Program-made: the position numbers and the translations under genes
The notes under the pieces: model-generated
Databases searched by the model: none
Told to the model about the DNA's origin: nothing
The model's input: only the letters and a program-made list of their open reading frames with translations
Shown: piece by piece, positions 1-64,000 of the stretch
Numbering within the stretch: position 1 is the first letter of the stretch
Layout of the letters: each line of letters begins with the position of its first letter
NCBI RefSeq assembly: GCF_000376445.1
Contig: NZ_AQXI01000001.1
Location: 2,505,734-2,569,733 of the forward strand
Length of the DNA stretch: 64,000 bases
DNA from: Haladaptatus paucihalophilus DX253
GTDB lineage: Archaea; Halobacteriota; Halobacteria; Halobacteriales; Haladaptataceae
Direction of reading: 5' to 3'

Positions 1-752
1 TCCTCCACCGTAATGCAGTGGCCGCTCTCCTCGAACAGTTCGAACTCGGCGTTCGGGAGGCGGTCCGCGACGTCCCGGACGGCCGCGACGGTTCGCCACT
101 TTTCGTCGGCACCGGCGCAGACGAGCGTCGGGGTCTCGATGTCGGGGAGAACGTCGCGGTAGTCGCGCATCGTGTAATCGAACAGAATCGCGCTCTTGAT
201 GGGCGGCGGCGTGCGCGATACCTCGTCGAAGACCAGCGCCCTCGTTTCGGGGCACGGCGGCTCCGCGAACGCCGCTTCGACGAGTCCCTCGATGAACGCG
301 GCGTGGTCGGTTTGGACGAATCCGAGCGTCTCTGTGAGCCGTGCCGAGTCGCTTCTCCCGTGGTCGTAGTAGTCCCACTGGAACGCCGACGCGGACATGT
401 CCACGTCCACGAAGCCCCGAACTCGGTCGGTCCCGAACTGGCCGACGTACTCCCACGCGACCAGCGCGCCCATCGACCACCCGACGAGAACCGCGTCGTC
501 GAGGTCCCGCCGGTCGAGGAAGGCGTCCAGGTCGCTGGCGTACTGGCCCACCGTGTGCCCGGTTTCCGTCTTCTCGGAGCGGCCGTGCCCCCGGTAATCG
601 AGCGCGACGGTCCGGTAGTCGTCCGAGAGGTTCCCCAGTTGGTGCGTAAAGAACCGAACACCGGTCATCACGCCGGGGAGGAAGACGAGCGGGGTTCCCG
701 AGCCCTCGTCTTCGAAATACAGGTCGGCTCCGTTGCACTGTTCGTACGGCAT
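1..752 (-). CDS. alpha/beta hydrolase (3' end outside window)
   Basis: The protein begins MPYEQCNGADLYFEDEG at the ATG at 752 and runs off the left edge. The usual alpha/beta-hydrolase order is visible: oxyanion region (PLVFLPGVM), the RGHGRS strand, and the nucleophile elbow GWSMG at about residue 93. Close to the edge comes ESGHCITVEE, whose His fits the catalytic histidine. About 250 residues are present, so only the extreme C-terminus is missing. The family includes esterases, lactonases and haloperoxidase-like enzymes; the substrate cannot be told from sequence. It is divergent from the SHOCT protein at 879. Confidence 0.85.
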   Translation of the reverse strand, partial: MPYEQCNGADLYFEDEGSGTPLVFLPGVMTGVRFFTHQLGNLSDDYRTVALDYRGHGRSEKTETGHTVGQYASDLDAFLDRRDLDDAVLVGWSMGALVAWEYVGQFGTDRVRGFVDVDMSASAFQWDYYDHGRSDSARLTETLGFVQTDHAAFIEGLVEAAFAEPPCPETRALVFDEVSRTPPPIKSAILFDYTMRDYRDVLPDIETPTLVCAGADEKWRTVAAVRDVADRLPNAEFELFEESGHCITVE

Positions 753-878
753 GGCGGGTGGAGTACGCCGCGAACGGGCAAAAACGCCGCCGTCGAACTC
801 GTCGCGGCGGACCCTCGCCACCCCGCTCGTGGGCGGCGGAAGGTGAGTTAAAGTGGTCCCCGAACGAAGCTTCACGCG

Positions 879-1406
879 ATGAGCGCGCTCTCCAGCACGA
901 AGGTCAAGACGCTGTTCGCGGGGTTCGTGTTCTCGCTCGTCCTCCTCGTCGGAATCGCCGTCGTCGGCGTGTTCGGCACCCTCGCCGCCCTCGGGGGGTC
1001 GGCGTACGCGAACACGCCGCTCGTCTTCGCGGTGTTCAACGCCGCGTTCCCGTACGTCGTGGCGTTCCTGCTGGACGCCATACTCGCCACCGTGCTGTTC
1101 GTCTGGATGGTTTCGAGCGCGGTACGGCAGGCTTCGATGCCGCGAAGCGAACGGCTCGCCGGACTCGCTCGAATCGCCGAACGACTGTCCCCGGAGGCCC
1201 GCGACGTCGGACTCTCGGAACGCCTCGGACCGACGAAAGAGGACCGGATGGACGAGCTGAAAGAGCGATACGTCGCGGACGAAATCGACGAGGACGAGTT
1301 CGAACGTCGGATGATGCGGCTGATGGCCGAGAACGAGGACGGGGGTCGCGCTTCGGCCCGACGGAGCTACGAGCGGACGAAGCGCGAGTTCGAACGCGAG
1401 TTCTGA
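879..1406 (+). CDS. two-helix membrane protein with C-terminal SHOCT domain
   Basis: 175 residues. Two hydrophobic segments (about 10-33 and 52-76) are followed by a charged cytoplasmic tail. The tail residues at about 122-150 (RMDELKERYVADEIDEDEF, then RRMMRLM) match the short C-terminal SHOCT motif, in which a helix pair follows a G/D-E-F turn. SHOCT domains are thought to be oligomerisation or targeting modules; no enzymatic role is known or suggested here. The gene stands alone between the hydrolase and folCP. The ATG at 879 places the first transmembrane helix right at the N-terminus. Confidence 0.75.
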   Translation: MSALSSTKVKTLFAGFVFSLVLLVGIAVVGVFGTLAALGGSAYANTPLVFAVFNAAFPYVVAFLLDAILATVLFVWMVSSAVRQASMPRSERLAGLARIAERLSPEARDVGLSERLGPTKEDRMDELKERYVADEIDEDEFERRMMRLMAENEDGGRASARRSYERTKREFEREF

Positions 1407-1481
1407 CCGGTCGGCGCGCCGACGGGTTCGACGCCCTCCGACTCCGACAATCTAAAGCGCACGGCTTCTGTCCTCACAGAC

Positions 1482-3932
1482 ATGGACTACCACGAGGCGG
1501 CGAACTTTCTTTTCGACTTGCGGCGGTTCCGTCCGAAGCCGGGGACGGACTCCACCGCGGACCTCCTCGCGCACCTCGACGACCCGCACGACGGGGTTCG
1601 ATTCGTGCAGGTCGCGGGGTCGAACGGCAAGGGCAGCACGGCTCGGATGACGGAGCAAGTCCTCCGCGAAGCGGGACTGTCGGTCGGCCTGTACACGTCG
1701 CCGCACTTCGACGACGTTCGTGAGCGAATCACCGTCGATGGGCGTAAAATCACCGAGGCGGCGATGGTCGAGTACGTCGAAGCCGTCTCGGAGTACGTGA
1801 CCGAACGGGCGACTCACGGCAACTCGCCGACGTTCTTCGAGGGGATGACCGCGCTGGCGCTCTGGTACTTCGGGCGCGAGGACGTGGACGTCGCCGTCCT
1901 CGAAGTCGGCATCGGCGGGCGGTACGACGCGACGAGCGTCGTGGACCCCGTCGCCTCGGCGGTCACCAGCGTCACGCTCGAACACACGGGCATCATCGGC
2001 GAGACGGTGGAGGAAATCGCCACGGACAAGGCACACGTCGCGCCAGAGGACGCCCCGCTCGTCACCGGCGCGACGGGGGACGCCCTCGACGCGGTTCGAA
2101 AACAGGCGGGCGACGTGCTCGTCGTCGGCGACGGCGAGGACAGCGACGTGCGGGCGACCTACGAAGGACGGACGAATCACACCGAGGCGGCCATCTCGCT
2201 GTCGGGTCCGGACTGGAACCTCGAAACCTCGATTCCGCTGCTCGGCGAGTATCAAGCCCAAAATGCGGGTATCGCCGCGGTGCTCGCCCGGCAGGTCGCC
2301 GACGTGACCGACACCGAACTCGCCCGCGGGCTTCGAAAGGGGTTCTGGCCCGGCCGGTTCGAAGTGATGGGGACGGACCCGCTCGTCGCGCTCGACGGGG
2401 CGCACAACCCCGGTGCGTGTGCCGCCCTCGCCGACACCATCGCGGAGTTCGACTACGACGACCTCCACTTCGTTTTCGGCGCGATGCACGACAAGGACGT
2501 CGAAGGGATGGCGAACGCGCTCCCGACGCCAGATCACGTCGTCGCCACCCACGCGAACATCGACCGCGCGGAGGACGAAGCGGTCATCGCGCGGGTGTTC
2601 GAGGACCGCGGCGTGGAGCACGTCGAACGAATTCGCTCGGTCGAGAGCGCCCTCGAGAGCGCGCTCGCGGCGGCCGACGAGGACGATTTCGTCCTCGTCG
2701 TCGGGTCGCTGTTCGCCGTGGCGGAGGCGCGGACCCGCTGGACGCGGGCCGAAATTCCGAAGCAAATCGCCGACATGGACGACGCGCGCGAGGCGTTGGA
2801 AACCAGCCACGTGACACACACCGAGAACGTCAGAATTCGCGGAAAAGCGGTTCATCGCGTCGTCAAAACCCGCGTTCAGACCCGGCAGGCACGGCGCATC
2901 AAAGAGGAGATGCTCGCCCTCGGCGGCGAGTGTGCGCGCTCCGGGCTCAAAGACCGGGACGACGAGAACATCGATGTGCTGTTGATGGGCACGCTGACCC
3001 AGTACAAACGGCTCGCGGAGGCGCTCGACGACGGACCATACGGCCTGTCGCTCTTCGCCGACGACATCCGGGAGACGCTCGGCATCCGGCGGTCGGATTC
3101 CGACGGGGACGGAGACGGCCGCGACCACGGCTTCCCGTGGGAGGGTCGAACCGCCGTGATGGGGATCCTCAACGTGACGCCGGACAGCTTCCACGACGGC
3201 GGCCAGTACGAGGCACACGAGGACGCCATCGACCGCGCCGAGCGGATGGTCGAGGCGGGCGCGGACGTCATCGACATCGGCGGCGAGAGCACGCGTCCCG
3301 GCGCGGAGGAAGTATCGAACGAAGAGGAAATAGAACGCATCGTCCCCGTCATCGAGCGAATCAGCGACCTCGACGCCATGATTTCCGTCGATACTCGCAA
3401 GGCCGACGTCGCCCGCGCCGCGCTGGAAGCGGGCGCGGACATCCTGAACGACGTGTCCGGGTTGGAAGACCCCGAGATGCGATTCGTCGCCGCGGAGTAC
3501 GACGCGCCGTTGGTCGTCATGCACAGCCTCGACGCGCCGGTGGTTCCGGAGCACACGGTGGAGTACGACGACGTAGTCGAGGACGTCATCGCGGAACTGG
3601 AAGAGCGCGTCCTGCTCGCCGAGAAGGCCGGACTCGACCGGAGCAAGATAATCGTCGACCCCGGACTCGGCTTCGGCAAGGCTCCCGCGGAGAGTTTCGA
3701 ACTCCTCGGTCGGACGGGCGAACTGCACGCCCTCGACTGTCCCGTCCTCATCGGACATTCGCACAAATCCATGTTCGAACCCATCGCGGACGAGGACCGA
3801 ATGGCCGCGACGGTCGCCGGGACGACCATCGCGGCCGAACGCGGGGCGGACATCGTTCGAGTGCACGACGTGCCGGAGAACGTCGCCGCCGTCCGCGCCG
3901 TCGAGGCGGCCAACGCGGACCGCGAGGAGTAG
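1482..3932 (+). CDS. folCP: bifunctional folylpolyglutamate synthase / dihydropteroate synthase
   Basis: 816 residues, fusing two folate enzymes. The N-terminal part (to about 430) is a Mur-ligase-like FolC with the P-loop GSNGKGST at 46-53 and ALDGAHNPGA, and it adds glutamate to folates or dihydropteroate. The C-terminal part (from about 555) is FolP, with GILNVTPDSFHDGG and DIGGESTRPGAEEV, which joins the pterin diphosphate to p-aminobenzoate. A linker of about 120 residues (TRQARRIKEEMLALGGE, DVLLMGTLTQYKRLAEALDD) separates them. This FolC-FolP arrangement is known from haloarchaea. Both active-site motif sets look intact. It stands alone; the next gene is convergent. Confidence 0.93.
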   Translation: MDYHEAANFLFDLRRFRPKPGTDSTADLLAHLDDPHDGVRFVQVAGSNGKGSTARMTEQVLREAGLSVGLYTSPHFDDVRERITVDGRKITEAAMVEYVEAVSEYVTERATHGNSPTFFEGMTALALWYFGREDVDVAVLEVGIGGRYDATSVVDPVASAVTSVTLEHTGIIGETVEEIATDKAHVAPEDAPLVTGATGDALDAVRKQAGDVLVVGDGEDSDVRATYEGRTNHTEAAISLSGPDWNLETSIPLLGEYQAQNAGIAAVLARQVADVTDTELARGLRKGFWPGRFEVMGTDPLVALDGAHNPGACAALADTIAEFDYDDLHFVFGAMHDKDVEGMANALPTPDHVVATHANIDRAEDEAVIARVFEDRGVEHVERIRSVESALESALAAADEDDFVLVVGSLFAVAEARTRWTRAEIPKQIADMDDAREALETSHVTHTENVRIRGKAVHRVVKTRVQTRQARRIKEEMLALGGECARSGLKDRDDENIDVLLMGTLTQYKRLAEALDDGPYGLSLFADDIRETLGIRRSDSDGDGDGRDHGFPWEGRTAVMGILNVTPDSFHDGGQYEAHEDAIDRAERMVEAGADVIDIGGESTRPGAEEVSNEEEIERIVPVIERISDLDAMISVDTRKADVARAALEAGADILNDVSGLEDPEMRFVAAEYDAPLVVMHSLDAPVVPEHTVEYDDVVEDVIAELEERVLLAEKAGLDRSKIIVDPGLGFGKAPAESFELLGRTGELHALDCPVLIGHSHKSMFEPIADEDRMAATVAGTTIAAERGADIVRVHDVPENVAAVRAVEAANADREE

Positions 3933-3941
3933 CCGGCGGCG

Positions 3942-4751
3942 CTATCCCGCGCTCGCCTCTCCCCCGTCGAACGGTTTCAACTGCTCGGCCTCGGTGAACG
4001 CGTAGCGACCGACAAGCAGGGTACTCGCCATGCTCGTCAGTCCCCCGGCGGCGAACAGCATCGCCATGATGACGAACTGGTACTCGGCGGCGTAGATGGG
4101 GTTCGCGCCCGCCAGAATCATCCCGGACATCATGCCGGGGATGTAGACGAGTCCGAGGCTCTTCAGCGACTCCACCATCGGAATCAAGGATGCTCTGACG
4201 CTCGTCGTCACGTACTCCGAGACGACGTTCTCGGGCGCGACGCCCAGCGCGAGGACGGCCTCGATTTCCGCGCGGTTCGATTCTATCTCCCCCTTGAACC
4301 GGTCCAGCGCGAGCGAGTTGGTTTTCATGGCGTTCGCGATGACCATCCCGCCGACCGGAATCAGGTTCCGAACGGTCGCCTCTATCGCGCCCGCGGCGAC
4401 CATCGTGACGATAACGAGCCCCGACCCGAACGCGATGCCGACGAGCGAGACCCGGAAGACGCCGGGAACGTCCTCGCCGCGGTCCTTCGAAATCCACGCG
4501 GCGATTCCCATCATCGCCACGAGCACCAGCCCGCTCCACGCGAGGCTCACCGAGAAGAGCACGCCGATGACCGACCCCATCGCTATCACCTGCACGAACC
4601 CGCGGACGAACGACCGCCCGAGTTCCGTTTCGAGGTCGAGGTTTCGGACCGCCGAGACGACGAGGACGACCAGCGCCAACGCCGACGCGACGGCGACCTG
4701 TCCGAGTCCCCGGAGCACGTCCGGGTTTCCGAACTGGTCGAAAAAGCTCAC
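3942..4751 (-). CDS. fetB: FetB/UPF0014-type ABC transporter permease
   Basis: 269 residues and about seven hydrophobic helices, ending in RYAFTEAEQLKPF. The segment RNLIPVGGMVIANAMKTNS is typical of the UPF0014 (YbbM/FetB) family, putative iron or metal exporters that pair with a dedicated ATPase. The start is GTG at 4751, overlapping the TGA of the upstream ATPase by four bases (GTGA), which suggests translational coupling. In Escherichia coli FetAB raises resistance to peroxide under iron load; whether the substrate is iron here is inference. Confidence 0.85.
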   Translation of the reverse strand: MSFFDQFGNPDVLRGLGQVAVASALALVVLVVSAVRNLDLETELGRSFVRGFVQVIAMGSVIGVLFSVSLAWSGLVLVAMMGIAAWISKDRGEDVPGVFRVSLVGIAFGSGLVIVTMVAAGAIEATVRNLIPVGGMVIANAMKTNSLALDRFKGEIESNRAEIEAVLALGVAPENVVSEYVTTSVRASLIPMVESLKSLGLVYIPGMMSGMILAGANPIYAAEYQFVIMAMLFAAGGLTSMASTLLVGRYAFTEAEQLKPFDGGEASAG

Positions 4752-5419
4752 GCCATCACCTCCGACACCGGTCCGACCGATTCGAGCCGTCCGTCTTCGA
4801 GCAGCGCCACGCGGTCCGCCAGCCGACGCGCTTGCGACTCGTCGTGGGTGACGAGGACCGTCGTCAGGTCGGTTTCGCGGACGAGTCCTTCGAGGAGCGC
4901 TTCGACCCGTTCCTCGGACGACGAATCGAGGCTCGACGTCGGTTCGTCGAGCAGGAGCACCTCGGGTTCGGTGACGAGCGTCCGGGCGATGGCGACGCGT
5001 TGTGCCTCGCCGCCCGACAGGTCCGCGACGTCCCGGTCGGCGTAGCCGTCGAGGTTCATCCGTCCCAGCAATTCTTCGACGGTTCCGTCCGTGACCGTCT
5101 CACCGCGAAGCCGCGGGCCGATGGTCACGTTCTCGAAGACCGTCCCGTCCCGGAGCGCGGGCGACTGGGGGACGATGCCGATTCGGCGACGGACTTCCCG
5201 GGGCGGAAGGTCGCGGTAATCCGTCCCGTCGAGAAACACGGTTCCGTCGGTCGGTTCGTCGAGCCGGTTGAGGAGCCGAAGGAGCGAAGACTTGCCCGAC
5301 CCGGATGGACCGAGCACCGCGAGTACGTCCCCCTCGGACACCGAGATGGAAACGCCATCGACGATTCGGTCCCCGCCGACGACTCGCGTGAGTCGTTCGG
5401 TTTCGAGTTTGGTCGCCAT
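4748..5419 (-). CDS. fetA: ABC transporter ATP-binding protein, partner of FetB-like permease
   Basis: 223 residues from the ATG at 5419 (MATKLETERLTRVVGG). An upstream in-frame start at 5497 would add 26 residues unlike the family. Walker A (GPSGSGKSS), Q-loop (IGIVPQSPAL), signature LSGGEAQRVAIARTL, Walker B (VLLLDEPTSSLD) and the H-loop (LVTHDESQARR) are all present, so the ATPase should be active. It is the first gene of a two-gene operon with the permease. Substrate assignment rests on the permease only. Confidence 0.88.
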   Translation of the reverse strand: MATKLETERLTRVVGGDRIVDGVSISVSEGDVLAVLGPSGSGKSSLLRLLNRLDEPTDGTVFLDGTDYRDLPPREVRRRIGIVPQSPALRDGTVFENVTIGPRLRGETVTDGTVEELLGRMNLDGYADRDVADLSGGEAQRVAIARTLVTEPEVLLLDEPTSSLDSSSEERVEALLEGLVRETDLTTVLVTHDESQARRLADRVALLEDGRLESVGPVSEVMA

Positions 5420-5621
5420 GCGTTGTCCGCCGGTACGGGTGGCGTCGGTTTGAATTCTCCTCCGGAGGGTATCGATGCCCGATATACCCATCGTCATCGC
5501 TCCGACTCCAACAGTAGTCGGTAGTACGGGTTTCGTTCACTCTGTAGACCGTCATCGACGGAGCGCGGTGTTCATCGCCCGTATCGACGGCCTCTCGGGA
5601 TGCGAATGACCGCGATTGCTC

Positions 5622-6695
5622 TCAAAAGAATCCGAACGAATCCTGCACGTCGCGGTAGCAGTCGAGGTACCGTTCCAGCACGGGGTCGTGGTCGTAGCGC
5701 TCGAACTCCTCGTTTTCAGTCATCCGCGGGAGGTCGGCGGCCGACCGAAGCGCGTCGGTGAGTTCCTGCTCGCTCGTCGTTCGGAAGGTGCGTTCTTCCT
5801 GCTCGACCAGTTCGTGGGCGCTCGATTCGACGTGATACTCGACGACGCCCGCACAGCCACACGCCAGCGCGCGCAACAGGTCCGTCGGGAACGCCTCGCG
5901 CCGCGCGGTCTGGACGTAGACGTGCGCGCCGCGAAACACCGGAATCCGTTTCTCGACCGGCTGTGCCCCCGTGAACTCCACGCGGTCGTCGATACGGAGG
6001 TCCGAGGCCTGTCGCTCGTACCCCTCGCGTTCGGGGCCGTCGCCGATGATGACGGCGTGCCAGCCCTTATCGCGGAGTTCCGCCAGTGCCAGAAAGAGAC
6101 TCTCGACGTTAGCGTCCTCGTCGAGGCGGCGCGAATAGACGATGTTGGCACCGTCGATGACCTGCGCGTCCCGGATGGCGTCCATGTCGATGCTGTTCGG
6201 AATCACCCGCACGTCGCCGCCGTCCGCGCCCAACTCCCGGACGCGGGTCCGTATCGTCTCGGACGGCGTGACAACTTCGTCCGGTGCCCGCGCCGCCATC
6301 CGGAGCGACTTCGAGGTGCTCTCGATTTCGGACGGCGACTCGTACCAGTCCACGACGAGCGGTGCGCGCGCGAGTTTACTCGCCGTCTTCGCCGCGAGGA
6401 CGTGCTTCGGAACCGCGGCCGCGTGGATCACGTCGGGTTTCGAACGGCGGAGCGCGCCGGGGAGCGAGAGCGCGAAGCGCCGCGACGGACTCTGGCCCGG
6501 CGGGTCGGTCGTCACCGCGTGATACACCACCCCGTCCTGTTCGAACGTTTCGTGGTCGCCGTCCCACCACTGGGCACAGAAAACCGTGACGTCGTGGCCG
6601 CGATTCGCGAGCAGTTCTGCGAGACGTCTAAGTCGGCGGGTTCTCCCCGTGTCATCGTGTTGAGCCGTCACTTCTGCGACGAACGCGACGCGCAT
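5622..6695 (-). CDS. GT4-type glycosyltransferase with altered EX7E motif
   Basis: 357 residues from MRVAFVAEVTAQHDD; a second in-frame start lies four codons upstream at 6707. The GT-B fold is visible: an N-terminal Rossmann half (GRTRRLRRLAELLANRGHDV), then a C-terminal half with ANIVYSRRLDEDANVESLF and IIGDGPEREGYE. It should transfer a sugar from a nucleotide donor in the cytoplasm. The usual retaining-GT4 motif E-X7-E is changed: REAFPTDLLRALACG has the first Glu but Arg at the second Glu position. This may alter donor binding or activity. No polysaccharide cluster surrounds it, so the acceptor is unknown. Confidence 0.85.
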   Translation of the reverse strand: MRVAFVAEVTAQHDDTGRTRRLRRLAELLANRGHDVTVFCAQWWDGDHETFEQDGVVYHAVTTDPPGQSPSRRFALSLPGALRRSKPDVIHAAAVPKHVLAAKTASKLARAPLVVDWYESPSEIESTSKSLRMAARAPDEVVTPSETIRTRVRELGADGGDVRVIPNSIDMDAIRDAQVIDGANIVYSRRLDEDANVESLFLALAELRDKGWHAVIIGDGPEREGYERQASDLRIDDRVEFTGAQPVEKRIPVFRGAHVYVQTARREAFPTDLLRALACGCAGVVEYHVESSAHELVEQEERTFRTTSEQELTDALRSAADLPRMTENEEFERYDHDPVLERYLDCYRDVQDSFGFF

Positions 6696-6779
6696 ACTCC
6701 TCGCCACGAAACGAGAAAGTAAAAGTCTTCTTTCATCTGCGCGCCGATAGTGAAAATCCCCTGAACGGTCGCCGAGGAT

Positions 6780-7379
6780 TCACAAGAACCGGCCGTCGTC
6801 GCCGAACTCCACGGCGAGGTCCGGGGTCGCGCCTTGAAACCGCTGCTGCCAACAGTGACGGTCGTAGAAGTGCGCCGTGGCTGTCATGCCGAACGCGACG
6901 AGGACGAACGTCGCGAGTTGGAACCCCGAAGCAGGGACGAGTTCGAACCATCCGAGCCCGAGCAACAGCGCGCCCACCGCCGAGAGCGCGACGTACAGTT
7001 TGTGCCACGGAACCGTCGTCTGGGAGTCCGTCGCGAGATACAACTCGAAATCCCGTGCGCCGTCGGTAAACGACACCTGCTTCGAATCCCGGTCGTAGCT
7101 GACGATACCGATGTTCTCCAACTTCGGAAGATGGGTCTGATACAGCGCGCTGTACACCGATTTTCGCTGTTCCGGAGACACCTCCTCCCGAGAAATATTG
7201 TTCTCCCACGCCGCTATCTGTTCGGCGAGTTCTCCCAACTCGACGGAACCGCGCTGCCGGTTGAGCGAGTAGAGAACGTAGCGCCTGCGTAGGTTCTTCA
7301 CCGCGTCGTACACCTCCTGTTCTGAGAACGCCCGCGACCGTGCCCGGTCAGTGCGCTCCCGTGTCTGTGTCGTATTCAT
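6780..7379 (-). CDS. DUF7344-type winged-helix protein with two membrane helices
   Basis: 199 residues starting MNTTQTRERTDRARS. Residues about 20-115 form an ArsR-like winged helix: LRRRYVLYSLNR, LGELAEQIAAWENNIS, YSALYQTHLPKLENIG and IVSYDRDSKQV are the signature of the haloarchaeal DUF7344 domain. Two hydrophobic helices follow (about 130-150 and 155-175), then a short acidic tail. The protein is therefore probably a membrane-anchored DNA-binding regulator; its signal and target are unknown. A TATA-like TTTATG on the minus strand near 7420 fits a start at 7379. Confidence 0.8.
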   Translation of the reverse strand: MNTTQTRERTDRARSRAFSEQEVYDAVKNLRRRYVLYSLNRQRGSVELGELAEQIAAWENNISREEVSPEQRKSVYSALYQTHLPKLENIGIVSYDRDSKQVSFTDGARDFELYLATDSQTTVPWHKLYVALSAVGALLLGLGWFELVPASGFQLATFVLVAFGMTATAHFYDRHCWQQRFQGATPDLAVEFGDDGRFL

Positions 7380-7666
7380 TCCTCCCACCCTGTCGGTGCG
7401 TAGACGCCGAGATACCGCATAAATCAGCGACTCCGTTTACCCCGTATCGCTCGATGTCCCGATTTCGTAAACAGTTTATCGACTGACAAACGTGCGGCCG
7501 AACCCACCACCGGCGGCCGGACGCCGAACGATGCGGTTTCCGCGCTGCCAGCGACTCAATCGGCTGTTACTCGCTCGTTGGCGCGAACAAATCCGACCAT
7601 TCCCGCACGGCGGCCGCGCGGCGAATCGAGGCTTTTCGTCGGGTCGTCGTTACGACATCGACGCAC
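7380..7666. other. intergenic region, no convincing gene
   Basis: It holds the promoter of the DUF7344 gene on its left side. A second TATA-like element (CAGTTTATCG near 7471) points right, but the only rightward reading frame (7492-7770) is Arg/Pro-rich and runs into the antisense of the next gene, so no protein is called. A small RNA starting near 7500 is possible but unsupported. Confidence 0.3.
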
Positions 7667-8164
7667 TCACGCGGCCGATTCGCCGCGGCAGGGTTCCGTC
7701 GTCATGTTCGCCGCGGTCGGGCGTTGCTTCGTCAGCATCGGCGTCGCGCGTTCGTCGTCGTACACCGTGACGTAGGTTATCGTGGTTCCGCTGCCCTGCA
7801 CCGGCACGGCGATGCGCGTGGTCCCGTTCAGCGGGCCGTACTCGAAGTAGGACGTCGCAACGCCGTCCGGCGCGTACCACGTCGTTCCGATGCCGACGCG
7901 CTCGGCCGCGCCGTGAATCACGACCGTCGAGTTGTTGACGAACTCGACCTGAACCGTCTCGTTCGACGTCTCCGTTCCCGACCGCTCGTCGTGTGTCCCC
8001 ACTCCGTCGTGCGTCGTCGTTTTCGCTCGTTGCTCGTGTGTCATCGTCCCCGTCCGGTGGCCGTCGGTTGGGTGTCCGTGCGTCGTGGCGACGACGCCAC
8101 CGCTTCCGACGATACACAGGCAGGCGATAGCGACCGCGAGGACGCGTCGTTTCTCGGTTTGCAT
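7667..8164 (-). CDS. small secreted protein of unknown function
   Basis: 165 residues from the ATG at 8164. A Sec-type signal peptide is clear (KRR, then VLAVAIACLCIVGSGG). A low-complexity His/Thr/Arg-rich segment to about residue 65 comes next. The rest is a compact beta-rich domain (VQVEFVNNSTVVIHGAAE, GTTRIAVPVQGSGTTITYVT) ending in a Cys-containing tail. The Asn-X-Ser/Thr sites (NST, NGT) fit an S-layer-side glycoprotein. No family is recognised. It is followed downstream by the DUF7344 gene with a gap of nearly 290 bases, so it is probably not cotranscribed with it. Confidence 0.7.
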   Translation of the reverse strand: MQTEKRRVLAVAIACLCIVGSGGVVATTHGHPTDGHRTGTMTHEQRAKTTTHDGVGTHDERSGTETSNETVQVEFVNNSTVVIHGAAERVGIGTTWYAPDGVATSYFEYGPLNGTTRIAVPVQGSGTTITYVTVYDDERATPMLTKQRPTAANMTTEPCRGESAA

Positions 8165-8248
8165 GGCATCCGCGCCTCTCACGCAGGGGTTTTTGTTATA
8201 TACCGGCTACTCTATGGAAACGACAACTTTACCCCTCGAACGCCGCCA

Positions 8249-8443
8249 TTACCGCTCTTCAGAATCGGAGGTAGGCTTCTGTAGACTCGTGATTTCGACC
8301 ATCATGTCGGGGAGGTCATCGTTCGAAAGGCGGAACGTCCACGACCGGTCGAAATCGATTCCGTTCCGCGCGCTCGTTTCGAGCAGTTTTCCGAGTTCGT
8401 CCTCGAACTCGTCCACCGAGAGCAGTTCCGGTTCACCCTCCAC
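8249..8443 (-). CDS. 64-residue acidic protein, partner of HalOD1 gene
   Basis: A short acidic protein (MEGEPELLSVDEFEDELGK, LETSARNGIDFDRSWTFRLS) with GTG start at 8443, only four bases after the stop of the HalOD1 gene. No family is recognised. The pattern, with an amphipathic helix and then two strands (WTFRL, DMMVEIT), is that of a small single-domain protein. Tight spacing implies one transcript with the HalOD1 protein, so the two may interact. Confidence 0.65.
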   Translation of the reverse strand: MEGEPELLSVDEFEDELGKLLETSARNGIDFDRSWTFRLSNDDLPDMMVEITSLQKPTSDSEER

Positions 8444-8447
8444 GGTG

Positions 8448-8780
8448 TTAGCACCCGGTGCCGTCGGCGGTAAATCGTCGATTACCGTCGAACACTTGGA
8501 TCGTTCCGGTCGTATCGATCCGCACTGTGCACCCGTGAAACGGGAACTGGACCTGTCCTATCTCCCCGATATCGTCTATATCGAACGAGCTAAAGAGGGA
8601 TTCGAGCGCATCGCAGTCGAGCGTCTCTTGGAGTGGCGGCATCTCCTCCATCGGCGTCCCAGTAACCTCCGAAACGGCTGCGCTGACAGCAACGACGACA
8701 CTGTCGGTTTCAGTGTTATCGAATGAGAATTCCCGTATCAAATCGGAGTCACTGTGAGAATTTTGAGATGTCGTATCCAT
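8448..8780 (-). CDS. stand-alone HalOD1 domain protein
   Basis: 110 residues. After a polar N-terminus, the halobacterial output domain 1 covers about 27-105: SVVVAVSAAVSEVTGTPMEE, MPPLQETLDCDALESLF, VQFPFHGCTVRIDTTGTIQV. In larger proteins HalOD1 is the output of two-component regulators; alone its role is unknown. A second single-domain copy lies at 51912. It is the first gene of a pair with the 64-residue protein and is divergent from the S9 peptidase. Confidence 0.82.
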   Translation of the reverse strand: MDTTSQNSHSDSDLIREFSFDNTETDSVVVAVSAAVSEVTGTPMEEMPPLQETLDCDALESLFSSFDIDDIGEIGQVQFPFHGCTVRIDTTGTIQVFDGNRRFTADGTGC

Positions 8781-8883
8781 ACTATATCACGAAACGTACT
8801 ACAAATCAAGCTATCGGTCGTCCAAAGTCTGTGCCTTTGTATCTCCGTTCTTTAAGTACGATGAGATGTATTTTATCTTTTCA

Positions 8884-8891
8884 TTATATAT
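8884..8891 (+). promoter_or_regulatory. TATA box for S9 peptidase
   Basis: TTATATAT in an AT-rich stretch. Initiation about 25 nt downstream falls near 8912, after the GTG at 8908, so translation from the ATG at 8959 is favoured. Confidence 0.45.
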
Positions 8892-8958
8892 CGTTCACTA
8901 ACGTCAGGTGTTATCGACGACCAAAGCTCTATCCCGTCAGCGGGAAAACCGACCGACG

Positions 8959-10764
8959 ATGACATCATACGATTTCGAACGCTATCTGAACGTTCGAAGC
9001 GCGTACGGCGCGTCGTTCGACCCGACGGGGGAGCGTCTGAGCTTCCTGTTGAACACGACCGGCGTCCCGCAGGTGTGGCAGTTGGACGGTCCCCGCGCGT
9101 GGCCCCAGCAATCGACGTTCTACGACGAGCGGGTGACGTTCGTCTCGTGGTCACCCGAGCGCGACGAACTCGCCTTCGGGATGGACGAGGGCGGGAACGA
9201 ACGCCAGCAACTGTTCCGCCTCGACGGCGACGGCGAAACCATCACCCCCCTTACGGCGATGCCCGACGCGAAACACAGATGGGGCGGCTGGAACTCCGAC
9301 GGGTCGCAGTTCGCGTTCGCGTCGAACCGGCGTGACAACGCCGTCTTCGACGTGTACGTGCAGGACCGCACCGGGACCGGGGACGATGCCGAGATGGTGT
9401 ACGAGGGCGACGGGTGGCTCTCGCTCGCCGGATGGGGTCCGGACGACGACCGCCTCGTCGTGGTCGAATCCCACTCCTCGTTCGACCGGGACCTGTACGT
9501 CCTCGACATCGAATCCGGCGACATCGAACACGTCACCCCGCACGAGGGGAACGTCCGGTATCAGGGCATCAACTGGGGTCCGGACGGCGACGCGCTCTAC
9601 CTCGTCACCGATGAAGGGGCGGACACGATGTATCTCGCACGCCTCGACCTCGAGACCTACGATATCGAACTCGTCGAGGAGGGCGGGAGCTGGAACGTGG
9701 ACGGCTGTGCGCTGGACGAGGACTCCGGTCGGCTCGTCTACTCGCGCAACGAGGACGGGTACACGGAACTCACCGTCGGCGAGTTGACCGGCGAGACGAC
9801 CATCCGCGAGTTCCCGACGCCCAACCTGCCGCACGGTATCGCGGGGGGCGTCAGTTTCGGCCCCGACGCGGAGCGATTCGCCATCTCAGTCACCGGCAGC
9901 GCGAGCGCGACCAACGTCTACGTCGTCGAGACGAAAACGGGCGAGGCGGAGCGCTGGACAGACGCATCGACGGCGGGGCTTCCGACCGACTCGTTCGTCC
10001 GCCCGAAACTCGTCCACTTCGAGAGCTTCGACGGCCGTTCGATTCCCGCGTTCTTCTCCGTGCCCGAGGACGCGAGCGCGGGCGAAACCCCCGTCATCGT
10101 GGACATCCACGGCGGTCCGGAGAGCCAGCGTCGTCCGTCGTTCAACCCGGTCAAACAGTACTTCCTGAACCGCGGGTACGCCTACTTCGAGCCGAACGTC
10201 CGCGGGTCGTCGGGCTACGGCACGGAGTACACGCATCTGGACGACGTGGAAAAGCGGATGGATTCGGTCGCCGACGTCGAGGCCGGTGTCGAGTGGTTAC
10301 ACGACCAGCGCGCCGTGGACCCCGACCGAATCGTCGCCATGGGCGGCTCCTACGGCGGGTTCATGGTCCTCGCGGCGCTGACGGAGTACCCCGACCTGTG
10401 GGCCGCCGGGGTGGACGTCGTCGGCATCGCCAACTTCGTCACGTTCCTCGAAAACACGGGCGACTGGCGGCGCGAACTCCGCGAGGCCGAGTACGGGTCG
10501 CTCGAAGACGACCGCGACTTCCTGGAGTCCATCAGTCCCATCAACAACATCCACGAAATCGAAGCGCCGCTGCTCGTCCTCCACGGGGAGAACGACCCGC
10601 GCGTCCCCGTGGGCGAGGCCGAGCAGATAGCCGAGGAAGCCGCCGAACAGGGCGTCCCGGTCGAAAAACTCGTCTTCCCCGACGAGGGCCACGGCTTCTC
10701 GAAACTGGAGAACCGCATCGAGGCGTACACGAAGACGGCCGAGTTCTTGGAGCAGTACGTCTAA
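8959..10764 (+). CDS. S9 family (prolyl oligopeptidase-like) peptidase
   Basis: 601 residues from MTSYDFERYLNVRSAYGAS. The N-terminal about 340 residues form a WD40/Tol-like beta-propeller with repeated SPERDELAFG-type blades. The C-terminal alpha/beta-hydrolase holds the catalytic Ser in GGSYGGFMV, the Asp in GENDPRVPVG and the His in DEGHGF. It should cleave oligopeptides or acyl-peptides, and the lack of a signal peptide places it in the cytoplasm. Length and order match archaeal acylaminoacyl-peptidases. An upstream GTG (8908) is in frame but disfavoured by the promoter position. Confidence 0.92.
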   Translation: MTSYDFERYLNVRSAYGASFDPTGERLSFLLNTTGVPQVWQLDGPRAWPQQSTFYDERVTFVSWSPERDELAFGMDEGGNERQQLFRLDGDGETITPLTAMPDAKHRWGGWNSDGSQFAFASNRRDNAVFDVYVQDRTGTGDDAEMVYEGDGWLSLAGWGPDDDRLVVVESHSSFDRDLYVLDIESGDIEHVTPHEGNVRYQGINWGPDGDALYLVTDEGADTMYLARLDLETYDIELVEEGGSWNVDGCALDEDSGRLVYSRNEDGYTELTVGELTGETTIREFPTPNLPHGIAGGVSFGPDAERFAISVTGSASATNVYVVETKTGEAERWTDASTAGLPTDSFVRPKLVHFESFDGRSIPAFFSVPEDASAGETPVIVDIHGGPESQRRPSFNPVKQYFLNRGYAYFEPNVRGSSGYGTEYTHLDDVEKRMDSVADVEAGVEWLHDQRAVDPDRIVAMGGSYGGFMVLAALTEYPDLWAAGVDVVGIANFVTFLENTGDWRRELREAEYGSLEDDRDFLESISPINNIHEIEAPLLVLHGENDPRVPVGEAEQIAEEAAEQGVPVEKLVFPDEGHGFSKLENRIEAYTKTAEFLEQYV

Positions 10765-10782
10765 GCGCGGTCGGATAGCCGG

Positions 10783-11286
10783 TCACAACTCCTTTTCGTA
10801 CACGAACTCCGCCACGCCGAGCGCCGCGTCTTCTCGCTCCTCGATGCGCTCGAAGCCGCGGGACTCGTAGAATCCCACGCCGACCTCGTTGTCGGCGAGG
10901 ACGGTCAATCGAAGTCGGTCGGCGTTCCGGTCTTCCAACCGCCGTTCGGCGCGGACGAGCAAGCGGGTTCCCAGCCCCGACCCCCACTCGTCCGAAACGA
11001 CGTAGATGCGCACGAGTTCGAAGATACTCTTCTCTTCCCCCTCCTCGGCGTCGGGCGCGACGTGGACGAACCCGACGAGTCGGTCGCGTTCGGCGACGAA
11101 GAACTCGTGGCTCGGTCGTCGCGCGCTCTCCCGGAGTCGGTCGGGGTCGTACCAGCGGTCGATGGTGTCGTCCACGGTCTCCGCGCCGATGATGTCGTCG
11201 TAGGCGGCGTGCCACGATTCGCGGGCGACGCGCCGAATACCGGCGGCGTCGGCGGGTCGCGCTGGACGGATTGCGGGCGATGTCAT
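10783..11286 (-). CDS. GNAT family N-acetyltransferase
   Basis: 167 residues from MTSPAIRPARPADAAGIRRV. Typical GNAT motifs are visible: the N-terminal RPARPADAAGI, VSDEWGSGLGTRLLVRAERR (acetyl-CoA pyrophosphate loop, here GSGLG), and NEVGVGFYESRGFERI. The in-frame region to 11367 overlaps the promoter of the ABC operon and is not part of the gene. The substrate is unknown. It is convergent with the peptidase and divergent from the ABC operon. Confidence 0.88.
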   Translation of the reverse strand: MTSPAIRPARPADAAGIRRVARESWHAAYDDIIGAETVDDTIDRWYDPDRLRESARRPSHEFFVAERDRLVGFVHVAPDAEEGEEKSIFELVRIYVVSDEWGSGLGTRLLVRAERRLEDRNADRLRLTVLADNEVGVGFYESRGFERIEEREDAALGVAEFVYEKEL

Positions 11287-11407
11287 TCGAGAGTGACGAA
11301 CGCCGCGATGCAAAGTCCTTTCGCGCCACTGTCGCGTGATACCATTGAACACGTTGGTAGCTGTCAATCAGGAGAAAACTTTTGTGCACGGCATCGAAAG
11401 TCCCGCC

Positions 11408-12352
11408 ATGGCCGCCATCGAAACGAAGTCCCTCACCAAGCGATTCGGCGATGTCGTCGCGGTTCGAAACCTCGACTTGACGGTCGAGGAGGGCGAAATA
11501 TTCGGCTTCCTCGGTCCCAACGGGGCGGGGAAATCGACCACCATCAACATGCTGTTGGTTTTCATGCGCCCCAGCGACGGAACGGCGACGGTCCTCGGCT
11601 ACGACGCACAGGACGAATCCCGAACCATCCGCGACCGAATCGGCATCCTCCCCGACGGGTATCGGCTCTACGACCGACTGACGGCGCGCGAACACCTCGA
11701 ATTCGCCATCGACGCGAAGGACGCGACCAACGACCCCGCGGTGCTCATCGACCGCGTTGGGCTGTCACAGGAGGACGCCGATCGGAAGGTGGGCGGTTAC
11801 TCGAAAGGGATGACACAGCGCCTCGCGTTGGCCGCCGCGCTGGTCGGCGACCCCGACCTCCTGATACTCGACGAACCCTCCTCGGGACTGGACCCCCACG
11901 GCATCGCGGAGATGCGCGAACTCCTCCGCGAGGAGGCCGACCGCGGCACGGCCGTGTTCTTCTCCAGCCACATCCTCTCCGAGGTCGATGCGGTCTGTGA
12001 CCGCGTTGGTATCATGAACGACGGCGAACTCGTCGCACAGAACACCGTCGAGCGACTTCGGGAGCTGACCGGTTCCCGCTCGCAACTCCTCCTCTCCGTC
12101 GAGCGCGTGCCGACGGGCCTCGACCTAACCGCCATCGACGGCGTGTCCGAGGTGTCCGTCGAGGAATCCATGCTCCGCGTGTCGTTTTCCGACCCCGTGA
12201 CGAAACCGCAGGTCGTCAAGCGCGTGGACGCCGCGACGACCGTCACCGACATCAAATCCGAGGAAGCCTCGCTCGAAGAGCTGTTTACCACCTACACGAC
12301 GGGCGACGAACCCGAGGACGAACCCGATGCTCGTATGGAGGTCACCGCATGA
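11408..12352 (+). CDS. ABC transporter ATP-binding protein, pair 1
   Basis: 314 residues (MAAIETKSLTKRFGDVVAVR). Walker A GPNGAGKST, Q-loop region IGILPDGYRLYD, signature YSKGMTQRLALAAAL, Walker B LLILDEPSSGLD and H-loop SSHILSEVDAV are complete. A C-terminal domain of about 90 residues (SQLLLSVERVPTGLDLTAID) is typical of ABC-2 exporters. The final ATGA overlaps the permease start by four bases. It is about two-thirds identical by eye to the ATPase at 13247, so the two modules are a tandem duplication. The substrate is unknown. Confidence 0.92.
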   Translation: MAAIETKSLTKRFGDVVAVRNLDLTVEEGEIFGFLGPNGAGKSTTINMLLVFMRPSDGTATVLGYDAQDESRTIRDRIGILPDGYRLYDRLTAREHLEFAIDAKDATNDPAVLIDRVGLSQEDADRKVGGYSKGMTQRLALAAALVGDPDLLILDEPSSGLDPHGIAEMRELLREEADRGTAVFFSSHILSEVDAVCDRVGIMNDGELVAQNTVERLRELTGSRSQLLLSVERVPTGLDLTAIDGVSEVSVEESMLRVSFSDPVTKPQVVKRVDAATTVTDIKSEEASLEELFTTYTTGDEPEDEPDARMEVTA

Positions 12353-13182
12353 GTTGGGTGTCGGTGGCGAGAAAGGATTTCATCGACTCCCGGCGCTCGA
12401 AGGGGCTGTGGGCGCTCATCGGCCTGTACGTCGCGCTGCTCGCCCTCACGGTGTACGTCGCACCCTCTGACGTCAGCATGACGAACGTGCTTCGACTCCT
12501 CGCGCTCGTCGGCATCTTCATCATCCCCATCAGTGCGCTTATCATCGCCTATCTCGCCATCGCGGGCGAACGCGAGTCCGGGAGCATCAAGTTCCTCCTC
12601 GGTCTCCCGAACACGCGCCTCGACCTCGTTATCGGGAAGTTCGTCGGTCGGTCGGCCGTCGTCGCCGTCGGTCTCGCGTTAGCGTTCGTCATCGCGGCCG
12701 TCGAAGGGTCGATTCTCCTCGCATCGGTCGATATCGCGATTCTCGCGCAGTTTTTCCTCCTGTTCCTCTTCTTCGCCGTGACGTACATCGCCATCGCGGT
12801 CGGCCTCTCGGCGGCGTGCGCGTCACGGTCGCGGGCGATGGCCAGTTCGGTCGGCGTCTTCTTCGTGTTCAACGTCCTCTGGACGGTCCCGGCGATTTCG
12901 CCGTCGCGGGCGCTTCGGTTCATCGCCGACGACACGCTCGGCGTGCACCTCTCAGCACAGATTTACGAGTTCGTCTACCTCGTCAGCCCGCCGTACGCGT
13001 TCCAACGCGCCGCGGACCTCGTGTTCACCGACCAGCAACTCTACTACTTCCGCGTCATCGGCCAGAACGCGACGGTGCCGTTCTTCCTGGAGAAGTGGTT
13101 CATGCTGGTCATCCTCGCCGCGTGGCTCGTCGTCCCGCTCGTCCTCGGCTACTGGCGGTTCGAGCGCGCAGACCTCGGTTGA
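12349..13182 (+). CDS. ABC-2 type permease, pair 1
   Basis: 277 residues with six hydrophobic helices. It begins MSWVSVARKDFIDSRRSKGL and carries IAYLAIAGERESGSIKFLLG, the conserved ABC-2 cytoplasmic motif also found in the paralogue at 14179. It starts inside the stop codon of its ATPase. The C-terminus LGYWRFERADLG is nearly the same as LGYWQFERADIS of pair 2. It should export an unknown molecule (drug, lipid or peptide) across the membrane. Confidence 0.9.
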   Translation: MSWVSVARKDFIDSRRSKGLWALIGLYVALLALTVYVAPSDVSMTNVLRLLALVGIFIIPISALIIAYLAIAGERESGSIKFLLGLPNTRLDLVIGKFVGRSAVVAVGLALAFVIAAVEGSILLASVDIAILAQFFLLFLFFAVTYIAIAVGLSAACASRSRAMASSVGVFFVFNVLWTVPAISPSRALRFIADDTLGVHLSAQIYEFVYLVSPPYAFQRAADLVFTDQQLYYFRVIGQNATVPFFLEKWFMLVILAAWLVVPLVLGYWRFERADLG

Positions 13183-13213
13183 CCTATTATGGCATGACAT
13201 ATCGTGGCAGCAT

Positions 13214-13222
13214 ACTTTTAAC
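13214..13222 (+). promoter_or_regulatory. TATA box of ABC pair 2
   Basis: ACTTTTAAC lies about 26 nt before the ATG at 13247, giving a leaderless transcript. This supports 13247 (MAAIQTTGL, aligning with pair 1) over the ATG at 13238. It also shows that pair 2 has its own promoter. Confidence 0.55.
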
Positions 13223-13246
13223 TACCCTAAGGAATATATGGGCGTT

Positions 13247-14182
13247 ATGGCCGCCATACAAACGACTGGTCTCACCAAGCGGTTCGGTGACGTGGTCGCG
13301 GTCCGTGATCTCAACCTCCAAGTGAACGAGGGAGAAGTCTTCGGCTTCCTCGGTCCCAACGGATGCGGGAAATCGACCACCATCAACATGCTGATGGACT
13401 ACATCCGCCCGACCGACGGGACGGCGACGGTCCTCGGCTACGACGCACAGAACGAGACGCAGGCGATCCACGAGCGGATCGGTATTCTCCCCGACGCGAC
13501 CGACCTCTACGGTCGGCTCTCGGGGCGAAAGCACATCCAGTTCGCCATCGACTCCAAGGGCACGAACGAGGACGCGGACGAAATCCTCGAACGCGTCGGC
13601 CTCTCGGCGGACGACGCGTCGCGCTCGGCGGGCGGCTACTCGAAAGGGATGCGCCAGCGCCTCGTCCTCGGCATGGCGCTGGTCGGCGACCCCGACCTCC
13701 TGATACTCGACGAACCGTCCAGCGGGCTCGACCCGCACGGTGTCCGCGAGATGCGCCAAATCATCCAGCGAGAGGCCGACCGCGGTACGGCCGTGTTCTT
13801 CTCCAGCCACATCCTCAGTCAGGTCGAGGCGGTCTGTGACCGCGTGGCCATCATGAACAAGGGCCAACTCGTCACCGTCGATACCATCGACGGCCTTCGG
13901 GATGCGGTCGGAACCGGTGCCACGATGGTGCTGACGGTCGATACCGTCCCGAACGTCGAATTGACGAGCGTCGAGGGCGTCTCGGACATGTCCATCGACG
14001 GAAACGAAATTCACGTCACGTACTCCGACGCGAGTTCCAAGGCGAAGGTCATCAACGCCGTCGAGCAGGCGGGCGCGACCGTCGCCGACATCAGGACGAA
14101 GGAGTCCTCGCTCGAAGACCTCTTCGAGGCCTACACGACCGGTTCTCAAGGTCAGCGGATCGAATCGGAGGCCCAAGCATGA
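13247..14182 (+). CDS. ABC transporter ATP-binding protein, pair 2
   Basis: 311 residues (MAAIQTTGLTKRFGDVVAVRD). Walker A is GPNGCGKST, signature YSKGMRQRLVLGMAL, Walker B LLILDEPSSGLD and the H-loop SSHILSQVEAV. It aligns along its whole length with the ATPase at 11408, including the C-terminal TMVLTVDTVPNVELTSVEG domain. It overlaps the permease by four bases (ATGA). This is the second half of a duplicated exporter module. Confidence 0.92.
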   Translation: MAAIQTTGLTKRFGDVVAVRDLNLQVNEGEVFGFLGPNGCGKSTTINMLMDYIRPTDGTATVLGYDAQNETQAIHERIGILPDATDLYGRLSGRKHIQFAIDSKGTNEDADEILERVGLSADDASRSAGGYSKGMRQRLVLGMALVGDPDLLILDEPSSGLDPHGVREMRQIIQREADRGTAVFFSSHILSQVEAVCDRVAIMNKGQLVTVDTIDGLRDAVGTGATMVLTVDTVPNVELTSVEGVSDMSIDGNEIHVTYSDASSKAKVINAVEQAGATVADIRTKESSLEDLFEAYTTGSQGQRIESEAQA

Positions 14183-15012
14183 GCTGGGCCGTCGTCGCGC
14201 GCAAGGATTTCGAGGACGCCGCGCGCTCGAAGATGCTGTGGGGTATCACGGTGCTGTTCGTGCTCGCAACCGCGGGGACGATGTTCGCCGTCGGCTCGTT
14301 GACCGACGACTTCACCGCGAAACAGGCCATCGGTTTCCTCAGTTCCCCCGCGACGCTCCTCGTTCCCCTTGCGGCGCTCGTCGTCGCGTACCTCGCCATC
14401 GCCGGTGAGCGCGAATCGGGAAGCATCAAGCTGTTGCTCGGCCTGCCGCACACCCGTCGGGACGTGCTGCTCGGCAAACTCGTCGGCCGCTCCCTCGTCG
14501 TCGGGGTCGCGACCGTCATCGCGTTCATCGCCGGGGCAATCGTCCTCGCGGTTCAGTACGGCTCGTTCCCCGTCTCGGACTTCCTCGTGCAGGGGGTCAC
14601 GACGTTCATCTTCGGAATGGTGTTCGTGGGAATCGCTATCGGCTTCTCCGCGATGGCGTCCACCCGCTCGCGCGCGATGGCGGGCGCTATCGGCCTGTTC
14701 TTCCTCTTCGAACTCATCTGGGACATCGTTCCGTTCGGCGTCTACTATTTGATCGAGGGCGGAATGCCGAACGTGGCGGACGGACTCCCGCCGTGGTACT
14801 TCCTCCTGCAAATCATCAACCCAACGAACGCCTACAGCGTCGCGGCGAACTTCCTGTCCAACCCGAACGGTGCGAGTCCGTACGCACAACTCGTCAACGG
14901 GACCGTCCCCTTCTATCTCGAAGGTTGGTTCGCGCTCGCGTTGCTCGCGTTCTGGTTGGTCGTTCCCGTCGCGCTCGGCTACTGGCAGTTCGAACGGGCG
15001 GACATCAGCTAA
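14179..15012 (+). CDS. ABC-2 type permease, pair 2
   Basis: 277 residues, the same length as its paralogue at 12349, with six hydrophobic helices. It starts MSWAVVARKDFEDAARSK and keeps VAYLAIAGERESGSIKLLLG. It has Gly- and Ile-rich helices (FGMVFVGIAIGFSAMASTRS) and an extracytoplasmic loop containing NPNGASPYAQLVNGTV. It starts within the stop of its ATPase. The loop differs most between the two permeases, which suggests that substrate preference diverged after duplication. Confidence 0.9.
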   Translation: MSWAVVARKDFEDAARSKMLWGITVLFVLATAGTMFAVGSLTDDFTAKQAIGFLSSPATLLVPLAALVVAYLAIAGERESGSIKLLLGLPHTRRDVLLGKLVGRSLVVGVATVIAFIAGAIVLAVQYGSFPVSDFLVQGVTTFIFGMVFVGIAIGFSAMASTRSRAMAGAIGLFFLFELIWDIVPFGVYYLIEGGMPNVADGLPPWYFLLQIINPTNAYSVAANFLSNPNGASPYAQLVNGTVPFYLEGWFALALLAFWLVVPVALGYWQFERADIS

Positions 15013-15050
15013 ACCCGCATCAGAATCGATTTTTTCGCGCCTTGCGTCTC

Positions 15051-15629
15051 TTACGTCTGTTCGGGAGCGACTCTGCTGTCGGTCAGTTCCTTGTCCAACT
15101 CCGCGTCGTCCATCCCGTCGAGCGTCGTCGAAAGCGACCGTTTCAAGCGCCGTATCTCCGATACGAGCGTCTTGTACTCCTCGTGTCGGGCCAGTTCGGT
15201 CTCGGCGATTCGCGCTTCGAGGGTCGCACGCTTCGACGACAGCACGAGGAGCTGTTGAACGTCAGTCGAGTACGTCGCCCGGCGGCGGAGGCTCTCTACG
15301 ACGTCGTACAGCTCGTCCGGTTCGGTAATCGGCTTGACGACGTAGGCGTCGTATCCCAGCTCGAGTACGTCGAAATCCGGCTCGACCGCCGTCACCATTC
15401 CGACTCGACAGTCGATGTTCCTGGCTCGAATCGCCTCTAAAACGTCGTCGCCGCTCGTCTCGGGCATGTCCCTATCGAGGAGGACGATATCGGGCGAATC
15501 GTCGAGCATCGCTATCGCTTCCGCGCCACTGTAGGCGGTTCGAACGTCGTACTCGTCTTCGAGCCAGCGGGTAAACAGGTCGGCAATCGGCTGTTCGTCA
15601 TCGACGACGAGTATTTGGTACTCACTCAT
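15051..15629 (-). CDS. HalX-domain response regulator
   Basis: 192 residues. The receiver domain (1-120) has the acidic pair DDE at 10-12, the phospho-acceptor Asp in DIVLLDRDMPE and the conserved Lys in AYVVKPI. The C-terminal about 70 residues (STDVQQLLVLSSKRATLEAR, ELARHEEYKTLVSEIRRLK) form the coiled HalX domain seen only in haloarchaeal regulators. No DNA-binding domain and no neighbouring histidine kinase are present, so it is an orphan regulator probably working through protein contacts. Confidence 0.9.
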   Translation of the reverse strand: MSEYQILVVDDEQPIADLFTRWLEDEYDVRTAYSGAEAIAMLDDSPDIVLLDRDMPETSGDDVLEAIRARNIDCRVGMVTAVEPDFDVLELGYDAYVVKPITEPDELYDVVESLRRRATYSTDVQQLLVLSSKRATLEARIAETELARHEEYKTLVSEIRRLKRSLSTTLDGMDDAELDKELTDSRVAPEQT

Positions 15630-15848
15630 TCGTAGTCTCCGGGTCGCTGGACGGGCGGATTCTAACGTAGGGCGGGCGACGTCGGTTTCCGGGCTTCATC
15701 GCTCCGACCGGTTTCCAACACAGCCACCGTCGGCACCCGTGGGTCGGGCCGAGAGCGTCGTATCAGTACAACACTCGGTAACCGCTGACCGAACGATTTC
15801 GTCTCGCATCGTCGGCCTTATTTCCGAACGTCCAATCACATGGAAACG

Positions 15849-15901
15849 ATGTGGCGCGAAGTAGTTGAGGCCACATGTTTCCCACGAAACACACTTAAGT
15901 G
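15849..15901. promoter_or_regulatory. cluster of three inverted repeats
   Basis: ATGTGGC (15849-15855) pairs with GCCACAT (15870-15876). GTTTC (15877-15881) pairs with GAAAC (15886-15890). CACTTAAGTG (15892-15901) is a perfect 10-bp palindrome. All lie in the 289-base gap just downstream of the HTH-10 gene and upstream of the HalX gene. They could be operator sites, a processed 3' end or a terminator. The rest of the gap holds nothing recognisable. Confidence 0.4.
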
Positions 15902-15918
15902 CATTGCTGATTCAACGT

Positions 15919-16569
15919 CTATCCATTCATCGGACGGAGTAGTCCGGCGATGAGATTCGCATATCCGCGTCGAAGACGACCACCGACGGCCTGTGGAGAG
16001 ATACCCAGTTCGTCGGCTAACTCTTCACGCGTGATTCCACGCGGTTGTTCGAAGTATCCTCCCTCGTAGGCAGTGATGAGCGTTTCCCGCTGTGCGGGCG
16101 TGACACCCGCGGAGTTGTGAACCGCTCGTTCCTGCATGGAGTACACTCGTTCGACCTCTATCGGAATTCCTTCGTGCTGACAGAACGTCTGGAACGAGGA
16201 CATCCCTTCTTGTGCCGGGAATCGGAGATGAAACGTCCAGTCGTCCGCCGTCCCACTCGCTTCCACGATAGTCGCGTTGGCTTCTTCGACTCCGTGGACG
16301 AGGTTCGTGATATCGTCGTTCCACTGTGCGTGGAACAACGTATTATCAGTCAGCGTGTCGATCCTCGTGAGCGCGTTGACCGCCGGTTCGGCGCGTGCCG
16401 CCGCTTCGAACCGACAGGTATCGCCACCGCGTGCCCAGAAGAAGGGAAATCTAGACATCCCAACCGGGACGACGCGTTCGAGTTCGATTTGCACCTCCGG
16501 TGCCGCCTGCAACGCGCGGCCGAGTGCAAACTCGTCGGCGGATATCGAAATCTCAACGATGGAACTCAT
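15919..16569 (-). CDS. HTH-10 (bacterio-opsin activator-type) regulator
   Basis: 216 residues from MSSIVEISISADEFALGRAL, the usual start of this family; the frame stays open upstream to 16716 but that extension is not family-like. The N-terminal about 150 residues are the GAF/HTH-10-associated domain. The C-terminal HTH-10 has TPAQRETLITAYEGGYFEQP, ITREELADELGISPQAV and GGRLRRGYANL. Such proteins are transcription regulators with mostly unknown signals. A 7-bp inverted repeat upstream (16650-16669) may be its operator. Confidence 0.9.
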   Translation of the reverse strand: MSSIVEISISADEFALGRALQAAPEVQIELERVVPVGMSRFPFFWARGGDTCRFEAAARAEPAVNALTRIDTLTDNTLFHAQWNDDITNLVHGVEEANATIVEASGTADDWTFHLRFPAQEGMSSFQTFCQHEGIPIEVERVYSMQERAVHNSAGVTPAQRETLITAYEGGYFEQPRGITREELADELGISPQAVGGRLRRGYANLIAGLLRPMNG

Positions 16570-16649
16570 CTGTTTTCGATACCACCACGCGAAATCAGTT
16601 ACGCGAAGGTAATCAATGTTGTTGCCAACTCCGATCAAAATGGGCACCA

Positions 16650-16669
16650 CGTAATCGTCACTGATTACG
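16650..16669. promoter_or_regulatory. inverted repeat upstream of HTH-10 gene
   Basis: CGTAATC and GATTACG are perfect 7-bp arms around a 6-base loop, about 80 bases before the HTH-10 start. Its position suits an operator, perhaps autoregulatory. This is inference from symmetry alone. Confidence 0.35.
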
Positions 16670-16809
16670 AAAACGCGGCCGATACGTTCTCGAAACGCTA
16701 CCGATATTCCCGACATATCTTGTCAGGCTCCCACTCGTATCGACTCTGTGATACCCGCAAACGGTTCGGAAATTGATGCCCCATCCGTTCGGAATCCACT
16801 TCGAACTAT

Positions 16810-17859
16810 TCAGATAACTTTCGTTGTCTCCGCCGCCTCGTACGCGGCGGCCCGACTCATCCCGTTTCCGAGGATGGTGTATCGGTCGCGTATCTCGTGG
16901 GCCGTCGTGAGCGCTTCGACCACCGTCTCCGCGTCGATGCCGAGTTCGTCGGCCGTCGTCGGCGCGCCGATGGTCGCGAGGGCGTCGCGGATACCGCGCC
17001 AGTCGCCGCCGTGGAGGTACTCCGTGATGATGGACCCGACGCCGACCTGATGGCCGTGCAGCGCCGCCCCCGGCGCGATGCGGTCGAGTTGGTGCGAGAA
17101 CAGGTGTTCCGCTCCGCTGGCCGGACGCGAGGAGTCGGCGATGCTCATCGCCACGCCCGAGGAGACCAGCGCCTTCACCACGACCCACGAGGACTCCTCC
17201 AGTCCGGGCCGAATGGTGTCGGCGTTGTCCACCAGCATCTCGGCCGTCATCTCCGCCAGCGTCGCGGCGTACTCGTGGAACTCCACGTTCTGGAGCCGCT
17301 GTGCCAGCCGCCAGTCCTCGACCGCCGTGTAGTTGCTGATGATGTCGGCACACCCCGCGGTCGTGAGTTCCCACGGCGCGTCGGCGATGATCTCCGTGTC
17401 CGCCACGACCGCCAGCGGCGGTTCGGCGGCCACGCTGTGGCGCGTGTCCTCCTCCGGGACCGATCCCCGCCCGCTGACGATGCCGTCGTGGCTCGCGGCC
17501 GTCGGAACCGAGACGAAGCCCCGCCCGATTTCGTCGCTCGCCATCTTGGCGATGTCGATGGCCTTTCCGCCGCCCACGCCCACGAGATAGCCCGGATTCA
17601 CTTCGTTCGCCACGTCGATGACCCGCTGGACGGACTCGAAACTCGCCTCCTCGATGACGACGGTTTCGACGCCCCATCCCGCGTCCTCGAACTGGTCCGC
17701 GACGCGCTGTCCCGCCACCTCGTTCGGCGTTGGACTCGTCACGAGCAGCGGTGTCCCGTGCAAGTGCAGTTCGTCGATGGCCGCCGTCGTCTCCGAGAGA
17801 ACGCCATGGCCCACCACGACGTTCCGCGGCAGGCGAATCCACGAAGATTTCTCGAACAT
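16810..17859 (-). CDS. egsA: sn-glycerol-1-phosphate dehydrogenase [NAD(P)+]
   Basis: 349 residues. It makes the glycerol-1-phosphate backbone of archaeal ether lipids from dihydroxyacetone phosphate. The NAD(P) motif VGVGGGKAIDIAK (about 92-104), TAASHDGIVSG, and the zinc-site histidines in HQLDRIAPG and LHGHQVGVG match the family, and length is standard. It begins MFEKSSWIRLPRNVVVGHGV. A 550-base gap with repeat copy A precedes it. The geranylgeranyl reductase at 52402 is another enzyme of the same lipid pathway. Confidence 0.95.
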   Translation of the reverse strand: MFEKSSWIRLPRNVVVGHGVLSETTAAIDELHLHGTPLLVTSPTPNEVAGQRVADQFEDAGWGVETVVIEEASFESVQRVIDVANEVNPGYLVGVGGGKAIDIAKMASDEIGRGFVSVPTAASHDGIVSGRGSVPEEDTRHSVAAEPPLAVVADTEIIADAPWELTTAGCADIISNYTAVEDWRLAQRLQNVEFHEYAATLAEMTAEMLVDNADTIRPGLEESSWVVVKALVSSGVAMSIADSSRPASGAEHLFSHQLDRIAPGAALHGHQVGVGSIITEYLHGGDWRGIRDALATIGAPTTADELGIDAETVVEALTTAHEIRDRYTILGNGMSRAAAYEAAETTKVI

Positions 17860-18410
17860 AGTGGTCTGTCTCTCCTACGCAGTCAAACAGTTTCCCCTCC
17901 TCCGACGACTTTGGGGACTTTGGTTACGAGGTGGATTCGGTTTTGCTGGGCATGCGACGACCTCGACCGTTCCCGCCCGGGCGTTTCGTGATGTTCATTC
18001 TAACTCTTCGGCTACGACTATGAAGACCCAGAAAGCCCCCACCCCCTACGAGAACACATTACAGCTACTTCGACTGCAACTACCGAGAAGACTACCTCGA
18101 AAGCACCCGTCCGCTCGGCACGAGTTGTTGTTACTTCTTCCGTGACTGCAAATACAGACGTCATTGAAACCGCACCGCAAACCGCATCAGCCACACCCTC
18201 CCCAGCCGATTCGCTTCGCTCATCCCTCGCACGCTTTATCGAGACGACTCGGACGATGGCTCGCGGCGGTGCCGCTCGCTTTCGAGGTTCCTTCGAAACC
18301 TCGCTGTCCTCGTCGCCTCGCCAGCGCGCGCCAGATTGAGAAGTCGGAATGCACGAACGAGATGAAACGAAATCAGTCGCCGATTGTTCACCGTAACCGC
18401 CGAATACGTC
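17860..18410. other. intergenic gap containing repeat copy A
   Basis: No protein is supported. Short frames such as 17618-18145 and 18164-18691 are low-complexity shadows. The right two-thirds is dispersed repeat copy A. The left part holds the promoter side of egsA. Confidence 0.5.
18041..18333 (+). repeat. dispersed intergenic repeat, copy A
   Basis: Block order: GAAAGCCCCC (18041), TGCAAATACAGACGTCA (18147-18163), TGAAACCGCA, CACCCTCCCCAGCCGATTC (18193), CATCCCTCGC, a hairpin with arms CGAGGTT (18283-18289) and AACCTCG (18297-18303), then CAGCGCGCGCCA (18322-18333). The same blocks in the same order occur in copies B, C and D elsewhere in the window. It appears to lack the GGGGTCAC block of B and D, so it may be internally deleted. 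It is noncoding. Confidence 0.7.
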
Positions 18411-19400
18411 TCAGATGGTGTCGAGCACGCCGAGCACGCGTTCTTCGTTCTCGCGGCCGGGGTCGTACTCGCTGCCGTCGCGGTCGCTTTCGAGGTGTTC
18501 CTCGACGGTTCGTTCCATCGCCACGTCGAGCGGCGTGGACTCCCAGCCGAGCGCGGCGAGTTTGTTCGTGTCGAGGACGTGCGGGTAGTCGCGGTAGAGG
18601 ATGTAGTCGTCGGTGGAGAGGTCGGCCGTCGAGAGTTCGCGGTCGCTGGCGTGGACGAGCTCGACGTCGGTGTCGAGGGCGTCCGCGATGAGCGACAGCA
18701 TCTCGTCCATCGTGACCAATCGCTCGTCGCCGACGTTGTAGGCCTCGCCGGGGTCGCCCTCCTCGGCGACGATGCGGAGCGCGCTCGCCACGTCCTCGGC
18801 GTAGGCGCGGTGCCAGACGTTCTGGCCGTCGCCGGGGACGACGAGGCGGTCGCGTTCGTTCACGCGGTCTATCCAGAAGTCCAGTCGCTCGGTGTAGTCG
18901 TAGGGTCCGTAGACGATGCACGGTCGGACGCTCATGGCGTTGACGCCCCGTTCCGCGGCCTCGAAGATGGCGCGGTCGCCCTCCGCCTTTCGCGGGCCGT
19001 AGGAGTCGTGGGAGTCGTCGGTGGCCTGTTCGTCCGTGCAGGCACAGAGTTCGGTGTCGTTCTCCCGCTTGGGAATCACTTCGTTGCCGTAAGCGCTTCC
19101 GCTGGAGATGTAGACGTAGCCGTCCACGTCGGCGAAGATTTCGGTGGCCGCCCGGACCTCGCGGGGTTTGTAGGCCACGCAGTCGATGACGATGTTCGGG
19201 TCCACCTCGTCGCGCGCCGCTTCGAGCGCGCCGTCGTCCGTTCGGTCGCCCTCGAAGTGGCTCACGCCGTCCGCGTCGGCGAACGGGTTGTCGTGGTTCC
19301 CGCGGTTGAAGATGGTCACGTCGTAGCCGTTGTCGAGCAGGTCGGTCACGAGGTGGCGGCCGATGAATCGCGTCCCGCCGATGACGAGTGCCGTGTTCAT
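18411..19400 (-). CDS. NAD-dependent epimerase/dehydratase family protein
   Basis: 329 residues from MNTALVIGGTRFIGRHLVTD, the NAD-binding Rossmann start (GGTRFIG). The short-chain-dehydrogenase-type active site is visible as YISSGSAYG and the Y-X3-K pair in SYGPRKAEG. Later segments VPGDGQNVWHRAYAEDVA and YNVGDERLVTMDEM fit the extended SDR family, as in nucleotide-sugar epimerases and reductases. In-frame sequence to 19475 is not family-like. The exact sugar substrate is not predictable. Confidence 0.88.
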   Translation of the reverse strand: MNTALVIGGTRFIGRHLVTDLLDNGYDVTIFNRGNHDNPFADADGVSHFEGDRTDDGALEAARDEVDPNIVIDCVAYKPREVRAATEIFADVDGYVYISSGSAYGNEVIPKRENDTELCACTDEQATDDSHDSYGPRKAEGDRAIFEAAERGVNAMSVRPCIVYGPYDYTERLDFWIDRVNERDRLVVPGDGQNVWHRAYAEDVASALRIVAEEGDPGEAYNVGDERLVTMDEMLSLIADALDTDVELVHASDRELSTADLSTDDYILYRDYPHVLDTNKLAALGWESTPLDVAMERTVEEHLESDRDGSEYDPGRENEERVLGVLDTI

Positions 19401-19657
19401 GTCGGGTCGATTGCGTGGCGGGCGGAAAACGCTACCGAAGGCGGAGAAGTACGAGCGGCGCGTAACTCGTCGCACGATTTCCGTGATGGTGGGCTGTGAG
19501 GCGAAAAACTGGACGGTTGGTCGGGAACGACCCCGTTAAAAACGTCCGAACGGGAGGATAGAGCGCGACGATACGCAAAAATCGGACGTAATGACTGCAA
19601 CTGAGGTGACAAGTAGGAAGCTGCGGCCGGTAGAATGTTTATTGTTCATCCCGGAGT

Positions 19658-20401
19658 ATGCCAAGTATGCAAGTACGCGAAGCGCGAACCGAGGACATCG
19701 CTGGAATCCAAGACGTCGCCGCGGAGTCGCTTGCGGCTTCATACGCACACTTCTTGGACGAGGAGATAATCGAACACGCCATCGAGGAGTGGTACTCCGA
19801 GGAGAACTTGGAGAACGAGTTCCAAAGCCGGGGGACGCTGTACCTCGTCGCACTCGACGGGGGAGACGTGGCGGGATTCACGCAGAGCGAGGTGCTCCCC
19901 GACGTCCCCGAGGGGAACATCCTCTGGTTGCACGTCCACCCCGACTACCGGGGTGAGGGTGTCGGAACGACGCTCCTCGGGCAGACGAAGGAGAAACTCG
20001 AAGACAAAGAGGTCGAAACCCTCTCCGGACTCGTCCTCGCCGGAAACGAGGAGGGAAACCAGTTCTACCGAGACCACGGGTTCACCAAGGTCGGCGAGCG
20101 GACGGCCGAAATCGGCGACGAGACGTACACCGAGAACATCTACTCGGAGAGCGACGAGCCGATACTGGAAGCCCGCGAGTTCGACGGAGAAACCAGATAC
20201 ATCAACCGCTCGGAAACCAGTCGGGGGTCGAAAGCGCCGTTCTTCGCCGTGTTCAACGACGAGGCGGGTGAGGACCGCTACGGCTACTTCTGCTCGAACT
20301 GCGAGACGCTCGACAACGCGATGGACAGCATGGAACGCATCGAATGCAACGAGTGTGGCAACAAGCGGAAGGCGGCGCGGTGGGACTCGGCGTACCTCTG
20401 A
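19658..20401 (+). CDS. GNAT acetyltransferase with C-terminal zinc-ribbon (DUF5816-like)
   Basis: 247 residues. The GNAT domain spans about 4-165, with the acetyl-CoA loop HPDYRGEGVGTTLLGQ and GNEEGNQFYRDHGFTKVGE. The C-terminal about 75 residues form a separate domain with YFCSNCETLDNAM and IECNECGNKRKAARW, two CX2C knuckles that would bind one zinc. Fusion of a GNAT to this zinc domain is characteristic of haloarchaea; the target is unknown. A TATA-like GTTTATTG near 19637 fits the ATG at 19658, and a second ATG (19667) is possible. Confidence 0.85.
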   Translation: MPSMQVREARTEDIAGIQDVAAESLAASYAHFLDEEIIEHAIEEWYSEENLENEFQSRGTLYLVALDGGDVAGFTQSEVLPDVPEGNILWLHVHPDYRGEGVGTTLLGQTKEKLEDKEVETLSGLVLAGNEEGNQFYRDHGFTKVGERTAEIGDETYTENIYSESDEPILEAREFDGETRYINRSETSRGSKAPFFAVFNDEAGEDRYGYFCSNCETLDNAMDSMERIECNECGNKRKAARWDSAYL

Positions 20402-20425
20402 AAATCGGCGACCGCTTTTTTGGGT

Positions 20426-23400
20426 TCAGTCGTCCGACGGCACTCGAAAGCCGGACGACTGTCGGGCCGCCGAAACCGGACTGGGGGGCGACGCTCGAAC
20501 GTCTTCTTTGCCCTCTTCGATGGCCTGCTGGTAGGCATCGGGCATGACCTTCACGAAGGAGACCGATTCCCAGTCGTCCAGCACCGACAGCGCCGTTTCG
20601 CTGCCCGTCGCGGCGGCGTGGTTTTCGACCAACCGCCGTACTACCGCCTCGTCGCGGGCGTCCAAGTCGGACGACAGCGAGACGCTCTCGCCGTTGACGC
20701 GCTCGCGGAGTTCGTCGCCGTCGCCCAACACGTAGGCCACGCCGCCCGTCATCCCGGCCGCGAAGTTCTCGCCGATTTCGCCGAGGACGACCGCGACGCC
20801 GCCGGTCATGTACTCACAGCCGTGGTCGCCGACGCCCTCGACGACCGCTTTCGCGCCGCTGTTGCGAACCGCGAACCGCTCGCCCGCGACGCCGTTGACG
20901 TACAGTTCGCCACCCGTCGCGCCGTACAGGGCGACGTTGCCGACGATGACGTCGTTCGAATCGTAGCCAGCGTCGGCAGGGGTTTCGACTACGACCCGAC
21001 CGCCCGAGAGACCCTTTCCTACGTAGTCGTTCGCCGCACCGGTCAGGAACAGGTCCACGCCGGACTGGCAGAACGCGCCGAAACTCTGTCCGGCGGCACC
21101 GTCTAACCGGCAGGTGATGGACCCGTCCGGCAGTCCCGATTCACCGTGAAGCGCGGAGATGCGACCCGAGAGCATCGCGCCGACGGCGCGGTCCTGGTTC
21201 GTTATCGAACGCTCGATTTCGACCGGTTCCTCGCCGTCCAGCGCGCCGCGCGCGGCGTCGAGGAGGTCGTGGTCGAGGTGGTCGTCCAACTCGTGATCCT
21301 GTTCCCGCGTCTTGGTTCGGCTGCCACCGTTCGCGGGGTCGGCGAGCACGCTCGAAAGGTCGAGGCGACGCGCCTTCGGATGGTCGGTGTCGCGCTGCCG
21401 GAGCAGTTCGACGTGGCCGACCATCTCCTCGACGGTGCGGAAGCCGAGTTCGGCCATTATCTCCCGAAGCTCCTCCGCGATGAACGCCATGTAGTTGATG
21501 ACGTGCTCCGGTTCGCCGGGGAACCGCTCCCGAAGCTCCTCCCGCTGGGTGGCGATGCCGACCGGGCAGGTGTTGGCGTGGCAGTTGCGCGCCATCACGC
21601 AGCCGCTCGTGACCAGACTCGCCGTCCCGAACGAGTACTCCTCCGCGCCGAGCAGGGCCGCGACGGCGACGTCGCGGCCGGTCTTCAGGCCGCCGTCCAC
21701 GCTGACGCGGATGCGCGAGCGAAGTCCGGTTTGGTGGAGCATCTGGTTGGCCTCGGCGAGGCCGAGTTCCCACGGCAATCCGGCGTTCTTGATGGACGTT
21801 CGCGGACTGGCACCCGTGCCGCCCGAGTGACCCGAGATGTGTACGACGTCGGCCTTGGCCTTGGCGACGCCCGCCGCGACGGTGCCGACGCCCGCCTCGG
21901 AGACGAGTTTCACGTTGACCTCCGACCCGTCGCTTCCCGCCTTTAGGTCGTAGATGAGCTGTTTCAGGTCCTCGATGCTGTAGATGTCGTGTTGCGGCGG
22001 CGGCGAGATGAGACCGACGCCCGGCGTCGCGTGGCGGACGTGCGCTATCATCTCGTTCACCTTCTTGCCGGGTAGATGGCCGCCCTCGCCGGGCTTCGAC
22101 CCTTGGGCCATCTTGATCTGCACCTCGTCGGCAGACTGGAGGTAGCGGCTCCTGACGCCGAACCGCCCGCTCGCCACCTGTTTCACCGAACACTCGCGTT
22201 CGGTGTCGAAGCGCTCGGGGGGTTCGCCGCCCTCCCCGGTGTTCGACTTGCCGCCGATGCGGTTCATGGCGATGGCGTTGTTCTCGTGCATCTCCGGCGA
22301 AAGCGACCCGAGGCTCATCGCCGCCGTGGAGAACCGGGTCACGATGTCCTCGACGGGTTCGACTTCGTCGAGGGGGACCGACTCGCGGGCGTCGGTGTCG
22401 AAGTCGAGCAGGCCGCGGAGCGTCTGCAGCGTCTCCTGCTGGTCGTTTATCTCCTCGGCGAACGCCTCGTACTCCTCGCCGTCGTTCCCGCGAACCGCGC
22501 GCTGGAGCGCGCCGACGGTTTTCGGATTCCACTGGTGGTGGATGCCGTTCGAGCGGTGTTCGTACTCGCCCCGTCGGTCGATGTTCGGGTCGTCGCCGAA
22601 CGCGGTTTCGTGGCGCTCGCGCACGTCGTCCTCGATTTCGTCGATACCGATGCCTTCGGTGCGGTTCTCGGTGCCGGTGAAGTATTCGTCGACGAACTCG
22701 CCGTCCAGCCCGACCGCCTCGAATATCTGGGCACCGCGGTAGCTCTCGACGGTCGAGATGCCCATCTTCGCCATCGTCTTCAGCAGCCCGTTCTCCAGCG
22801 CCGAGACGTACTTGCCGATTGCCTCCTCCTCGTCCGCGCCGTCCGGTCCGGCCACCAAATCCTCGATGGTCCGGTAGGCGAGGTATGGGTTGACCGCCCC
22901 CGCGCCGTAGCCGACCAGCGTGGCGAGGTGGTGGACGGTTCGCGGGTCGCCGGACTCCACGACGAGGCCGGTTCTGGTCCGCAGTCCTTCGCGCACGAGG
23001 TGGTGGTGAACCGCGCCCGTGGCGAGCAGGGAGGGAATCGGGATTCGGTCCTCGCCCATCCCTCTGTCCGAGAGGACGACGATTTCGGCACCGTCCTCGA
23101 CGGCGGTGCGGGCGTCGTCGCGGACCCGCTCGACCGCCGCTTCGAGGTCCGTGTCCGGGTCGAAGGTGATGTCGATGACTTCGGTCGGGAAGTCGGTTTC
23201 GAGCACCCCCGACAGCGCCTCGTCGGTCAACACGGGCGACTCCAGCACGAGTTGCCGCGCGTGGGCGGGCGACTCGCCGAGGAGGTTGCACTGGCGGCCG
23301 AGACGGGTTTCGAGGCTCGTCACCAGTTCTTCGCGGATGTAGTCGATTGGCGGATTCGTCACCTGCGCGAACAGCTGCTTGAAGTAGGAAAAGAGCGGAC

Positions 23401-24913
23401 GGTCGAAGTCGGAGAGTACCGACAGCGGCGTGTCGTCGCCCATCGAGCCGACGGGGTCCTTGCCCGCGCTGGCCATCGGTTCGAGGAGTTCGCTCAGTTC
23501 GTCGTGGGTGTAGCCCCAGGCGGCCTGTCCGGCACGGAGCGGGACGGGGGACTCGGCGGTGTCGTCGGAATCACCCGCGTCGCGGAACGAGTCCGATTCC
23601 AGCCGCTCGGTCAGTCGGACCTGCTCGTTTTCGACCCATTCCGCGTACTTCTCGTCGGTCAGGTCGTCGAACACGGCTTCGTCAGAGACGATGCCGCCCT
23701 GTTCGGGGTCGGCGAGGAACAGCTGTCCCGGTTTGAGGCGTCCCCGCTCGACCACCTCGTTCGGTTCGAGGTCGAGGGCACCGGTTTCGCTCGCCATCAC
23801 GAGTCGGTTGTCCGCCGTCACGTCGTACCGGCAGGGGCGCAATCCGTTGCGGTCGAGCACCGCGCCCACGCGGTCGCCGTCCGTCGCGGCGACGAGCGCC
23901 GGGCCGTCCCACGGTTCGACCAGAGAGGCGTGGAAGTCGTACCATGCGCGGCGGTCGCCGTCGGTCCGGTCGCGCCACGCCTCGGGCAGGAGCATGCGAA
24001 GCGCGTGGGGCAACTCGCGGCCGTCCTGCATGAGCAGTTCGAGGACGTTATCGACGACGGCCGTGTCGCTCTGGTCGAGCGTCGTCACGGGCGTGATGCG
24101 GTCGATGTCGTCGCCGAGGCGCTCGCTTTCGAGGTCGGTTTCGCGGGCGGCCATCCAGTTGCCGTTCCCCTGAATCGTGTTGATTTCGCCGTTGTGGACC
24201 ACGCGCCGGTAGGGGTGTGCGAGGTGCCACGCGCCGAGCGTGTTCGTCGAGAACCGTGCGTGAACCATGGCGACCGAGGATTCGAAGCGTTCGTCGCGGA
24301 GGTCCGGGAAGTATCCCGTGAGTTGATCGCCCTTGAGAAGTCCCTTGTAGACGAGCGTCTTGCGGTCCAGCGAGCAGACGTAGAATCGGTCGGCGTCGTC
24401 GCGCGCTTCGACTCGCCGCTCCAGCGCGCGTCGGGCGACGTAGAGCGTCTCGTCGAACTCTTCGACGGACATTCCTTCCTCGGGGCGGACGAAACACTGG
24501 GCGATGACGGGTTCCGATTCGAGCGCCGTCTCGCCGAGGTCGTCGTTCTCGGTCGGGACCGTCCGCCAGTCGAAGACCGGGACGCCTTCCGCACCGAGAA
24601 CCTCCTCGACAGTCGTCTCCAGTTCGGCGCGAACGTCTGCATCGCGCGGGAGGAACAACTGCCCGACAGCGTACGTCTCGGGGAGGTCGGAATCGAGTTC
24701 CGCGGCGAAAAACGAGTCCGGACGCTGGACGAGGATACCCGCCCCGTCTCCGGTGTTCGATTCCGCGCCGGTCGTGCCGCGGTGTTCGAGATTGGCGAGG
24801 AGCGACAGGCCGTCGGCGACGATTTCGTGGTCGGCGTCGGCGTCGAGGTCCATTACGACACCGACACCGCAGTTCGACCGCTGGTCGGTCGGGTCGACGA
24901 GAGAGTTGGTCAT
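20426..24913 (-). CDS. gltB: glutamate synthase large subunit, single-subunit type
   Basis: 1495 residues from MTNSLVDPTDQRSNCGVGVV. It carries the class-II glutaminase domain (Cys15 as N-terminal nucleophile after propeptide removal), a central domain, the FMN barrel with EVNVKLVSEAGVGTVAAGVA and ISGHSGGTGASPRTSIKNAG, and the GXGXG beta-helix at the end. The 3Fe-4S cysteines are in CVMARNCHANTCPVG. It makes two glutamates from glutamine and 2-oxoglutarate. No gltD small subunit is adjacent, so ferredoxin is the likely donor. An Lrp-type regulator lies upstream on the same strand. Confidence 0.95.
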   Translation of the reverse strand: MTNSLVDPTDQRSNCGVGVVMDLDADADHEIVADGLSLLANLEHRGTTGAESNTGDGAGILVQRPDSFFAAELDSDLPETYAVGQLFLPRDADVRAELETTVEEVLGAEGVPVFDWRTVPTENDDLGETALESEPVIAQCFVRPEEGMSVEEFDETLYVARRALERRVEARDDADRFYVCSLDRKTLVYKGLLKGDQLTGYFPDLRDERFESSVAMVHARFSTNTLGAWHLAHPYRRVVHNGEINTIQGNGNWMAARETDLESERLGDDIDRITPVTTLDQSDTAVVDNVLELLMQDGRELPHALRMLLPEAWRDRTDGDRRAWYDFHASLVEPWDGPALVAATDGDRVGAVLDRNGLRPCRYDVTADNRLVMASETGALDLEPNEVVERGRLKPGQLFLADPEQGGIVSDEAVFDDLTDEKYAEWVENEQVRLTERLESDSFRDAGDSDDTAESPVPLRAGQAAWGYTHDELSELLEPMASAGKDPVGSMGDDTPLSVLSDFDRPLFSYFKQLFAQVTNPPIDYIREELVTSLETRLGRQCNLLGESPAHARQLVLESPVLTDEALSGVLETDFPTEVIDITFDPDTDLEAAVERVRDDARTAVEDGAEIVVLSDRGMGEDRIPIPSLLATGAVHHHLVREGLRTRTGLVVESGDPRTVHHLATLVGYGAGAVNPYLAYRTIEDLVAGPDGADEEEAIGKYVSALENGLLKTMAKMGISTVESYRGAQIFEAVGLDGEFVDEYFTGTENRTEGIGIDEIEDDVRERHETAFGDDPNIDRRGEYEHRSNGIHHQWNPKTVGALQRAVRGNDGEEYEAFAEEINDQQETLQTLRGLLDFDTDARESVPLDEVEPVEDIVTRFSTAAMSLGSLSPEMHENNAIAMNRIGGKSNTGEGGEPPERFDTERECSVKQVASGRFGVRSRYLQSADEVQIKMAQGSKPGEGGHLPGKKVNEMIAHVRHATPGVGLISPPPQHDIYSIEDLKQLIYDLKAGSDGSEVNVKLVSEAGVGTVAAGVAKAKADVVHISGHSGGTGASPRTSIKNAGLPWELGLAEANQMLHQTGLRSRIRVSVDGGLKTGRDVAVAALLGAEEYSFGTASLVTSGCVMARNCHANTCPVGIATQREELRERFPGEPEHVINYMAFIAEELREIMAELGFRTVEEMVGHVELLRQRDTDHPKARRLDLSSVLADPANGGSRTKTREQDHELDDHLDHDLLDAARGALDGEEPVEIERSITNQDRAVGAMLSGRISALHGESGLPDGSITCRLDGAAGQSFGAFCQSGVDLFLTGAANDYVGKGLSGGRVVVETPADAGYDSNDVIVGNVALYGATGGELYVNGVAGERFAVRNSGAKAVVEGVGDHGCEYMTGGVAVVLGEIGENFAAGMTGGVAYVLGDGDELRERVNGESVSLSSDLDARDEAVVRRLVENHAAATGSETALSVLDDWESVSFVKVMPDAYQQAIEEGKEDVRASPPSPVSAARQSSGFRVPSDD

Positions 24914-24988
24914 GTGCGAGCGCATGACAAACTGGCATAAGAGGTTTCTCCTGAAGGGAAAAGGGTGTGCTATTGTCAATATGTGTTC

Positions 24989-24998
24989 CTTATATATT
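24989..24998 (-). promoter_or_regulatory. TATA box of gltB
   Basis: On the minus strand ATATATAAGG lies about 76 bases before the chosen gltB ATG. Initiation near 24965 rules out the in-frame start at 24979 and leaves a leader of about 50 bases. Confidence 0.45.
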
Positions 24999-25111
24999 GG
25001 ACGTTTACACGATACTGGGGGAGAAATAACTATGGTTGTAGTAAATGAGTGTCAATTCGGACGGGATTATCGTCCGTTTCTCCTTTCCTCCGTAACTATC
25101 GAAAACTGCCC

Positions 25112-25612
25112 CTACTCGCTTTCGATGAGCGCTTCCAGGTCCTCGTCGTCGTAGTTGACCAGTAGTCTGGACTCGTCCTTGAACGTTTGGAGAACGACCT
25201 GCGTCGAGGAGTGTTCCACACCGTCGGTGTGGATGATGTCGTCGATGTACTCCTGTAAGTGGTCGTGGTCGCGGAGATGGGCGATTATCGTGAACGACTT
25301 GTCGCCGAGCATGAAGTACACCGTCTGAACGCCCGAAATCTCCGTCAGTTCATCGCCGATTTCGTCGTATCCCGGTCCGTAGGTGCTTCGGATTTCGGTG
25401 ATAGCGGTCAGTTCGAGGCCGAGTTCGTGCGCGTCGATTTTTGAAACCGTCCCCGAGAGAATTCCCTGTTTTCGATACTTGTCCAACCGATAGTACACTG
25501 TCGAGGTACTGATACCGAGTTCGTCGCTCACTTCGTCGACGTCGATATCCCCCTCCCTGTCGAGCCAGCGTAGGATTTTGAAGTCCTTTTTGTCTAAATT
25601 GACTTCGGCCAT
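25112..25612 (-). CDS. Lrp/AsnC family transcriptional regulator
   Basis: 166 residues. The N-terminal HTH has LDKKDFKILRWLDREGDIDV and DELGISTSTVYYRLDKYRKQ. The C-terminal RAM domain has HELGLELTAITEIRSTYGPG, SGVQTVYFMLGDKSFTIIAH and EHSSTQVVLQTFKDESRLLV. Such proteins bind amino acids and control nitrogen or amino-acid genes. It lies 200 bases upstream of gltB on the same strand, which makes gltB a natural target. A 6-bp stem (CGGACG/CGTCCG near 25060-25080) in the gap might be a terminator or an operator. Confidence 0.9.
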   Translation of the reverse strand: MAEVNLDKKDFKILRWLDREGDIDVDEVSDELGISTSTVYYRLDKYRKQGILSGTVSKIDAHELGLELTAITEIRSTYGPGYDEIGDELTEISGVQTVYFMLGDKSFTIIAHLRDHDHLQEYIDDIIHTDGVEHSSTQVVLQTFKDESRLLVNYDDEDLEALIESE

Positions 25613-25847
25613 ACATAATCGATTGTAGTCGAGTTTCTAAAACTTTGCTAACGATTCGTGATTTGGATAAATGGTGTGCCTACGGATTACAACACGTGAT
25701 ACTGTGGTATACTGTCAAACCTCGCTTAGTTTCCGAATGTGAGACATTCAACAACCGCAATTCGCATTCATTTCGTGATCTTCCGAACTCGATTGTTTTG
25801 GAACCGTTATTGTTTTTAACCCATCACTTCTGGCCGCTCTGATTTCT

Positions 25848-27971
25848 TCAGGTGTCGCTCATCCGACCCGCGCGCCGCATGAGTACGTCCTGTGTAGCCA
25901 CCGCCGGTTCGTCGCCGGGTCGCCGTTGGCGATAGCCGCCGTCCGATTCCATCACCCAGCAGTTCCGATTGTCGGCCAGCATCGTTTCGAGAATCGTCGA
26001 CAGTTCCTCCCGAAGCGCCGGGTTCGTCACCGGTGTGATGGTTTCCACGCGTTTGTCGAGGTTCCTCGTCATCCAATCGGCGGACCCGATGAAGTACCGC
26101 GGGTCGCCGCCGTTGCCGAAGTAGAAGATTCTGGAGTGTTCGAGGAACCGTCCGACGACGCTGTAGACGTCCACCGTTTCGCTCACCCCTTCGATGCCGG
26201 GACGAAGCCGACAGATGTCCCGAACGATGAGGTCGATATCGACGCCGTCCATCGCCGCTCGGTAGAGTTCTTCGACGATAGCCGGGTCTTCGAGCGAGTT
26301 CATCTTGGCGACGATGCGTCCCTCCTTCCCCTCGCGCGCCAACCCCGCCTCGGTGCGTATCATCTCGGTGAACCGCTCGCGCATGTTCCCCGGCGCGATG
26401 AGCAGTTTTCGGTACTTCTCGTGGCGGGTGTGGCCGGTGAAGTAGTTGAACAGGTCGCTCAGGTCCTGCCCGATTTCGCGGTCCGCGGTCAGCAGTCCGA
26501 GGTCGGTGTACGTCTTCGCCGTCTCCGAGTGGTAGTTTCCGGTGGCGATGTGGGAGTACAATTGCACGCCGTCTTCCTCCTCGCGGACGACGAGCGCGGT
26601 CTTGCTGTGGGTTTTGTAGCCGATGGTCCCGTACGCGACGTGGATGCCTTCCTCCTCCAACTTCTTGCCCCACTCCATGTTGTTCTCCTCGTCGAACCGC
26701 GCCTTGAGTTCGACCATCACCGCGACCTGTTTTCCGTTCTTCGCCGCCTCGATGAGGCTCTCGACGACCTTCGAATCGCTCGCGGTCCGATAGATGGAGA
26801 GTTTGATGGCGAGCACGTCGGGGTCCGTCGCGGCCTGCCGCAGGAACTTCTGGACCGTCTCCTCGAAGGAGTGATACGGGTGATGGACGAGCACGTCGTT
26901 GCGTCGAATCTCCTCGAACACGTCCACGGATTCGTCGGGGGTCCCGCCGGAGAGACGGGGATGGGGCTGTGGCGTCCACGGAGCGGTTTTCAGGTCGGAT
27001 CGGTCACAGTCCGTCAGGTCCATGAAATCCCGGAAGTCGAGCGGTTCGGGGAGGCAGAACACCTCGCGTTCGTCCACGCCGAGTTGTTCGACCAGCAACT
27101 CCCGAACCTCGTCGGGCATCCCCTCCTCGATTTCGAGGCGGACGACGGTGGCGAACCGACGTTCGCGGAGCACCGACTCTATCATGTCGATGAGGTCCTC
27201 CGCGACTTCCTCGTCCTTTCCGACCTCCGCGTTTCGGGTGACGCGGAACGTGGAGTGATCGATGATCTCCGTGCCCGGAAAGAGGAGGTCGAGGTTGGCC
27301 CGGATGACGTCCTCCAGCAGGACGTATCGCGTCTCGTCGCCTATTCGGACGAGACGCGGCCGGTTTTTCGGAATCTTCACGCGCGAAAAGGTCGTCTCCG
27401 ACTCGTCGTCCTTCCGAGTCAGCACCGCCAACGAGAGGCTCAGGTTCGAGATGAACGGAAACGGATGGGCCGGGTCGAACGTCAGGGGAGTGAGCGTGGG
27501 AAGGACGGACGCCTCGAAATACTCGCGCAGGTCGTCTCGCTCCGCGGACGACAGGTCGTCGTACGACACGATTTCGATACCCGCGCCCGCCAGTTCGCCG
27601 TGAATCACGTCCCGATAACAGGACGACTGCTGGCGGAACATCTCCCCCGTCACGTCGAGAATTTCGTCCCACTGTTCCCGCGGCGTTCGACCGTCGGGCG
27701 ACAGTTCGGTCACGTCGGCCGCCATCTGCTGTTTCAGGCCGCCGACCCGCTTGCGGAAGAACTCGTCCATGTTCGTCGTGAAGATGGCGAGGAACTTCAC
27801 TCGCTCCAGCAGCGGGTTGCGCTCGTCCATCGCTTCGTGGAGCACCCGCTTTTGAAATTCGAGTTGGCTCAACTCTCGGTTCAGGTAGTACTCGGAGTCC
27901 GTCAGGTCGATGGCCGCGTTTTCGGACGTCGTTTCCTCGTCATCGTCGTCCGGTAACTCGTGTTGTGGCAT
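25848..27971 (-). CDS. ppk1: polyphosphate kinase 1
   Basis: 707 residues, standard for Ppk1. It reversibly transfers the ATP gamma-phosphate to polyphosphate. The N-terminal head has YYLNRELSQLEFQKRVLHEA and FTTNMDEFFRKRVGGL. The catalytic half has VLVHHPYHSFEETVQKFLR, AIKLSIYRTASDSKVV and the phospho-acceptor His region YSHIATGNYHSETAKTYTD (about residue 475). The C-terminus has YFIGSADWMTRNLDKRVE. It is the second gene after a phosphoesterase, 54 bases downstream. Confidence 0.95.
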   Translation of the reverse strand: MPQHELPDDDDEETTSENAAIDLTDSEYYLNRELSQLEFQKRVLHEAMDERNPLLERVKFLAIFTTNMDEFFRKRVGGLKQQMAADVTELSPDGRTPREQWDEILDVTGEMFRQQSSCYRDVIHGELAGAGIEIVSYDDLSSAERDDLREYFEASVLPTLTPLTFDPAHPFPFISNLSLSLAVLTRKDDESETTFSRVKIPKNRPRLVRIGDETRYVLLEDVIRANLDLLFPGTEIIDHSTFRVTRNAEVGKDEEVAEDLIDMIESVLRERRFATVVRLEIEEGMPDEVRELLVEQLGVDEREVFCLPEPLDFRDFMDLTDCDRSDLKTAPWTPQPHPRLSGGTPDESVDVFEEIRRNDVLVHHPYHSFEETVQKFLRQAATDPDVLAIKLSIYRTASDSKVVESLIEAAKNGKQVAVMVELKARFDEENNMEWGKKLEEEGIHVAYGTIGYKTHSKTALVVREEEDGVQLYSHIATGNYHSETAKTYTDLGLLTADREIGQDLSDLFNYFTGHTRHEKYRKLLIAPGNMRERFTEMIRTEAGLAREGKEGRIVAKMNSLEDPAIVEELYRAAMDGVDIDLIVRDICRLRPGIEGVSETVDVYSVVGRFLEHSRIFYFGNGGDPRYFIGSADWMTRNLDKRVETITPVTNPALREELSTILETMLADNRNCWVMESDGGYRQRRPGDEPAVATQDVLMRRAGRMSDT

Positions 27972-28025
27972 GACTGGTCGCGGAGGGGGGTTTTCTGGGA
28001 CCGATGGTTCAGCGGGTTCGAGGGT

Positions 28026-28715
28026 TCAGTGGGACCGAGGGGTGACGATGGAGTCGTCGCTCCTGCTCGTGTCCGTTCGCTGGGACGGCCGGGTGACGAA
28101 CTCGTCGGCCCGATACTCGTAGGCCGTGAGCGTCCCGCCGTAGACACACCCCGTGTCCAACCCGACGGCCCACTCCCGTTCGACCGGCCGTTCGAGGACG
28201 GTGTGACCGAAGAACACCCGTCGCGGCCCGTCGTACTCCTCGAACCAGAACGGTCGGTCGTAGCTTCCGTCCGGGTCCAGCGAGCGCGTCGTTTCGAGGT
28301 CGTCGATTGAATGTTCCGAAAGCGGCTTTCGCGGGTCCACGCCGCCGTGAACGACGAGCGCGTCGGCCCACGAAATCGCCGCCGGAAGGCTCCGAACGTA
28401 CTCGATTTCGGCCTCCCCGAACTCGTCCAGTTCGACGTCCCCGTCGAGGAGTTTCTGCTCGTTGTTTCCACGAACCGAGCGGAAGTTGTCGTTCTCCCGA
28501 ACCAACTCGACGACGCCGATGCTGTCGGGACCTTTGCGAATCAGGTCGCCGACGAACACCACGAGGTCGTCGGCGGACGGCGCGAGGTCGTCGAGAAGCG
28601 ATTCGAGTTCCGGCAAACAGCCGTGGACGTCGCCGACGACGTAGATGTCCTCCCACTCGTCGGCGTCGATTCGCTCGTGTGGCACTCCGTCGTCGAACGT
28701 CGGACTCGAAACCAT
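28026..28715 (-). CDS. metallophosphoesterase (PrpA/ApaH-like)
   Basis: 229 residues from MVSSPTFDDGVPHERIDADE. The phosphoesterase signature is complete: VVGDVHGCLPEL (GDxHG), VFVGDLIRKGPDS (GDxxDRG variant with Lys-Gly-Pro), VRGNNEQKL (GNxE) and VVHGGVDPRKPL (HGG). The family includes protein phosphatases and dinucleoside tetraphosphatases. It is cotranscribed with ppk1, so a role in phosphate or nucleotide-polyphosphate turnover is plausible but not proven. A TATA-like ATTATAAACC near 28793 precedes it. Confidence 0.88.
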   Translation of the reverse strand: MVSSPTFDDGVPHERIDADEWEDIYVVGDVHGCLPELESLLDDLAPSADDLVVFVGDLIRKGPDSIGVVELVRENDNFRSVRGNNEQKLLDGDVELDEFGEAEIEYVRSLPAAISWADALVVHGGVDPRKPLSEHSIDDLETTRSLDPDGSYDRPFWFEEYDGPRRVFFGHTVLERPVEREWAVGLDTGCVYGGTLTAYEYRADEFVTRPSQRTDTSRSDDSIVTPRSH

Positions 28716-28848
28716 TGTTGTAGTAGCGACCGCTCGCCGCATCGGTGAGCGGCCTTTCGACGGAACACAACAGGTCCGCGGTCTAAACGGTTTATAATAC
28801 TCGTCAGGAGGCGTCAGAGCAATCCGTATGCGAATTTATACCAATCGC

Positions 28849-30501
28849 TCACGAACCGGATTCCTCGACCGCCCGCTCCCGCAACTCCGTTCGCTGAATC
28901 TTCCCGGTTGTCGTCTGAGGCAGTCGGGCGACGAACTCGATTCGACGCGGATACTCGTACTCCGCGAGGCGGTCCCGGACGAGGGTTCGTATCTCCTCGC
29001 GGAGCGCGTCGGTCCCCTCGACTCCCGAAACGGGTTGGACGAACGCCGCGATGATTTCCCCGCGCGTGTCGTCCGGGACGCCGACGACGCCGACCTGTTC
29101 GACCGACTCGTGTTCGAGGACGGCTTTCTCGATTTCGCCGGGTCCGACGCGGTAGCCGCTCGTGATGATGAGGTCGTCGTCGCGCGATTTGAACCAGATG
29201 TAGTCGTCCTCGTCCTGCACCGCGAGGTCGCCGGTGAGGTGCCAGTCGCCGACACGAACCGACTCGGTTTTCTTCGGGGCGTTCCAGTACTCCTCGAATA
29301 TCGCGGGTTCGGTGGGGTTTCGAACCGCGATTTGGCCGACCTCGCCGCGCGACAGTTCCTCGCCCGTCTCGGGGTCCACGATGGCGACGTCGTGGCCCGG
29401 AACGGGTTTCCCCATGCTCCCCGGTTTCGCCTCGAACCAGTCCCCACAGTTGGCGACGAGCAGGTTCGCCTCCGTCTGGCCGTATAGCTCGTTCACCGCG
29501 ACGCCCGCCAGTTCCTCTTCGGCCCACGCCAGAATCTCGGGCGTCAGCGGTTCGCCGCCGGTACTGATGGCGTCGAGGTCGAGGTCGTAGGCGTCGGTCG
29601 GGTCGGGCACTTCCATCATCATGCGGATGGCCGTCGGCGGGATGAACGCGTCCGTCACGCCGAACTCCTCGACGAGTTCGAACGCCTCCTCGGCGTCGAA
29701 CTTCCCCATCGGATAGCCGACGACCGGGCGGCCGTAGTGCCACGAGGAAAAGAGCAGGTCGCCGAGCGCGCCGATCCACGCCCAGTCCGCGGGCGTCCAC
29801 GCCACCGTCTTCCCGAGGACGTTTCGCTCGAAAACCATCGAGTACGTCGGGCAGTGGCCGACCCACACGTGATGCCCGTGGAGGACGCCTTTCGGCGGAC
29901 CCGTGCTTCCGCTCGTGTACATGACGATGGCGGGCGTCTCGGGCGTCGTCTCCGCGAGGTCGAACGAGCGCCCGCCGTCCCGAGGCAGTTCCTCGAACCT
30001 CCGCACATCACCCTCGGCGTCCCCGTCCACTTCCACCACGTGTTCGAGGTCGGGACAGTCGTCCCGAACTTCGTCCAGCGACTCCCGAACGGCCTCGTCC
30101 ACGACGGCGACGTTCGCGCCGCTGTCGTCGAGTCGATAGCCGAGCGCCTCGGACCCGAACAGCACCGACAGCGGTATCGATATCGCGCCGAGTTTCCAGC
30201 ACGCGAGGTGGGTGATGGGGTTCGCGGGTTTCTGCGGGACGGCGACGGCGACCCTGTCGCCGAACTCGACGCCGAGGGTCGACAGGGCGTTGGCGACCCG
30301 GTTCGACAGCACGTCGATGTCGTGAAACGTGTACGTTTCCCGTCGTCCGTCGGGGGAGGCCTGGAAGAGGGCCACGGACCCTTTCGGGTCGTCGTGCTTT
30401 CGGACGAGGTCGTGGGCGGCGTTGAACGTCTCGGGGAGGTCCCACGCGAAGTCCTCGCGGGCGGTTTCGTACGAGTCGTCGAGCGTGACGTACCGCGGCA
30501 T
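28849..30501 (-). CDS. acyl-CoA synthetase (AMP-forming)
   Basis: 550 residues of the ANL superfamily. The AMP motif is IVMYTSGSTGPPKGVLHG, followed by NELYGQTEANLLVANCG, the hinge WHLTGDLAVQDEDDYIWFKS, GYRVGPGEIEKAVLEHESVE and the catalytic Lys in LPQTTTGKIQRTELRE. It resembles medium-chain or acetoacetyl-type ligases more than acetyl-CoA synthetase by length. It would activate a carboxylic acid with ATP and CoA in the cytoplasm; the acid is unknown. Confidence 0.9.
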   Translation of the reverse strand: MPRYVTLDDSYETAREDFAWDLPETFNAAHDLVRKHDDPKGSVALFQASPDGRRETYTFHDIDVLSNRVANALSTLGVEFGDRVAVAVPQKPANPITHLACWKLGAISIPLSVLFGSEALGYRLDDSGANVAVVDEAVRESLDEVRDDCPDLEHVVEVDGDAEGDVRRFEELPRDGGRSFDLAETTPETPAIVMYTSGSTGPPKGVLHGHHVWVGHCPTYSMVFERNVLGKTVAWTPADWAWIGALGDLLFSSWHYGRPVVGYPMGKFDAEEAFELVEEFGVTDAFIPPTAIRMMMEVPDPTDAYDLDLDAISTGGEPLTPEILAWAEEELAGVAVNELYGQTEANLLVANCGDWFEAKPGSMGKPVPGHDVAIVDPETGEELSRGEVGQIAVRNPTEPAIFEEYWNAPKKTESVRVGDWHLTGDLAVQDEDDYIWFKSRDDDLIITSGYRVGPGEIEKAVLEHESVEQVGVVGVPDDTRGEIIAAFVQPVSGVEGTDALREEIRTLVRDRLAEYEYPRRIEFVARLPQTTTGKIQRTELRERAVEESGS

Positions 30502-30589
30502 GGTACCTCATTGCACGCGTGGGACTATCTAATCCAAGGTTCACATATCACGGTCGGCCCGTGATCGGTCGAAAAAACGGGGGTCCGAT

Positions 30590-32047
30590 TCAGTACGACT
30601 TCGCGAAGTACGCCGTCTCCTCGGCCTCGTCGCCGCAGATGGAACACTCGTCGCCGCACGGTTCCTCGTCGCGGTCGAGGGGCACCATGACGATCTCCGC
30701 CGAAATCTGGTCTTTGATTTCGGCCTCGCAGTCCTCGTCGCCACACCACGCGGTTTTCACGTAGCCGCCGTGCTGACCGATGGTGCCGAGGATGTCGGCG
30801 CGGGAGTCGGCTTCCCGGATGTTGTCTTCGAGGTTCTCCTCGGCCGCCTCGTACATCTTGTCGAACACCGCGTCGAAGTGGTCCTCGACGGTCTCGGCGA
30901 TGTCCGCGCGGTCCTCCACGACGTTCTCGCCGTCGGGTCGGTGAACGACCGTAATCTCGTCGTCCTCAACCTCGTGCGGGCCGATTTCGAAGCGGACGGG
31001 GACGCCCTTCAGTTCCCACTCGTTGAACTTGAAACCGGGGTTGCGCTCGTCGCGGTCGTCGAGTTCGACGCGGACGCCCGCCTCTTCGAGGTCCTCGGCG
31101 ATACCCTCGGCGTACGAGAGCACCTCTTCGCGGTTCTCCTCCTGCCAAATCGGGACGATGACGACCTGCTCGGGCGCGAGCGTGGGCGGACAGACGAACC
31201 CCTGCTCGTCGCTGTGGGTCATGATGAGCGCCCCGAGCGCGCGCCACGACAGCCCCCACGAGGTGGTGTGCGCCACGCGCTCGTCCTCGTTCTCGTCGGT
31301 GAAGTAGAGGTCGTACGCCTCCGCGAAGCCCTGTCCGAGGTAGTGGCTGGTCGCGCCCTGCACCGACTTGCCGTCGGGCATGAGCGCCTCGACGGTCGTC
31401 GTGGTGTCCGCGCCGGGGAACTTGTCGTGTTCGGGCTTGCGGCCGGGCATGACCGGAATCGCCAGCACCTCCTCGAAGACCCGCTGGTACTGCTCGAGGC
31501 GGGTCATCGTCTCGTCCCACGCCTCCTCCTCGGTCTCGTGGGCCGTGTGACCTTCCTGCCAGAGGAACTCCTTCGTGCGGAAGAACGGCTTGGTGTCCGT
31601 CGCCTCCCACCGAATCACGCTACACCACTGGTTGAGTCGGAGCGGCAGGTCGCGGTGGCTCCGCACCCACTGGCTCATGAACGGCGTGATGATGCTCTCG
31701 CTGGTGGGGCGGAACGCGAGGCGCTCGTCCAGTTCGTCGTGCCCGCCGTGAGTGACCCACGCGACTTCCGGGTCGAACCCTTCCACGATGTCGCTCTCGC
31801 GTTCGAGGTAGCTCTCGGGGATGAGCGCGGGGAAGTAGGCGTTCTGCGCCCCCGTCTCCTTGAACCAGCCGTCGAGGTGGTCCTGCAGGCCCTCCCAGAG
31901 GGCGTAGCCGCGGGGTCGGGTCACGATGAACCCGCCCATCGGCGCGTAGTCGGCGAGACCCGCCTTCAGAACCACTTCGGCGTACCAGTCGCCGGGACTG
32001 TACGATTTGGACTCGGTGATGCCGAGTTCCTGGTCGTCGTTGCTCAT
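30590..32047 (-). CDS. proS: prolyl-tRNA synthetase, archaeal/eukaryal type
   Basis: 485 residues from MSNDDQELGITESKSYSPGD. Class II motifs are visible: YAPMGGFIVTRPRGYALWEG (motif 1 region), LRLNQWCSVIRWEATDTKPF with RTKEFLWQEGHTAH (motif 2) and TTSWGLSWRALGALIMTHSD (motif 3). The anticodon domain has VIVPIWQEENREEV. The C-terminal zinc domain carries WCGDEDCEAEI and CGDECSICGDEAE and ends in KSY, typical of the archaeal form. It stands alone and is preceded by the repeat-rich gap. Confidence 0.95.
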   Translation of the reverse strand: MSNDDQELGITESKSYSPGDWYAEVVLKAGLADYAPMGGFIVTRPRGYALWEGLQDHLDGWFKETGAQNAYFPALIPESYLERESDIVEGFDPEVAWVTHGGHDELDERLAFRPTSESIITPFMSQWVRSHRDLPLRLNQWCSVIRWEATDTKPFFRTKEFLWQEGHTAHETEEEAWDETMTRLEQYQRVFEEVLAIPVMPGRKPEHDKFPGADTTTTVEALMPDGKSVQGATSHYLGQGFAEAYDLYFTDENEDERVAHTTSWGLSWRALGALIMTHSDEQGFVCPPTLAPEQVVIVPIWQEENREEVLSYAEGIAEDLEEAGVRVELDDRDERNPGFKFNEWELKGVPVRFEIGPHEVEDDEITVVHRPDGENVVEDRADIAETVEDHFDAVFDKMYEAAEENLEDNIREADSRADILGTIGQHGGYVKTAWCGDEDCEAEIKDQISAEIVMVPLDRDEEPCGDECSICGDEAEETAYFAKSY

Positions 32048-32159
32048 TACTCCTATCCAGTCCGGTTGCACTCTTAAATGTCCTGAAGCGACGGCAAGGA
32101 GGGGTGATTTTGGACGTTCGAGGAGTGCGTTTACTTCTTCGGAGGTAGTCTGGTTTCGC

Positions 32160-32512
32160 TGTGATTGCAGTTACTGAGAAGCAGATCTCGAAAGCCCCCG
32201 CCACGCTCGCGGTTGCTCAGTGACATCTCTCCTTGACTCACTTCGTTCGCCAGCGTCGAGAGGGGTCACTGAGACAACCACGATGAACGCGAGACCGGAC
32301 GGCCCCTTTCATTCCCACCCGACCGCAACCGCCCCGAACCACATCCTCCCCAACCGACTCCTCCGCTCGTCGCTGGCGCTCCTCGGTCGTCATCCCTCGC
32401 GCGGCTTCGAGGGGTTGGTTCGGCCGTCCGCACCGCTGGTTCGCGGTTACACCGCTCACCCAGAGGTTTCTTCGAAACCTCGCTGGCCTCACCACCCCAT
32501 CAGCGCGCGCCA
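32160..32512 (+). repeat. dispersed intergenic repeat, copy B
   Basis: The most complete copy. GAAAGCCCCC (32190) is followed by a stem with arms CTCAGTGAC (32216-32224) and GTCACTGAG (32265-32273). Then come GGGGTCACTGAGACAACCAC (32262), GACCGGACGGCCCCTTTCAT (near 32293), CATCCTCCCCAACCGACTC (32342), CATCCCTCGC (32391) and a hairpin GAGGTTT/AAACCTC (32463-32481). It ends with CAGCGCGCGCCA (32501-32512). It is noncoding and adjoins copy C tail to tail. Confidence 0.75.
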
Positions 32513-32550
32513 CTGTGGAAATTCGTCCGCGAGATAGGGACCAGACACAC

Positions 32551-32702
32551 TGGCGCGTGCGTCAGAAGGCCCGCAACCTGCGGTCGGTTGCGGGCCGCCT
32601 GGCCAGCGCGAGGGACGACTGAGCGCACGCGAAGGAGTCGGTTGGGGAGGCGTGTGGGCGGTAGCGGTTGCGGTTTCATTGACGTCTGTATTTGCAATCA
32701 CA
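32551..32702 (-). repeat. dispersed intergenic repeat, copy C
   Basis: Reverse orientation. On the minus strand: TGCAAATACAGACGTCA, TGAAACCGCA, CCTCCCCAACCGACTCC, TCCCTCGC, a perfect 11-bp stem (GGCCCGCAACC 32568-32578 with GGTTGCGGGCC 32586-32596), then GACGCACGCGCCA. It matches copy A closely at the TGCAAATACAGACGTCA end, yet its hairpin has a wholly different stem. It forms an inverted pair with copy B. Confidence 0.75.
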
Positions 32703-32784
32703 GCAATACAGCCACGACTCGTAGCGAACGGACGGATTGCAGACGAGTACCGAACACGATTCATCAATAGACGCGAATTCGCAC

Positions 32785-33246
32785 TCAAAATTCCACGCCG
32801 GTTTCCAACTCCTGTTCGAGCATCTCGTCGCCGTCTTCATCGAACCGGAACCATCCCGAGAACGTCTCCTCAGATAGCAAATACGGCATCCAGAGGCGGT
32901 CGTCCTCCCACATCTCGCCGTAGGGCATGTCCTCGACGTCGAACCATCGCGGGTCGGCCTCCTCGGTTTCTTGGGGGGCTCCCGAAAATTCCTCGGTGCG
33001 GAAGACGTGGACGAACATCTCCGACTCCGTTCCAAACACGAACTCGAACTCGCCGACCTTGGTCGGGTTCTCCACGGACACGCGAATCTCCTCCTCGACC
33101 TCCCGAATCGCGGCGTCGCGGGGGGTCTCGCCGTCCTCGACTTTTCCGCCGGGACCGACGAGTTTCCCCTCGCCGAGGCCGCGTTTCTTGCGGATGAGGA
33201 GGATTTCGTCGCCGCGAATCGGATAACAGAGCGTCGCGGGTTGCAT
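32785..33246 (-). CDS. Nudix hydrolase, 8-oxo-dGTPase (MTH1)-like
   Basis: 153 residues (MQPATLCYPIRGDEILLIRK). The Nudix box is at about 32-54: GPGGKVEDGETPRDAAIREV and EEEIRVS. The consensus Gly near the end of the box is Arg (EEIRV in place of EEIGV). The overall pattern (KKRGLGEGKLVGPGGKVEDG, W-x6-P-Y near the end) resembles oxidised-purine-nucleotide hydrolases that clean the nucleotide pool. A GATTAAAT box near 33268 on the minus strand fits its start. Confidence 0.85.
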   Translation of the reverse strand: MQPATLCYPIRGDEILLIRKKRGLGEGKLVGPGGKVEDGETPRDAAIREVEEEIRVSVENPTKVGEFEFVFGTESEMFVHVFRTEEFSGAPQETEEADPRWFDVEDMPYGEMWEDDRLWMPYLLSEETFSGWFRFDEDGDEMLEQELETGVEF

Positions 33247-33306
33247 GTCTGTTCGCTGTCACTCCGATTTAATCAGTGTTCCGAACGGTCGAAGGGGCCG
33301 GATGTC

Positions 33307-33381
33307 ATGACCGAAACGGCTGACGACAACCCGATGACGGAATTCGACTGGGGGTTCGACCTGCGGGTCGAAGACAGGTGA
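33307..33381 (+). CDS. candidate 24-residue micro-ORF
   Basis: ATG at 33307 to TGA at 33381, reading MTETADDNPMTEFDWGFDLR. It is acidic like haloarchaeal proteins and lies in the gap before the duplicated membrane genes. There is no conservation evidence and the TATA-like box upstream also serves the Nudix gene. It is listed only as a candidate. Confidence 0.15.
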   Translation: MTETADDNPMTEFDWGFDLRVEDR

Positions 33382-33388
33382 ACGAAGC

Positions 33389-33396
33389 TTTTTAAC
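33389..33396 (+). promoter_or_regulatory. TATA box of membrane paralogue 1
   Basis: TTTTTAAC, with its central A 25 bases before the ATG at 33419, giving a leaderless transcript. The spacing is identical to that before the paralogue at 33771, and the sequence between (TCCAACACGA) is shared. Confidence 0.6.
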
Positions 33397-33418
33397 GCCA
33401 GTTATCCAACACGATATC

Positions 33419-33715
33419 ATGAGAGCGCCGACGATTTCCGCTCCGACGCTTGGTGTCGGCCAACGCGCGATACGTTGGCTCGGGGTCCTCGTTCTGATTC
33501 TCCACCTCGGAATGGTAGTCGCACTCGATTTCCACGTACTGGGCGACCCGAGTTTACTCGTCCAAATCACGCTCGGCACGGGCGGTGGACTCCTCCTTCT
33601 CCTTTCGACCACCGACCACACGTGGGACGTCGAAACGCGCCGACTGGCCGATGTGGGTTTCTTCTGTCTCTCCCTGTCGGTGTTGGTGTCGTATCTCCTG
33701 CGGTCGTCGTTTTGA
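33419..33715 (+). CDS. three-helix membrane protein, tandem paralogue 1
   Basis: 98 residues. It begins MRAPTISAPTLGVGQRAIRW, aligning with MKAPVISAPTGGPKRRWFKW of the next gene. Three hydrophobic helices are seen (about 19-38, 46-62, 75-93). A short loop TTDHTWDV corresponds to VELPWDV in the paralogue. No family is recognised. The promoter and initiator region are duplicated with the gene. Confidence 0.75.
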   Translation: MRAPTISAPTLGVGQRAIRWLGVLVLILHLGMVVALDFHVLGDPSLLVQITLGTGGGLLLLLSTTDHTWDVETRRLADVGFFCLSLSVLVSYLLRSSF

Positions 33716-33740
33716 ACCCCGCGAAATCATCGGAAGAAGG

Positions 33741-33748
33741 TATTTAAG
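33741..33748 (+). promoter_or_regulatory. TATA box of membrane paralogue 2
   Basis: TATTTAAG, positioned 25 bases before the ATG at 33771, exactly as for paralogue 1. The spacer reads TTCAGTTCTCCAACACGAAA, close to that of paralogue 1. Confidence 0.6.
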
Positions 33749-33770
33749 TTCAGTTCTCCAACACGAAATC

Positions 33771-34175
33771 ATGAAAGCGCCGGTCATCAGCGCACCCACG
33801 GGCGGGCCGAAGCGGCGGTGGTTCAAGTGGCTCGGAGCGTTCATGCTGTTGCTGAACGCCGGGTTTCTCGCCCTCCTCGGACCGCGCGCGTTGTCCCACC
33901 TCGAACAACTCGCGCAGTTCGGAGTCGGCATCCTTGGCGGTCTCCTGTTGATACTTTCGGGTGTCGAACTGCCGTGGGACGTGGGCTGGTATCGGTTGGC
34001 CGGTCTGGGATACGTTTGCCTCGCGGTGTCGTTCCTGTTCACCGGCGTTCTCGCCGACAACGGACTCGGCTGGATTGCGGTGAACGCGGTCGGCGCGCTT
34101 TCGCTCGCCTTCTTCGGCTTCGACATGATGCGCGGCGGGCGACATTTCAAAGTGGACGCAGACGCCGAGGTCTAA
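33771..34175 (+). CDS. four-helix membrane protein, tandem paralogue 2
   Basis: 134 residues from MKAPVISAPTGGPKRRWFKW. Four hydrophobic segments follow (about 20-37, 47-63, 70-90, 97-118), one more than paralogue 1, then the cytoplasmic tail RGGRHFKVDADAEV. The frame is open upstream to 33585, but that stretch is the other strand of paralogue 1 and not part of the protein. Function is unknown. It is convergent with the next gene with a one-base gap. Confidence 0.75.
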   Translation: MKAPVISAPTGGPKRRWFKWLGAFMLLLNAGFLALLGPRALSHLEQLAQFGVGILGGLLLILSGVELPWDVGWYRLAGLGYVCLAVSFLFTGVLADNGLGWIAVNAVGALSLAFFGFDMMRGGRHFKVDADAEV

Positions 34176-34176
34176 C

Positions 34177-34653
34177 TCATTTCACCGAAAACGGACTCTC
34201 GCCTTCCGTCCAGTCCCACCCCGGCAGTCGGGTCTGAAATCCGGCGGCGAGGGCGGCGTCCAAGTCGTCCACGCCCGCCGCCTCGTCGTCCACGTGGTGC
34301 ATGATATCCGCGTAGTGGAACGTGGCCTCGCCGAGGAGGCGAAGGGGTTGGTTGCCCGCAATCATTCCGGCGAGTTCCCGGCCGAGGAGTTCGTCCACGA
34401 CGAATCCGGGGTAGTCGTTTTCGACGTCGAGGTCGCGGAGCAGGGCGACGAGTGCGGCGACGTTTACCGCGAGGTCGCCGTCGGCGAACACGGCGTCCAC
34501 TTCGCGTCGGTAGTCGGCGACGGAGACGGAATCGACCTCCGTGCCGAACGCCTCGCCGAGGTTCGCTCGAACGTCGTCGATGAGCGATACGACTTCCGTT
34601 CGTTCCCGGACCCACTCGTGTTCGTCCGCGACGGTCGCAGGGGAGAGTTGCAT
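34177..34653 (-). CDS. conserved-looking acidic protein of unknown function
   Basis: 158 residues (MQLSPATVADEHEWVRERTE). It is all-helical in pattern, with hydrophobic-periodic stretches VVSLIDDVRANLGEAFG, AVNVAALVALLRDLDV and LLGEATFHYADIMHHV. The last contains His residues and an acidic run that could bind metal, but no motif is recognised. A minus-strand TATA (TTATAAAAG near 34700) fits the start. No functional call is made. Confidence 0.65.
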   Translation of the reverse strand: MQLSPATVADEHEWVRERTEVVSLIDDVRANLGEAFGTEVDSVSVADYRREVDAVFADGDLAVNVAALVALLRDLDVENDYPGFVVDELLGRELAGMIAGNQPLRLLGEATFHYADIMHHVDDEAAGVDDLDAALAAGFQTRLPGWDWTEGESPFSVK

Positions 34654-34953
34654 GGGGAATACGTCGTGCAGAGTAGATTTAGGGGTTTTGAGAAGGCTTT
34701 TATAACCACACCGTTTAGTGGGGGATAAGCGGGTTTTCCTGTGTCACCCATGAGCAGTTTGCTTTCGGAGACCAGGACCACATTATGCGCGTTGACGCGT
34801 ATGCTCCAATCCCGCAGAACAAGCGAGACAATCTATGCTGTGCTGTATACGTCGTAGTGGTCACGGTGTTCGAAACCACCGACTGCGACAATCCCAGATA
34901 CGCCGGACCAACAGCATTCGCTCTCCCAACGGACGAAGCGGACTGTTTTCACC
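34654..34953. other. 300-base gap, possible long leader of fttA
   Basis: The gap is visibly lower in GC than its surroundings. A TTTATAACC box near 34697 faces right, 250 bases before fttA; no better box lies nearer. An open frame of 58 codons (34785-34961, starting MRVDAYAPIPQNKRDNLC) overlaps the fttA start. It may be a leader with a regulatory reading frame or simply noncoding DNA. Confidence 0.3.
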
Positions 34954-36870
34954 ATGAGTAAAGTAGAGCAACAACTCGAAGACCTCAAAGCAACGATTAC
35001 GAGCGAACTCCCGAGCGACATTTCGGTATCCGACGTCAAGTACGAAGGGCCGGAACTCGTCGTCTACACGCGCGACCCGAAGAAGTTCGCGCGCAACGGC
35101 GACCTGATCCGAAAGCTGGCGAGCCAACTGCGAAAGCGCATCACGGTTCGCCCCGACCCCGACGTCCTCTCACGCCCCGACACGGCGCGCGAGGACATCC
35201 TCGACGTCATCCCCGAGGAAGCGGGCGTGACGGACCTCGACTTCCACGCCGATACCGGCGAAGTCGTCATTCAGGCCGAGAAACCCGGCATGGTCATCGG
35301 CAAGCACGGGAGTACGCTCCGAGAGATAACCCAAGAAGTCGGCTGGACGCCCGAAGTCGTCAGGACGCCGCCCATCGAATCCTCGACGGTTTCCAACGTC
35401 CGGAACTTCCTCAAACAGGAACGCGACGACCGTCGCAACATCCTGGAGAAGGTCGGCCGACAGATACACCGCGAGGAGATGAGCGACGAGGAGTGGGTCC
35501 GCGTCACGACGCTCGGCTGTTGCCGCGAAGTCGGTCGGGCGAGCTTCATCCTCTCGACGCCCGAAACCCGCATCCTCATCGACTGTGGCGACAAGCCCGG
35601 TTCCGACGACGTGCCGTACCTCCAAGTCGAGGAGGCGCTCGGCGCGGGGGCTGCCACCATCGACGCCGTGGTGCTCACCCACGCTCACCTCGACCACAGC
35701 GCGCTCATTCCGCTCCTGTTCAAGTACGGCTACGACGGCCCGATTTACACGACCGAACCGACCCGCGACCTGATGGGACTGCTCCAACTCGACTACCTCG
35801 ACGTGGCCGCGAAGGAGGGCCGCGTCCCGCCGTACGAGAGCGAGATGGTTCGGGAAGCGCTCAAACACACCATTCCGCTGGAGTACGGCGACGTCACTGA
35901 CATCGCGCCCGACGTGAAACTCACGTTCCACAACGCCGGCCACATCCTCGGCTCCGCGGTGACGCACTTCCACATCGGCGATGGCCTGTACAACGTGGCG
36001 TTCTCCGGCGACATCCACTACACCGACACGCGCCTGTTCAACGGCGCGGTGAACGACTTCCCGCGCGTCGAAACGCTCATCCTCGAATCGACCTACGGCG
36101 GTCGGAACGACTACCAGACCGACCAGAAGGATTCGGAGGAGAAACTCAAGAAGGTCATCAACGAGACGTACGAGAAGGGCGGCAAGGTCGTCATTCCCGC
36201 GTTCGCGGTCGGTCGGTCACAGGAGATGATGCTCGTCATCGAGGAGGCGATGCGAAACGGCGACATCCCGGAGATGCCCGTCCACCTCGACGGGATGATA
36301 TGGGAGGCGACGGCCATCCACACGACGTACCCCGAATACCTGCGCGACGACCTCCGAGACCGTATCTTCCACGAGGACGAGAACCCGTTCCTCGCGCCGC
36401 AGTTCAACCACATCGACGGCGGCGAGGAGGAACGACAGGACGTCGCGGACGGCGACCAGTGTATCATCCTCTCGACGTCCGGGATGGTCACCGGCGGCCC
36501 CATCATGTCGTGGCTCGAACACGTCGGCCCGGACCCGGACAGCACGATGGTGTTCGTCGGTTACCAGGCACAGGGAACCCTCGGTCGCCGCATCCAGAGC
36601 GGGTGGGACGAAATCCCGATCAACGGACGCGGCGGTCGGAACAAGACGCTCAACCTCGAACTCGACGTGGAAACCGTGGACGGCTTCTCCGGCCACGCCG
36701 ACCGCGCCGGGTTGATGAACTTCGTCAAGACGATGAACCCGCGCCCCGAGAAGGTGCTCTGTGTCCACGGCGACGAGAGTTCCACCCAAGACCTCTCCTC
36801 GTCGCTCTACCACGACTTCAACATCCGCACGTTCGCGCCGAAGAATCTGGAGACGTTCCGGTTCAAGTGA
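34954..36870 (+). CDS. fttA: transcription termination factor FttA (aCPSF1, beta-CASP ribonuclease)
   Basis: 638 residues, the normal length. Two N-terminal KH domains (to about 145, including VIGKHGSTLREIT) bind RNA. The metallo-beta-lactamase core has the metal motif LTHAHLDHSALIP (about 241) with AFSGDIHYTD and LILESTYGGRND. The beta-CASP segment includes VVIPAFAVGRSQEMML and the end motif DGFSGHADRAGLMNF. In archaea this endonuclease cuts nascent RNA and releases RNA polymerase. It is a single gene with an unusually long upstream gap. Confidence 0.95.
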   Translation: MSKVEQQLEDLKATITSELPSDISVSDVKYEGPELVVYTRDPKKFARNGDLIRKLASQLRKRITVRPDPDVLSRPDTAREDILDVIPEEAGVTDLDFHADTGEVVIQAEKPGMVIGKHGSTLREITQEVGWTPEVVRTPPIESSTVSNVRNFLKQERDDRRNILEKVGRQIHREEMSDEEWVRVTTLGCCREVGRASFILSTPETRILIDCGDKPGSDDVPYLQVEEALGAGAATIDAVVLTHAHLDHSALIPLLFKYGYDGPIYTTEPTRDLMGLLQLDYLDVAAKEGRVPPYESEMVREALKHTIPLEYGDVTDIAPDVKLTFHNAGHILGSAVTHFHIGDGLYNVAFSGDIHYTDTRLFNGAVNDFPRVETLILESTYGGRNDYQTDQKDSEEKLKKVINETYEKGGKVVIPAFAVGRSQEMMLVIEEAMRNGDIPEMPVHLDGMIWEATAIHTTYPEYLRDDLRDRIFHEDENPFLAPQFNHIDGGEEERQDVADGDQCIILSTSGMVTGGPIMSWLEHVGPDPDSTMVFVGYQAQGTLGRRIQSGWDEIPINGRGGRNKTLNLELDVETVDGFSGHADRAGLMNFVKTMNPRPEKVLCVHGDESSTQDLSSSLYHDFNIRTFAPKNLETFRFK

Positions 36871-36987
36871 ACGCCGGAACTCGGTTCTGAGACGCCCCGT
36901 TCGTCCGTTTTACGGCTCTACGTGGAACCGTTCGGACGCCGAACGCCGAACGAACTGCGAGCGGACGACTGGTTTTGAGGATTCGTT

Positions 36988-37371
36988 TCAGTGTTCGACG
37001 TACTCCACCAGCACGCCGCCCGTCGATTTCGGGTGGAGGAACGCCACGTCGTGACCCCACGCGCCGGGTCGCGGTTCCTCGTCGATGCATTCGACGCCGT
37101 GCTCGCGCGCCGTTTCGAGCGCGCCCTCGATGTCGTCGGTTTCGAGCGCGACGTGGTGGATGCCCGCTCCGTTCTTGTCGAGATACCGAGAAATCGTTCC
37201 GTCTTCGAGCGGTTCGAGCAGTTCGAAGTAGCTGCCACCGAAATCGAGGAAGACGACGCGGAGTCCGTCGAACTCCTCCTCGTGGGCGACGGGGGCGTCG
37301 AACAGCGCTTCGTACGTCTCCGCGAGTCCGGCCGCATCGTCGGTTGCGATGCCGATGTGGTCTATCTGCAT
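36988..37371 (-). CDS. mce: methylmalonyl-CoA epimerase
   Basis: 127 residues from MQIDHIGIATDDAAGLAETY. This VOC-fold protein has the metal and catalytic residues in QIDHIGIA (His), FELLEPLEDGTISRYL (Glu) and GAGIHHVALETDDI (His), ending GGVLVEYVEH (Glu). It interconverts (R)- and (S)-methylmalonyl-CoA. The large subunit of methylmalonyl-CoA mutase lies 1.7 kb away on the same strand, separated by two plus-strand genes, so the pair is in neighbourhood rather than operon. Confidence 0.92.
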   Translation of the reverse strand: MQIDHIGIATDDAAGLAETYEALFDAPVAHEEEFDGLRVVFLDFGGSYFELLEPLEDGTISRYLDKNGAGIHHVALETDDIEGALETAREHGVECIDEEPRPGAWGHDVAFLHPKSTGGVLVEYVEH

Positions 37372-37471
37372 GCGGAAACGATGGCCGTATCGCGGCATAA
37401 CGGTGGTGATTCGGCCGACCGGATTGCCGCGAGGTGGGAATTATTAGGCGTACCGTGCATGATAGTATCCG

Positions 37472-38587
37472 ATGGAACCCACTGCCTTGCGAGCCGACAT
37501 CCCCGCGCTCGAACGGACGACGTACATGAACACGGGCGCGAGCGGCCCCAGCCCGACCCGCGTCGTCGAGGCCAACGAATCCTGTCTCGAACGCCACGAG
37601 TACGAGACACCGGCCGACGAGGGGATGTATCCGTTCACGTTCGACGTGCTGGATCGGACCCGGAAGACGGTCGCCGACCACCTCGGCGCGACCGCCGAGG
37701 AAATCGCGCTGACCCAGAGCACGACGGACGGCATCAACCGAATCGCCGCCGCGCTCGATTGGGAGTCCGGCGACCGCGTCGTTCGAACCGACCTCGAACA
37801 CTCCTCGGGCATCCTCCCGTGGAAGCGGTTGGAGCGACAGGGCGTGGAGACGGACGTTCTTTCGAGCGAGGACGGACGACTCGACCTCGATGCGGTGAAA
37901 GACGCCGTAACCGACGCGAAACTCGTCTGTTTCAGCGCGCTGACGTGGACGCACGGGACGATGCTTCCGGTGCGGGAACTCACCGACATCGCCCGCGATG
38001 CGGGTGCGCTCGTTCTCGTGGATGCCGTGCAGTGTCCCGGCCAGATGGCGCTCGACGTGACCGAATGGGACGCCGATTTCGTCGCCGGTGCCGGTCACAA
38101 GTGGTTGTTGGGGCCGTTCGGTGCCGGATTCGTCTCCGTCCGTTCGGGGGCCGAACGTCACCTGAACCCGGCCCACATCGGCTATCGGAGCGTCGAGGAC
38201 GCGAACGCCGAGGCGTACACCTACGAACCCGGCGCGCACCGACTCGAAGTGGGGACCGTTTCGCCCGCACCGTACGCCGGACTCGGGGAGGCAATCGACG
38301 TCATCGAGGAAGTCGGGTACGATACCATCGAGAGCCGAATCCGGGAACTAACCGACCGACTGAAAGAGGGCCTCGTCGCGTCCGACGACGCGCGATTGCT
38401 GAGTCCCCGCGAGTACGAGTCCGGCCTCGTGACCTTCGAAGTGGACGACCCGGACGCGTTCGTCGAACGACTCGCTGGCGAGGGGATTCGCATCCGCTCG
38501 CTGCCGTATCCGAACAACTCCGTCCGCGCCTCCGTCCACGTGTTCAACACGGCGGACGACATCGACGCGCTGTTGGAGCACGTCTGA
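37472..38587 (+). CDS. aminotransferase class V (cysteine desulfurase-like fold)
   Basis: 371 residues, PLP-dependent. It begins MEPTALRADIPALERTTYMN. Substrate-side TGASGPSP, then ALTQSTTDGINRIAAAL, the PLP-Asp region LVLVDAVQCPGQM and the Schiff-base Lys in VAGAGHKWLLGPFGAGF follow. The C-terminus has RIRSLPYPNNSVRASVHVFN, which lines the PLP phosphate. No cysteine loop of a true cysteine desulfurase is evident, so a selenocysteine-lyase or isopenicillin-epimerase-like aminotransferase is as likely. It is divergent from mce. Confidence 0.88.
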   Translation: MEPTALRADIPALERTTYMNTGASGPSPTRVVEANESCLERHEYETPADEGMYPFTFDVLDRTRKTVADHLGATAEEIALTQSTTDGINRIAAALDWESGDRVVRTDLEHSSGILPWKRLERQGVETDVLSSEDGRLDLDAVKDAVTDAKLVCFSALTWTHGTMLPVRELTDIARDAGALVLVDAVQCPGQMALDVTEWDADFVAGAGHKWLLGPFGAGFVSVRSGAERHLNPAHIGYRSVEDANAEAYTYEPGAHRLEVGTVSPAPYAGLGEAIDVIEEVGYDTIESRIRELTDRLKEGLVASDDARLLSPREYESGLVTFEVDDPDAFVERLAGEGIRIRSLPYPNNSVRASVHVFNTADDIDALLEHV

Positions 38588-38720
38588 GCGCCGAGCTACG
38601 GTCCCTCCTCTCCTCGAATCGGGCCGACCGTACCCCATACGTTCATTGTGTCAGAGGTTGTCATGGAATGCGTCCGTCGGACCGAGGAGTTCGGTGTCAG
38701 CCGACGGTGGGGGAAGAAGG

Positions 38721-39050
38721 ATGTCTCACGACACGCAACGAAAGGGATACGTTATCGCCGTCGACGGGATAACCGACGTGGACCGATTCATGGACGAGTA
38801 CCTCCCCGCTACCGGGGAGACGATTGCGGACCACGATGGCGAGGTACTCGTCGGCTCGACTGATATCGACGTGATAGAAGGCGACTGGGACCACTCTTTG
38901 ACCGTCGTCCTCGAATTCCCGTCCGTCGAAGCCGCCGAGGAGTGGTACAACGACGATTCCTATCAGGAACTCAGGCAGGTTCGCCACGAGACCTGCGAGT
39001 ACACCGATTTGATAATCACCGCCTCGTTCTCGCCCGACGACTTCGACTGA
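38721..39050 (+). CDS. DUF1330 family protein
   Basis: 109 residues from MSHDTQRKGYVIAVDGITDV. The dimeric alpha-beta-barrel (ferredoxin-like) pattern is clear: YVIAV-x-ITDVDRFMDEYL, LVGSTDIDVIEGDWDHSLTV and EFPSVEAAEEWYNDDSYQEL, as in DUF1330. The biochemical role is unknown. The upstream frame to 38646 is not family-like. It is convergent with the mutase gene. Confidence 0.85.
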   Translation: MSHDTQRKGYVIAVDGITDVDRFMDEYLPATGETIADHDGEVLVGSTDIDVIEGDWDHSLTVVLEFPSVEAAEEWYNDDSYQELRQVRHETCEYTDLIITASFSPDDFD

Positions 39051-39104
39051 GGAGGTACGCAGCAAGCACTTTTCGAGACGGACCGAGGAGTTCGACTCGC
39101 CCGA

Positions 39105-40787
39105 TCAAATCGCCGTGCCCGGCCGATACTCGCCGAACACGTCCCGGAGCACGTTACAGATTTCACCCACCGTCGCGTAGGCCTTCACCGCGTCCACGAT
39201 GTACGGCATGAGGTTGTCGTTCCCCTCCGCGGCCTCGCGGAGCGCGGTCAGCGTCTCCTCGACTTCCCCGTCGTCCCGTTCCTCACGGACCTCGTTCAGG
39301 CGGTCTATCTGTCGGCGTTCGTCCTCCTCCGTGACCTCCTGGATGTCCATCTCGGGTTCCTCGTCCACCTCGAACTCGTTGACGCCGACGATGGTCCGCT
39401 CGCCGGACTCTATCTCCTGTTGGCGGTCGTAGGCCACGTCCTGAATCTGGCGCTGGACCCACTGGCTCTCGATGGCCGAGCGCATCCCGCCCTTCTCGTC
39501 GATGGTGTCGAGCAGGTCGAACGCCTCTTCTTCCAAGTCGTCCGTGAGCGCCTCGACGTAGTAACTCCCGGCCAGCGGGTCGATGGTGTCCGCCACGCCG
39601 CTCTCGTGGGCCAGAATCTGCTGGGTGCGGAGCGCGGTCCGTACGCTCTCTTCCGTCGGCAGCGCCAGCGCCTCGTCCTTGCCGTTCGTGTGCAGGCTCT
39701 GGGTCCCGCCGAGAACCGCCGCCAGCGCTTGGTACGCCACGCGGACGACGTTGTTCTCTATCTGTTGGGCGGCGAGCGTCGACCCCGCCGTCTGGGTGTG
39801 GAACTTGAGCTGTTTCGATTTGGGGTTCTCCGCGCCGAAGCGTTCCTCCATGATGGTCGACCACATCCGCCGCGCGGCGCGGAACTTCGACACCTCCTCC
39901 AGAATGTCGTTGTGCGCGTTGAAGAAGAACGAGAGTTGCGGCGCGAACTCGTCCACGTCCAATCCCGCGTCGAGCGCGGCCTCGACGTACTCGATACCGT
40001 TGCCGAGCGTGAACGCGAGTTCCTGTGCCGCCGTCGCGCCCGCCTCGCGGACGTGATAGCCGGAAATCGAGATGGTGTTGAACTTCGGCACCTCCTCGGC
40101 GCAGAACTCGAAGATGTCCGTGATGATGCGCATCGACGGTTCGGGCGGGAAGATGTACGTGTTCCGCGCGATGTACTCCTTGAGCAGGTCGTTCTGAATC
40201 GTTCCGCGGAGCTGTTCGCGGGAGACGCCCTGCCGGTCGCCCACCGCGATGTACATCGCCAACAGCACCGACGCGGGCGCGTTGATGGTCATCGACGTGC
40301 TCACCTCGTCCAGCGGAATCCCGTCGAACAGCGTCTCCATGTCCGCGAGCGAGTCGATTGCGACGCCCGACTTCCCGACTTCCCCCGCCGACATCGCGGC
40401 GTCGGAGGTGTAGCCCATCTGCGTCGGCAGGTCGAACGCCACCGACAGCCCCGTCTGGCCGTTGTCGATGAGGTAGTGATACCGCTCGTTGGTCTCCTCG
40501 GCCGTCCCGAACCCGGCGTACTGGCGCATCGTCCACAGTCGCCCGCGGTACATCGTCGGGTAGACGCCGCGGGTGTAGGGGTCCTCGCCCGGATAGCCGA
40601 GGTCCTCCTCGTAGTCCGTGTCGGCGACGTCGTTCGGCGTGTAGAGGCGCTCTACCGTCTGTCCGTCCGTGTCGGTCGTGAACTCCTCCTTTCGCTCGCC
40701 GAACCGCTCCAGCGTCGGGTCGAGCGTCTCCGCTTCCCACTCGTCTTTCCCCCGGCGGATTTCGTCGAGGTCGTCCGCGTCAAACAT
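39105..40787 (-). CDS. mcmA1: methylmalonyl-CoA mutase large subunit (substrate-binding domain)
   Basis: 560 residues from [20 protein letters not shown]. It contains only the substrate-binding TIM barrel ([14 protein letters not shown]-type motif here [59 protein letters not shown]), not the B12-binding domain. The small subunit must be encoded elsewhere, as in other haloarchaea. With B12 it turns (R)-methylmalonyl-CoA into succinyl-CoA for propionate or odd-chain use. mce is nearby. Confidence 0.93.
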
Positions 40788-40930
40788 TGCCTGAACTGTT
40801 GTCGGCGATTCGTCTTAAGGATTGACGGACGACTTCGAGGGCGACAGAAGAATGTAGTCGTTCGATACGTGTAGACGTCCGTTTCGATGGCGACGAGAAG
40901 ACGGTAAGACAAGTAAAGTCCTGAAAGCCC

Positions 40931-40976
40931 TTGTCAGTGTACGGCACGACAGATTGTCAGTGTACGGCACGACAGA
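40931..40976. repeat. 23-bp perfect tandem direct repeat
   Basis: Two identical back-to-back copies (40931-40953 and 40954-40976) containing TGTCAGTGTACGGCACGACA, which is itself an imperfect palindrome (TGTC...GACA). They lie about 145 bases upstream of the mutase gene and about 35 bases outside the end of repeat D. This could be a two-site operator or a duplication made when D inserted. Confidence 0.7.
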
Positions 40977-41010
40977 GAATCAGAGGCACGCGAATCTGGA
41001 CAAACTACGT

Positions 41011-41285
41011 CGGCGCGTGCGTCAACGGGCCTGAGGCCATTGCGGCCGAAGGTCCGTTGAGTACCATGCGAGGGATGACTGAGCGGATGCGAAGGAATCG
41101 GCTGGGGAGGATGTGGCCGTCGCGGTGCCGTGCTGGGTGGGATTGAAAGGGGCCGTCCGGTCGCGTTTGCTGTGGTCGTCTCGGTGACCCCTATCGCGGA
41201 CCGAGCGGTGCGGAGAGGTCCGCGATATGTCGGCGAGCGACCGCGACCGGACGGGGGCTTTCGAAAACTGCTTCTCACGGACGTC
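41011..41285 (-). repeat. dispersed intergenic repeat, copy D
   Basis: Reverse orientation. Minus-strand order: GAAAGCCCCC (41258-41267), a perfect 11-bp stem (TATCGCGGACC 41192-41202 with GGTCCGCGATA 41217-41227), GGGGTCACCGAGACGACCAC, GACCGGACGGCCCCTTTCAA, CATCCTCCCCAGCCGATTC, TCATCCCTCGC, a large interrupted hairpin (TCAACGG...CCGTTGA, 41022-41060), then TGACGCACGCGCC. It shares its long central block with copy B and its end with copy C. Confidence 0.75.
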
Positions 41286-41425
41286 AATCACCGTTCCATC
41301 AAAAACGACACGCGACGACCGGGCGGGGGCTTTCGGAGTTTACTCTACGCCGTCATTTTTGAAATCCGACGGAAAAATCCCTGTTTGTAGACGTGGGAGA
41401 GAACCTGATGGTGAAAAATCTACGT

Positions 41426-41737
41426 TTAGTGGTCGTCTTCGCGCCACTTGTGTTCGCACTCGGTACAGACGAAAAAGCGGGTCTCGCTCTCGTCGGCCGA
41501 GCGAATCTGCTGGAGGTACCAGTAGGCCTGGTCGTTGTCGCAGTTGGGACACTGCACCTCGGTCGTCGGGAGGCCGTTGCTGCCGCCGCCGCTCTCGATG
41601 ATTTCGCTCGCCTCTTGGTCCTCGGTGATGACGTACTCCGAGGCGTCGCCCCGCGGAGTCTCGTGGCCGCAGCTACCACAGACCCAGAACCCGTCGTTTG
41701 CTTTCATCATGGAACCGCACTCGTCACAGAACTCCAT
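41426..41737 (-). CDS. tfs: transcription factor S (TFIIS/RPB9-like)
   Basis: 103 residues. The N-terminal zinc ribbon has Cys4, Cys7, Cys20 and Cys23 (MEFCDECGSMMKANDGF). The C-terminal TFIIS ribbon has VQCPNCDNDQAYWYLQQIRS and FFVCTECEHKW. The acidic pair in RSADESET is the catalytic DE that triggers RNA cleavage by backtracked polymerase. This is the full archaeal cleavage factor, not the cleavage-dead paralogue. Confidence 0.93.
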   Translation of the reverse strand: MEFCDECGSMMKANDGFWVCGSCGHETPRGDASEYVITEDQEASEIIESGGGSNGLPTTEVQCPNCDNDQAYWYLQQIRSADESETRFFVCTECEHKWREDDH

Positions 41738-41797
41738 TGTTGTCCCGGACTAACAAACGCGGCCATTTAAGTAGCGTGCTTTCCGCGCTTTTTTCGC

Positions 41798-42055
41798 TTA
41801 TCCCTCCCCCTCCGACTGGTACGGTTCGCCGACCGCTTCGCGCGGGAGAACGTTGTTGACCTCCGTTTCGAGGTCGCGCGCGGACTCGTACTCCTCTTGG
41901 TCGGTCTGGGCGATGAGGCCGCCGAGGTTCTCCTCGCCCTCGGCGAGGACGAGCGTCGTCTCGTCCAACTCGATGGCCGCGTCCTCCCGCAGAATGGGAT
42001 AGGAGAGTTCTCGAAGCACCGACTCGACCCGATTGTATTTGACTCTTTGTGCCAT
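41798..42055 (-). CDS. DUF5789 family small protein
   Basis: 85 residues (MAQRVKYNRVESVLRELSYP). The haloarchaeal DUF5789 pattern is seen in ILREDAAIELDETTLVLAEG, then GGLIAQTDQEEYESARDLE and NNVLPREAVGEPYQSEG. It is acidic, probably helical at the N-terminus, with unknown role. It lies 60 bases upstream of tfs on the same strand and may be cotranscribed. Confidence 0.8.
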   Translation of the reverse strand: MAQRVKYNRVESVLRELSYPILREDAAIELDETTLVLAEGEENLGGLIAQTDQEEYESARDLETEVNNVLPREAVGEPYQSEGEG

Positions 42056-42198
42056 GGTAGCACAGACGCCGCGGTCGTGCTTAGGTGTTATCGCGTTCCT
42101 TCTCGAACCGCCGGTACCGCTCCCCTCGCCCCCGCGATTGCTGCCACGACGACCGCCATCACAACTGTCTTCACCGTGCAGTCGGTATTTCGACTCGA

Positions 42199-43449
42199 AT
42201 GTTCAGTGTGGACAGGCGAGTGCTAGCTTTGGCGATTGCACGGATGGCCGACTCGGCTGGCAATTCGTTTCTCATCATCGTTCTCCCGCTCTACATTACC
42301 AGCGGCGTGATAACCGGGAATTCTTTCGGACTCACCGCGACGGCCATCACCGGCATCGTCCTCTCCCTGTTCGGTTTCTTGAACAGCTTCACGCAACCGT
42401 TCGCGGGATACCTCTCGGACAAATCCGAGCGGCGGAAAGTGTTCATCCTGCTCGGACTGGGAATTCTGGCGGTGACGAACTTCTCCTTCTCCTTGGCCAG
42501 TAGCTACCCCGCGCTCGTCGCCATTCGCGCCGTTCAGGGTATCGGCGTGGCCTTCACCATCCCGTGCACCATCGCGCTCGTCAACGACCTCGCGTCGGAC
42601 GAGAACCGCGGCGGAAACATGGGCGTGTTCAACACGTTCCGACTGCTCGGATTCGGTGCCGGGCCGATAGCGGCCGGTGCGCTGGTTCACAACGGTCCCT
42701 ACACCGTGGCTGGCATCCACATGACCGGCTTCGAATCCGCCTTCTACATCGCCTCCTTGGGGGCGCTCATCAGCTTCGCGCTCGTCACGCTGCTCGTGAG
42801 CGACCCCGAACAGGCCGATGCCGAGGCGGCCGACGACTTCTCCATCACGATTCTCGGCTCGCGCGGCGGTCTCGACCCAATCTTCACGCTGGCGCTCGCC
42901 TCGCTGTTCATGGCCATCAGCATCGCGTTGATTTCGACGCTGGAGACGACCATCAACCGGCGACTCGGACAGAACGAACTGTGGTTCGGCATCGAGTTCG
43001 CGGCGTTCGTCCTCGCACAGGTCGCCCTCCAGACGCCCATCGGCCGTGCGACGGACCGCTACGGCCGAAAACAGTTCATCGTCGCCGGACTCGTCCTGCT
43101 CATCCCCGCCACGGTGGTCCAGGGCTTCGTCGGAACGCCGGTGGAGATGCTGATCGCTCGACTCGTCCAGGGCGTCGCCGGTGCGCTCGTGTTCGCCCCC
43201 GCGCTGGCGCTCGCGGGCGACATCGCACGAAAGGGTCAGTCAGGGACGCAACTCTCCCTGCTCACCATGGCGTTCGGTCTCGGCACCGCCATCGGGCCGC
43301 TCTCCTCGGGATTCCTCGTCAAGTTCGGCTTCCAAGTGCCGTTCGAAGTCGGCGGCGTCCTCGCGGCGCTCGGGGCCGCCCTCGTCTACACGCAGGTCGA
43401 AGAGACGGTTACGAAACCCCCGGACGCCCGTCCGACGCCACAGGATTGA
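42199..43449 (+). CDS. MFS transporter
   Basis: 416 residues from MFSVDRRVLALAIARMADSA, with twelve hydrophobic helices. The MFS signature loop between helices 2 and 3 reads FAGYLSDKSERRKVFIL, with the half-two counterpart GRATDRYGRKQFIVAG. The cytoplasmic central loop is short and acidic (EQADAEAADDFS). It is proton-driven drug/metabolite-exporter-like; the substrate is unknown. The frame upstream to 42085 is not part of the protein. Confidence 0.9.
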   Translation: MFSVDRRVLALAIARMADSAGNSFLIIVLPLYITSGVITGNSFGLTATAITGIVLSLFGFLNSFTQPFAGYLSDKSERRKVFILLGLGILAVTNFSFSLASSYPALVAIRAVQGIGVAFTIPCTIALVNDLASDENRGGNMGVFNTFRLLGFGAGPIAAGALVHNGPYTVAGIHMTGFESAFYIASLGALISFALVTLLVSDPEQADAEAADDFSITILGSRGGLDPIFTLALASLFMAISIALISTLETTINRRLGQNELWFGIEFAAFVLAQVALQTPIGRATDRYGRKQFIVAGLVLLIPATVVQGFVGTPVEMLIARLVQGVAGALVFAPALALAGDIARKGQSGTQLSLLTMAFGLGTAIGPLSSGFLVKFGFQVPFEVGGVLAALGAALVYTQVEETVTKPPDARPTPQD

Positions 43450-43462
43450 AAACGCTCTTTCC

Positions 43463-44239
43463 TCAGTCGAAGTTCGGGTCCCTGTCCTCGACGAACGCCG
43501 CCATCCCCTCCCGCTGGTCGTGCGTGCCGAACAGCGAACTCCACAGCCGACGCTCGTAGCGCAGTCCCGCCGACTGGGTTCCTTCCTGTACCTGATTCAG
43601 CGCCTCCTTCGCGGCTTGCAGGGCGAACGCCGGGCGTTCCGCGAGGTCGGTCGCCATCTCCTCTACGTGGTCGTCGAGTTCGTCGGGAGCGACGACTTCG
43701 CCTATCAGTCCCATCTCGTGGGCGTCCTGGGCGTCGATGCGCTCGCCGAAGAAGATGAGCCGACGGGCGAGCTCGTCGCCGACCAACCGCGAGAGGCGCT
43801 GCGTGCCGCCCCATCCGGGGATGATGCCGAGGTCGATTTCGGTCTGACCGATGACGGCGTTCGAACTCGCCACCCGGAGGTCACACGCCAGCGCGAGTTC
43901 ACACCCGCCCCCGAACGTGTAGCCGTTGATGGCGGCGATGACGGGCGCGGGAAACGCTTCGAGCGAGTCGGCGACGTCGTGGCCCAACTCCGCGTACTCC
44001 TGTGCGTCGGTCACGGAGAGGTCCTGCATGTAGCTGATGTCGGCTCCGGCGATGAACGCCTTCTCGCCCGCCCCCGTGAGGACGAGCGCGCGGGCACCGT
44101 CCGCCTCCGCTTCGTCGATGGCCTCGCGGAGCGCGTGGAGCGTTTCGACGTTCAACGCGTTGAGTCGGTCGGGGCGGTCGACCGTGAGCGTCGCAACGTC
44201 GTCCGAAAACTCGTATCGTACCGTGTCCCATTCGGGCAT
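43463..44239 (-). CDS. enoyl-CoA hydratase/isomerase family protein
   Basis: 258 residues from MPEWDTVRYEFSDDVATLTV; the open frame continues upstream to 45064, but that is the complement of the next genes. Crotonase motifs are present: GAGEKAFIAGADISYMQ (oxyanion hole), NGYTFGGGCELALACDLRV and GQTEIDLGIIPGWGGTQRL. It probably hydrates 2-enoyl-CoA in beta-oxidation; 3-hydroxybutyryl-CoA dehydratase is equally possible. Confidence 0.9.
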   Translation of the reverse strand: MPEWDTVRYEFSDDVATLTVDRPDRLNALNVETLHALREAIDEAEADGARALVLTGAGEKAFIAGADISYMQDLSVTDAQEYAELGHDVADSLEAFPAPVIAAINGYTFGGGCELALACDLRVASSNAVIGQTEIDLGIIPGWGGTQRLSRLVGDELARRLIFFGERIDAQDAHEMGLIGEVVAPDELDDHVEEMATDLAERPAFALQAAKEALNQVQEGTQSAGLRYERRLWSSLFGTHDQREGMAAFVEDRDPNFD

Positions 44240-44371
44240 GCGTGGGATGTCTCGGGGTATTCGGTTAATCGTTGCGGACGGGCGGGTGACGGCGACGGGC
44301 CCGCGCTCACCCCGTGATTCCTCGTGTCGCTTCGGAACTGGGAAATAACCCCCCGTCATAATCACGCGACA

Positions 44372-44872
44372 ATGACGTTGTCCGAGGAGGCCCGCGACCG
44401 TCTCGCCGATTTGGTCGAACTCCAACCGACGAAAAACAGCGAACTGCAGGACCGCTGGGGGTTGGAGAGCGGGAGCGAAGTGCACCAGTATCTCGAAAGC
44501 GAACTGAAGGAGTACTACTACCGCGACGAGAACAGCTACATCCGCGCGACGACGGAAGCCAACGACCTCGTGGACGTAGAGCCCGGCATGGTCGCCGACG
44601 ACGAAGACGATGCGCCGAGCGTCGTCCGCGTCCCGACCCTCCAGCGACAGGTGTTCGACGTCGTTCCCGACCCGGACGACCGGTCGGCGAGCGTCGTCTC
44701 CGTCCTGCACAGCGTCCGCGACGAGTTCGATATCGACCCCGACGTGGACGACGTGCGCGCCGCGCTCCAGAGTCTGAAACGAAAGGGCGTCGTCGAGGTC
44801 GTCTACCGGACCGTCCCGACCTTCAAACTCGCCGTCGCCCGCGACGACATCACGGTCGAAGAGTCCGGGTGA
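44372..44872 (+). CDS. DUF5797 family winged-helix protein
   Basis: 166 residues from MTLSEEARDRLADLVELQPT. An N-terminal helix-turn-helix-like part (TKNSELQDRWGLESGSEVHQ) recognises YLESELKEYYYRDENSYIRA. The C-terminal part (VLHSVRDEFDIDPDVDDVRA, LKRKGVVEVVYRTVPTFKLA) looks like a second winged helix. It is likely a DNA-binding protein with unknown target. It is convergent with the DUF5787 gene, one base apart. Confidence 0.8.
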   Translation: MTLSEEARDRLADLVELQPTKNSELQDRWGLESGSEVHQYLESELKEYYYRDENSYIRATTEANDLVDVEPGMVADDEDDAPSVVRVPTLQRQVFDVVPDPDDRSASVVSVLHSVRDEFDIDPDVDDVRAALQSLKRKGVVEVVYRTVPTFKLAVARDDITVEESG

Positions 44873-44873
44873 A

Positions 44874-45917
44874 TCACTCGGCGTCCGACGCCGACTGCCC
44901 CGGACGATAGCGTTCCCGACGCGATTCGAGCAGTCGTTTGCTGGCGTTCCCCGGCCCGCCCTCGATGGGCCATCCTTTCTGCCGCCACGCCGGGGGTTCG
45001 GGTTCGAACGCCGAGCACCGCCCGGAACACTCCCGCGCGGTCTGGTGGCAGGATTTCGCGTCACAGTAGGGCAGTACCAACGCCTCCTCCCGCCGCAGTT
45101 CGAAGTGCCGACAGTCCGGACGCATCGTCCGAGTGTACGTGCGCCATCCCCGTTCGTACGCCCGTTCCGCGATTTCGAGCCGCTTTTTTGCTTTCTCCTC
45201 GGGCGGGACGTACTCGAACCGGGCGGCCGACTGGTCGTACTTCCCGCCGCTTGGTCGTTCGAGGATTCGCGTCCCCGGCGCGTCCACGTCGAGCGTTCGG
45301 GGGTACCACGCCACTGCGGCGTCGTGCCCGTCGAACGTCAGAATCCCCGCCTCGACCGGTACCGATTCGAGCAGTGCCGGTTCGACCGTCTCGCCCGTCG
45401 CATTCGTCGCCACCCACACCTCGTCGGCCAGCGAGAGCGCCACGTCCCGTTCCAACTGCGGTCGCAAGTCGCGGGCCGCGCTGGCGTCCAAGTCCGGTTT
45501 GTTCTCGATGGCGACGATGCGCCGAATCCAGTCCGGGTACTCGTACCGCCGTTTGATTTCGAGGCGGTTGCCTCGCTTTCGCACCTTCAAAATTTCCCGT
45601 TCGTCCGCCTCGTGAATCGTCTCGCGGACGTACCGCCACGGATAGTCGGGGTCGGGGAGGGCGTCCCGGTACCACTCCCACTCGGCGGGAGCGTGTCGAA
45701 CGACGCCGAGCATGTCGCCGTCCAGGCGACGGCGGCCGAAGTCAGCGCGGCGGGCGAACGCGTCTGCATCGACCTCGATGACGACGGTATCCCATCGTCT
45801 GCGCTTCGTTCCGAGTTGTCGGGCGACGAGGACGGCCCGGTCGCCGCCGTCGGGCGGCCACCGTCGCTCGGCCCACCGGCAGGTTCGCAGTTCGAAGACG
45901 AACTCCGATTCGTCCAT
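44874..45917 (-). CDS. DUF5787 family protein, possible PD-(D/E)XK nuclease with cysteine cluster
   Basis: 347 residues from MDESEFVFELRTCRWAERRW. The middle (about 150-215) reads YPDWIRRIVAIENKPDLD and then LRPQLERDVALSLADEVWVA, which fits the acidic-strand/E-X-K/helix core of restriction-like nucleases (ENK at the strand end). A cysteine cluster near the C-terminus, YCDAKSCHQTARECSGRC (CX4CX6CX3C), could bind Fe-S or zinc, as in Cas4/AddB-type nucleases. The family name is DUF5787; the nuclease idea is my inference. Confidence 0.75.
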   Translation of the reverse strand: MDESEFVFELRTCRWAERRWPPDGGDRAVLVARQLGTKRRRWDTVVIEVDADAFARRADFGRRRLDGDMLGVVRHAPAEWEWYRDALPDPDYPWRYVRETIHEADEREILKVRKRGNRLEIKRRYEYPDWIRRIVAIENKPDLDASAARDLRPQLERDVALSLADEVWVATNATGETVEPALLESVPVEAGILTFDGHDAAVAWYPRTLDVDAPGTRILERPSGGKYDQSAARFEYVPPEEKAKKRLEIAERAYERGWRTYTRTMRPDCRHFELRREEALVLPYCDAKSCHQTARECSGRCSAFEPEPPAWRQKGWPIEGGPGNASKRLLESRRERYRPGQSASDAE

Positions 45918-46004
45918 ACGGTACCCTCTCACCCAGCGCTGGTAAGCGATTCGACTACGCAATATCAAAAAATATTTGTTGGAAGATGAGAAAGACGAAT
46001 CCCT

Positions 46005-46020
46005 CTCGTCAACTGACGAG
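46005..46020. promoter_or_regulatory. palindrome before PGF-CTERM gene
   Basis: CTCGTCA-AC-TGACGAG, a 7-bp-arm palindrome, lies 34 bases before the ATG at 46054, at the position expected for TATA/BRE or just upstream. It is a candidate operator. Confidence 0.4.
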
Positions 46021-46053
46021 TAAACCGGTTTCCGTACCGGTACCCCGATATCT

Positions 46054-46752
46054 ATGACCCTACGAAACGCCCTCACGACCCTATTGGTCGTCTCGCTCCT
46101 CGCCGGACCCGCAGCGGCGGGTTCCGCCGGACACGCGGCGAGCACGACCAATCCCGCTGTACAGTCCCCCTCGCTCTTCCAGTCGAACGATGCGAACGGT
46201 ACGGTCTCGTTCAATCGTTCCATCTACGAGGTCGAGCAGGGTGAGACGGTTACGATGAACGTCACGCTGGAGGACTTGGACGCCATGACCGTCCAACTCG
46301 GCGGCGGCGCGATGGACTACAAACTCAATGCGAGCGTCACCGACGGCAACGGCGACGGTACCGTCGTCCTCGTTTTCGACACCGCGAAAGCGGGGAGCGG
46401 CGACGGGTCGGCCCTGACGACGACGGCCGACGCGGACGCGCTCACCGTCAAAAACGAGACGACGGTCGACGGCAAACTCCCCGTGAACATGTACGGAATC
46501 ACCGTCTACGCCGGTACCGGGGACAGCGATCCCACCATCGAATACGGCGGTCTCAACGTCAAAGGGGATGCGACGAACGGGTCGCGGACGACCGCGACGA
46601 ACACCTCGACGACGTACGATGAATCCGGGATGACGACCACCACGTCGAACGACTCCACGACGACCACCGACAGCAGCGGTCAACCCGGCTTCGGCGTCGG
46701 CGTCTCTGTCTTCGCGCTCGCGGCGGTCGCGTTGCTCGCACGGCGGCAATAG
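46054..46752 (+). CDS. secreted surface protein with PGF-CTERM anchor
   Basis: 232 residues. The Sec signal is at 1-22 (LTTLLVVSLLAGPAAAGSAG). A beta-sandwich-like domain follows (VSFNRSIYEVEQGETVTMNV, the BGTF-type surface motif). A Thr/Ser/Asn-rich stalk with many N-X-T sites runs to about 208. It ends GQPGFGVGVSVFALAAVALL and ARRQ: PGF motif, helix, basic tail. Archaeosortase A should process and lipid-anchor it at the cell surface. Ligand or function is unknown. Confidence 0.88.
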   Translation: MTLRNALTTLLVVSLLAGPAAAGSAGHAASTTNPAVQSPSLFQSNDANGTVSFNRSIYEVEQGETVTMNVTLEDLDAMTVQLGGGAMDYKLNASVTDGNGDGTVVLVFDTAKAGSGDGSALTTTADADALTVKNETTVDGKLPVNMYGITVYAGTGDSDPTIEYGGLNVKGDATNGSRTTATNTSTTYDESGMTTTTSNDSTTTTDSSGQPGFGVGVSVFALAAVALLARRQ

Positions 46753-46784
46753 ACCTCGAAAAATCTGCGGTTCGTTTTCTTCGC

Positions 46785-47213
46785 TCAGGCCTCTTCGTAC
46801 TCGTCGAGGAACTCGTCCGCATCCCGGAGGATGTCGCGGGGTCCGTCCTGCGTGATGGTGTTTATCGCCTGCTCGTAGTCGCGCCACTGCAGGTCCCGGT
46901 GTTCGGTCGAGAGTTCCGCGCTGGCCTCGTACGATTTCGCGATGAACAGGTGGACGGTCTTGTGAATCGTCGTCCCGTTCGCCTCGAAGACGTAACTGTA
47001 GTCGTCGCGGAAGCCGTCGAGGAGCCGAAAGTCCTCGATTCCGGCCTCCTCTTTCACCTCCCGTATCGCCGTTTGCTGTAGCTCTTCGTCACCCTCCACG
47101 CCGCCTTTCGGGAACTCCCAATCGCCCGGTCGGCTTTTGAGGAGGAGGTATTCTCGTCGACCGCGGGTATCCCTGAACAGGATCGCACCCGCGCTCGTAG
47201 CGTTAACTGCCAT
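46785..47213 (-). CDS. Nudix hydrolase, diadenosine tetraphosphatase-like
   Basis: 142 residues (MAVNATSAGAILFRDTRGRR). The Nudix box is at about 35-58: GGVEGDEELQQTAIREVKEE and AGIEDF. The opening strand TSAGAILFRD and LKSRPGDWEFPKGGVEGDEE match the Ap4A-hydrolase-like branch. It would degrade dinucleoside polyphosphates or other nucleotides. It is convergent with the PGF-CTERM gene. Confidence 0.88.
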   Translation of the reverse strand: MAVNATSAGAILFRDTRGRREYLLLKSRPGDWEFPKGGVEGDEELQQTAIREVKEEAGIEDFRLLDGFRDDYSYVFEANGTTIHKTVHLFIAKSYEASAELSTEHRDLQWRDYEQAINTITQDGPRDILRDADEFLDEYEEA

Positions 47214-47405
47214 TGTGTTCAGTTACGAGGTTAGCCATTAAAGGAATGTCGAACCAATACGGGCGTTTTCGTGCCACCAGCCCGCTCCGTTTTGAATTCC
47301 TCGTGATAGTTCGTTGGTGAATGTCGAATCTCCTGCGGAGTAATCCCTCGGGCCGGAAGCAGACGTTTTACGTAGAAGGATTGTGTACTGCCTACAGAGC
47401 TAGCC

Positions 47406-47738
47406 ATGACCTTCATCACGAAAATACTACTCCAGAGCGGGAACCGTCCCGTTCTCGACAGCGTGGTATCCGACATTCGCTCGCTGGCCGGACGAAAAGG
47501 GGCCGACCTTCGCGGACCGCATTCGGACCCGCCGGAGCGACACCGCGTACCGCAGTACAAGACGCTCTCCGGCGACGAAGGGCGACAGTTCCGAAGCTGG
47601 GATTACACCGTCTACACCCGACGACTGGAGATCGTCGGTCACAACGACGTCTCCCGCCGCGTCGCCCAGATGGACTTCCCGCCGGGAATCCGCGTCGAGG
47701 TCGAACTCGAACAGATTCAGGGCATGGGGAAAGCCTGA
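47406..47738 (+). CDS. uS10/S10-like protein
   Basis: 110 residues (MTFITKILLQSGNRPVLDSV). The S10 fold pattern is visible: an N-terminal strand-helix (TKILLQSGNRPVLDSVVSDI), then RGPHSDPPERHRVPQYKTLS (the S10-type loop) and YTVYTRRLEIVGHNDVSRRV. The C-terminus PPGIRVEVELEQI is close to canonical uS10. No ribosomal operon is nearby, so it may be a paralogue rather than the ribosomal gene. A GTTTTACG box near 47362 fits the start. Confidence 0.75.
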   Translation: MTFITKILLQSGNRPVLDSVVSDIRSLAGRKGADLRGPHSDPPERHRVPQYKTLSGDEGRQFRSWDYTVYTRRLEIVGHNDVSRRVAQMDFPPGIRVEVELEQIQGMGKA

Positions 47739-47816
47739 CCGCCGCTCGTTTCTTCTCTCTTCCGGAATTCGAAAAACACGTGGTTCAGCGACCGCTCGGT
47801 TCACGACCGTCAGTTT

Positions 47817-48263
47817 TCATGGCCGACTGACGGTCGTGTCGAGAAGTCCGAGACGGCTGCTGAACACCGTCGCGTCCCGCGCAAATTCGTATCTCGTCCG
47901 TTCCCGTAGCGTCCCTTTGGTGAACACGTAGGAGGCACCGGCGACGCTTCCGGTTCCTCTGTCGTACCGAATCGCGTAGCCGTTGTAGTCGTCTGGTTGC
48001 GATATTTCGGCCGCCTCACCGCCGCCGGGGAGGGAGAGCATCCGCACGGTTATCGACGCCGGGAGCAGCGAGACGACGCGGAACCGCGCGTCCGCCACGT
48101 AGTCGTCGAAGTACACTAGTACTTCCCGCCCGTCCTGTGCTGCCGCTGTCCCCACCCCTGCAACGCCGAGTCCGACCGCACCCGCCGCGAGCAGTCCTTT
48201 CTTCATGAACTCCCGACGCGAATCGCTCGGGTTCGGGAGTTCTATAGCATCGTTCGATTCCAT
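47817..48263 (-). CDS. Tat-exported protein of unknown function
   Basis: 148 residues. The Tat signal SRREFMKKGLLAAGAVGLGV ends at AAAQ, with cleavage near residue 43. The mature part is a beta-rich domain of about 105 residues (VLVYFDDYVADARFRVVSLL, YNGYAIRYDRGTGSVAGASY). No family is recognised. It is exported folded, as is usual in haloarchaea. Confidence 0.75.
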   Translation of the reverse strand: MESNDAIELPNPSDSRREFMKKGLLAAGAVGLGVAGVGTAAAQDGREVLVYFDDYVADARFRVVSLLPASITVRMLSLPGGGEAAEISQPDDYNGYAIRYDRGTGSVAGASYVFTKGTLRERTRYEFARDATVFSSRLGLLDTTVSRP

Positions 48264-48435
48264 CGTTCCGTACCCCCCGTGGTACGCACTCGTAGGGAGG
48301 CGTCTCGCGGGGATAAAGCGGACGTAAGCGGCGGGTTACGGAGTAACCCGACGTAACTGACTCCGCGGCGCGGCCGACGTCCCGGTGCAACCGGCATCCT
48401 GTCGCGACCGACGTCCGTCGAACCGCGGACCGTGA

Positions 48436-48696
48436 TTACTCCCCGTCGAGCGCTTCGACGAAGGCTGCCCGTCCGACGTGCTCGTTCGCGTCGAACTCCT
48501 CGACTCGAAGCCGGACGCGCTCGTCGACGGCGTTCGACGGCGCTCCCTCGACGTGAAGGATGGTGTCGCCGACACGTGCGGTCGCGGTCCCGTTGCGGTG
48601 GCCGGTGAGGTAGACGTCTATCTCCTCGCCCGCTTCGAACTCGGGTTTGTTCGTCCGGAACGACCACCCGGCGAGATACTTGTCGAGGAGGCTCAT
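48436..48696 (-). CDS. DUF7513-like small protein (TRAM-like)
   Basis: 86 residues from MSLLDKYLAGWSFRTNKPEF. The strands EEIDVYLTGHRNGTATARVG and DTILHVEGAPSNAVDERVRL suggest an OB/TRAM-type beta-barrel. It starts within the end of the NhaC gene (48693-48696, ATGA) and is likely translated from the same message. Function is unknown. The long frame reading on to 49953 is the antiporter's shadow. Confidence 0.7.
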   Translation of the reverse strand: MSLLDKYLAGWSFRTNKPEFEAGEEIDVYLTGHRNGTATARVGDTILHVEGAPSNAVDERVRLRVEEFDANEHVGRAAFVEALDGE

Positions 48697-50264
48697 ACCC
48701 GCGCCACCTCCTCTGCGCGGCGGTCGGAAACGTACTCCAGTCCGAACCCGGTCAGGGCCGATATCAGGAACACGCCGAACAGGAACCAGCCGTGGAAGAC
48801 GAACGGCCAGACCTCCGCGGGGTTGACGACCATCGACCGGGTGAACCAGCCGAACTGGTCGCTTCCAACGAGTTGAATCATCGTGGCGTAGCCGACCAAG
48901 ACGCCGCCGCCCCACGGGAAGATGTAGCCCATCGCGGAACTGTTGGCGTCGAGGATGTTCGCGCGGCGGTAGCCGTTGACGTTGAACCGCTTGCCGATGC
49001 GGGCGACGTAGGGTGCGATGGCGATTTCCGCGGCGGTGTTGATGGTTATCATCGCATTGACGCCCGCCGTGCCGAGGACCATCGTGGTCTCCGCACGTCG
49101 GACGTTCGTCGCGACGACGTTCAATAGCCAGTTCTGGAGCGCCTCGAAGCCGCCGCCGCGGATCATTATCTGTGCACCCGCGACGATGAGCAGGGTCAAG
49201 ACGATGAGCGGGAAGAACCCGGACGCGCCGCTGTAGAGGCTTCCGCCGACCGTCCCCGCGTTGTCGGCGTTCACGGCGACGGTCTGCACGAACGGCAGGA
49301 AGCCGAAGGTGCTCGCGAGCGGACCGTTGTTCGGTGCGTAGAACACCAACATCTTCTGAATCGGCGCGAGGCCGGTGACGACGTTGACGATGACCGCGAA
49401 CACGAGTCCCCACGAAATCGCCTCGACGATGTGACGACCCGAGATGGCCGTCACGATGACGATACCCATCGAGACGAGGTGGATGAGGCCGATGGGGTTG
49501 CTGTCCAACGAGACGTCGGCGGCGATGTTCGCCCCGTCCATCATCATCCCGGCGACGACGTAGCCGACCAGCGCGAACACCGCCGCGGTGAGCGCGTACT
49601 TGAACCGGGAGGCGACGACGCCGCCGATGTCCGAATCCTGCGTCACAGCGCTCACGATGGTCGTGTCGCTGACCGGTGCGAGGTTGTCGCCGAACACCGC
49701 GCCCGACAGTATCGCGCCGAACATCAACACCGGGTTCGCGCCGACGACGAGACCGGCCGGGAAGAACAGGCCGGTAAACGCGATGGTCGTCCCGTACCCC
49801 GTGCCGATGCCCGTCGCCAACAGCGCCGCGAGGATGAACGTCGCCGCCGGGAACAGCGACGCGCCGACGTGCAACGCGTCCGCGGCCCAGACGAGTCCTT
49901 GGACGAACCCGCCGTCCTGTAACACTTGCGCGAACATGCCCGCCCAGAGCCACGCGACGATGGCCGTCGCCGCCACGCGCTGGGTCATCCCCTCGAAGAT
50001 GGTGTTGGCGTAGGTTTTCCAGTCGCCCTTTGCGAAGAACATCCCGATGATAAGCGAGACGAGCATCCCCACGACGAGGCCCGAGGTGCTCCCGACGCCG
50101 AGGAAACCGCTCTGGAACACGGCCCAGACGATGAACAAGCCGATGGGTAGCGCGCTCATCGCCGTCCCGCCGTAGAACTCGATGCGAGACTCGTGTCGTG
50201 CGTGTTCTGCTTGCGCTAACTCCTCTTCGACTTCTTCGTCACGCTCGTCAGTTGGCGAACTCAT
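48693..50264 (-). CDS. nhaC: Na+/H+ antiporter, NhaC family
   Basis: 523 residues. The N-terminus is a charged cytoplasmic tail (MSSPTDERDEEVEEELAQAE), followed by about twelve hydrophobic helices. The NhaC signature GAVFGDNLAPVSDTTIVSA is at about 187-205, with the proton-path acid in GIGTGYGTTIAFTGLFFPAG. The C-terminal GYIFPWGGGVLVGYATMIQL is conserved as well. It would expel Na+ for protons. It is the first gene of an operon with the DUF7513-like gene; a palindrome sits at its transcription start. Confidence 0.9.
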   Translation of the reverse strand: MSSPTDERDEEVEEELAQAEHARHESRIEFYGGTAMSALPIGLFIVWAVFQSGFLGVGSTSGLVVGMLVSLIIGMFFAKGDWKTYANTIFEGMTQRVAATAIVAWLWAGMFAQVLQDGGFVQGLVWAADALHVGASLFPAATFILAALLATGIGTGYGTTIAFTGLFFPAGLVVGANPVLMFGAILSGAVFGDNLAPVSDTTIVSAVTQDSDIGGVVASRFKYALTAAVFALVGYVVAGMMMDGANIAADVSLDSNPIGLIHLVSMGIVIVTAISGRHIVEAISWGLVFAVIVNVVTGLAPIQKMLVFYAPNNGPLASTFGFLPFVQTVAVNADNAGTVGGSLYSGASGFFPLIVLTLLIVAGAQIMIRGGGFEALQNWLLNVVATNVRRAETTMVLGTAGVNAMITINTAAEIAIAPYVARIGKRFNVNGYRRANILDANSSAMGYIFPWGGGVLVGYATMIQLVGSDQFGWFTRSMVVNPAEVWPFVFHGWFLFGVFLISALTGFGLEYVSDRRAEEVARV

Positions 50265-50276
50265 TCATATTACCTC

Positions 50277-50291
50277 TGACACCCTGTGTCA
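50277..50291. promoter_or_regulatory. palindrome at nhaC transcription start
   Basis: TGACAC-CCT-GTGTCA (6-bp arms, 3-base spacer). The minus-strand TATA (CTTTTATA, 50306-50313) puts initiation near 50284, inside it. A TGACAG half-like element lies about 35 bases farther out. It is a likely repressor operator. Confidence 0.5.
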
Positions 50292-50424
50292 AGCAACCGC
50301 GATGGTATAAAAGTAGTCCGCAAAAATTGACAGACAGCGGCGTTTCTGTGCAAAACAGTCACTAAATTTTCAATTCTGCGCGCGAGTCTAAGAACGAAAT
50401 TCGACGGCTGGCCGCTTTTCGAGT

Positions 50425-50432
50425 ATTTAAGG
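50425..50432 (+). promoter_or_regulatory. TATA box of M20 amidohydrolase gene
   Basis: TATTTAAG is 26 bases before the ATG at 50456, giving a leaderless transcript. Confidence 0.6.
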
Positions 50433-50455
50433 CCCCGCCCGCCGTCCACCTCGCC

Positions 50456-51739
50456 ATGAGTCAACAGACCAGCCGCGATAGACTCGTCTCGCTTCGACGT
50501 GACCTCCACCGCCACCCGGAACCGGCGTGGCGCGAGTTCTACACCACCTCTCGAATCGTAGACGAACTCGAATCCATCGGCGTGGACGAACTGTACGTCG
50601 GTCCCGAGGTGCTCGCACAGGAGGAGCGCATGTCGGTCCCGGACGACGACGAACTCGAAACGTGGTACGAACAGGCGCGCGAAGCGGGTGCACGCGAGGA
50701 CGTCCTCGAACGACTCGACGGCGGCAACACGGGCGCTATCGCGGTGCTCGACCGCGGCGAGGGTCCGACCGTCGCCCTCCGCGTGGACATCGACGGCCTG
50801 CTCCGCGAGGAATCGACCGACGAGGACCACGTTCCCGCCGCTGAAGGGTTCCGCTCCGAGCACGCGGGCGCGATGCACGCGTGCGGGCACGACTCGCACA
50901 TCACGATGGGAATCGGCGTCTTGGAAGCCATCAAGGACAGCGACTTCGAGGGAACGTTCAAGGTCCTCTTCCAGCCCGGCGAGGAGATGGTCGCCGGTGG
51001 CAAGCCGATGGCCAAGAGCGGCCATCTGGACGACGTGGACTACCTCCTCGCGGTTCACATCGGCCTCGACCACCCGACCGGCGAGGTGGTCGCGGGCGTC
51101 GATGGGTTCCTCGCGGTGGACCACTTCCTCGCGGAGTTCACCGGCCAACCGGCCCACGCTGGCGGTCAGCCGAACGCGGGCGAGAACGCGATTCAGGCGA
51201 TGGCGACGGCCATCCAGAACCTCTACGCCATCCCGCGCCACGAGGACGGTCCGACGCGCATCAACGCGGGGCAGGTCGGCGGCGGAACGGCCACGAACAT
51301 CATCCCGGAGCAGGCGTTCATCGACGGCGAAGTCCGCGGCGAGACGACCGAACTCAAGGACTACATGAAAGAGCGCGCGGAGCGCGTCCTCGAAAACGCG
51401 GCGACGATGCACGGTTGTTCCGTCGAACTGAGCGCGGAAGGGGAAGCGCCGAGCGCCGAGAGCGACGAGGGATTGGTCGAAATCGTCCACGACGTGTCCC
51501 TGAACACGAGCGGCGTCGAGAACCCGATTCGCCGCGACACGCTCGGCGGGAGCGAGGACGCCACGTATCTGATGCAGGAGGTCCAAGGGAACGGCGGTCT
51601 CGCGGCCTACGTCGGCGTCGGAACCGACCACCCCGGTGGCCACCACACCGCGACCTTCGACGTGGACGAGGACAGCCTCCAAATCGGCGTAGACCTCCTC
51701 TCGACATCTATCACCGAAATCGCACAGCAACGTCCGTAG
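50456..51739 (+). CDS. M20 family amidohydrolase (AbgB/IAA-amino-acid hydrolase-like)
   Basis: 427 residues. It starts MSQQTSRDRLVSLRRDLHRH with the family's RRDLHRHPEPAWREF. The metal-site motifs are MHACGHDSHITMG, LFQPGEEMVAGG and a late GTDHPGGHHTATFD. The lid domain has AEFTGQPAHAGGQPNAGENA. It would split an N-acyl amino acid or folate-type conjugate in the cytoplasm; the substrate is not predictable. It is divergent from nhaC. Confidence 0.9.
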   Translation: MSQQTSRDRLVSLRRDLHRHPEPAWREFYTTSRIVDELESIGVDELYVGPEVLAQEERMSVPDDDELETWYEQAREAGAREDVLERLDGGNTGAIAVLDRGEGPTVALRVDIDGLLREESTDEDHVPAAEGFRSEHAGAMHACGHDSHITMGIGVLEAIKDSDFEGTFKVLFQPGEEMVAGGKPMAKSGHLDDVDYLLAVHIGLDHPTGEVVAGVDGFLAVDHFLAEFTGQPAHAGGQPNAGENAIQAMATAIQNLYAIPRHEDGPTRINAGQVGGGTATNIIPEQAFIDGEVRGETTELKDYMKERAERVLENAATMHGCSVELSAEGEAPSAESDEGLVEIVHDVSLNTSGVENPIRRDTLGGSEDATYLMQEVQGNGGLAAYVGVGTDHPGGHHTATFDVDEDSLQIGVDLLSTSITEIAQQRP

Positions 51740-51840
51740 TTGGTGCAACAACGACGGTAGTGTGCGGATTTCCACGCTGCCGATACCTGTTCCTCAGACT
51801 GTGATTACGTTCCACCAACCGTTTCAATTGAACACGGTAA

Positions 51841-51850
51841 TTTTTATAAG
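51841..51850 (+). promoter_or_regulatory. TATA box of HalOD1 gene
   Basis: TTTTTATAAG stands 62 bases before the ATG at 51912, implying a short leader of about 35-40 bases. Confidence 0.5.
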
Positions 51851-51911
51851 CACCCGTCACAACCGTCTAAGTAGATTCGAACAGTATTGCAGTGTTCGAG
51901 AGGTACAACCT

Positions 51912-52229
51912 ATGAACGGGAACATCAACGACAGCAACGACGGTGCAGTTATCACGAGTTCAGCGCAGACGAACCAGTACACTATCTACGCCGACGGGGA
52001 ACAACTCAGTACCGCGGTCGTCATGGCACTTACGGATATTACCGGGGGAGACCCCAGCGACATCGGGGTACCGCTATACGACGTCATCGACCCCGACGCG
52101 CTCGACAATCTATTTAGCGACAAACACGACGGGTCGCCTCGAACGGGTGGAAAAGTCGTCTTCACCATCCTCGACTACGAAGTGACCGTCCAGAGCTACG
52201 GCGAGATTGTTATTCGAGAACAGGAATAA
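51912..52229 (+). CDS. stand-alone HalOD1 domain protein, second copy
   Basis: 105 residues from MNGNINDSNDGAVITSSAQT. HalOD1 covers about 22-102: LSTAVVMALTDITGGDPSDI, VPLYDVIDPDALDNLFSDKH and KVVFTILDYEVTVQSYGEIV. It is built like the copy at 8448 but differs in sequence. No partner gene is near. A T-rich stretch (CTCTTTTTTCC near 52240) just after the stop may be its terminator. Confidence 0.8.
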   Translation: MNGNINDSNDGAVITSSAQTNQYTIYADGEQLSTAVVMALTDITGGDPSDIGVPLYDVIDPDALDNLFSDKHDGSPRTGGKVVFTILDYEVTVQSYGEIVIREQE

Positions 52230-52401
52230 CGACTCTCCTCTTTTTTCCGTTCGTTGCCGTTCCCTTCGACTTTTCATCCTCCCGGCCATGCTAAGACATA
52301 GCTTACCATACAACCATCGCGGTGACGTATCCGTCTGCAGTCTTTCACACACCGAACAATATCACCCAGCCATGGAAGATGGACCGGATGGGTGACCGAG
52401 T

Positions 52402-53769
52402 TCAGTATTTCGGCGCCGCACCGGTGGTCGCGTACACCTCGTCCATCAGGTCGTCGCGCACGTCCTGCCACGCGGCGAGTCCGCGCGGGTCCGTCGGGTA
52501 GTGGTCGTAGTGGTCGAGAACCTCGTCGGCCAGCTTCTTCGTCTTATAGAGATCGTAGACGAGTCGCCAGTGGTCGCGCGCATCGAGCGCCGTCTGCAGT
52601 TTGAGACGGAGGCCGATGTTGGCGCTTCCCGAGTACAGCGCCTCGGAGAGCTTTTCGGCGGGAAGCGCGCCGAGCATCCCCATCAGGTCGTCCACGTCCA
52701 CGGCGGTCGTGAAGATGTTGTAGATGTCCAGACCGGCGTATCGCGCTCCGAAGTGGTCCATGACGCGTCGGTTGTACTCCCACAGCGCGTGCTCGCTCGC
52801 GTCGCCGGTTTCGAGGGCCTCGATAGCCTGCTCGCCCGCGTACTTGCCCGCGTACGCCGCGCCCGCGATGCCACCGCCGGTGGTCGGGTTGACGTGTCCG
52901 GCGGCGTCGCCGACGGCCATGAAGCCGGGCGCGACGGCCGAATCGTAGGGGCGACGGGTCGGAAGCGCCGCGCCGAGTTTGTCCTCGACGGTCGCTCCGT
53001 CGAACTCGGCCCGGTTGCGGAGGTCGTGTTTCAGGTCGTCCACGAGTTCCATCGGCTCTTCGTTCATCTGGAAGCCCAGCCCAGCGTTGATTTCGGTGCT
53101 GGTGCGCGGGAAGTACCAGAGGTAGCCCGCGGCGCGGTCGGTCGGCTTGAACACGAGGGCGTCGTCCCACTCGACCGGTTCGTCGACGTGGATGATTTCG
53201 CGGTAGGCCGAACAGAACTGCGAGTAGGTGACGTTGGTGTCGAACGTGGTGCCCGAGAAGTCGGTCTTGTCCTGCAACAGCGAGAGCGCCCCCGCGGCGT
53301 CGATGAGCAGGTCGGATTCGTACTCCACGACGTCGCCCTTGTGGATGGCTCGAACGCCCGTGACGCGTCCGTCGTCGTTCTGCGTCACGTCTTGGACGAC
53401 CGTATCGTAGTGGAACTCCGCACCCGCGTCCTTCGCGCCCTGAATGATGCGCCGTCCGTACTCCCATCGGTCGATGACGGCGAGTTCGCCGGGGATGGGG
53501 ATTTCGAGCACCGTGTCCTCCCGCGGAATCTCGAATCGCCCGTGGTCCACGCCCGTGTTGGTGAACGCCGGTTGTAGCTTCTCCTTGGGAATCGCCTCGG
53601 GGAAGGCGTCGGCCCCCTTCAGGGCGTCGCCACACGCGATGTGGCCCGCTTCTTCCTCCGTCTTCCGCTCGACAACCGCCACGTCGTACCCCTCGCGGGC
53701 CACGGTCGCCGCGGCGTAGCACCCCGACGTCCCCGCACCGACGACGACCATATCGTACTGTTCGCTCAT
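52402..53769 (-). CDS. geranylgeranyl reductase family protein (digeranylgeranylglycerophospholipid reductase)
   Basis: 455 residues. The FAD motif is at 6-18 (VVVGAGTSGCYAA), then VVERKTEEEAGHIACGDALK, and the second FAD site FMAVGDAAGHVNPTTGGGIA. The C-terminal half has helices around ALYSGSANIGLRLKLQTALD. It saturates the isoprenoid chains of ether lipids with reduced FAD. It shares a symmetrical promoter region with the divergent ferredoxin at 53893, a likely electron source. egsA in this window feeds the same pathway. Confidence 0.92.
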   Translation of the reverse strand: MSEQYDMVVVGAGTSGCYAAATVAREGYDVAVVERKTEEEAGHIACGDALKGADAFPEAIPKEKLQPAFTNTGVDHGRFEIPREDTVLEIPIPGELAVIDRWEYGRRIIQGAKDAGAEFHYDTVVQDVTQNDDGRVTGVRAIHKGDVVEYESDLLIDAAGALSLLQDKTDFSGTTFDTNVTYSQFCSAYREIIHVDEPVEWDDALVFKPTDRAAGYLWYFPRTSTEINAGLGFQMNEEPMELVDDLKHDLRNRAEFDGATVEDKLGAALPTRRPYDSAVAPGFMAVGDAAGHVNPTTGGGIAGAAYAGKYAGEQAIEALETGDASEHALWEYNRRVMDHFGARYAGLDIYNIFTTAVDVDDLMGMLGALPAEKLSEALYSGSANIGLRLKLQTALDARDHWRLVYDLYKTKKLADEVLDHYDHYPTDPRGLAAWQDVRDDLMDEVYATTGAAPKY

Positions 53770-53795
53770 GCGTTTCGCTACGAGAGGGAAGCGAG

Positions 53796-53867
53796 AAAAC
53801 TCTTTATCCCCTATTGTGTCCTTCAGGGGAGGACGCTAAATGCACGACGGCGTGCATAAAGAGTTTT
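53796..53867. promoter_or_regulatory. mirror-image divergent promoter of reductase and ferredoxin
   Basis: A perfect 12-bp inverted repeat, AAAACTCTTTAT (53796-53807) and ATAAAGAGTTTT (53856-53867), places a TATA-like box for each gene. Inside lie a 7-bp-arm palindrome (ATGCACG-ACGG-CGTGCAT, 53840-53857) and CCCCT/AGGGG (53808-53829). Each start codon is 26-27 bases beyond its box. Confidence 0.65.
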
Positions 53868-53892
53868 GCCGAGTTGTTTCGTACGCCGGGGT

Positions 53893-54225
53893 ATGACCGA
53901 GTACACCGTCGAGTTCGTCGGGACCGGCGAATCCATCCAGGTTTCGGACAAACAGACCATCCTCAACGCCTGCATCGAGGAGGGCATCGCGCAGGAGTAC
54001 TCCTGTCGCGTCGGCATGTGTCTCGCCTGCTCGGCGGAAATCGTCGAGGGCGACGTGACCCAACCCGCCGCTCGCGGATTGACCGAAGAGGAATCCGAAC
54101 ACTACGCGCTCACCTGCATGGCTCGCCCGCAGAGCGACCTGAAACTCGACCGCGGGAAGTATCCGCCGAGCATCGAAGCCGACGCGGAAGCCATGGACGA
54201 ATCCGCGGCGGCGGCGGACGACTGA
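53893..54225 (+). CDS. 2Fe-2S plant-type ferredoxin
   Basis: 110 residues from MTEYTVEFVGTGESIQVSDK. Cluster ligands are Cys38, Cys43, Cys46 and Cys75 (spacing X4, X2, X28). The sequence between has YSCRVGMCLACSAEIVEGDV. It lacks the N-terminal 20-30-residue acidic extension of the main halophilic ferredoxin, so it is a specialised form. The divergent position beside geranylgeranyl reductase suggests that it reduces that enzyme. Confidence 0.9.
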   Translation: MTEYTVEFVGTGESIQVSDKQTILNACIEEGIAQEYSCRVGMCLACSAEIVEGDVTQPAARGLTEEESEHYALTCMARPQSDLKLDRGKYPPSIEADAEAMDESAAAADD

Positions 54226-54226
54226 G

Positions 54227-55024
54227 CTACCTGTTCTCCTCCATCCACTTCGCCCCGAACTCGACCAGTTCCCGCTGTGACAGCAGCGTCGCGTCCGCCT
54301 CGCCGACGCGCCCGCGGCGCACCTCGTGGTCCTCCTCGAACGCCGCCTCGACGTCCCGGAAGTCGTCCTCGCTTTCGGGTTCCTCGAACGACACCCACCG
54401 ACGCTCGCCGTCTTCCAGCACCGGACCGCCGTTCGTCTCGAACGATTTGTCGTAGTCGGCGCGGTACTCCGCCAGATGGAGCGACGTGTTCGCGTCCACG
54501 CCGAGGCGGAGCACCCGCGCGTCCAGTTCGTCGAGGCGCGCGAGCGGCGACCGTTCGCCGAGCGGCGAGTCGTAGGCGTGGTCCGCGACCACGACGTCGG
54601 CGTCCGCGCCCCACGCCGCGAAGGACGTCGTTGGGTGGCGGCTTCGGACGACGCCGGGATAGTCCCGGAAGCAGTCCGCGATTGCGCCCATGCCGCGCGT
54701 CGGCGTGAGTTCCGGCCGGAACGGCGGCGAGGTTTCCCTGATGCGCTCCTCCCACTCGTCCGGAACCGGCGGATTCTCCCAGTGCGTCGGGTCCGAAAGC
54801 TGGGTCGAGTGGGTCGGCATGGCGAGCGTTCCCGCCGCCGTGACGACGCCCATGAGCGCGTCCACGGCCGCCGGTGCGCCGCCGGAAACCCACCCGAGCG
54901 CCGAGAGCGACGAGTGAACGAGGACGGTATCGCCCGCCGACAGGCCGAGGTCGCGGAGGTCGGCTTCCAATCGCTCGGTCGTTATCGGCTCCGGGGTTCG
55001 CTCGACCGCATCCCCCTCGGTCAT
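54227..55024 (-). CDS. AAC(3) family N-acetyltransferase
   Basis: 265 residues from MTEGDAVERTPEPITTERLE. The AAC(3)/YokD pattern is clear: DTVLVHSSLSALGWVSGGA, TLAMPTHSTQLSDPTHWENP, GVVRSRHPTTSFAAWGADAD and LGVDANTSLHLAEYRADYD. Bacterial relatives acetylate aminoglycosides; in this archaeon the natural substrate is unknown. It overlaps the flavin reductase gene by four bases and is likely translated with it. It is convergent with the ferredoxin gene. Confidence 0.88.
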   Translation of the reverse strand: MTEGDAVERTPEPITTERLEADLRDLGLSAGDTVLVHSSLSALGWVSGGAPAAVDALMGVVTAAGTLAMPTHSTQLSDPTHWENPPVPDEWEERIRETSPPFRPELTPTRGMGAIADCFRDYPGVVRSRHPTTSFAAWGADADVVVADHAYDSPLGERSPLARLDELDARVLRLGVDANTSLHLAEYRADYDKSFETNGGPVLEDGERRWVSFEEPESEDDFRDVEAAFEEDHEVRRGRVGEADATLLSQRELVEFGAKWMEENR

Positions 55025-55617
55025 GGCGGGCGCTCCAGCGAGAACCGCTCGTCCGTTCGTGCGTAGAGACTCCCGGCGAGACGGCCCACGGCGTCGATTT
55101 TGTTCACGTCGAGCTTTCCGTCCGTGGTCACGTCGTCGTCCACGTGGACCCATTCGACTTCGCCGAGCACCATCGTGGACGCGCCGATGTCCACCATGTC
55201 GTACAGCGAACACTCGAAGGCGACCGGCGAATCGGCGACGCGCGGCGCGTCCACCGCGGTCGATTCCGCGCGCTCCAGTCCGGCGTGGTCGAACTCGCTC
55301 TCGCCGTGCGGGAGCGTCGCGCTGGTTTCGTTCATCGCCTCGGCGAGCGGTTCGGTGACGACGTTGACGACGAACTCCTCCGTCTCCCGCACGTTCGTCG
55401 GCGTGTCCTTCAGGCCGTCCTCGCCGTCCACCGGCGAGAACATCACGACCGGCGGGGCGACGCTGACCACGTTGAAAAAGCTGTACGGCGCGAGGTTGTC
55501 CACGCCGTCGGGACTCCGGGTGCTCACCCACGCGATGGGGCGCGGGACGACGGCACCAGCCAACGTCCGGTACAGCGAACCGACCGTCTCCGGATTTATC
55601 TCCATATCGTGGTACAT
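55021..55617 (-). CDS. flavin reductase family protein (FMN-binding split barrel)
   Basis: 198 residues with a start at MYHDMEINPETVG; starts at 55605 (MEINPETVG) and 55695 are also in frame. The split-barrel motif YRTLAGAVVPRPIAWVSTRS is followed by NLAPYSFFNVVSVAPPVVMF, VNVVTEPLAEAMNETS and FECSLYDMVDIGASTMVLGE. The family binds FMN and includes flavin reductases for monooxygenases. Its stop overlaps the start of the AAC(3) gene. Confidence 0.85.
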   Translation of the reverse strand: MYHDMEINPETVGSLYRTLAGAVVPRPIAWVSTRSPDGVDNLAPYSFFNVVSVAPPVVMFSPVDGEDGLKDTPTNVRETEEFVVNVVTEPLAEAMNETSATLPHGESEFDHAGLERAESTAVDAPRVADSPVAFECSLYDMVDIGASTMVLGEVEWVHVDDDVTTDGKLDVNKIDAVGRLAGSLYARTDERFSLERPP

Positions 55618-55736
55618 AGCGCGCGCTGCCAAACGGATTTCGGGTTCGGTCGGTCCTGCCGGAAGTCGGTGACCGCTCCCCGATTCGTCATTCATACAGC
55701 CGAATCATCCATTACGTGAGAGCACGATTCTCTGAT

Positions 55737-56525
55737 ATGAGCGTCACCGAGTCGATACGGTCGGTCGTCGATATCGTCCGCGAGCGCAACGTCACGTTCC
55801 TCGCGGCGAGTTTCGCGTACTACGCGTTCGTCTCCCTGTTCCCGCTCGTCTTGCTCGCGTTGGCCGTCGGGACGTTCGTCGGCGGACAGGAGTTCTCGAA
55901 CATGCTTATCGACGCCGCCAGTCGATTCCTCTCGGACGAGGGCGCGACCGTTCTCGACCGCACGTTACAGAACACCTCCGGAACCGCGGGCGCGTCGGTC
56001 GTGAGTATCGTCATCCTCCTCTGGAGTAGCCTCAAACTGTTTCGCGGCCTCGTCATCGCCTTCGAGGAGGTGTACCAGACGTTCCCGGACGTGGGTATCG
56101 TCGAACAGGTGAAAAAGGGCCTCGCGACGCTCGTCGCGGTGGTACTCGGGGTCGCGCTGATGGTCGTCGTCGGGACCGTCCTCGGGTCGTCGCTGGTGAC
56201 GAGCATCCCGTTCGTGGGTGCCATCGCCAGTTCCGGCCTGCTGTTGGGCCTCGTCTTCGTCTTCCTCCCGCTGTACTACGTCCTCCCCCCGGTGAAGATG
56301 TCGCTTCGGGAAGCGCTGCCCGGAACGCTCTTCGCCGCCCTCGGCTGGCTGGTGCTCCAAGCGGGATTCCAGTACTTCCTCGGCGGGTCGGGAAAGTACG
56401 GACTCACCGGCATCCTCGGCGTGATAATCGTCTTCCTCACGTGGCTCTACTTCGCGGGCGTCATCTTGCTCGTTGGTGCCGTCGTCAACCTCGTCGTCGC
56501 CGACCGGAGCGCGGCGACCGTCTGA
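55737..56525 (+). CDS. YihY/BrkB family membrane protein
   Basis: 262 residues from MSVTESIRSVVDIVRERNVT, with six hydrophobic helices. The family features FLAASFAYYAFVSLFPLVLL, TLQNTSGTAGASVVSIVILL, LWSSLKLFRGLVIAFEEVYQ and GLTGILGVIIVFLTWLYFAG are intact. YihY proteins were once taken for RNase BN; their role is unknown, with transport or envelope functions proposed. It is divergent from the flavin reductase. Confidence 0.88.
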   Translation: MSVTESIRSVVDIVRERNVTFLAASFAYYAFVSLFPLVLLALAVGTFVGGQEFSNMLIDAASRFLSDEGATVLDRTLQNTSGTAGASVVSIVILLWSSLKLFRGLVIAFEEVYQTFPDVGIVEQVKKGLATLVAVVLGVALMVVVGTVLGSSLVTSIPFVGAIASSGLLLGLVFVFLPLYYVLPPVKMSLREALPGTLFAALGWLVLQAGFQYFLGGSGKYGLTGILGVIIVFLTWLYFAGVILLVGAVVNLVVADRSAATV

Positions 56526-56578
56526 CGCTCGCCACTTAACAGTACGGCTTCGGTGTCGTCCGCGCCGACGGACGGCTT

Positions 56579-57109
56579 TCAGTATCGTCGCCCGTCTTCT
56601 ATCGCTCGGCGTAGTTCGTCGGCGCGTTCGGACCCGACGAGGAGCGCCCGCCCTCCGTCGCGTTCGAGTCGCACGCCCTCGCTTCCGTCGACGATGTACG
56701 CTTTCCCCTTCTCTTCCCACGCCAACCCGTTCCGGGTCAGCGAGACGCCCCACCGAATTCCCCACCCGCCGTAGTCGCGCATGGCGCTGTACTCGGCCGC
56801 TTCGACCGCCTCAATTTCTCCGAACGGAATCCGACGGAACCGGAGGTGAAACGGGAAGAACTTGAGGTACACGCCGTCGTCTCGTACCTCCGTCACGAGC
56901 GCCGCTCGGTGTATCAGGACCAACGGCAGGACGAGCGCGAGCAGGGTCAGCCCCCCGACTCGTATCGCTTCGGGGGTCAATCCGCCGTACTCGTCGGCGA
57001 ACACGACGCCCAGCAGGATGAGGATTGGAACGTTCGTGACGAGCAAAAACGCCCACAGCCACCCCTGTCGGAACCGCTGCGTTTCCCGAAAACGGGGGTC
57101 GCCGTTCAT
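56579..57109 (-). CDS. DUF6141 family membrane protein
   Basis: 176 residues (MNGDPRFRETQRFRQGWLWA). Two hydrophobic helices at about 17-37 and 48-68 are followed by a PH-like cytoplasmic domain: VTEVRDDGVYLKFFPFHLRF, IPFGEIEAVEAAEYSAMRDY and GWGIRWGVSLTRNGLAWEEK, with GVRLERDGGRALLVGSERAD at the end. This is the DUF6141 layout. Function is unknown. It is divergent from the small membrane gene at 57188. Confidence 0.8.
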   Translation of the reverse strand: MNGDPRFRETQRFRQGWLWAFLLVTNVPILILLGVVFADEYGGLTPEAIRVGGLTLLALVLPLVLIHRAALVTEVRDDGVYLKFFPFHLRFRRIPFGEIEAVEAAEYSAMRDYGGWGIRWGVSLTRNGLAWEEKGKAYIVDGSEGVRLERDGGRALLVGSERADELRRAIEDGRRY

Positions 57110-57187
57110 TCTCGCTTCATTTCGTTACCAGCGAAATATACTGTTCGATATGGCTACAGTTATGCGTCGTCCCCGGCAACTCGCGCC

Positions 57188-57550
57188 ATGGTCAGTGGCT
57201 CTCGAGTGGTCAGCGTCACGTTCGCGCTGATTCTGGCGCTCACCACCCTCGTCGGTCCGTTGGCGGATGCCCTCGACGTGAGAGGTAACTCGGGGATTTT
57301 CGGCGTGTTTGGCGTCGCGCTTCTCCTCGCGTACGCCCTGCTCTCGTACAACCCCGACCTGTACGTCGATGGCGTCTGGCACTTCGCCTTCCTCGTCTTC
57401 CTGCTCTCCATCGGGATTCACTACCTGCTCGGAACGGGTCTCACGTCCGGGAACGCGACGCCCGCACAAATCGTGCTGGTGTGGCTGTTCGCGGCCGGTG
57501 CGGTCGCGGTGGCGTTCAGGAGGACGGTTATCGAGCAGTTGCGGGCGTAA
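57188..57550 (+). CDS. four-helix membrane protein of unknown function
   Basis: 120 residues from MVSGSRVVSVTFALILALTT. Four hydrophobic segments lie at about 5-22, 37-52, 63-82 and 92-110. No motif or family is recognised. The frame upstream to 56846 is the shadow of the DUF6141 gene. Its stop directly abuts the stop of the convergent Nudix gene. Confidence 0.65.
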   Translation: MVSGSRVVSVTFALILALTTLVGPLADALDVRGNSGIFGVFGVALLLAYALLSYNPDLYVDGVWHFAFLVFLLSIGIHYLLGTGLTSGNATPAQIVLVWLFAAGAVAVAFRRTVIEQLRA

Positions 57551-58054
57551 TCACGGTTCGTCCCGGAGATACGGCCGAAGCAGGTCGCCGTCGTGAAGGT
57601 TTTCGGGTAGTCGCTCGAACCACTCCGCCGCCGAAATCTCGCCCTCGTGCACGCCCAACCGCGACGCGTCGGGAATGTCTCCCTCCGAACGAGCGGCGTA
57701 CACGACGTACCGGGCCGAAAACCGTTCCTCCCCGTTCGCCGCCGCGACGTAGGATTGGTCGAGGACGACCAGCGGCGCGCCGATGGTAGCATCCAATCCC
57801 GTCTCCTCGCGCACTTCGCGCTTCGCGGCTTCCGTCGGTGTTTCGCCGGGTTCGACCCCGCCACCGGGGAGAATCCATCCCTCGGACCACCCGTTCTTCA
57901 CGAGGGCGATTCGCCCCGCCGCGTCGCGGACCCGCGCCGCCGATGTCAACCCGGTGCCGTCGACCGCCCACTCCCGAAGCGACGCCAGTTTCGACTCGGG
58001 GAGCGAAAGCGTCTGTTGCTCGCGCGGCGTGTCCGGTGGAACGTCGTGAGACAC
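57551..58054 (-). CDS. Nudix hydrolase
   Basis: 167 residues with the start taken at GTG 58054, since the frame has no ATG before 58240 and a start there would overlap the end of the next gene. The Nudix box reads GGGVEPGETPTEAAKREVRE and ETGLDA, fully consensus. An N-terminal helix (SLPESKLASLREWAVDGTGL) precedes it. The C-terminus is WFERLPENLHDGDLLRPYLR. The substrate is a nucleoside diphosphate derivative, not further defined. Confidence 0.85.
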   Translation of the reverse strand: MSHDVPPDTPREQQTLSLPESKLASLREWAVDGTGLTSAARVRDAAGRIALVKNGWSEGWILPGGGVEPGETPTEAAKREVREETGLDATIGAPLVVLDQSYVAAANGEERFSARYVVYAARSEGDIPDASRLGVHEGEISAAEWFERLPENLHDGDLLRPYLRDEP

Positions 58055-58103
58055 ACCGTTCCATCCGCCCCCGTCTGTCAAAAATTCGATGGACGTGGTC
58101 GAG

Positions 58104-59771
58104 TCAGTCCTCGCGCTCGATTTTGGACCGGAGGTACGCACCGACGCCGCCGACGCCGCCGAGGGCGGTGAGGAGTCCGAATCCGGGCTGTCCGTCCGAG
58201 GTGGTCGTCGTCCCGGTCGTCGTGCTGGTGAGCTGTCCATTCCCTCCCGTTCCCGTCGTTTCGGTTGTACCCGGTGACCCCGATGTTGTCGTGGTCGTTG
58301 TCGTCGTTCCCGGCGTCGTCGTTCCCGGCGTCGTCGTTGTCGTCGTGGTCTCCGAAGTCGTCGAACTTGCCGTGGTCGTTTCGCTGGCGGTCGTGGTCGT
58401 TTTCTCGCTCGTCGTGGTTTCGGCGGTAGTAGTCGCTTCCTTCGTGGTCGTCGTGGTTTCGGCGGAAGTGGTCGTTTCTTCCGTGGTAGTCGTCTCCTCC
58501 GTGGTGGTCGTAGTGGACGGTCCGTCGTCGCTCCCGAGGACGTGGAAATCGCCGTATTGCGTGTACATCCAATCCAGCGTCGAGCCCATCGGATAGGTCG
58601 CGGTGTACACCTTCCCGTCCACGACGACGGGCGAGTTGGTCGCCGGGCCGTATTCGTCGAAATCCCATCCTCCGAACTCGTGTCGCCACTCCAGGTCCCC
58701 GCTCGTCGTGTTCAGCGCCAGCACGACCGCGTTTCCGGTCTCCGTCTCCGGGTCCGCTCGCCCACCGGCGTACAGCGTTTCCCCGCCGACCGACAAGGCA
58801 CCCGCGAGCGCTGCGTCCGTCACGGTCGTCCACGCTTCTTCGCCGCTTTTCGCGTCGAACGCCAGTATCGTGTCCCCGACGCGGAAGAACACGCGCCCGT
58901 TGGCGACCGTGAGGCGGTCCCCGAGCCAGTAGTACTCGATGTTGACCGACGACGACCATTGGAGCGTCCCGTCGTCGGCCGACCTCGCTTTGATCGCGTG
59001 CTCGCTGCTTTCGTTCACGACGCCGTACACCACGCCATCCGCGACGGCCTGCAGTTCGTCGCCTTCCTCGGTGACGTCCCAGCGAACGGACCCGTCAGCC
59101 GCGTTCAGCGCAGTTCCGTCCGTGTAGAAGAGCGTTCCGTCCGCGTAACACGCGCTTCCCTGAACCCCGTCGGTCGTCCAAACGGTATCGCCGGTTTCGG
59201 CGTCGAGTCGTGAGACGCCACCCGCTACCCCGACGTACAAGTCCCCGTCCGCGACCAACGGATTCGACAACCCGTCCGAGGCGGGTTTGTGCCACTTCGT
59301 CTCGCCGGTGTCGGCGTCGAGCGCGAAGAATCCCGCCCCGTCGGCGTCTTCGGAACCGTACGTCCCGAAGTAGACGGTGCCGCCGCCGACCGTGGGCGTT
59401 CCCGGTCGGGAAACCCCCTCGTGCTTCCACACGGTTTCGTCAGCGTCCGGGTCGTAGGCGGCGACGTAGCCCGCACTGGTCGATGGCGTGTGTGCCGTCG
59501 TCACGGCCATGTACACCGTTCCGTCCGCGACGACCGGTTCGGACGTGTGCATGCCGCCGTCCATATCGAACGACCGCTCGGTGGTCACGTTCGCCCCCGG
59601 ACCGACGTTATCGGTCGCACCGGTCCGCCCCGCGTTGCCGCGGTACGTCGCCCACGAACCTCCCGTGTCGCCGGACCCCTCCGCGCTCGTCGCGAACTCG
59701 GTGCCAACGGCGACGGTCGCGCCCAGAACTCCCGCCACCTTCAGAAACTCCCGCCGATTTGTCGCGTGCAT
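58104..59771 (-). CDS. Tat-exported PQQ-type beta-propeller protein with PGF-CTERM anchor
   Basis: 555 residues from MHATNRREFLKVAGVLGATV, a Tat signal. An eight-bladed WD/PQQ-like propeller follows (repeats such as TVYMAVTTAHTPSTSAGYVA, VYFGTYGSEDADGAGFFALD, LYAGGRADPETETGNAVVLA). From about 430 to 530 a Thr/Ser stalk of imperfect TTTTTEET-type repeats extends outward. It ends GQPGFGLLTALGGVGGVGAY and LRSKIERED (PGF-CTERM). A minus-strand TATA (TATTTTTAAA, 59821-59830) supports this start. It is likely a surface beta-propeller; the ligand is unknown. Confidence 0.9.
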   Translation of the reverse strand: MHATNRREFLKVAGVLGATVAVGTEFATSAEGSGDTGGSWATYRGNAGRTGATDNVGPGANVTTERSFDMDGGMHTSEPVVADGTVYMAVTTAHTPSTSAGYVAAYDPDADETVWKHEGVSRPGTPTVGGGTVYFGTYGSEDADGAGFFALDADTGETKWHKPASDGLSNPLVADGDLYVGVAGGVSRLDAETGDTVWTTDGVQGSACYADGTLFYTDGTALNAADGSVRWDVTEEGDELQAVADGVVYGVVNESSEHAIKARSADDGTLQWSSSVNIEYYWLGDRLTVANGRVFFRVGDTILAFDAKSGEEAWTTVTDAALAGALSVGGETLYAGGRADPETETGNAVVLALNTTSGDLEWRHEFGGWDFDEYGPATNSPVVVDGKVYTATYPMGSTLDWMYTQYGDFHVLGSDDGPSTTTTTEETTTTEETTTSAETTTTTKEATTTAETTTSEKTTTTASETTTASSTTSETTTTTTTPGTTTPGTTTTTTTTSGSPGTTETTGTGGNGQLTSTTTGTTTTSDGQPGFGLLTALGGVGGVGAYLRSKIERED

Positions 59772-60129
59772 GCTCCATTTGAAAGTATTGCCGTCGAATA
59801 TACTTTGTGCAGACATTCTGTTTAAAAATACTTCTGATTTTGACAGTGTATGAATGTGTCCGAAAATCTCTGTGCGTTTCTAAATTTCTCCTCTCTGCCT
59901 GATTCACCCACGATTCTGACGAATCCAAACCTCTTCAAAATCGATAAATATCTGATCGGATGGGTGTTCGTGGGTGTCGAACGTGATACCCCACGACTCG
60001 AAAAAATTGTTGGCTCAACGAAGTGACGCTTCGTCGAACAACGCAAAGCAGAACTTTGCTGGCTTGACGAGGCTCACGCCTCGTCAAACAGCGTGAATCA
60101 AAGATTCACTGGCCCCTGGCCCGACGAAG
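59772..60129. other. intergenic region with hairpin array
   Basis: 358 bases. The left part (59772-59990) is AT-rich and holds the promoter of the beta-propeller gene. The right part is the hairpin array. No gene is seen. Confidence 0.5.
60001..60006 (-). terminator. T-tract after dehydratase gene and hairpins
   Basis: On the minus strand TTTTTT follows the last hairpin, about 12 bases after its stem, fitting an archaeal T-tract terminator for the dehydratase transcript. Confidence 0.4.
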
Positions 60130-60145
60130 CTATGCTTCGTCGAAC
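60010..60145 (-). repeat. alternating five-hairpin array at 3' end of dehydratase gene
   Basis: Stems: ACGAAG/CTTCGT (60018-60034), GCAAAG/CTTTGC (60043-60059), TTGACGAGGC/GCCTCGTCAA (60064-60087), GTGAATC/GATTCAC (60093-60109) and CGACGAAGC/GCTTCGTCG (60122-60142, overlapping the dehydratase stop codon). The first, third and fifth share flanks (TGGC... before, AACA after) and recur every 50-57 bases. The second and fourth are followed by TGGC. All are perfect stems with short loops. Confidence 0.8.
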
Positions 60146-61368
60146 AACTCCTCGCCTTCGACCATGTGCTCTTCCACGGCGTCCATGTCGAGCGTCACGC
60201 CGAGCCCTGGTTTCTCGGGCACCGTGATGTAGCCGTTCTCGATGACGTCCTCTTCCACGAGGTCCTCCCACCAGCCGAGTTGGTAGGAGTGGTATTCGAC
60301 CGCCAGCGAGTTCGGGATGGCGGACCCCACGTGCGCGCTCGCCATCGTCGCCACCGGCGACGAGACGTTGTGCATGGCGACCGGAACGTAGTACTGGTTG
60401 GCCACGTCGGCGATTTTTCGGGTTTCGCGCATGCCGCCGACCTTCGGCAGGTCGGGCGCGATGATGTCCACCGCGAGGTTCTCGATGAGGCGGCGCTCCT
60501 CGGTGACGCGGTAGCGGTTTTCGCCCACGGTGATGGGCGTGTTCGTGGACTTCGTGACTTCCTCCTGTACTTGCAGGTTCTCCGGCGGAACGGGGTCTTC
60601 GAGCCACCAGACGTCGTAGTCCTCGATGGCTTCCGCGAGGCGCTTCGCGCTTCCGGCCGAGAACGTCCAGTGGCAGTCGAACGCCACGTCCGCGCGGTCC
60701 TTCACGCGCTCCGTGACCTTCTCCACGATTTCGGCCTTGTGACGGATTTCGCCGGGGCGGAGGTGACGGTTCGCACGGTCCTTTTCGAGTCCCGAGGGAA
60801 CGTCCAAGTCGAACTTGAGCGCGTCGTAGCCCAGTTCCTCGACGACGCGTTCGGCCTCGTCGGCACAGGCGTCCGGGTCCGCCTCGTCGGCGGTGTGACA
60901 GTCGCAGTACACGCGAACTCGGTCGCGGTACTTCCCGCCGAGGAGCTGGTAGGCCGGGATGTCGAGGATTTTGCCCGCGAGGTCGTGCAGGGCGATTTCG
61001 ATGCCCGAGATGGCGGTGACGGTCACGCCTTCGATGGAACCCTCGCCGGACATCTTCTGGATGAGGTGTTCGTACAGTCGGTCGATGTCGAGCGGATTCT
61101 CGCCGATGACGAACGGCTTCATCCGCTCGATGAGTTCGGGGACACCGGCACCCCAGTAGGCCTCGCCGGTGCCGACGATTCCGGCGTCGGTGTACACGCG
61201 GACGAGCGTCCACGGGAAGTTGCCGTCCACCATCGTCGTCTGTACGTCGGTGATTTCGATGTCGCGCTTGCTCCCGCGGGATGCCGTGGCACCCATCGTA
61301 TCGGCGGAGAGGTTGCGCATCGTGTACTCTGCGTTGGGGTCGTGCAGTGTCGAGTAATCGCGTCCCAT
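60130..61368 (-). CDS. enolase-superfamily sugar-acid dehydratase (gluconate/xylonate/galactonate type)
   Basis: 412 residues (MGRDYSTLHDPNAEYTMRNL). The mandelate-racemase-type fold is shown by VRVYTDAGIVGTGEAYWGAG, the metal ligands in VAFDCHWTFSAGSAKRLA (Asp), WWLEDPVPPEN (Glu) and ITVGENRYRVTEE (Glu), and the acid/base His in VPVAMHNVSSP. It should turn an aldonic acid into a 2-keto-3-deoxy acid in the semiphosphorylative Entner-Doudoroff route. Which acid is not settled by sequence. The stop codon lies in hairpin five of the array. Confidence 0.88.
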   Translation of the reverse strand: MGRDYSTLHDPNAEYTMRNLSADTMGATASRGSKRDIEITDVQTTMVDGNFPWTLVRVYTDAGIVGTGEAYWGAGVPELIERMKPFVIGENPLDIDRLYEHLIQKMSGEGSIEGVTVTAISGIEIALHDLAGKILDIPAYQLLGGKYRDRVRVYCDCHTADEADPDACADEAERVVEELGYDALKFDLDVPSGLEKDRANRHLRPGEIRHKAEIVEKVTERVKDRADVAFDCHWTFSAGSAKRLAEAIEDYDVWWLEDPVPPENLQVQEEVTKSTNTPITVGENRYRVTEERRLIENLAVDIIAPDLPKVGGMRETRKIADVANQYYVPVAMHNVSSPVATMASAHVGSAIPNSLAVEYHSYQLGWWEDLVEEDVIENGYITVPEKPGLGVTLDMDAVEEHMVEGEELFDEA

Positions 61369-61418
61369 ACCGGCGGGTACTCCGCCCGTAGTAAAAGTTC
61401 AAATGGTATCGTCCGTTA

Positions 61419-61544
61419 TTACTGGAGCACGTCGACCGGCATTTCCGCGCTGATCCACGCGTGGACGGAATCCTCTGCGCGAAGCTCGTATCGCCCGCGT
61501 CGATAGTACCCGACGACCCGCGGCTCGGTCTGCTGTTCAGGCAT
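61419..61544 (-). CDS. 41-residue small protein
   Basis: ATG at 61544 to TAA at 61419, reading MPEQQTEPRVVGYYRRGRYE and ending AEMPVDVLQ. It is acidic/aromatic with a patterned YYRRGRYELRAEDSVHAWIS that could be a small beta-hairpin domain. It has normal haloarchaeal codon use (GTC, GAC, CGC). It lies 50 bases upstream of the dehydratase gene on the same strand and may share its transcript. Family not recognised. Confidence 0.5.
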   Translation of the reverse strand: MPEQQTEPRVVGYYRRGRYELRAEDSVHAWISAEMPVDVLQ

Positions 61545-61875
61545 CTCGTTTGCCGCTTCGACGCGTCGTGTCCTTACTATTGACCAGTTAACCGATTACA
61601 CGCCGTGATAGGCCCACCGTTCCTCTCCGTTGGGTGATAGACGACCTACCGACAGAATCACCGCCACTCCCGTCTCTACCGTCGATTATACACCGACTAA
61701 CCGAGACGGCCGTCCCGAAACGTTCATCGAAGTTACCGAACGCGGACCCCGCAATTCGTTCCGTTCTCCGTGGTTCCCCGCGGTCGGCGTGCCGGGAGCG
61801 ACCCCATGGGACGGGAAGAAATATGTCAACAGAACCACCAGTACATTCAGGTGCCCGGCCGTTGTCGGCGATTCC

Positions 61876-62976
61876 ATGACTCATCGGTGTACGAGACGGG
61901 GGTTCCTCGCCGCCGGTGTCACATCTGCGGTTTCTCTCGCCGGATGCGTCGCCGATGGTGGACCCCCCGTGGACGTTCGGGGAGCGATGTATCTGCCCGC
62001 CCGCGCGATGAACTCCTTCCAGATGTGGCACACCTACGAACGCGGCGTCACGGAGCGCGACATGGGGTTCGCCGACCGACTGAACCTCAACGCGATTCGG
62101 ACGTGGCTGAGCTACGAGGCGTGGCACAAGGACCGAGCGTCGTTCGGCCGGGCGCTCGACCACTTCCTCTCGAGCGCCGACTCGCACGGCATCCGCGTTC
62201 TGCTCGGCGTCTTCGAGGGCGTCGGTCGTCCGCCGGTTCCGAAGAACCTCTACGACACAGACCCGTGGACGGGCACGTCGGTCTGGTCCCCGGCTAAGCA
62301 CGTGATGCGCAATCGCGACGAATGGGACGGGCCGAAGCGGTTCGTCGAGTGGATTATGAACCGCTACCGGGACGACGAGCGAGTGCTGGCCATCGAGGTG
62401 ATGAACGAACCGGGGTGGCGGCCGTGGAAGAAGCGTTTCGCCCGCGAAATGTTTCAGTACACCCGCGAGCGCCGCGGCGAGGTGCCGTTGACAATCGGCG
62501 CGACGAGCTTTGCGAACGCCACCGACTACTACGATTGGGGCATCGACGTGGTGCAGTTCCATTACAACTACCCGAACACGACGGACATCTACCGCGGCGT
62601 GCTCCAGCAGGCGAACGAACTCCGCAACAGCATCAGCAAACCCGTCTGGCTGACGGAGTGGCAACGCGTCGCCAACTTCGGATGGGGACAGAAAGACGTC
62701 TCCGCGGCCCAGCGCGGCCCCGATTACGCCTCGCTCGCGCCCGTCATTCGGAAATCCGGCGTCGGCAACTTCTTCTGGTCGCTCATGCTCAAACCGGCCT
62801 ACATGTTGAGTCAGCGCAAACGCGGCATCCTGAACGGCGTCTTCCACGAGGACGGCGCTGTTTGGAGCACAGAAGACGCGAGCGCCCTCAAAGCCATGTC
62901 CGGCGACGACACGTTCAACGGTCGAGAGCGCAAGGAGTGGCCCGACTGGGCGAAGAAGGTCATCGAGAAGGCGTGA
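61876..62976 (+). CDS. Tat-lipoprotein glycoside hydrolase (GH5-like)
   Basis: 366 residues from MTHRCTRRGFLAAGVTSAVS, a Tat signal with lipobox LAGC (Cys20s). The TIM-barrel glycosidase pattern of clan GH-A is seen: LNLNAIRTWLSYEAWHKDRA, acid/base Glu in VLAIEVMNEPGWRPWKKR (MNEP), HYNYPNTTDIYRG, and nucleophile Glu in KPVWLTEWQRV. It is anchored outside the cell and should cleave a beta-glycan or glycoside, perhaps mannan or cellulose. The frame upstream to 61630 is not part of the protein. It overlaps the next, convergent gene by 17 bases. Confidence 0.85.
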   Translation: MTHRCTRRGFLAAGVTSAVSLAGCVADGGPPVDVRGAMYLPARAMNSFQMWHTYERGVTERDMGFADRLNLNAIRTWLSYEAWHKDRASFGRALDHFLSSADSHGIRVLLGVFEGVGRPPVPKNLYDTDPWTGTSVWSPAKHVMRNRDEWDGPKRFVEWIMNRYRDDERVLAIEVMNEPGWRPWKKRFAREMFQYTRERRGEVPLTIGATSFANATDYYDWGIDVVQFHYNYPNTTDIYRGVLQQANELRNSISKPVWLTEWQRVANFGWGQKDVSAAQRGPDYASLAPVIRKSGVGNFFWSLMLKPAYMLSQRKRGILNGVFHEDGAVWSTEDASALKAMSGDDTFNGRERKEWPDWAKKVIEKA

Positions 62977-63814
62977 GTCCGGCGTAGGCCAGCACGTCGC
63001 CGTGGTCGAAGTTCCCGTCGCCGTCGAAGTCGAGGGCGGACCGTTGCTGTGCCGGGATGTCGGCGACCCCAACCGTCACGGCCACGGCGACGACCGGCAG
63101 CGAAACTGCGTCCCAGACGCCGGTTTTCCCGTTGCCGGTCACGTCCTCGTAGCGACCGTCGCCGTCGAGGTCGAGCGGCGGTCCGACGGTGAGTTGGACG
63201 CCGAAGACGTTCACCAGCGCCATCGGCGCGTAGATGTCGATGACCTCGTTGTGGTGGATTCGATTGCGCCGTAGGTCGTCGTCCCACGCGTCGTCGAGGA
63301 CGAGACCGCGGAGGCCGTCCCTAACGGTGTTGTTCACCAGTGTGGCGTCCGAGTCCGTCACGTCGATTCCGATTGCGTTGTTGTAGGTAACGACGTCGCG
63401 CACCGTCACGGCGGCCGCGTTCTGTACGTAGACTCCGCGATTCCAATCCTTCGTTTGGAGGTTTCGAACCGTCACGTTCGACGCCCCCGCTACGTGGACG
63501 CCGCTCGTGTCGCTGACGCCGAACCCGTCCAACATGTGTCCCCGGCCGTCCAACACCACGTCGTCCGCGCGGATTTTGATACATCCGGTCGAGATGGCCG
63601 TCTTCCCGTTGTGAACGTCCCGTGCGAGGACGTAGCGCCCGGATTTCGTAATCGCCGTACAGGAATCGACGGCCGTGGCGGACTGTGCGGCGGGTGCCGT
63701 TGTTGTGGTCGATGCGGCGGACGCGCTGGCGACCGGCGGGCGGCCGACGTGGCCGACACCGCCGACAACACAGACGAAAACCAACCCGACGACGAGAACG
63801 CGCGAGGGGAGCAT
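62960..63814 (-). CDS. secreted beta-helix protein with dockerin-like C-terminus
   Basis: 284 residues from MLPSRVLVVGLVFVCVVGGV, a Sec signal. A right-handed beta-helix of the NosD type fills about 60-200 (VTVRNLQTKDWNRGVYVQNA, VTVRDVVTYNNAIGIDVTDS, TLVNNTVRDGLRGLVLDDAW). The C-terminal about 70 residues carry two EF-hand-like calcium loops, DLDGDGRYEDVTGNG and DFDGDGNFDHGDVL, ordered as in dockerins. It could bind polysaccharide or a surface partner. It is convergent with the GH5-like gene. Confidence 0.82.
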   Translation of the reverse strand: MLPSRVLVVGLVFVCVVGGVGHVGRPPVASASAASTTTTAPAAQSATAVDSCTAITKSGRYVLARDVHNGKTAISTGCIKIRADDVVLDGRGHMLDGFGVSDTSGVHVAGASNVTVRNLQTKDWNRGVYVQNAAAVTVRDVVTYNNAIGIDVTDSDATLVNNTVRDGLRGLVLDDAWDDDLRRNRIHHNEVIDIYAPMALVNVFGVQLTVGPPLDLDGDGRYEDVTGNGKTGVWDAVSLPVVAVAVTVGVADIPAQQRSALDFDGDGNFDHGDVLAYAGLTPSR

Positions 63815-63920
63815 GGTCCCACGCACAACGGCCCCCGTGTTATACGCTATCCTCGTAAGGGCATCCTACTCGTCGGAACGGTCGCGTGAGGACGCGGAAA
63901 TGGAGCGTACGCGTCGGCAA

Positions 63921-64000
63921 TCAGAGCATGTCGAGCGCGCGAAGGTCGGATTCGAGCGCCGCGCGGTCCGATTCGTTCATCTTCCGGAGCGGACTCCGGA
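63921..64000 (-). CDS. C-terminal end of probable DapA/KDG-aldolase-family protein
   Basis: Only the last 25 residues are in the window, beginning RSPLRKMNESDRAALESD and ending in ALDML before the TGA at 63921. This ending resembles haloarchaeal dihydrodipicolinate-synthase-family proteins (RSPL...D/E-RA-LE-DL). Several of these act as 2-keto-3-deoxy-acid aldolases, which would fit the nearby dehydratase. The call is tentative. Confidence 0.35.
   Translation of the reverse strand, partial: RSPLRKMNESDRAALESDLRALDML

Follow-up and report, generated by a model that had tools for sequence, protein, structure and literature searches.

In the 64,000-nucleotide stretch of the Haladaptatus paucihalophilus DX253 genome that we analysed (the window), a minus-strand gene runs into an array of hairpins that contains its last codons and its stop codon (Table 1). 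Judged by its domain matches (Pfam MR_MLE_C, 2.9e-61, and MR_MLE_N), the gene product is a mandelate-racemase/enolase-type sugar-acid dehydratase. The best NCBIfam match, gluconate/galactonate dehydratase, scores 223 bits, below its equivalog cut-off of 750 bits, so that GnaD-like serves only as a working name. The protein ends in ...EELFDEA, and the 3' end of the gene on the sense strand, GTTGTTCGACGAAGCATAG, encodes L-F-D-E-A-stop.

The array is built of units of about 50 nt, in each of which a type-1 hairpin, formed from the codons Leu-Phe-Asp-Glu-Ala-stop, precedes a type-2 hairpin of variable sequence. The window array amounts to 2.5 units, two of them complete and the third represented by its type-1 copy; T6 follows, and the sense tail reads AACAATTTTTTC. 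Downstream of the stop, type-1 hairpins of the form TGTTYGACGARGC-loop-GCYTCGTCRRGCCA alternate with type-2 hairpins. We read the last type-1 copy as the displaced original gene end, the stop of which would have decayed to TCA. The original prediction had placed five hairpins here, beginning inside the coding sequence and followed by a T-tract on the sense strand, and we found all of this to be accurate. Its description of every stem as perfectly paired was a slight overstatement: three stems are perfectly Watson-Crick paired (9, 7 and 10 bp), and hairpins 4 and 5 each contain one non-Watson-Crick pair at full length, which is G-U on the sense strand and A-C on the plus strand. The recurring TGGC/AACA words were also confirmed, with a spacing of 50-56 nt, and they are periodic because they form part of the repeated unit.

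Table 1. Host gene, array units, hairpins and T-tract, in window coordinates.
Feature	Position	Strand	Description and evidence
Host gene	60130..61368	-	412-aa MR/MLE (enolase superfamily) dehydratase, GnaD-like; open reading frame and Pfam
Unit 1	60091..60146	-	Type-1 hairpin, small GGCC hairpin, type-2 hairpin GTGAATC-TTT-GATTCAC; covariance model R1 49.2 bits, E 6.8e-13
Hairpin 1 (type 1)	60122..60142	-	CGACGAAGC-ATA-GCTTCGTCG; loop holds stop TAG 60132-60130; perfect 9-bp stem
Small extra hairpin	60111..60121	-	GGCC-AGG-GGCC; fold, pair probability 0.98
Hairpin 2 (type 2)	60093..60109	-	GTGAATC-TTT-GATTCAC
Unit 2	60041..60090	-	TGTTTGACGAGGC-GTGA-GCCTCGTCAAGCCA and GCAAAGT-TCT-GCTTTGC; covariance model R1 68.2 bits, E 1.3e-18
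Hairpin 3 (type 1)	60062..60089	-	12 bp, GUGA tetraloop; also encodes F-D-E-A-stop
Hairpin 4 (type 2)	60043..60059	-	One U-G pair beside the loop, sense strand
Unit 3, partial	59991..60040	-	Last type-1 copy, then T-tract; covariance model R1 32.4 bits
Hairpin 5 (type 1)	60013..60039	-	One G-U pair within the stem, sense strand
T6 then C	60001..60006	-	Candidate terminator; sequence, T-run enrichment after relatives' arrays, 95% termination at T5C in Haloferax (PMC7237163)

Folded as sense RNA, the array reaches -82.4 kcal/mol (z = -6.8), and none of 200 shuffles did as well. A scan of the window for stems of at least 7 bp with loops of 3-8 nt returned the array as the sole cluster of at least three hairpins, and the shuffled window returned none. 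Comparison of the array with Rfam gave nothing above a gathering score (the top match, rpsL_pseudo, reached 17 bits where 70 are required). A consensus terminator scan found nothing, because under its rule T6 is not immediately adjacent to a stem. Elsewhere in the window, a perfect 23-bp direct repeat of TTGTCAGTGTACGGCACGACAGA in two copies (40931-40976) is among its strongest short tandem repeats.

A second array in the DX253 genome lies on a different replicon, at the 3' end of a paralog (G000:C2) that is 76% identical to the host gene; the array DNA is 78% identical. Strong unit matches in this genome are confined to these two gene loci. Using R1, a covariance model of one array unit, we detected the unit in 185 of 392 Halobacteriales genomes and in 56 of 95 genera. 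Since the whole-genome searches scored only a subset of candidates in each genome, we also scanned 1.2 Mb in full (0.8 Mb of DX253 and 0.4 Mb of a Halorubrum), and there only the gnaD array exceeded 29 bits. Arrays beginning at the same codons as in the host gene are also found at orthologs from many families. In genomes with more than one array site, 20 fetched regions held 22 arrays at the 3' ends of dehydratase-family genes, paralogs included, two of which were on paralogs with just 53% and 57% protein identity; one further array was off-gene, about 2 kb from a dehydratase-family gene. The pattern had been suggested as something to seek behind other haloarchaeal stop codons; arrays are indeed widespread, but almost exclusively at the 3' ends of the dehydratase family.

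Units away from a dehydratase 3' end are few, and they lie near a dehydratase gene. One sits behind the third same-strand gene of a cluster (G033), one between genes in H. pallidirubidus and one downstream in a further genome (G340). In Haladaptatus litoreus (L081:2009-2058), a single unit is attached to an unrelated H-lectin-like gene upstream of gnaD. That gene ends in ...LVFDGA-stop, and the unit lies exactly on its native end, GTGTTTGACGGGGCG-stop; in other species it has the same ending and no unit. The resemblance of this native end to the start of a unit suggests a homology-guided acquisition. A dispersed mobile repeat was considered as the main explanation and rejected: searches with palindromic frames and the covariance scan match essentially only this gene, and the rare off-gene units are all within about 2.5 kb of a dehydratase gene. 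In a phylum-wide sample, one match fell outside the order Halobacteriales (G418), with no dehydratase nearby. We regard it as a lookalike, with tandem hairpins near a phosphoglucosamine-mutase-like gene. That locus (L331:2683-2800) consists of three perfect, unit-like triloop hairpins in tandem.

According to the original prediction, the hairpin at the gene's 3' end looked as if it had been duplicated in tandem, with compensatory changes. The paralog in the same genome, 163 distinct gene ends (124 of which have the first hairpin, or one or more units), the gain and loss of units and covariation all bear this out. In an alignment of 26 units chosen by eye, 90.7% of cells are paired and double changes occur in 13 of 19 pairs. 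In a larger alignment of 131 matches from 80 named loci, which is fitted to the covariance model and so biased towards it, 89.6% of cells are paired and 346 are changed on both sides, whereas shuffling gave 101 such cells and sliding the alignment no more than 72. Broken pairing in relatives had been named as a refutation of the idea; in the event, 89-91% of pair cells remain paired.

The first hairpin, the 5' arm of which is coding, offers an independent test of the predicted structure. Its silent Phe third base tracks the noncoding partner with an odds ratio of 19 (p 8e-8) and its silent Asp third base with an odds ratio of 57 (p 3e-11); these p-values, like the covariation, ignore common descent. 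The Leu codon that precedes Phe ends in TG in 117 of 124 array genes and in 26 of 39 genes without an array. The array shows the marks of a conserved structured RNA, namely covariation above controls and, in type-2 stems only, strand-specific wobble.

Units turn over quickly. Genes carry 0 to 5 units with a modal spacing of 49-51 nt, extended to 53-59 nt where hairpins are longer. Haloferax larsenii lacks a unit and H. elongans has one; their genes are 97% identical, and a clean 53-nt unit distinguishes the two sites. If read as a gain, a direction suggested by these two species, it would have displaced the former tail, TTCGACGAGGCGTAA and stop, downstream; the protein ends in FDEE in H. elongans and in FDEA in H. 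larsenii. Across Haloferax and Halorubrum species with genes 92-98% identical, whole units come and go and take on different type-2 partners, and paired double changes separate Haloferax species that are only about 2% apart. The last array copy still reads F-D-x-x-stop in 55 of 103 arrays. C-termini at arrays are FDEA, FDPA, FDEE or FD-stop, so turnover at the gene end rewrites the C-terminus of the enzyme. Individual arrays carry further rearrangements. In Halobellus salinus (L117:3740-4765), the region of the first hairpin is interrupted by an IS transposase gene, behind which array remnants continue. In Halorubrum laminariae (L138:3781-3833), the core of a type-1d hairpin has been inverted while the stem bases on either side stayed as they were, which may record template switching or an inversion inside the palindrome. 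Inverted loops are also seen among array hairpins. We regard the anatomy and evolution of the array as well supported.

Whether such an element works as RNA or as DNA should be visible in its imperfect pairs, for which strand-symmetric DNA processes predict equal numbers of G-U and A-C on the sense strand. Where a distinct type-2 hairpin has one flaw, that flaw is G-U in 20 cases and A-C in 3 (15 against 1 at interior positions, p=5e-4), in a unit-wise test that was one of several variants tried and with counts uncorrected for shared ancestry. By contrast, single flaws in type-1 stems show no excess (9 G-U, 7 A-C), and two codon positions of the first hairpin are evenly split (13 and 13). Any mutational bias would be expected to affect type-1 stems as well. 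When we first compared G-U with A-C over every hairpin under a loose definition, no signal emerged, as chance hairpins dominated the set; under a stricter definition the ratio was 45:24 for 7-bp stems, while stems of 8-9 bp did not differ significantly. The unit-wise test alone set type-2 apart from type-1 stems. Two further counts, both inflated by shared descent, are strand-specific: 2x2 internal loops on the sense strand are GA/GA in 54 cases and TC/TC in 5, and the type-1c form occurs 30 times in sense and never in antisense.

T-runs are positioned as expected for transcripts that end beyond the array. Runs of at least four T lie 20-140 nt behind the last copy in 34 of 103 arrays and further on in 9 of 103 (p=2.6e-5); behind the stops of array-less genes the corresponding figures are 24/60 and 4/58. 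A-runs, the control, are not enriched after the last copy, and a T5 threshold alone gives a weak signal. The runs are located after arrays and not within them. As T-runs follow arrays in the way that they follow the stops of array-less genes, the array falls within the expected transcript. Together with the G-U bias of type-2 stems and the sense-strand G-A loops, this leads us to read it as 3'-UTR RNA, and we favour the interpretation that it acts there as sense RNA.

How could such an array benefit the gene? We lean towards the view that a gene-locked mosaic of RNA hairpins makes up the 3' UTR of gluconate-dehydratase-like genes and helps to form or protect the mRNA 3' end; from the sequence evidence, we infer transcription through the array and a protective or terminating role. 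A reinforced 3' end or stability element had been proposed from the outset and is plausible, given the location of the array between stop and T-tract and its RNA-strand signatures. The type-1 hairpin would derive from the final codons and stop codon of the gene itself, with the type-2 hairpin interchangeable. Duplication, together with recombination via repeated TGTTYGAC words, would add new units within the array or at the end of the gene, pushing the original tail and stop downstream and leaving the gene to end in the first unit present (FDEA, FDPA, FDEE or FD). Stable, redundant stem-loops between stop and terminator would then hinder 3'-to-5' decay and help to set the transcript end. If some stem is needed and not one particular sequence, unit number and identity would be free to change while hairpins survive, which fits fast turnover with pairing kept. 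There are precedents for both roles. In a Haloferax study, 503 termination sites had hairpins before them, and one tested hairpin gave 59% termination and T5C 95% (PMC7237163); removal of REP hairpins from 3' UTRs in E. coli shortens mRNA half-life (PMC12306157). Against this view, about half of the genomes have no detectable array, so that it is dispensable, and neither the type-1 stems nor the two codon positions of the first hairpin show a G-U excess.

The main rival is a neutral, self-copying palindrome. A gene end of this kind would seed slippage, template switching and unequal recombination, and DNA repair would produce palindromes, all with no benefit to the cell. This would explain the very rapid turnover and patchy presence of units, the inverted core in L138 and the inverted loops, the paired double changes that separate Haloferax diverged by about 2%, and transfer to a neighbour, the H-lectin gene of H. 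litoreus with its unit-like native end GTGTTTGACGGGGCG. Template switching, which the original prediction had offered as a source of the hairpins, may account for some of the unit changes, that is, the inverted core and loops and the paired double changes, but a strand-symmetric process at the DNA level does not predict 20 G-U against 3 A-C in type-2 stems. The neutral palindrome does not account for the same wobble bias, and the sense-only tandem G-A loops, the persistence of the array in 56 genera and the exclusion of T-runs from arrays also count against it; we consider it rather unlikely.

Other functional explanations place the emphasis on a binding partner or on the DNA itself. It strikes us as improbable that the structured 3' UTR regulates the sugar-acid dehydratase mRNA via a bound factor, with CRISPR- or VNTR-like unit gain overwriting C-terminus and stop. 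We hold it quite improbable that the array is a gene-specific cis-regulatory RNA, acting through a small RNA released from it or through a protein that recognises its hairpins, perhaps a sugar-acid regulator or the dehydratase itself: its strict link to one enzyme family, down to paralogs only 53-57% identical, and the confinement of off-gene units to the vicinity of a dehydratase gene would suit such a role, but type-2 stems and loops are too variable for an obvious sequence-specific site, copy number varies from 0 to 5, and the linkage may merely follow from the seed sequence L-F-D-E-A-stop. A DNA-level element at the gene border, acting as cruciforms or protein-binding palindromes (a topoisomerase or nucleoid site, or a recombination hot spot), would account for the perfect palindromes and for the IS insertion in the Halobellus salinus array. 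The fixed orientation relative to the gene speaks against it, and an excess of G-U over A-C, like G-A loops confined to the sense strand, would be unexpected for double-stranded DNA, which leaves this very improbable.

Among known systems, the array is most like BIME/REP elements at the 3' end of a gene, for which roles in mRNA 3' stabilisation and termination have been proposed (PMC2817692, PMC12306157). Both are mosaic arrays of palindromic units between genes, with pairing kept as sequences change and strain-variable unit numbers, and the 49-51 nt spacing and shuffled modules of the array match this mosaic character. However, BIME/REP elements are dispersed in high copy (usually >100), alternate in orientation and are extragenic, whereas the array occupies only two gene loci in DX253, has all units in sense to the gene (type-1c, 30:0) and includes the last codons and stop in its first hairpin. 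The IS200/RAYT (Y1) transposase that accompanies REP/BIME elements (PF01797) is absent from the DX253 genome and present in 5 of 14 control genomes. On these four counts the array is not a BIME but a palindromic mosaic locked to one gene family. The Haloferax volcanii termination map (PMC7237163) has hairpins before 3' ends, a T5C terminator and 3' UTRs of about 100 nt, to which the location of the window array between stop and T-tract and the T6C behind it correspond; its accessible sections describe single hairpins and no tandem mosaic shared by one gene family across genera. As in CRISPR, conserved and variable elements alternate with a regular period and units are frequently gained. Yet CRISPR has non-palindromic, unique spacers between identical repeats, while in the array both elements are palindromic, different species share variable elements, any unit along the array can change and coding sequence takes the place of the 'leader'. 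A literature search, the coverage of which was partial and does not by itself prove novelty, turned up no earlier description of the array.

Little is known of how archaeal mRNAs are stabilised and terminated, and the array provides a natural series of 0-5 units across dozens of genera. Because near-identical species pairs exist with and without units, the 3'-UTR hypothesis is directly testable. The array is also a case in which an RNA-structure repeat rewrites the C-terminal residues and stop codon of a protein and ties silent codon positions to bases outside the coding sequence.

Several other hairpins came to light in these searches. A common genomic hairpin pool was rejected as the source of type-2 modules: a few cores recur singly elsewhere, too few for a source. 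Single hairpins of the form GATAGACGA-RC-GNA-GY-GAGTCTATC, with tandem G-A and a GNA loop (L192:1501, L195:1501, L193, L196 and L197), lie, by eye, directly after dnaK-like and aspS-like stops and have AGCTCG / CGGTGTT junctions as in gnaD arrays. A three-hairpin cluster (GAGGGAGC..., TTCACGGC...) occurs in two inverted copies in the DX253 genome (L201:19128-19209 and L216:10459-10537) and is probably a portion of a longer repeat. In one small haloarchaeal genome (G045), unlike the others searched, GTTCGAAAATCGAAGATTTTCGAGCCAGC-like hairpins are dispersed over four places.
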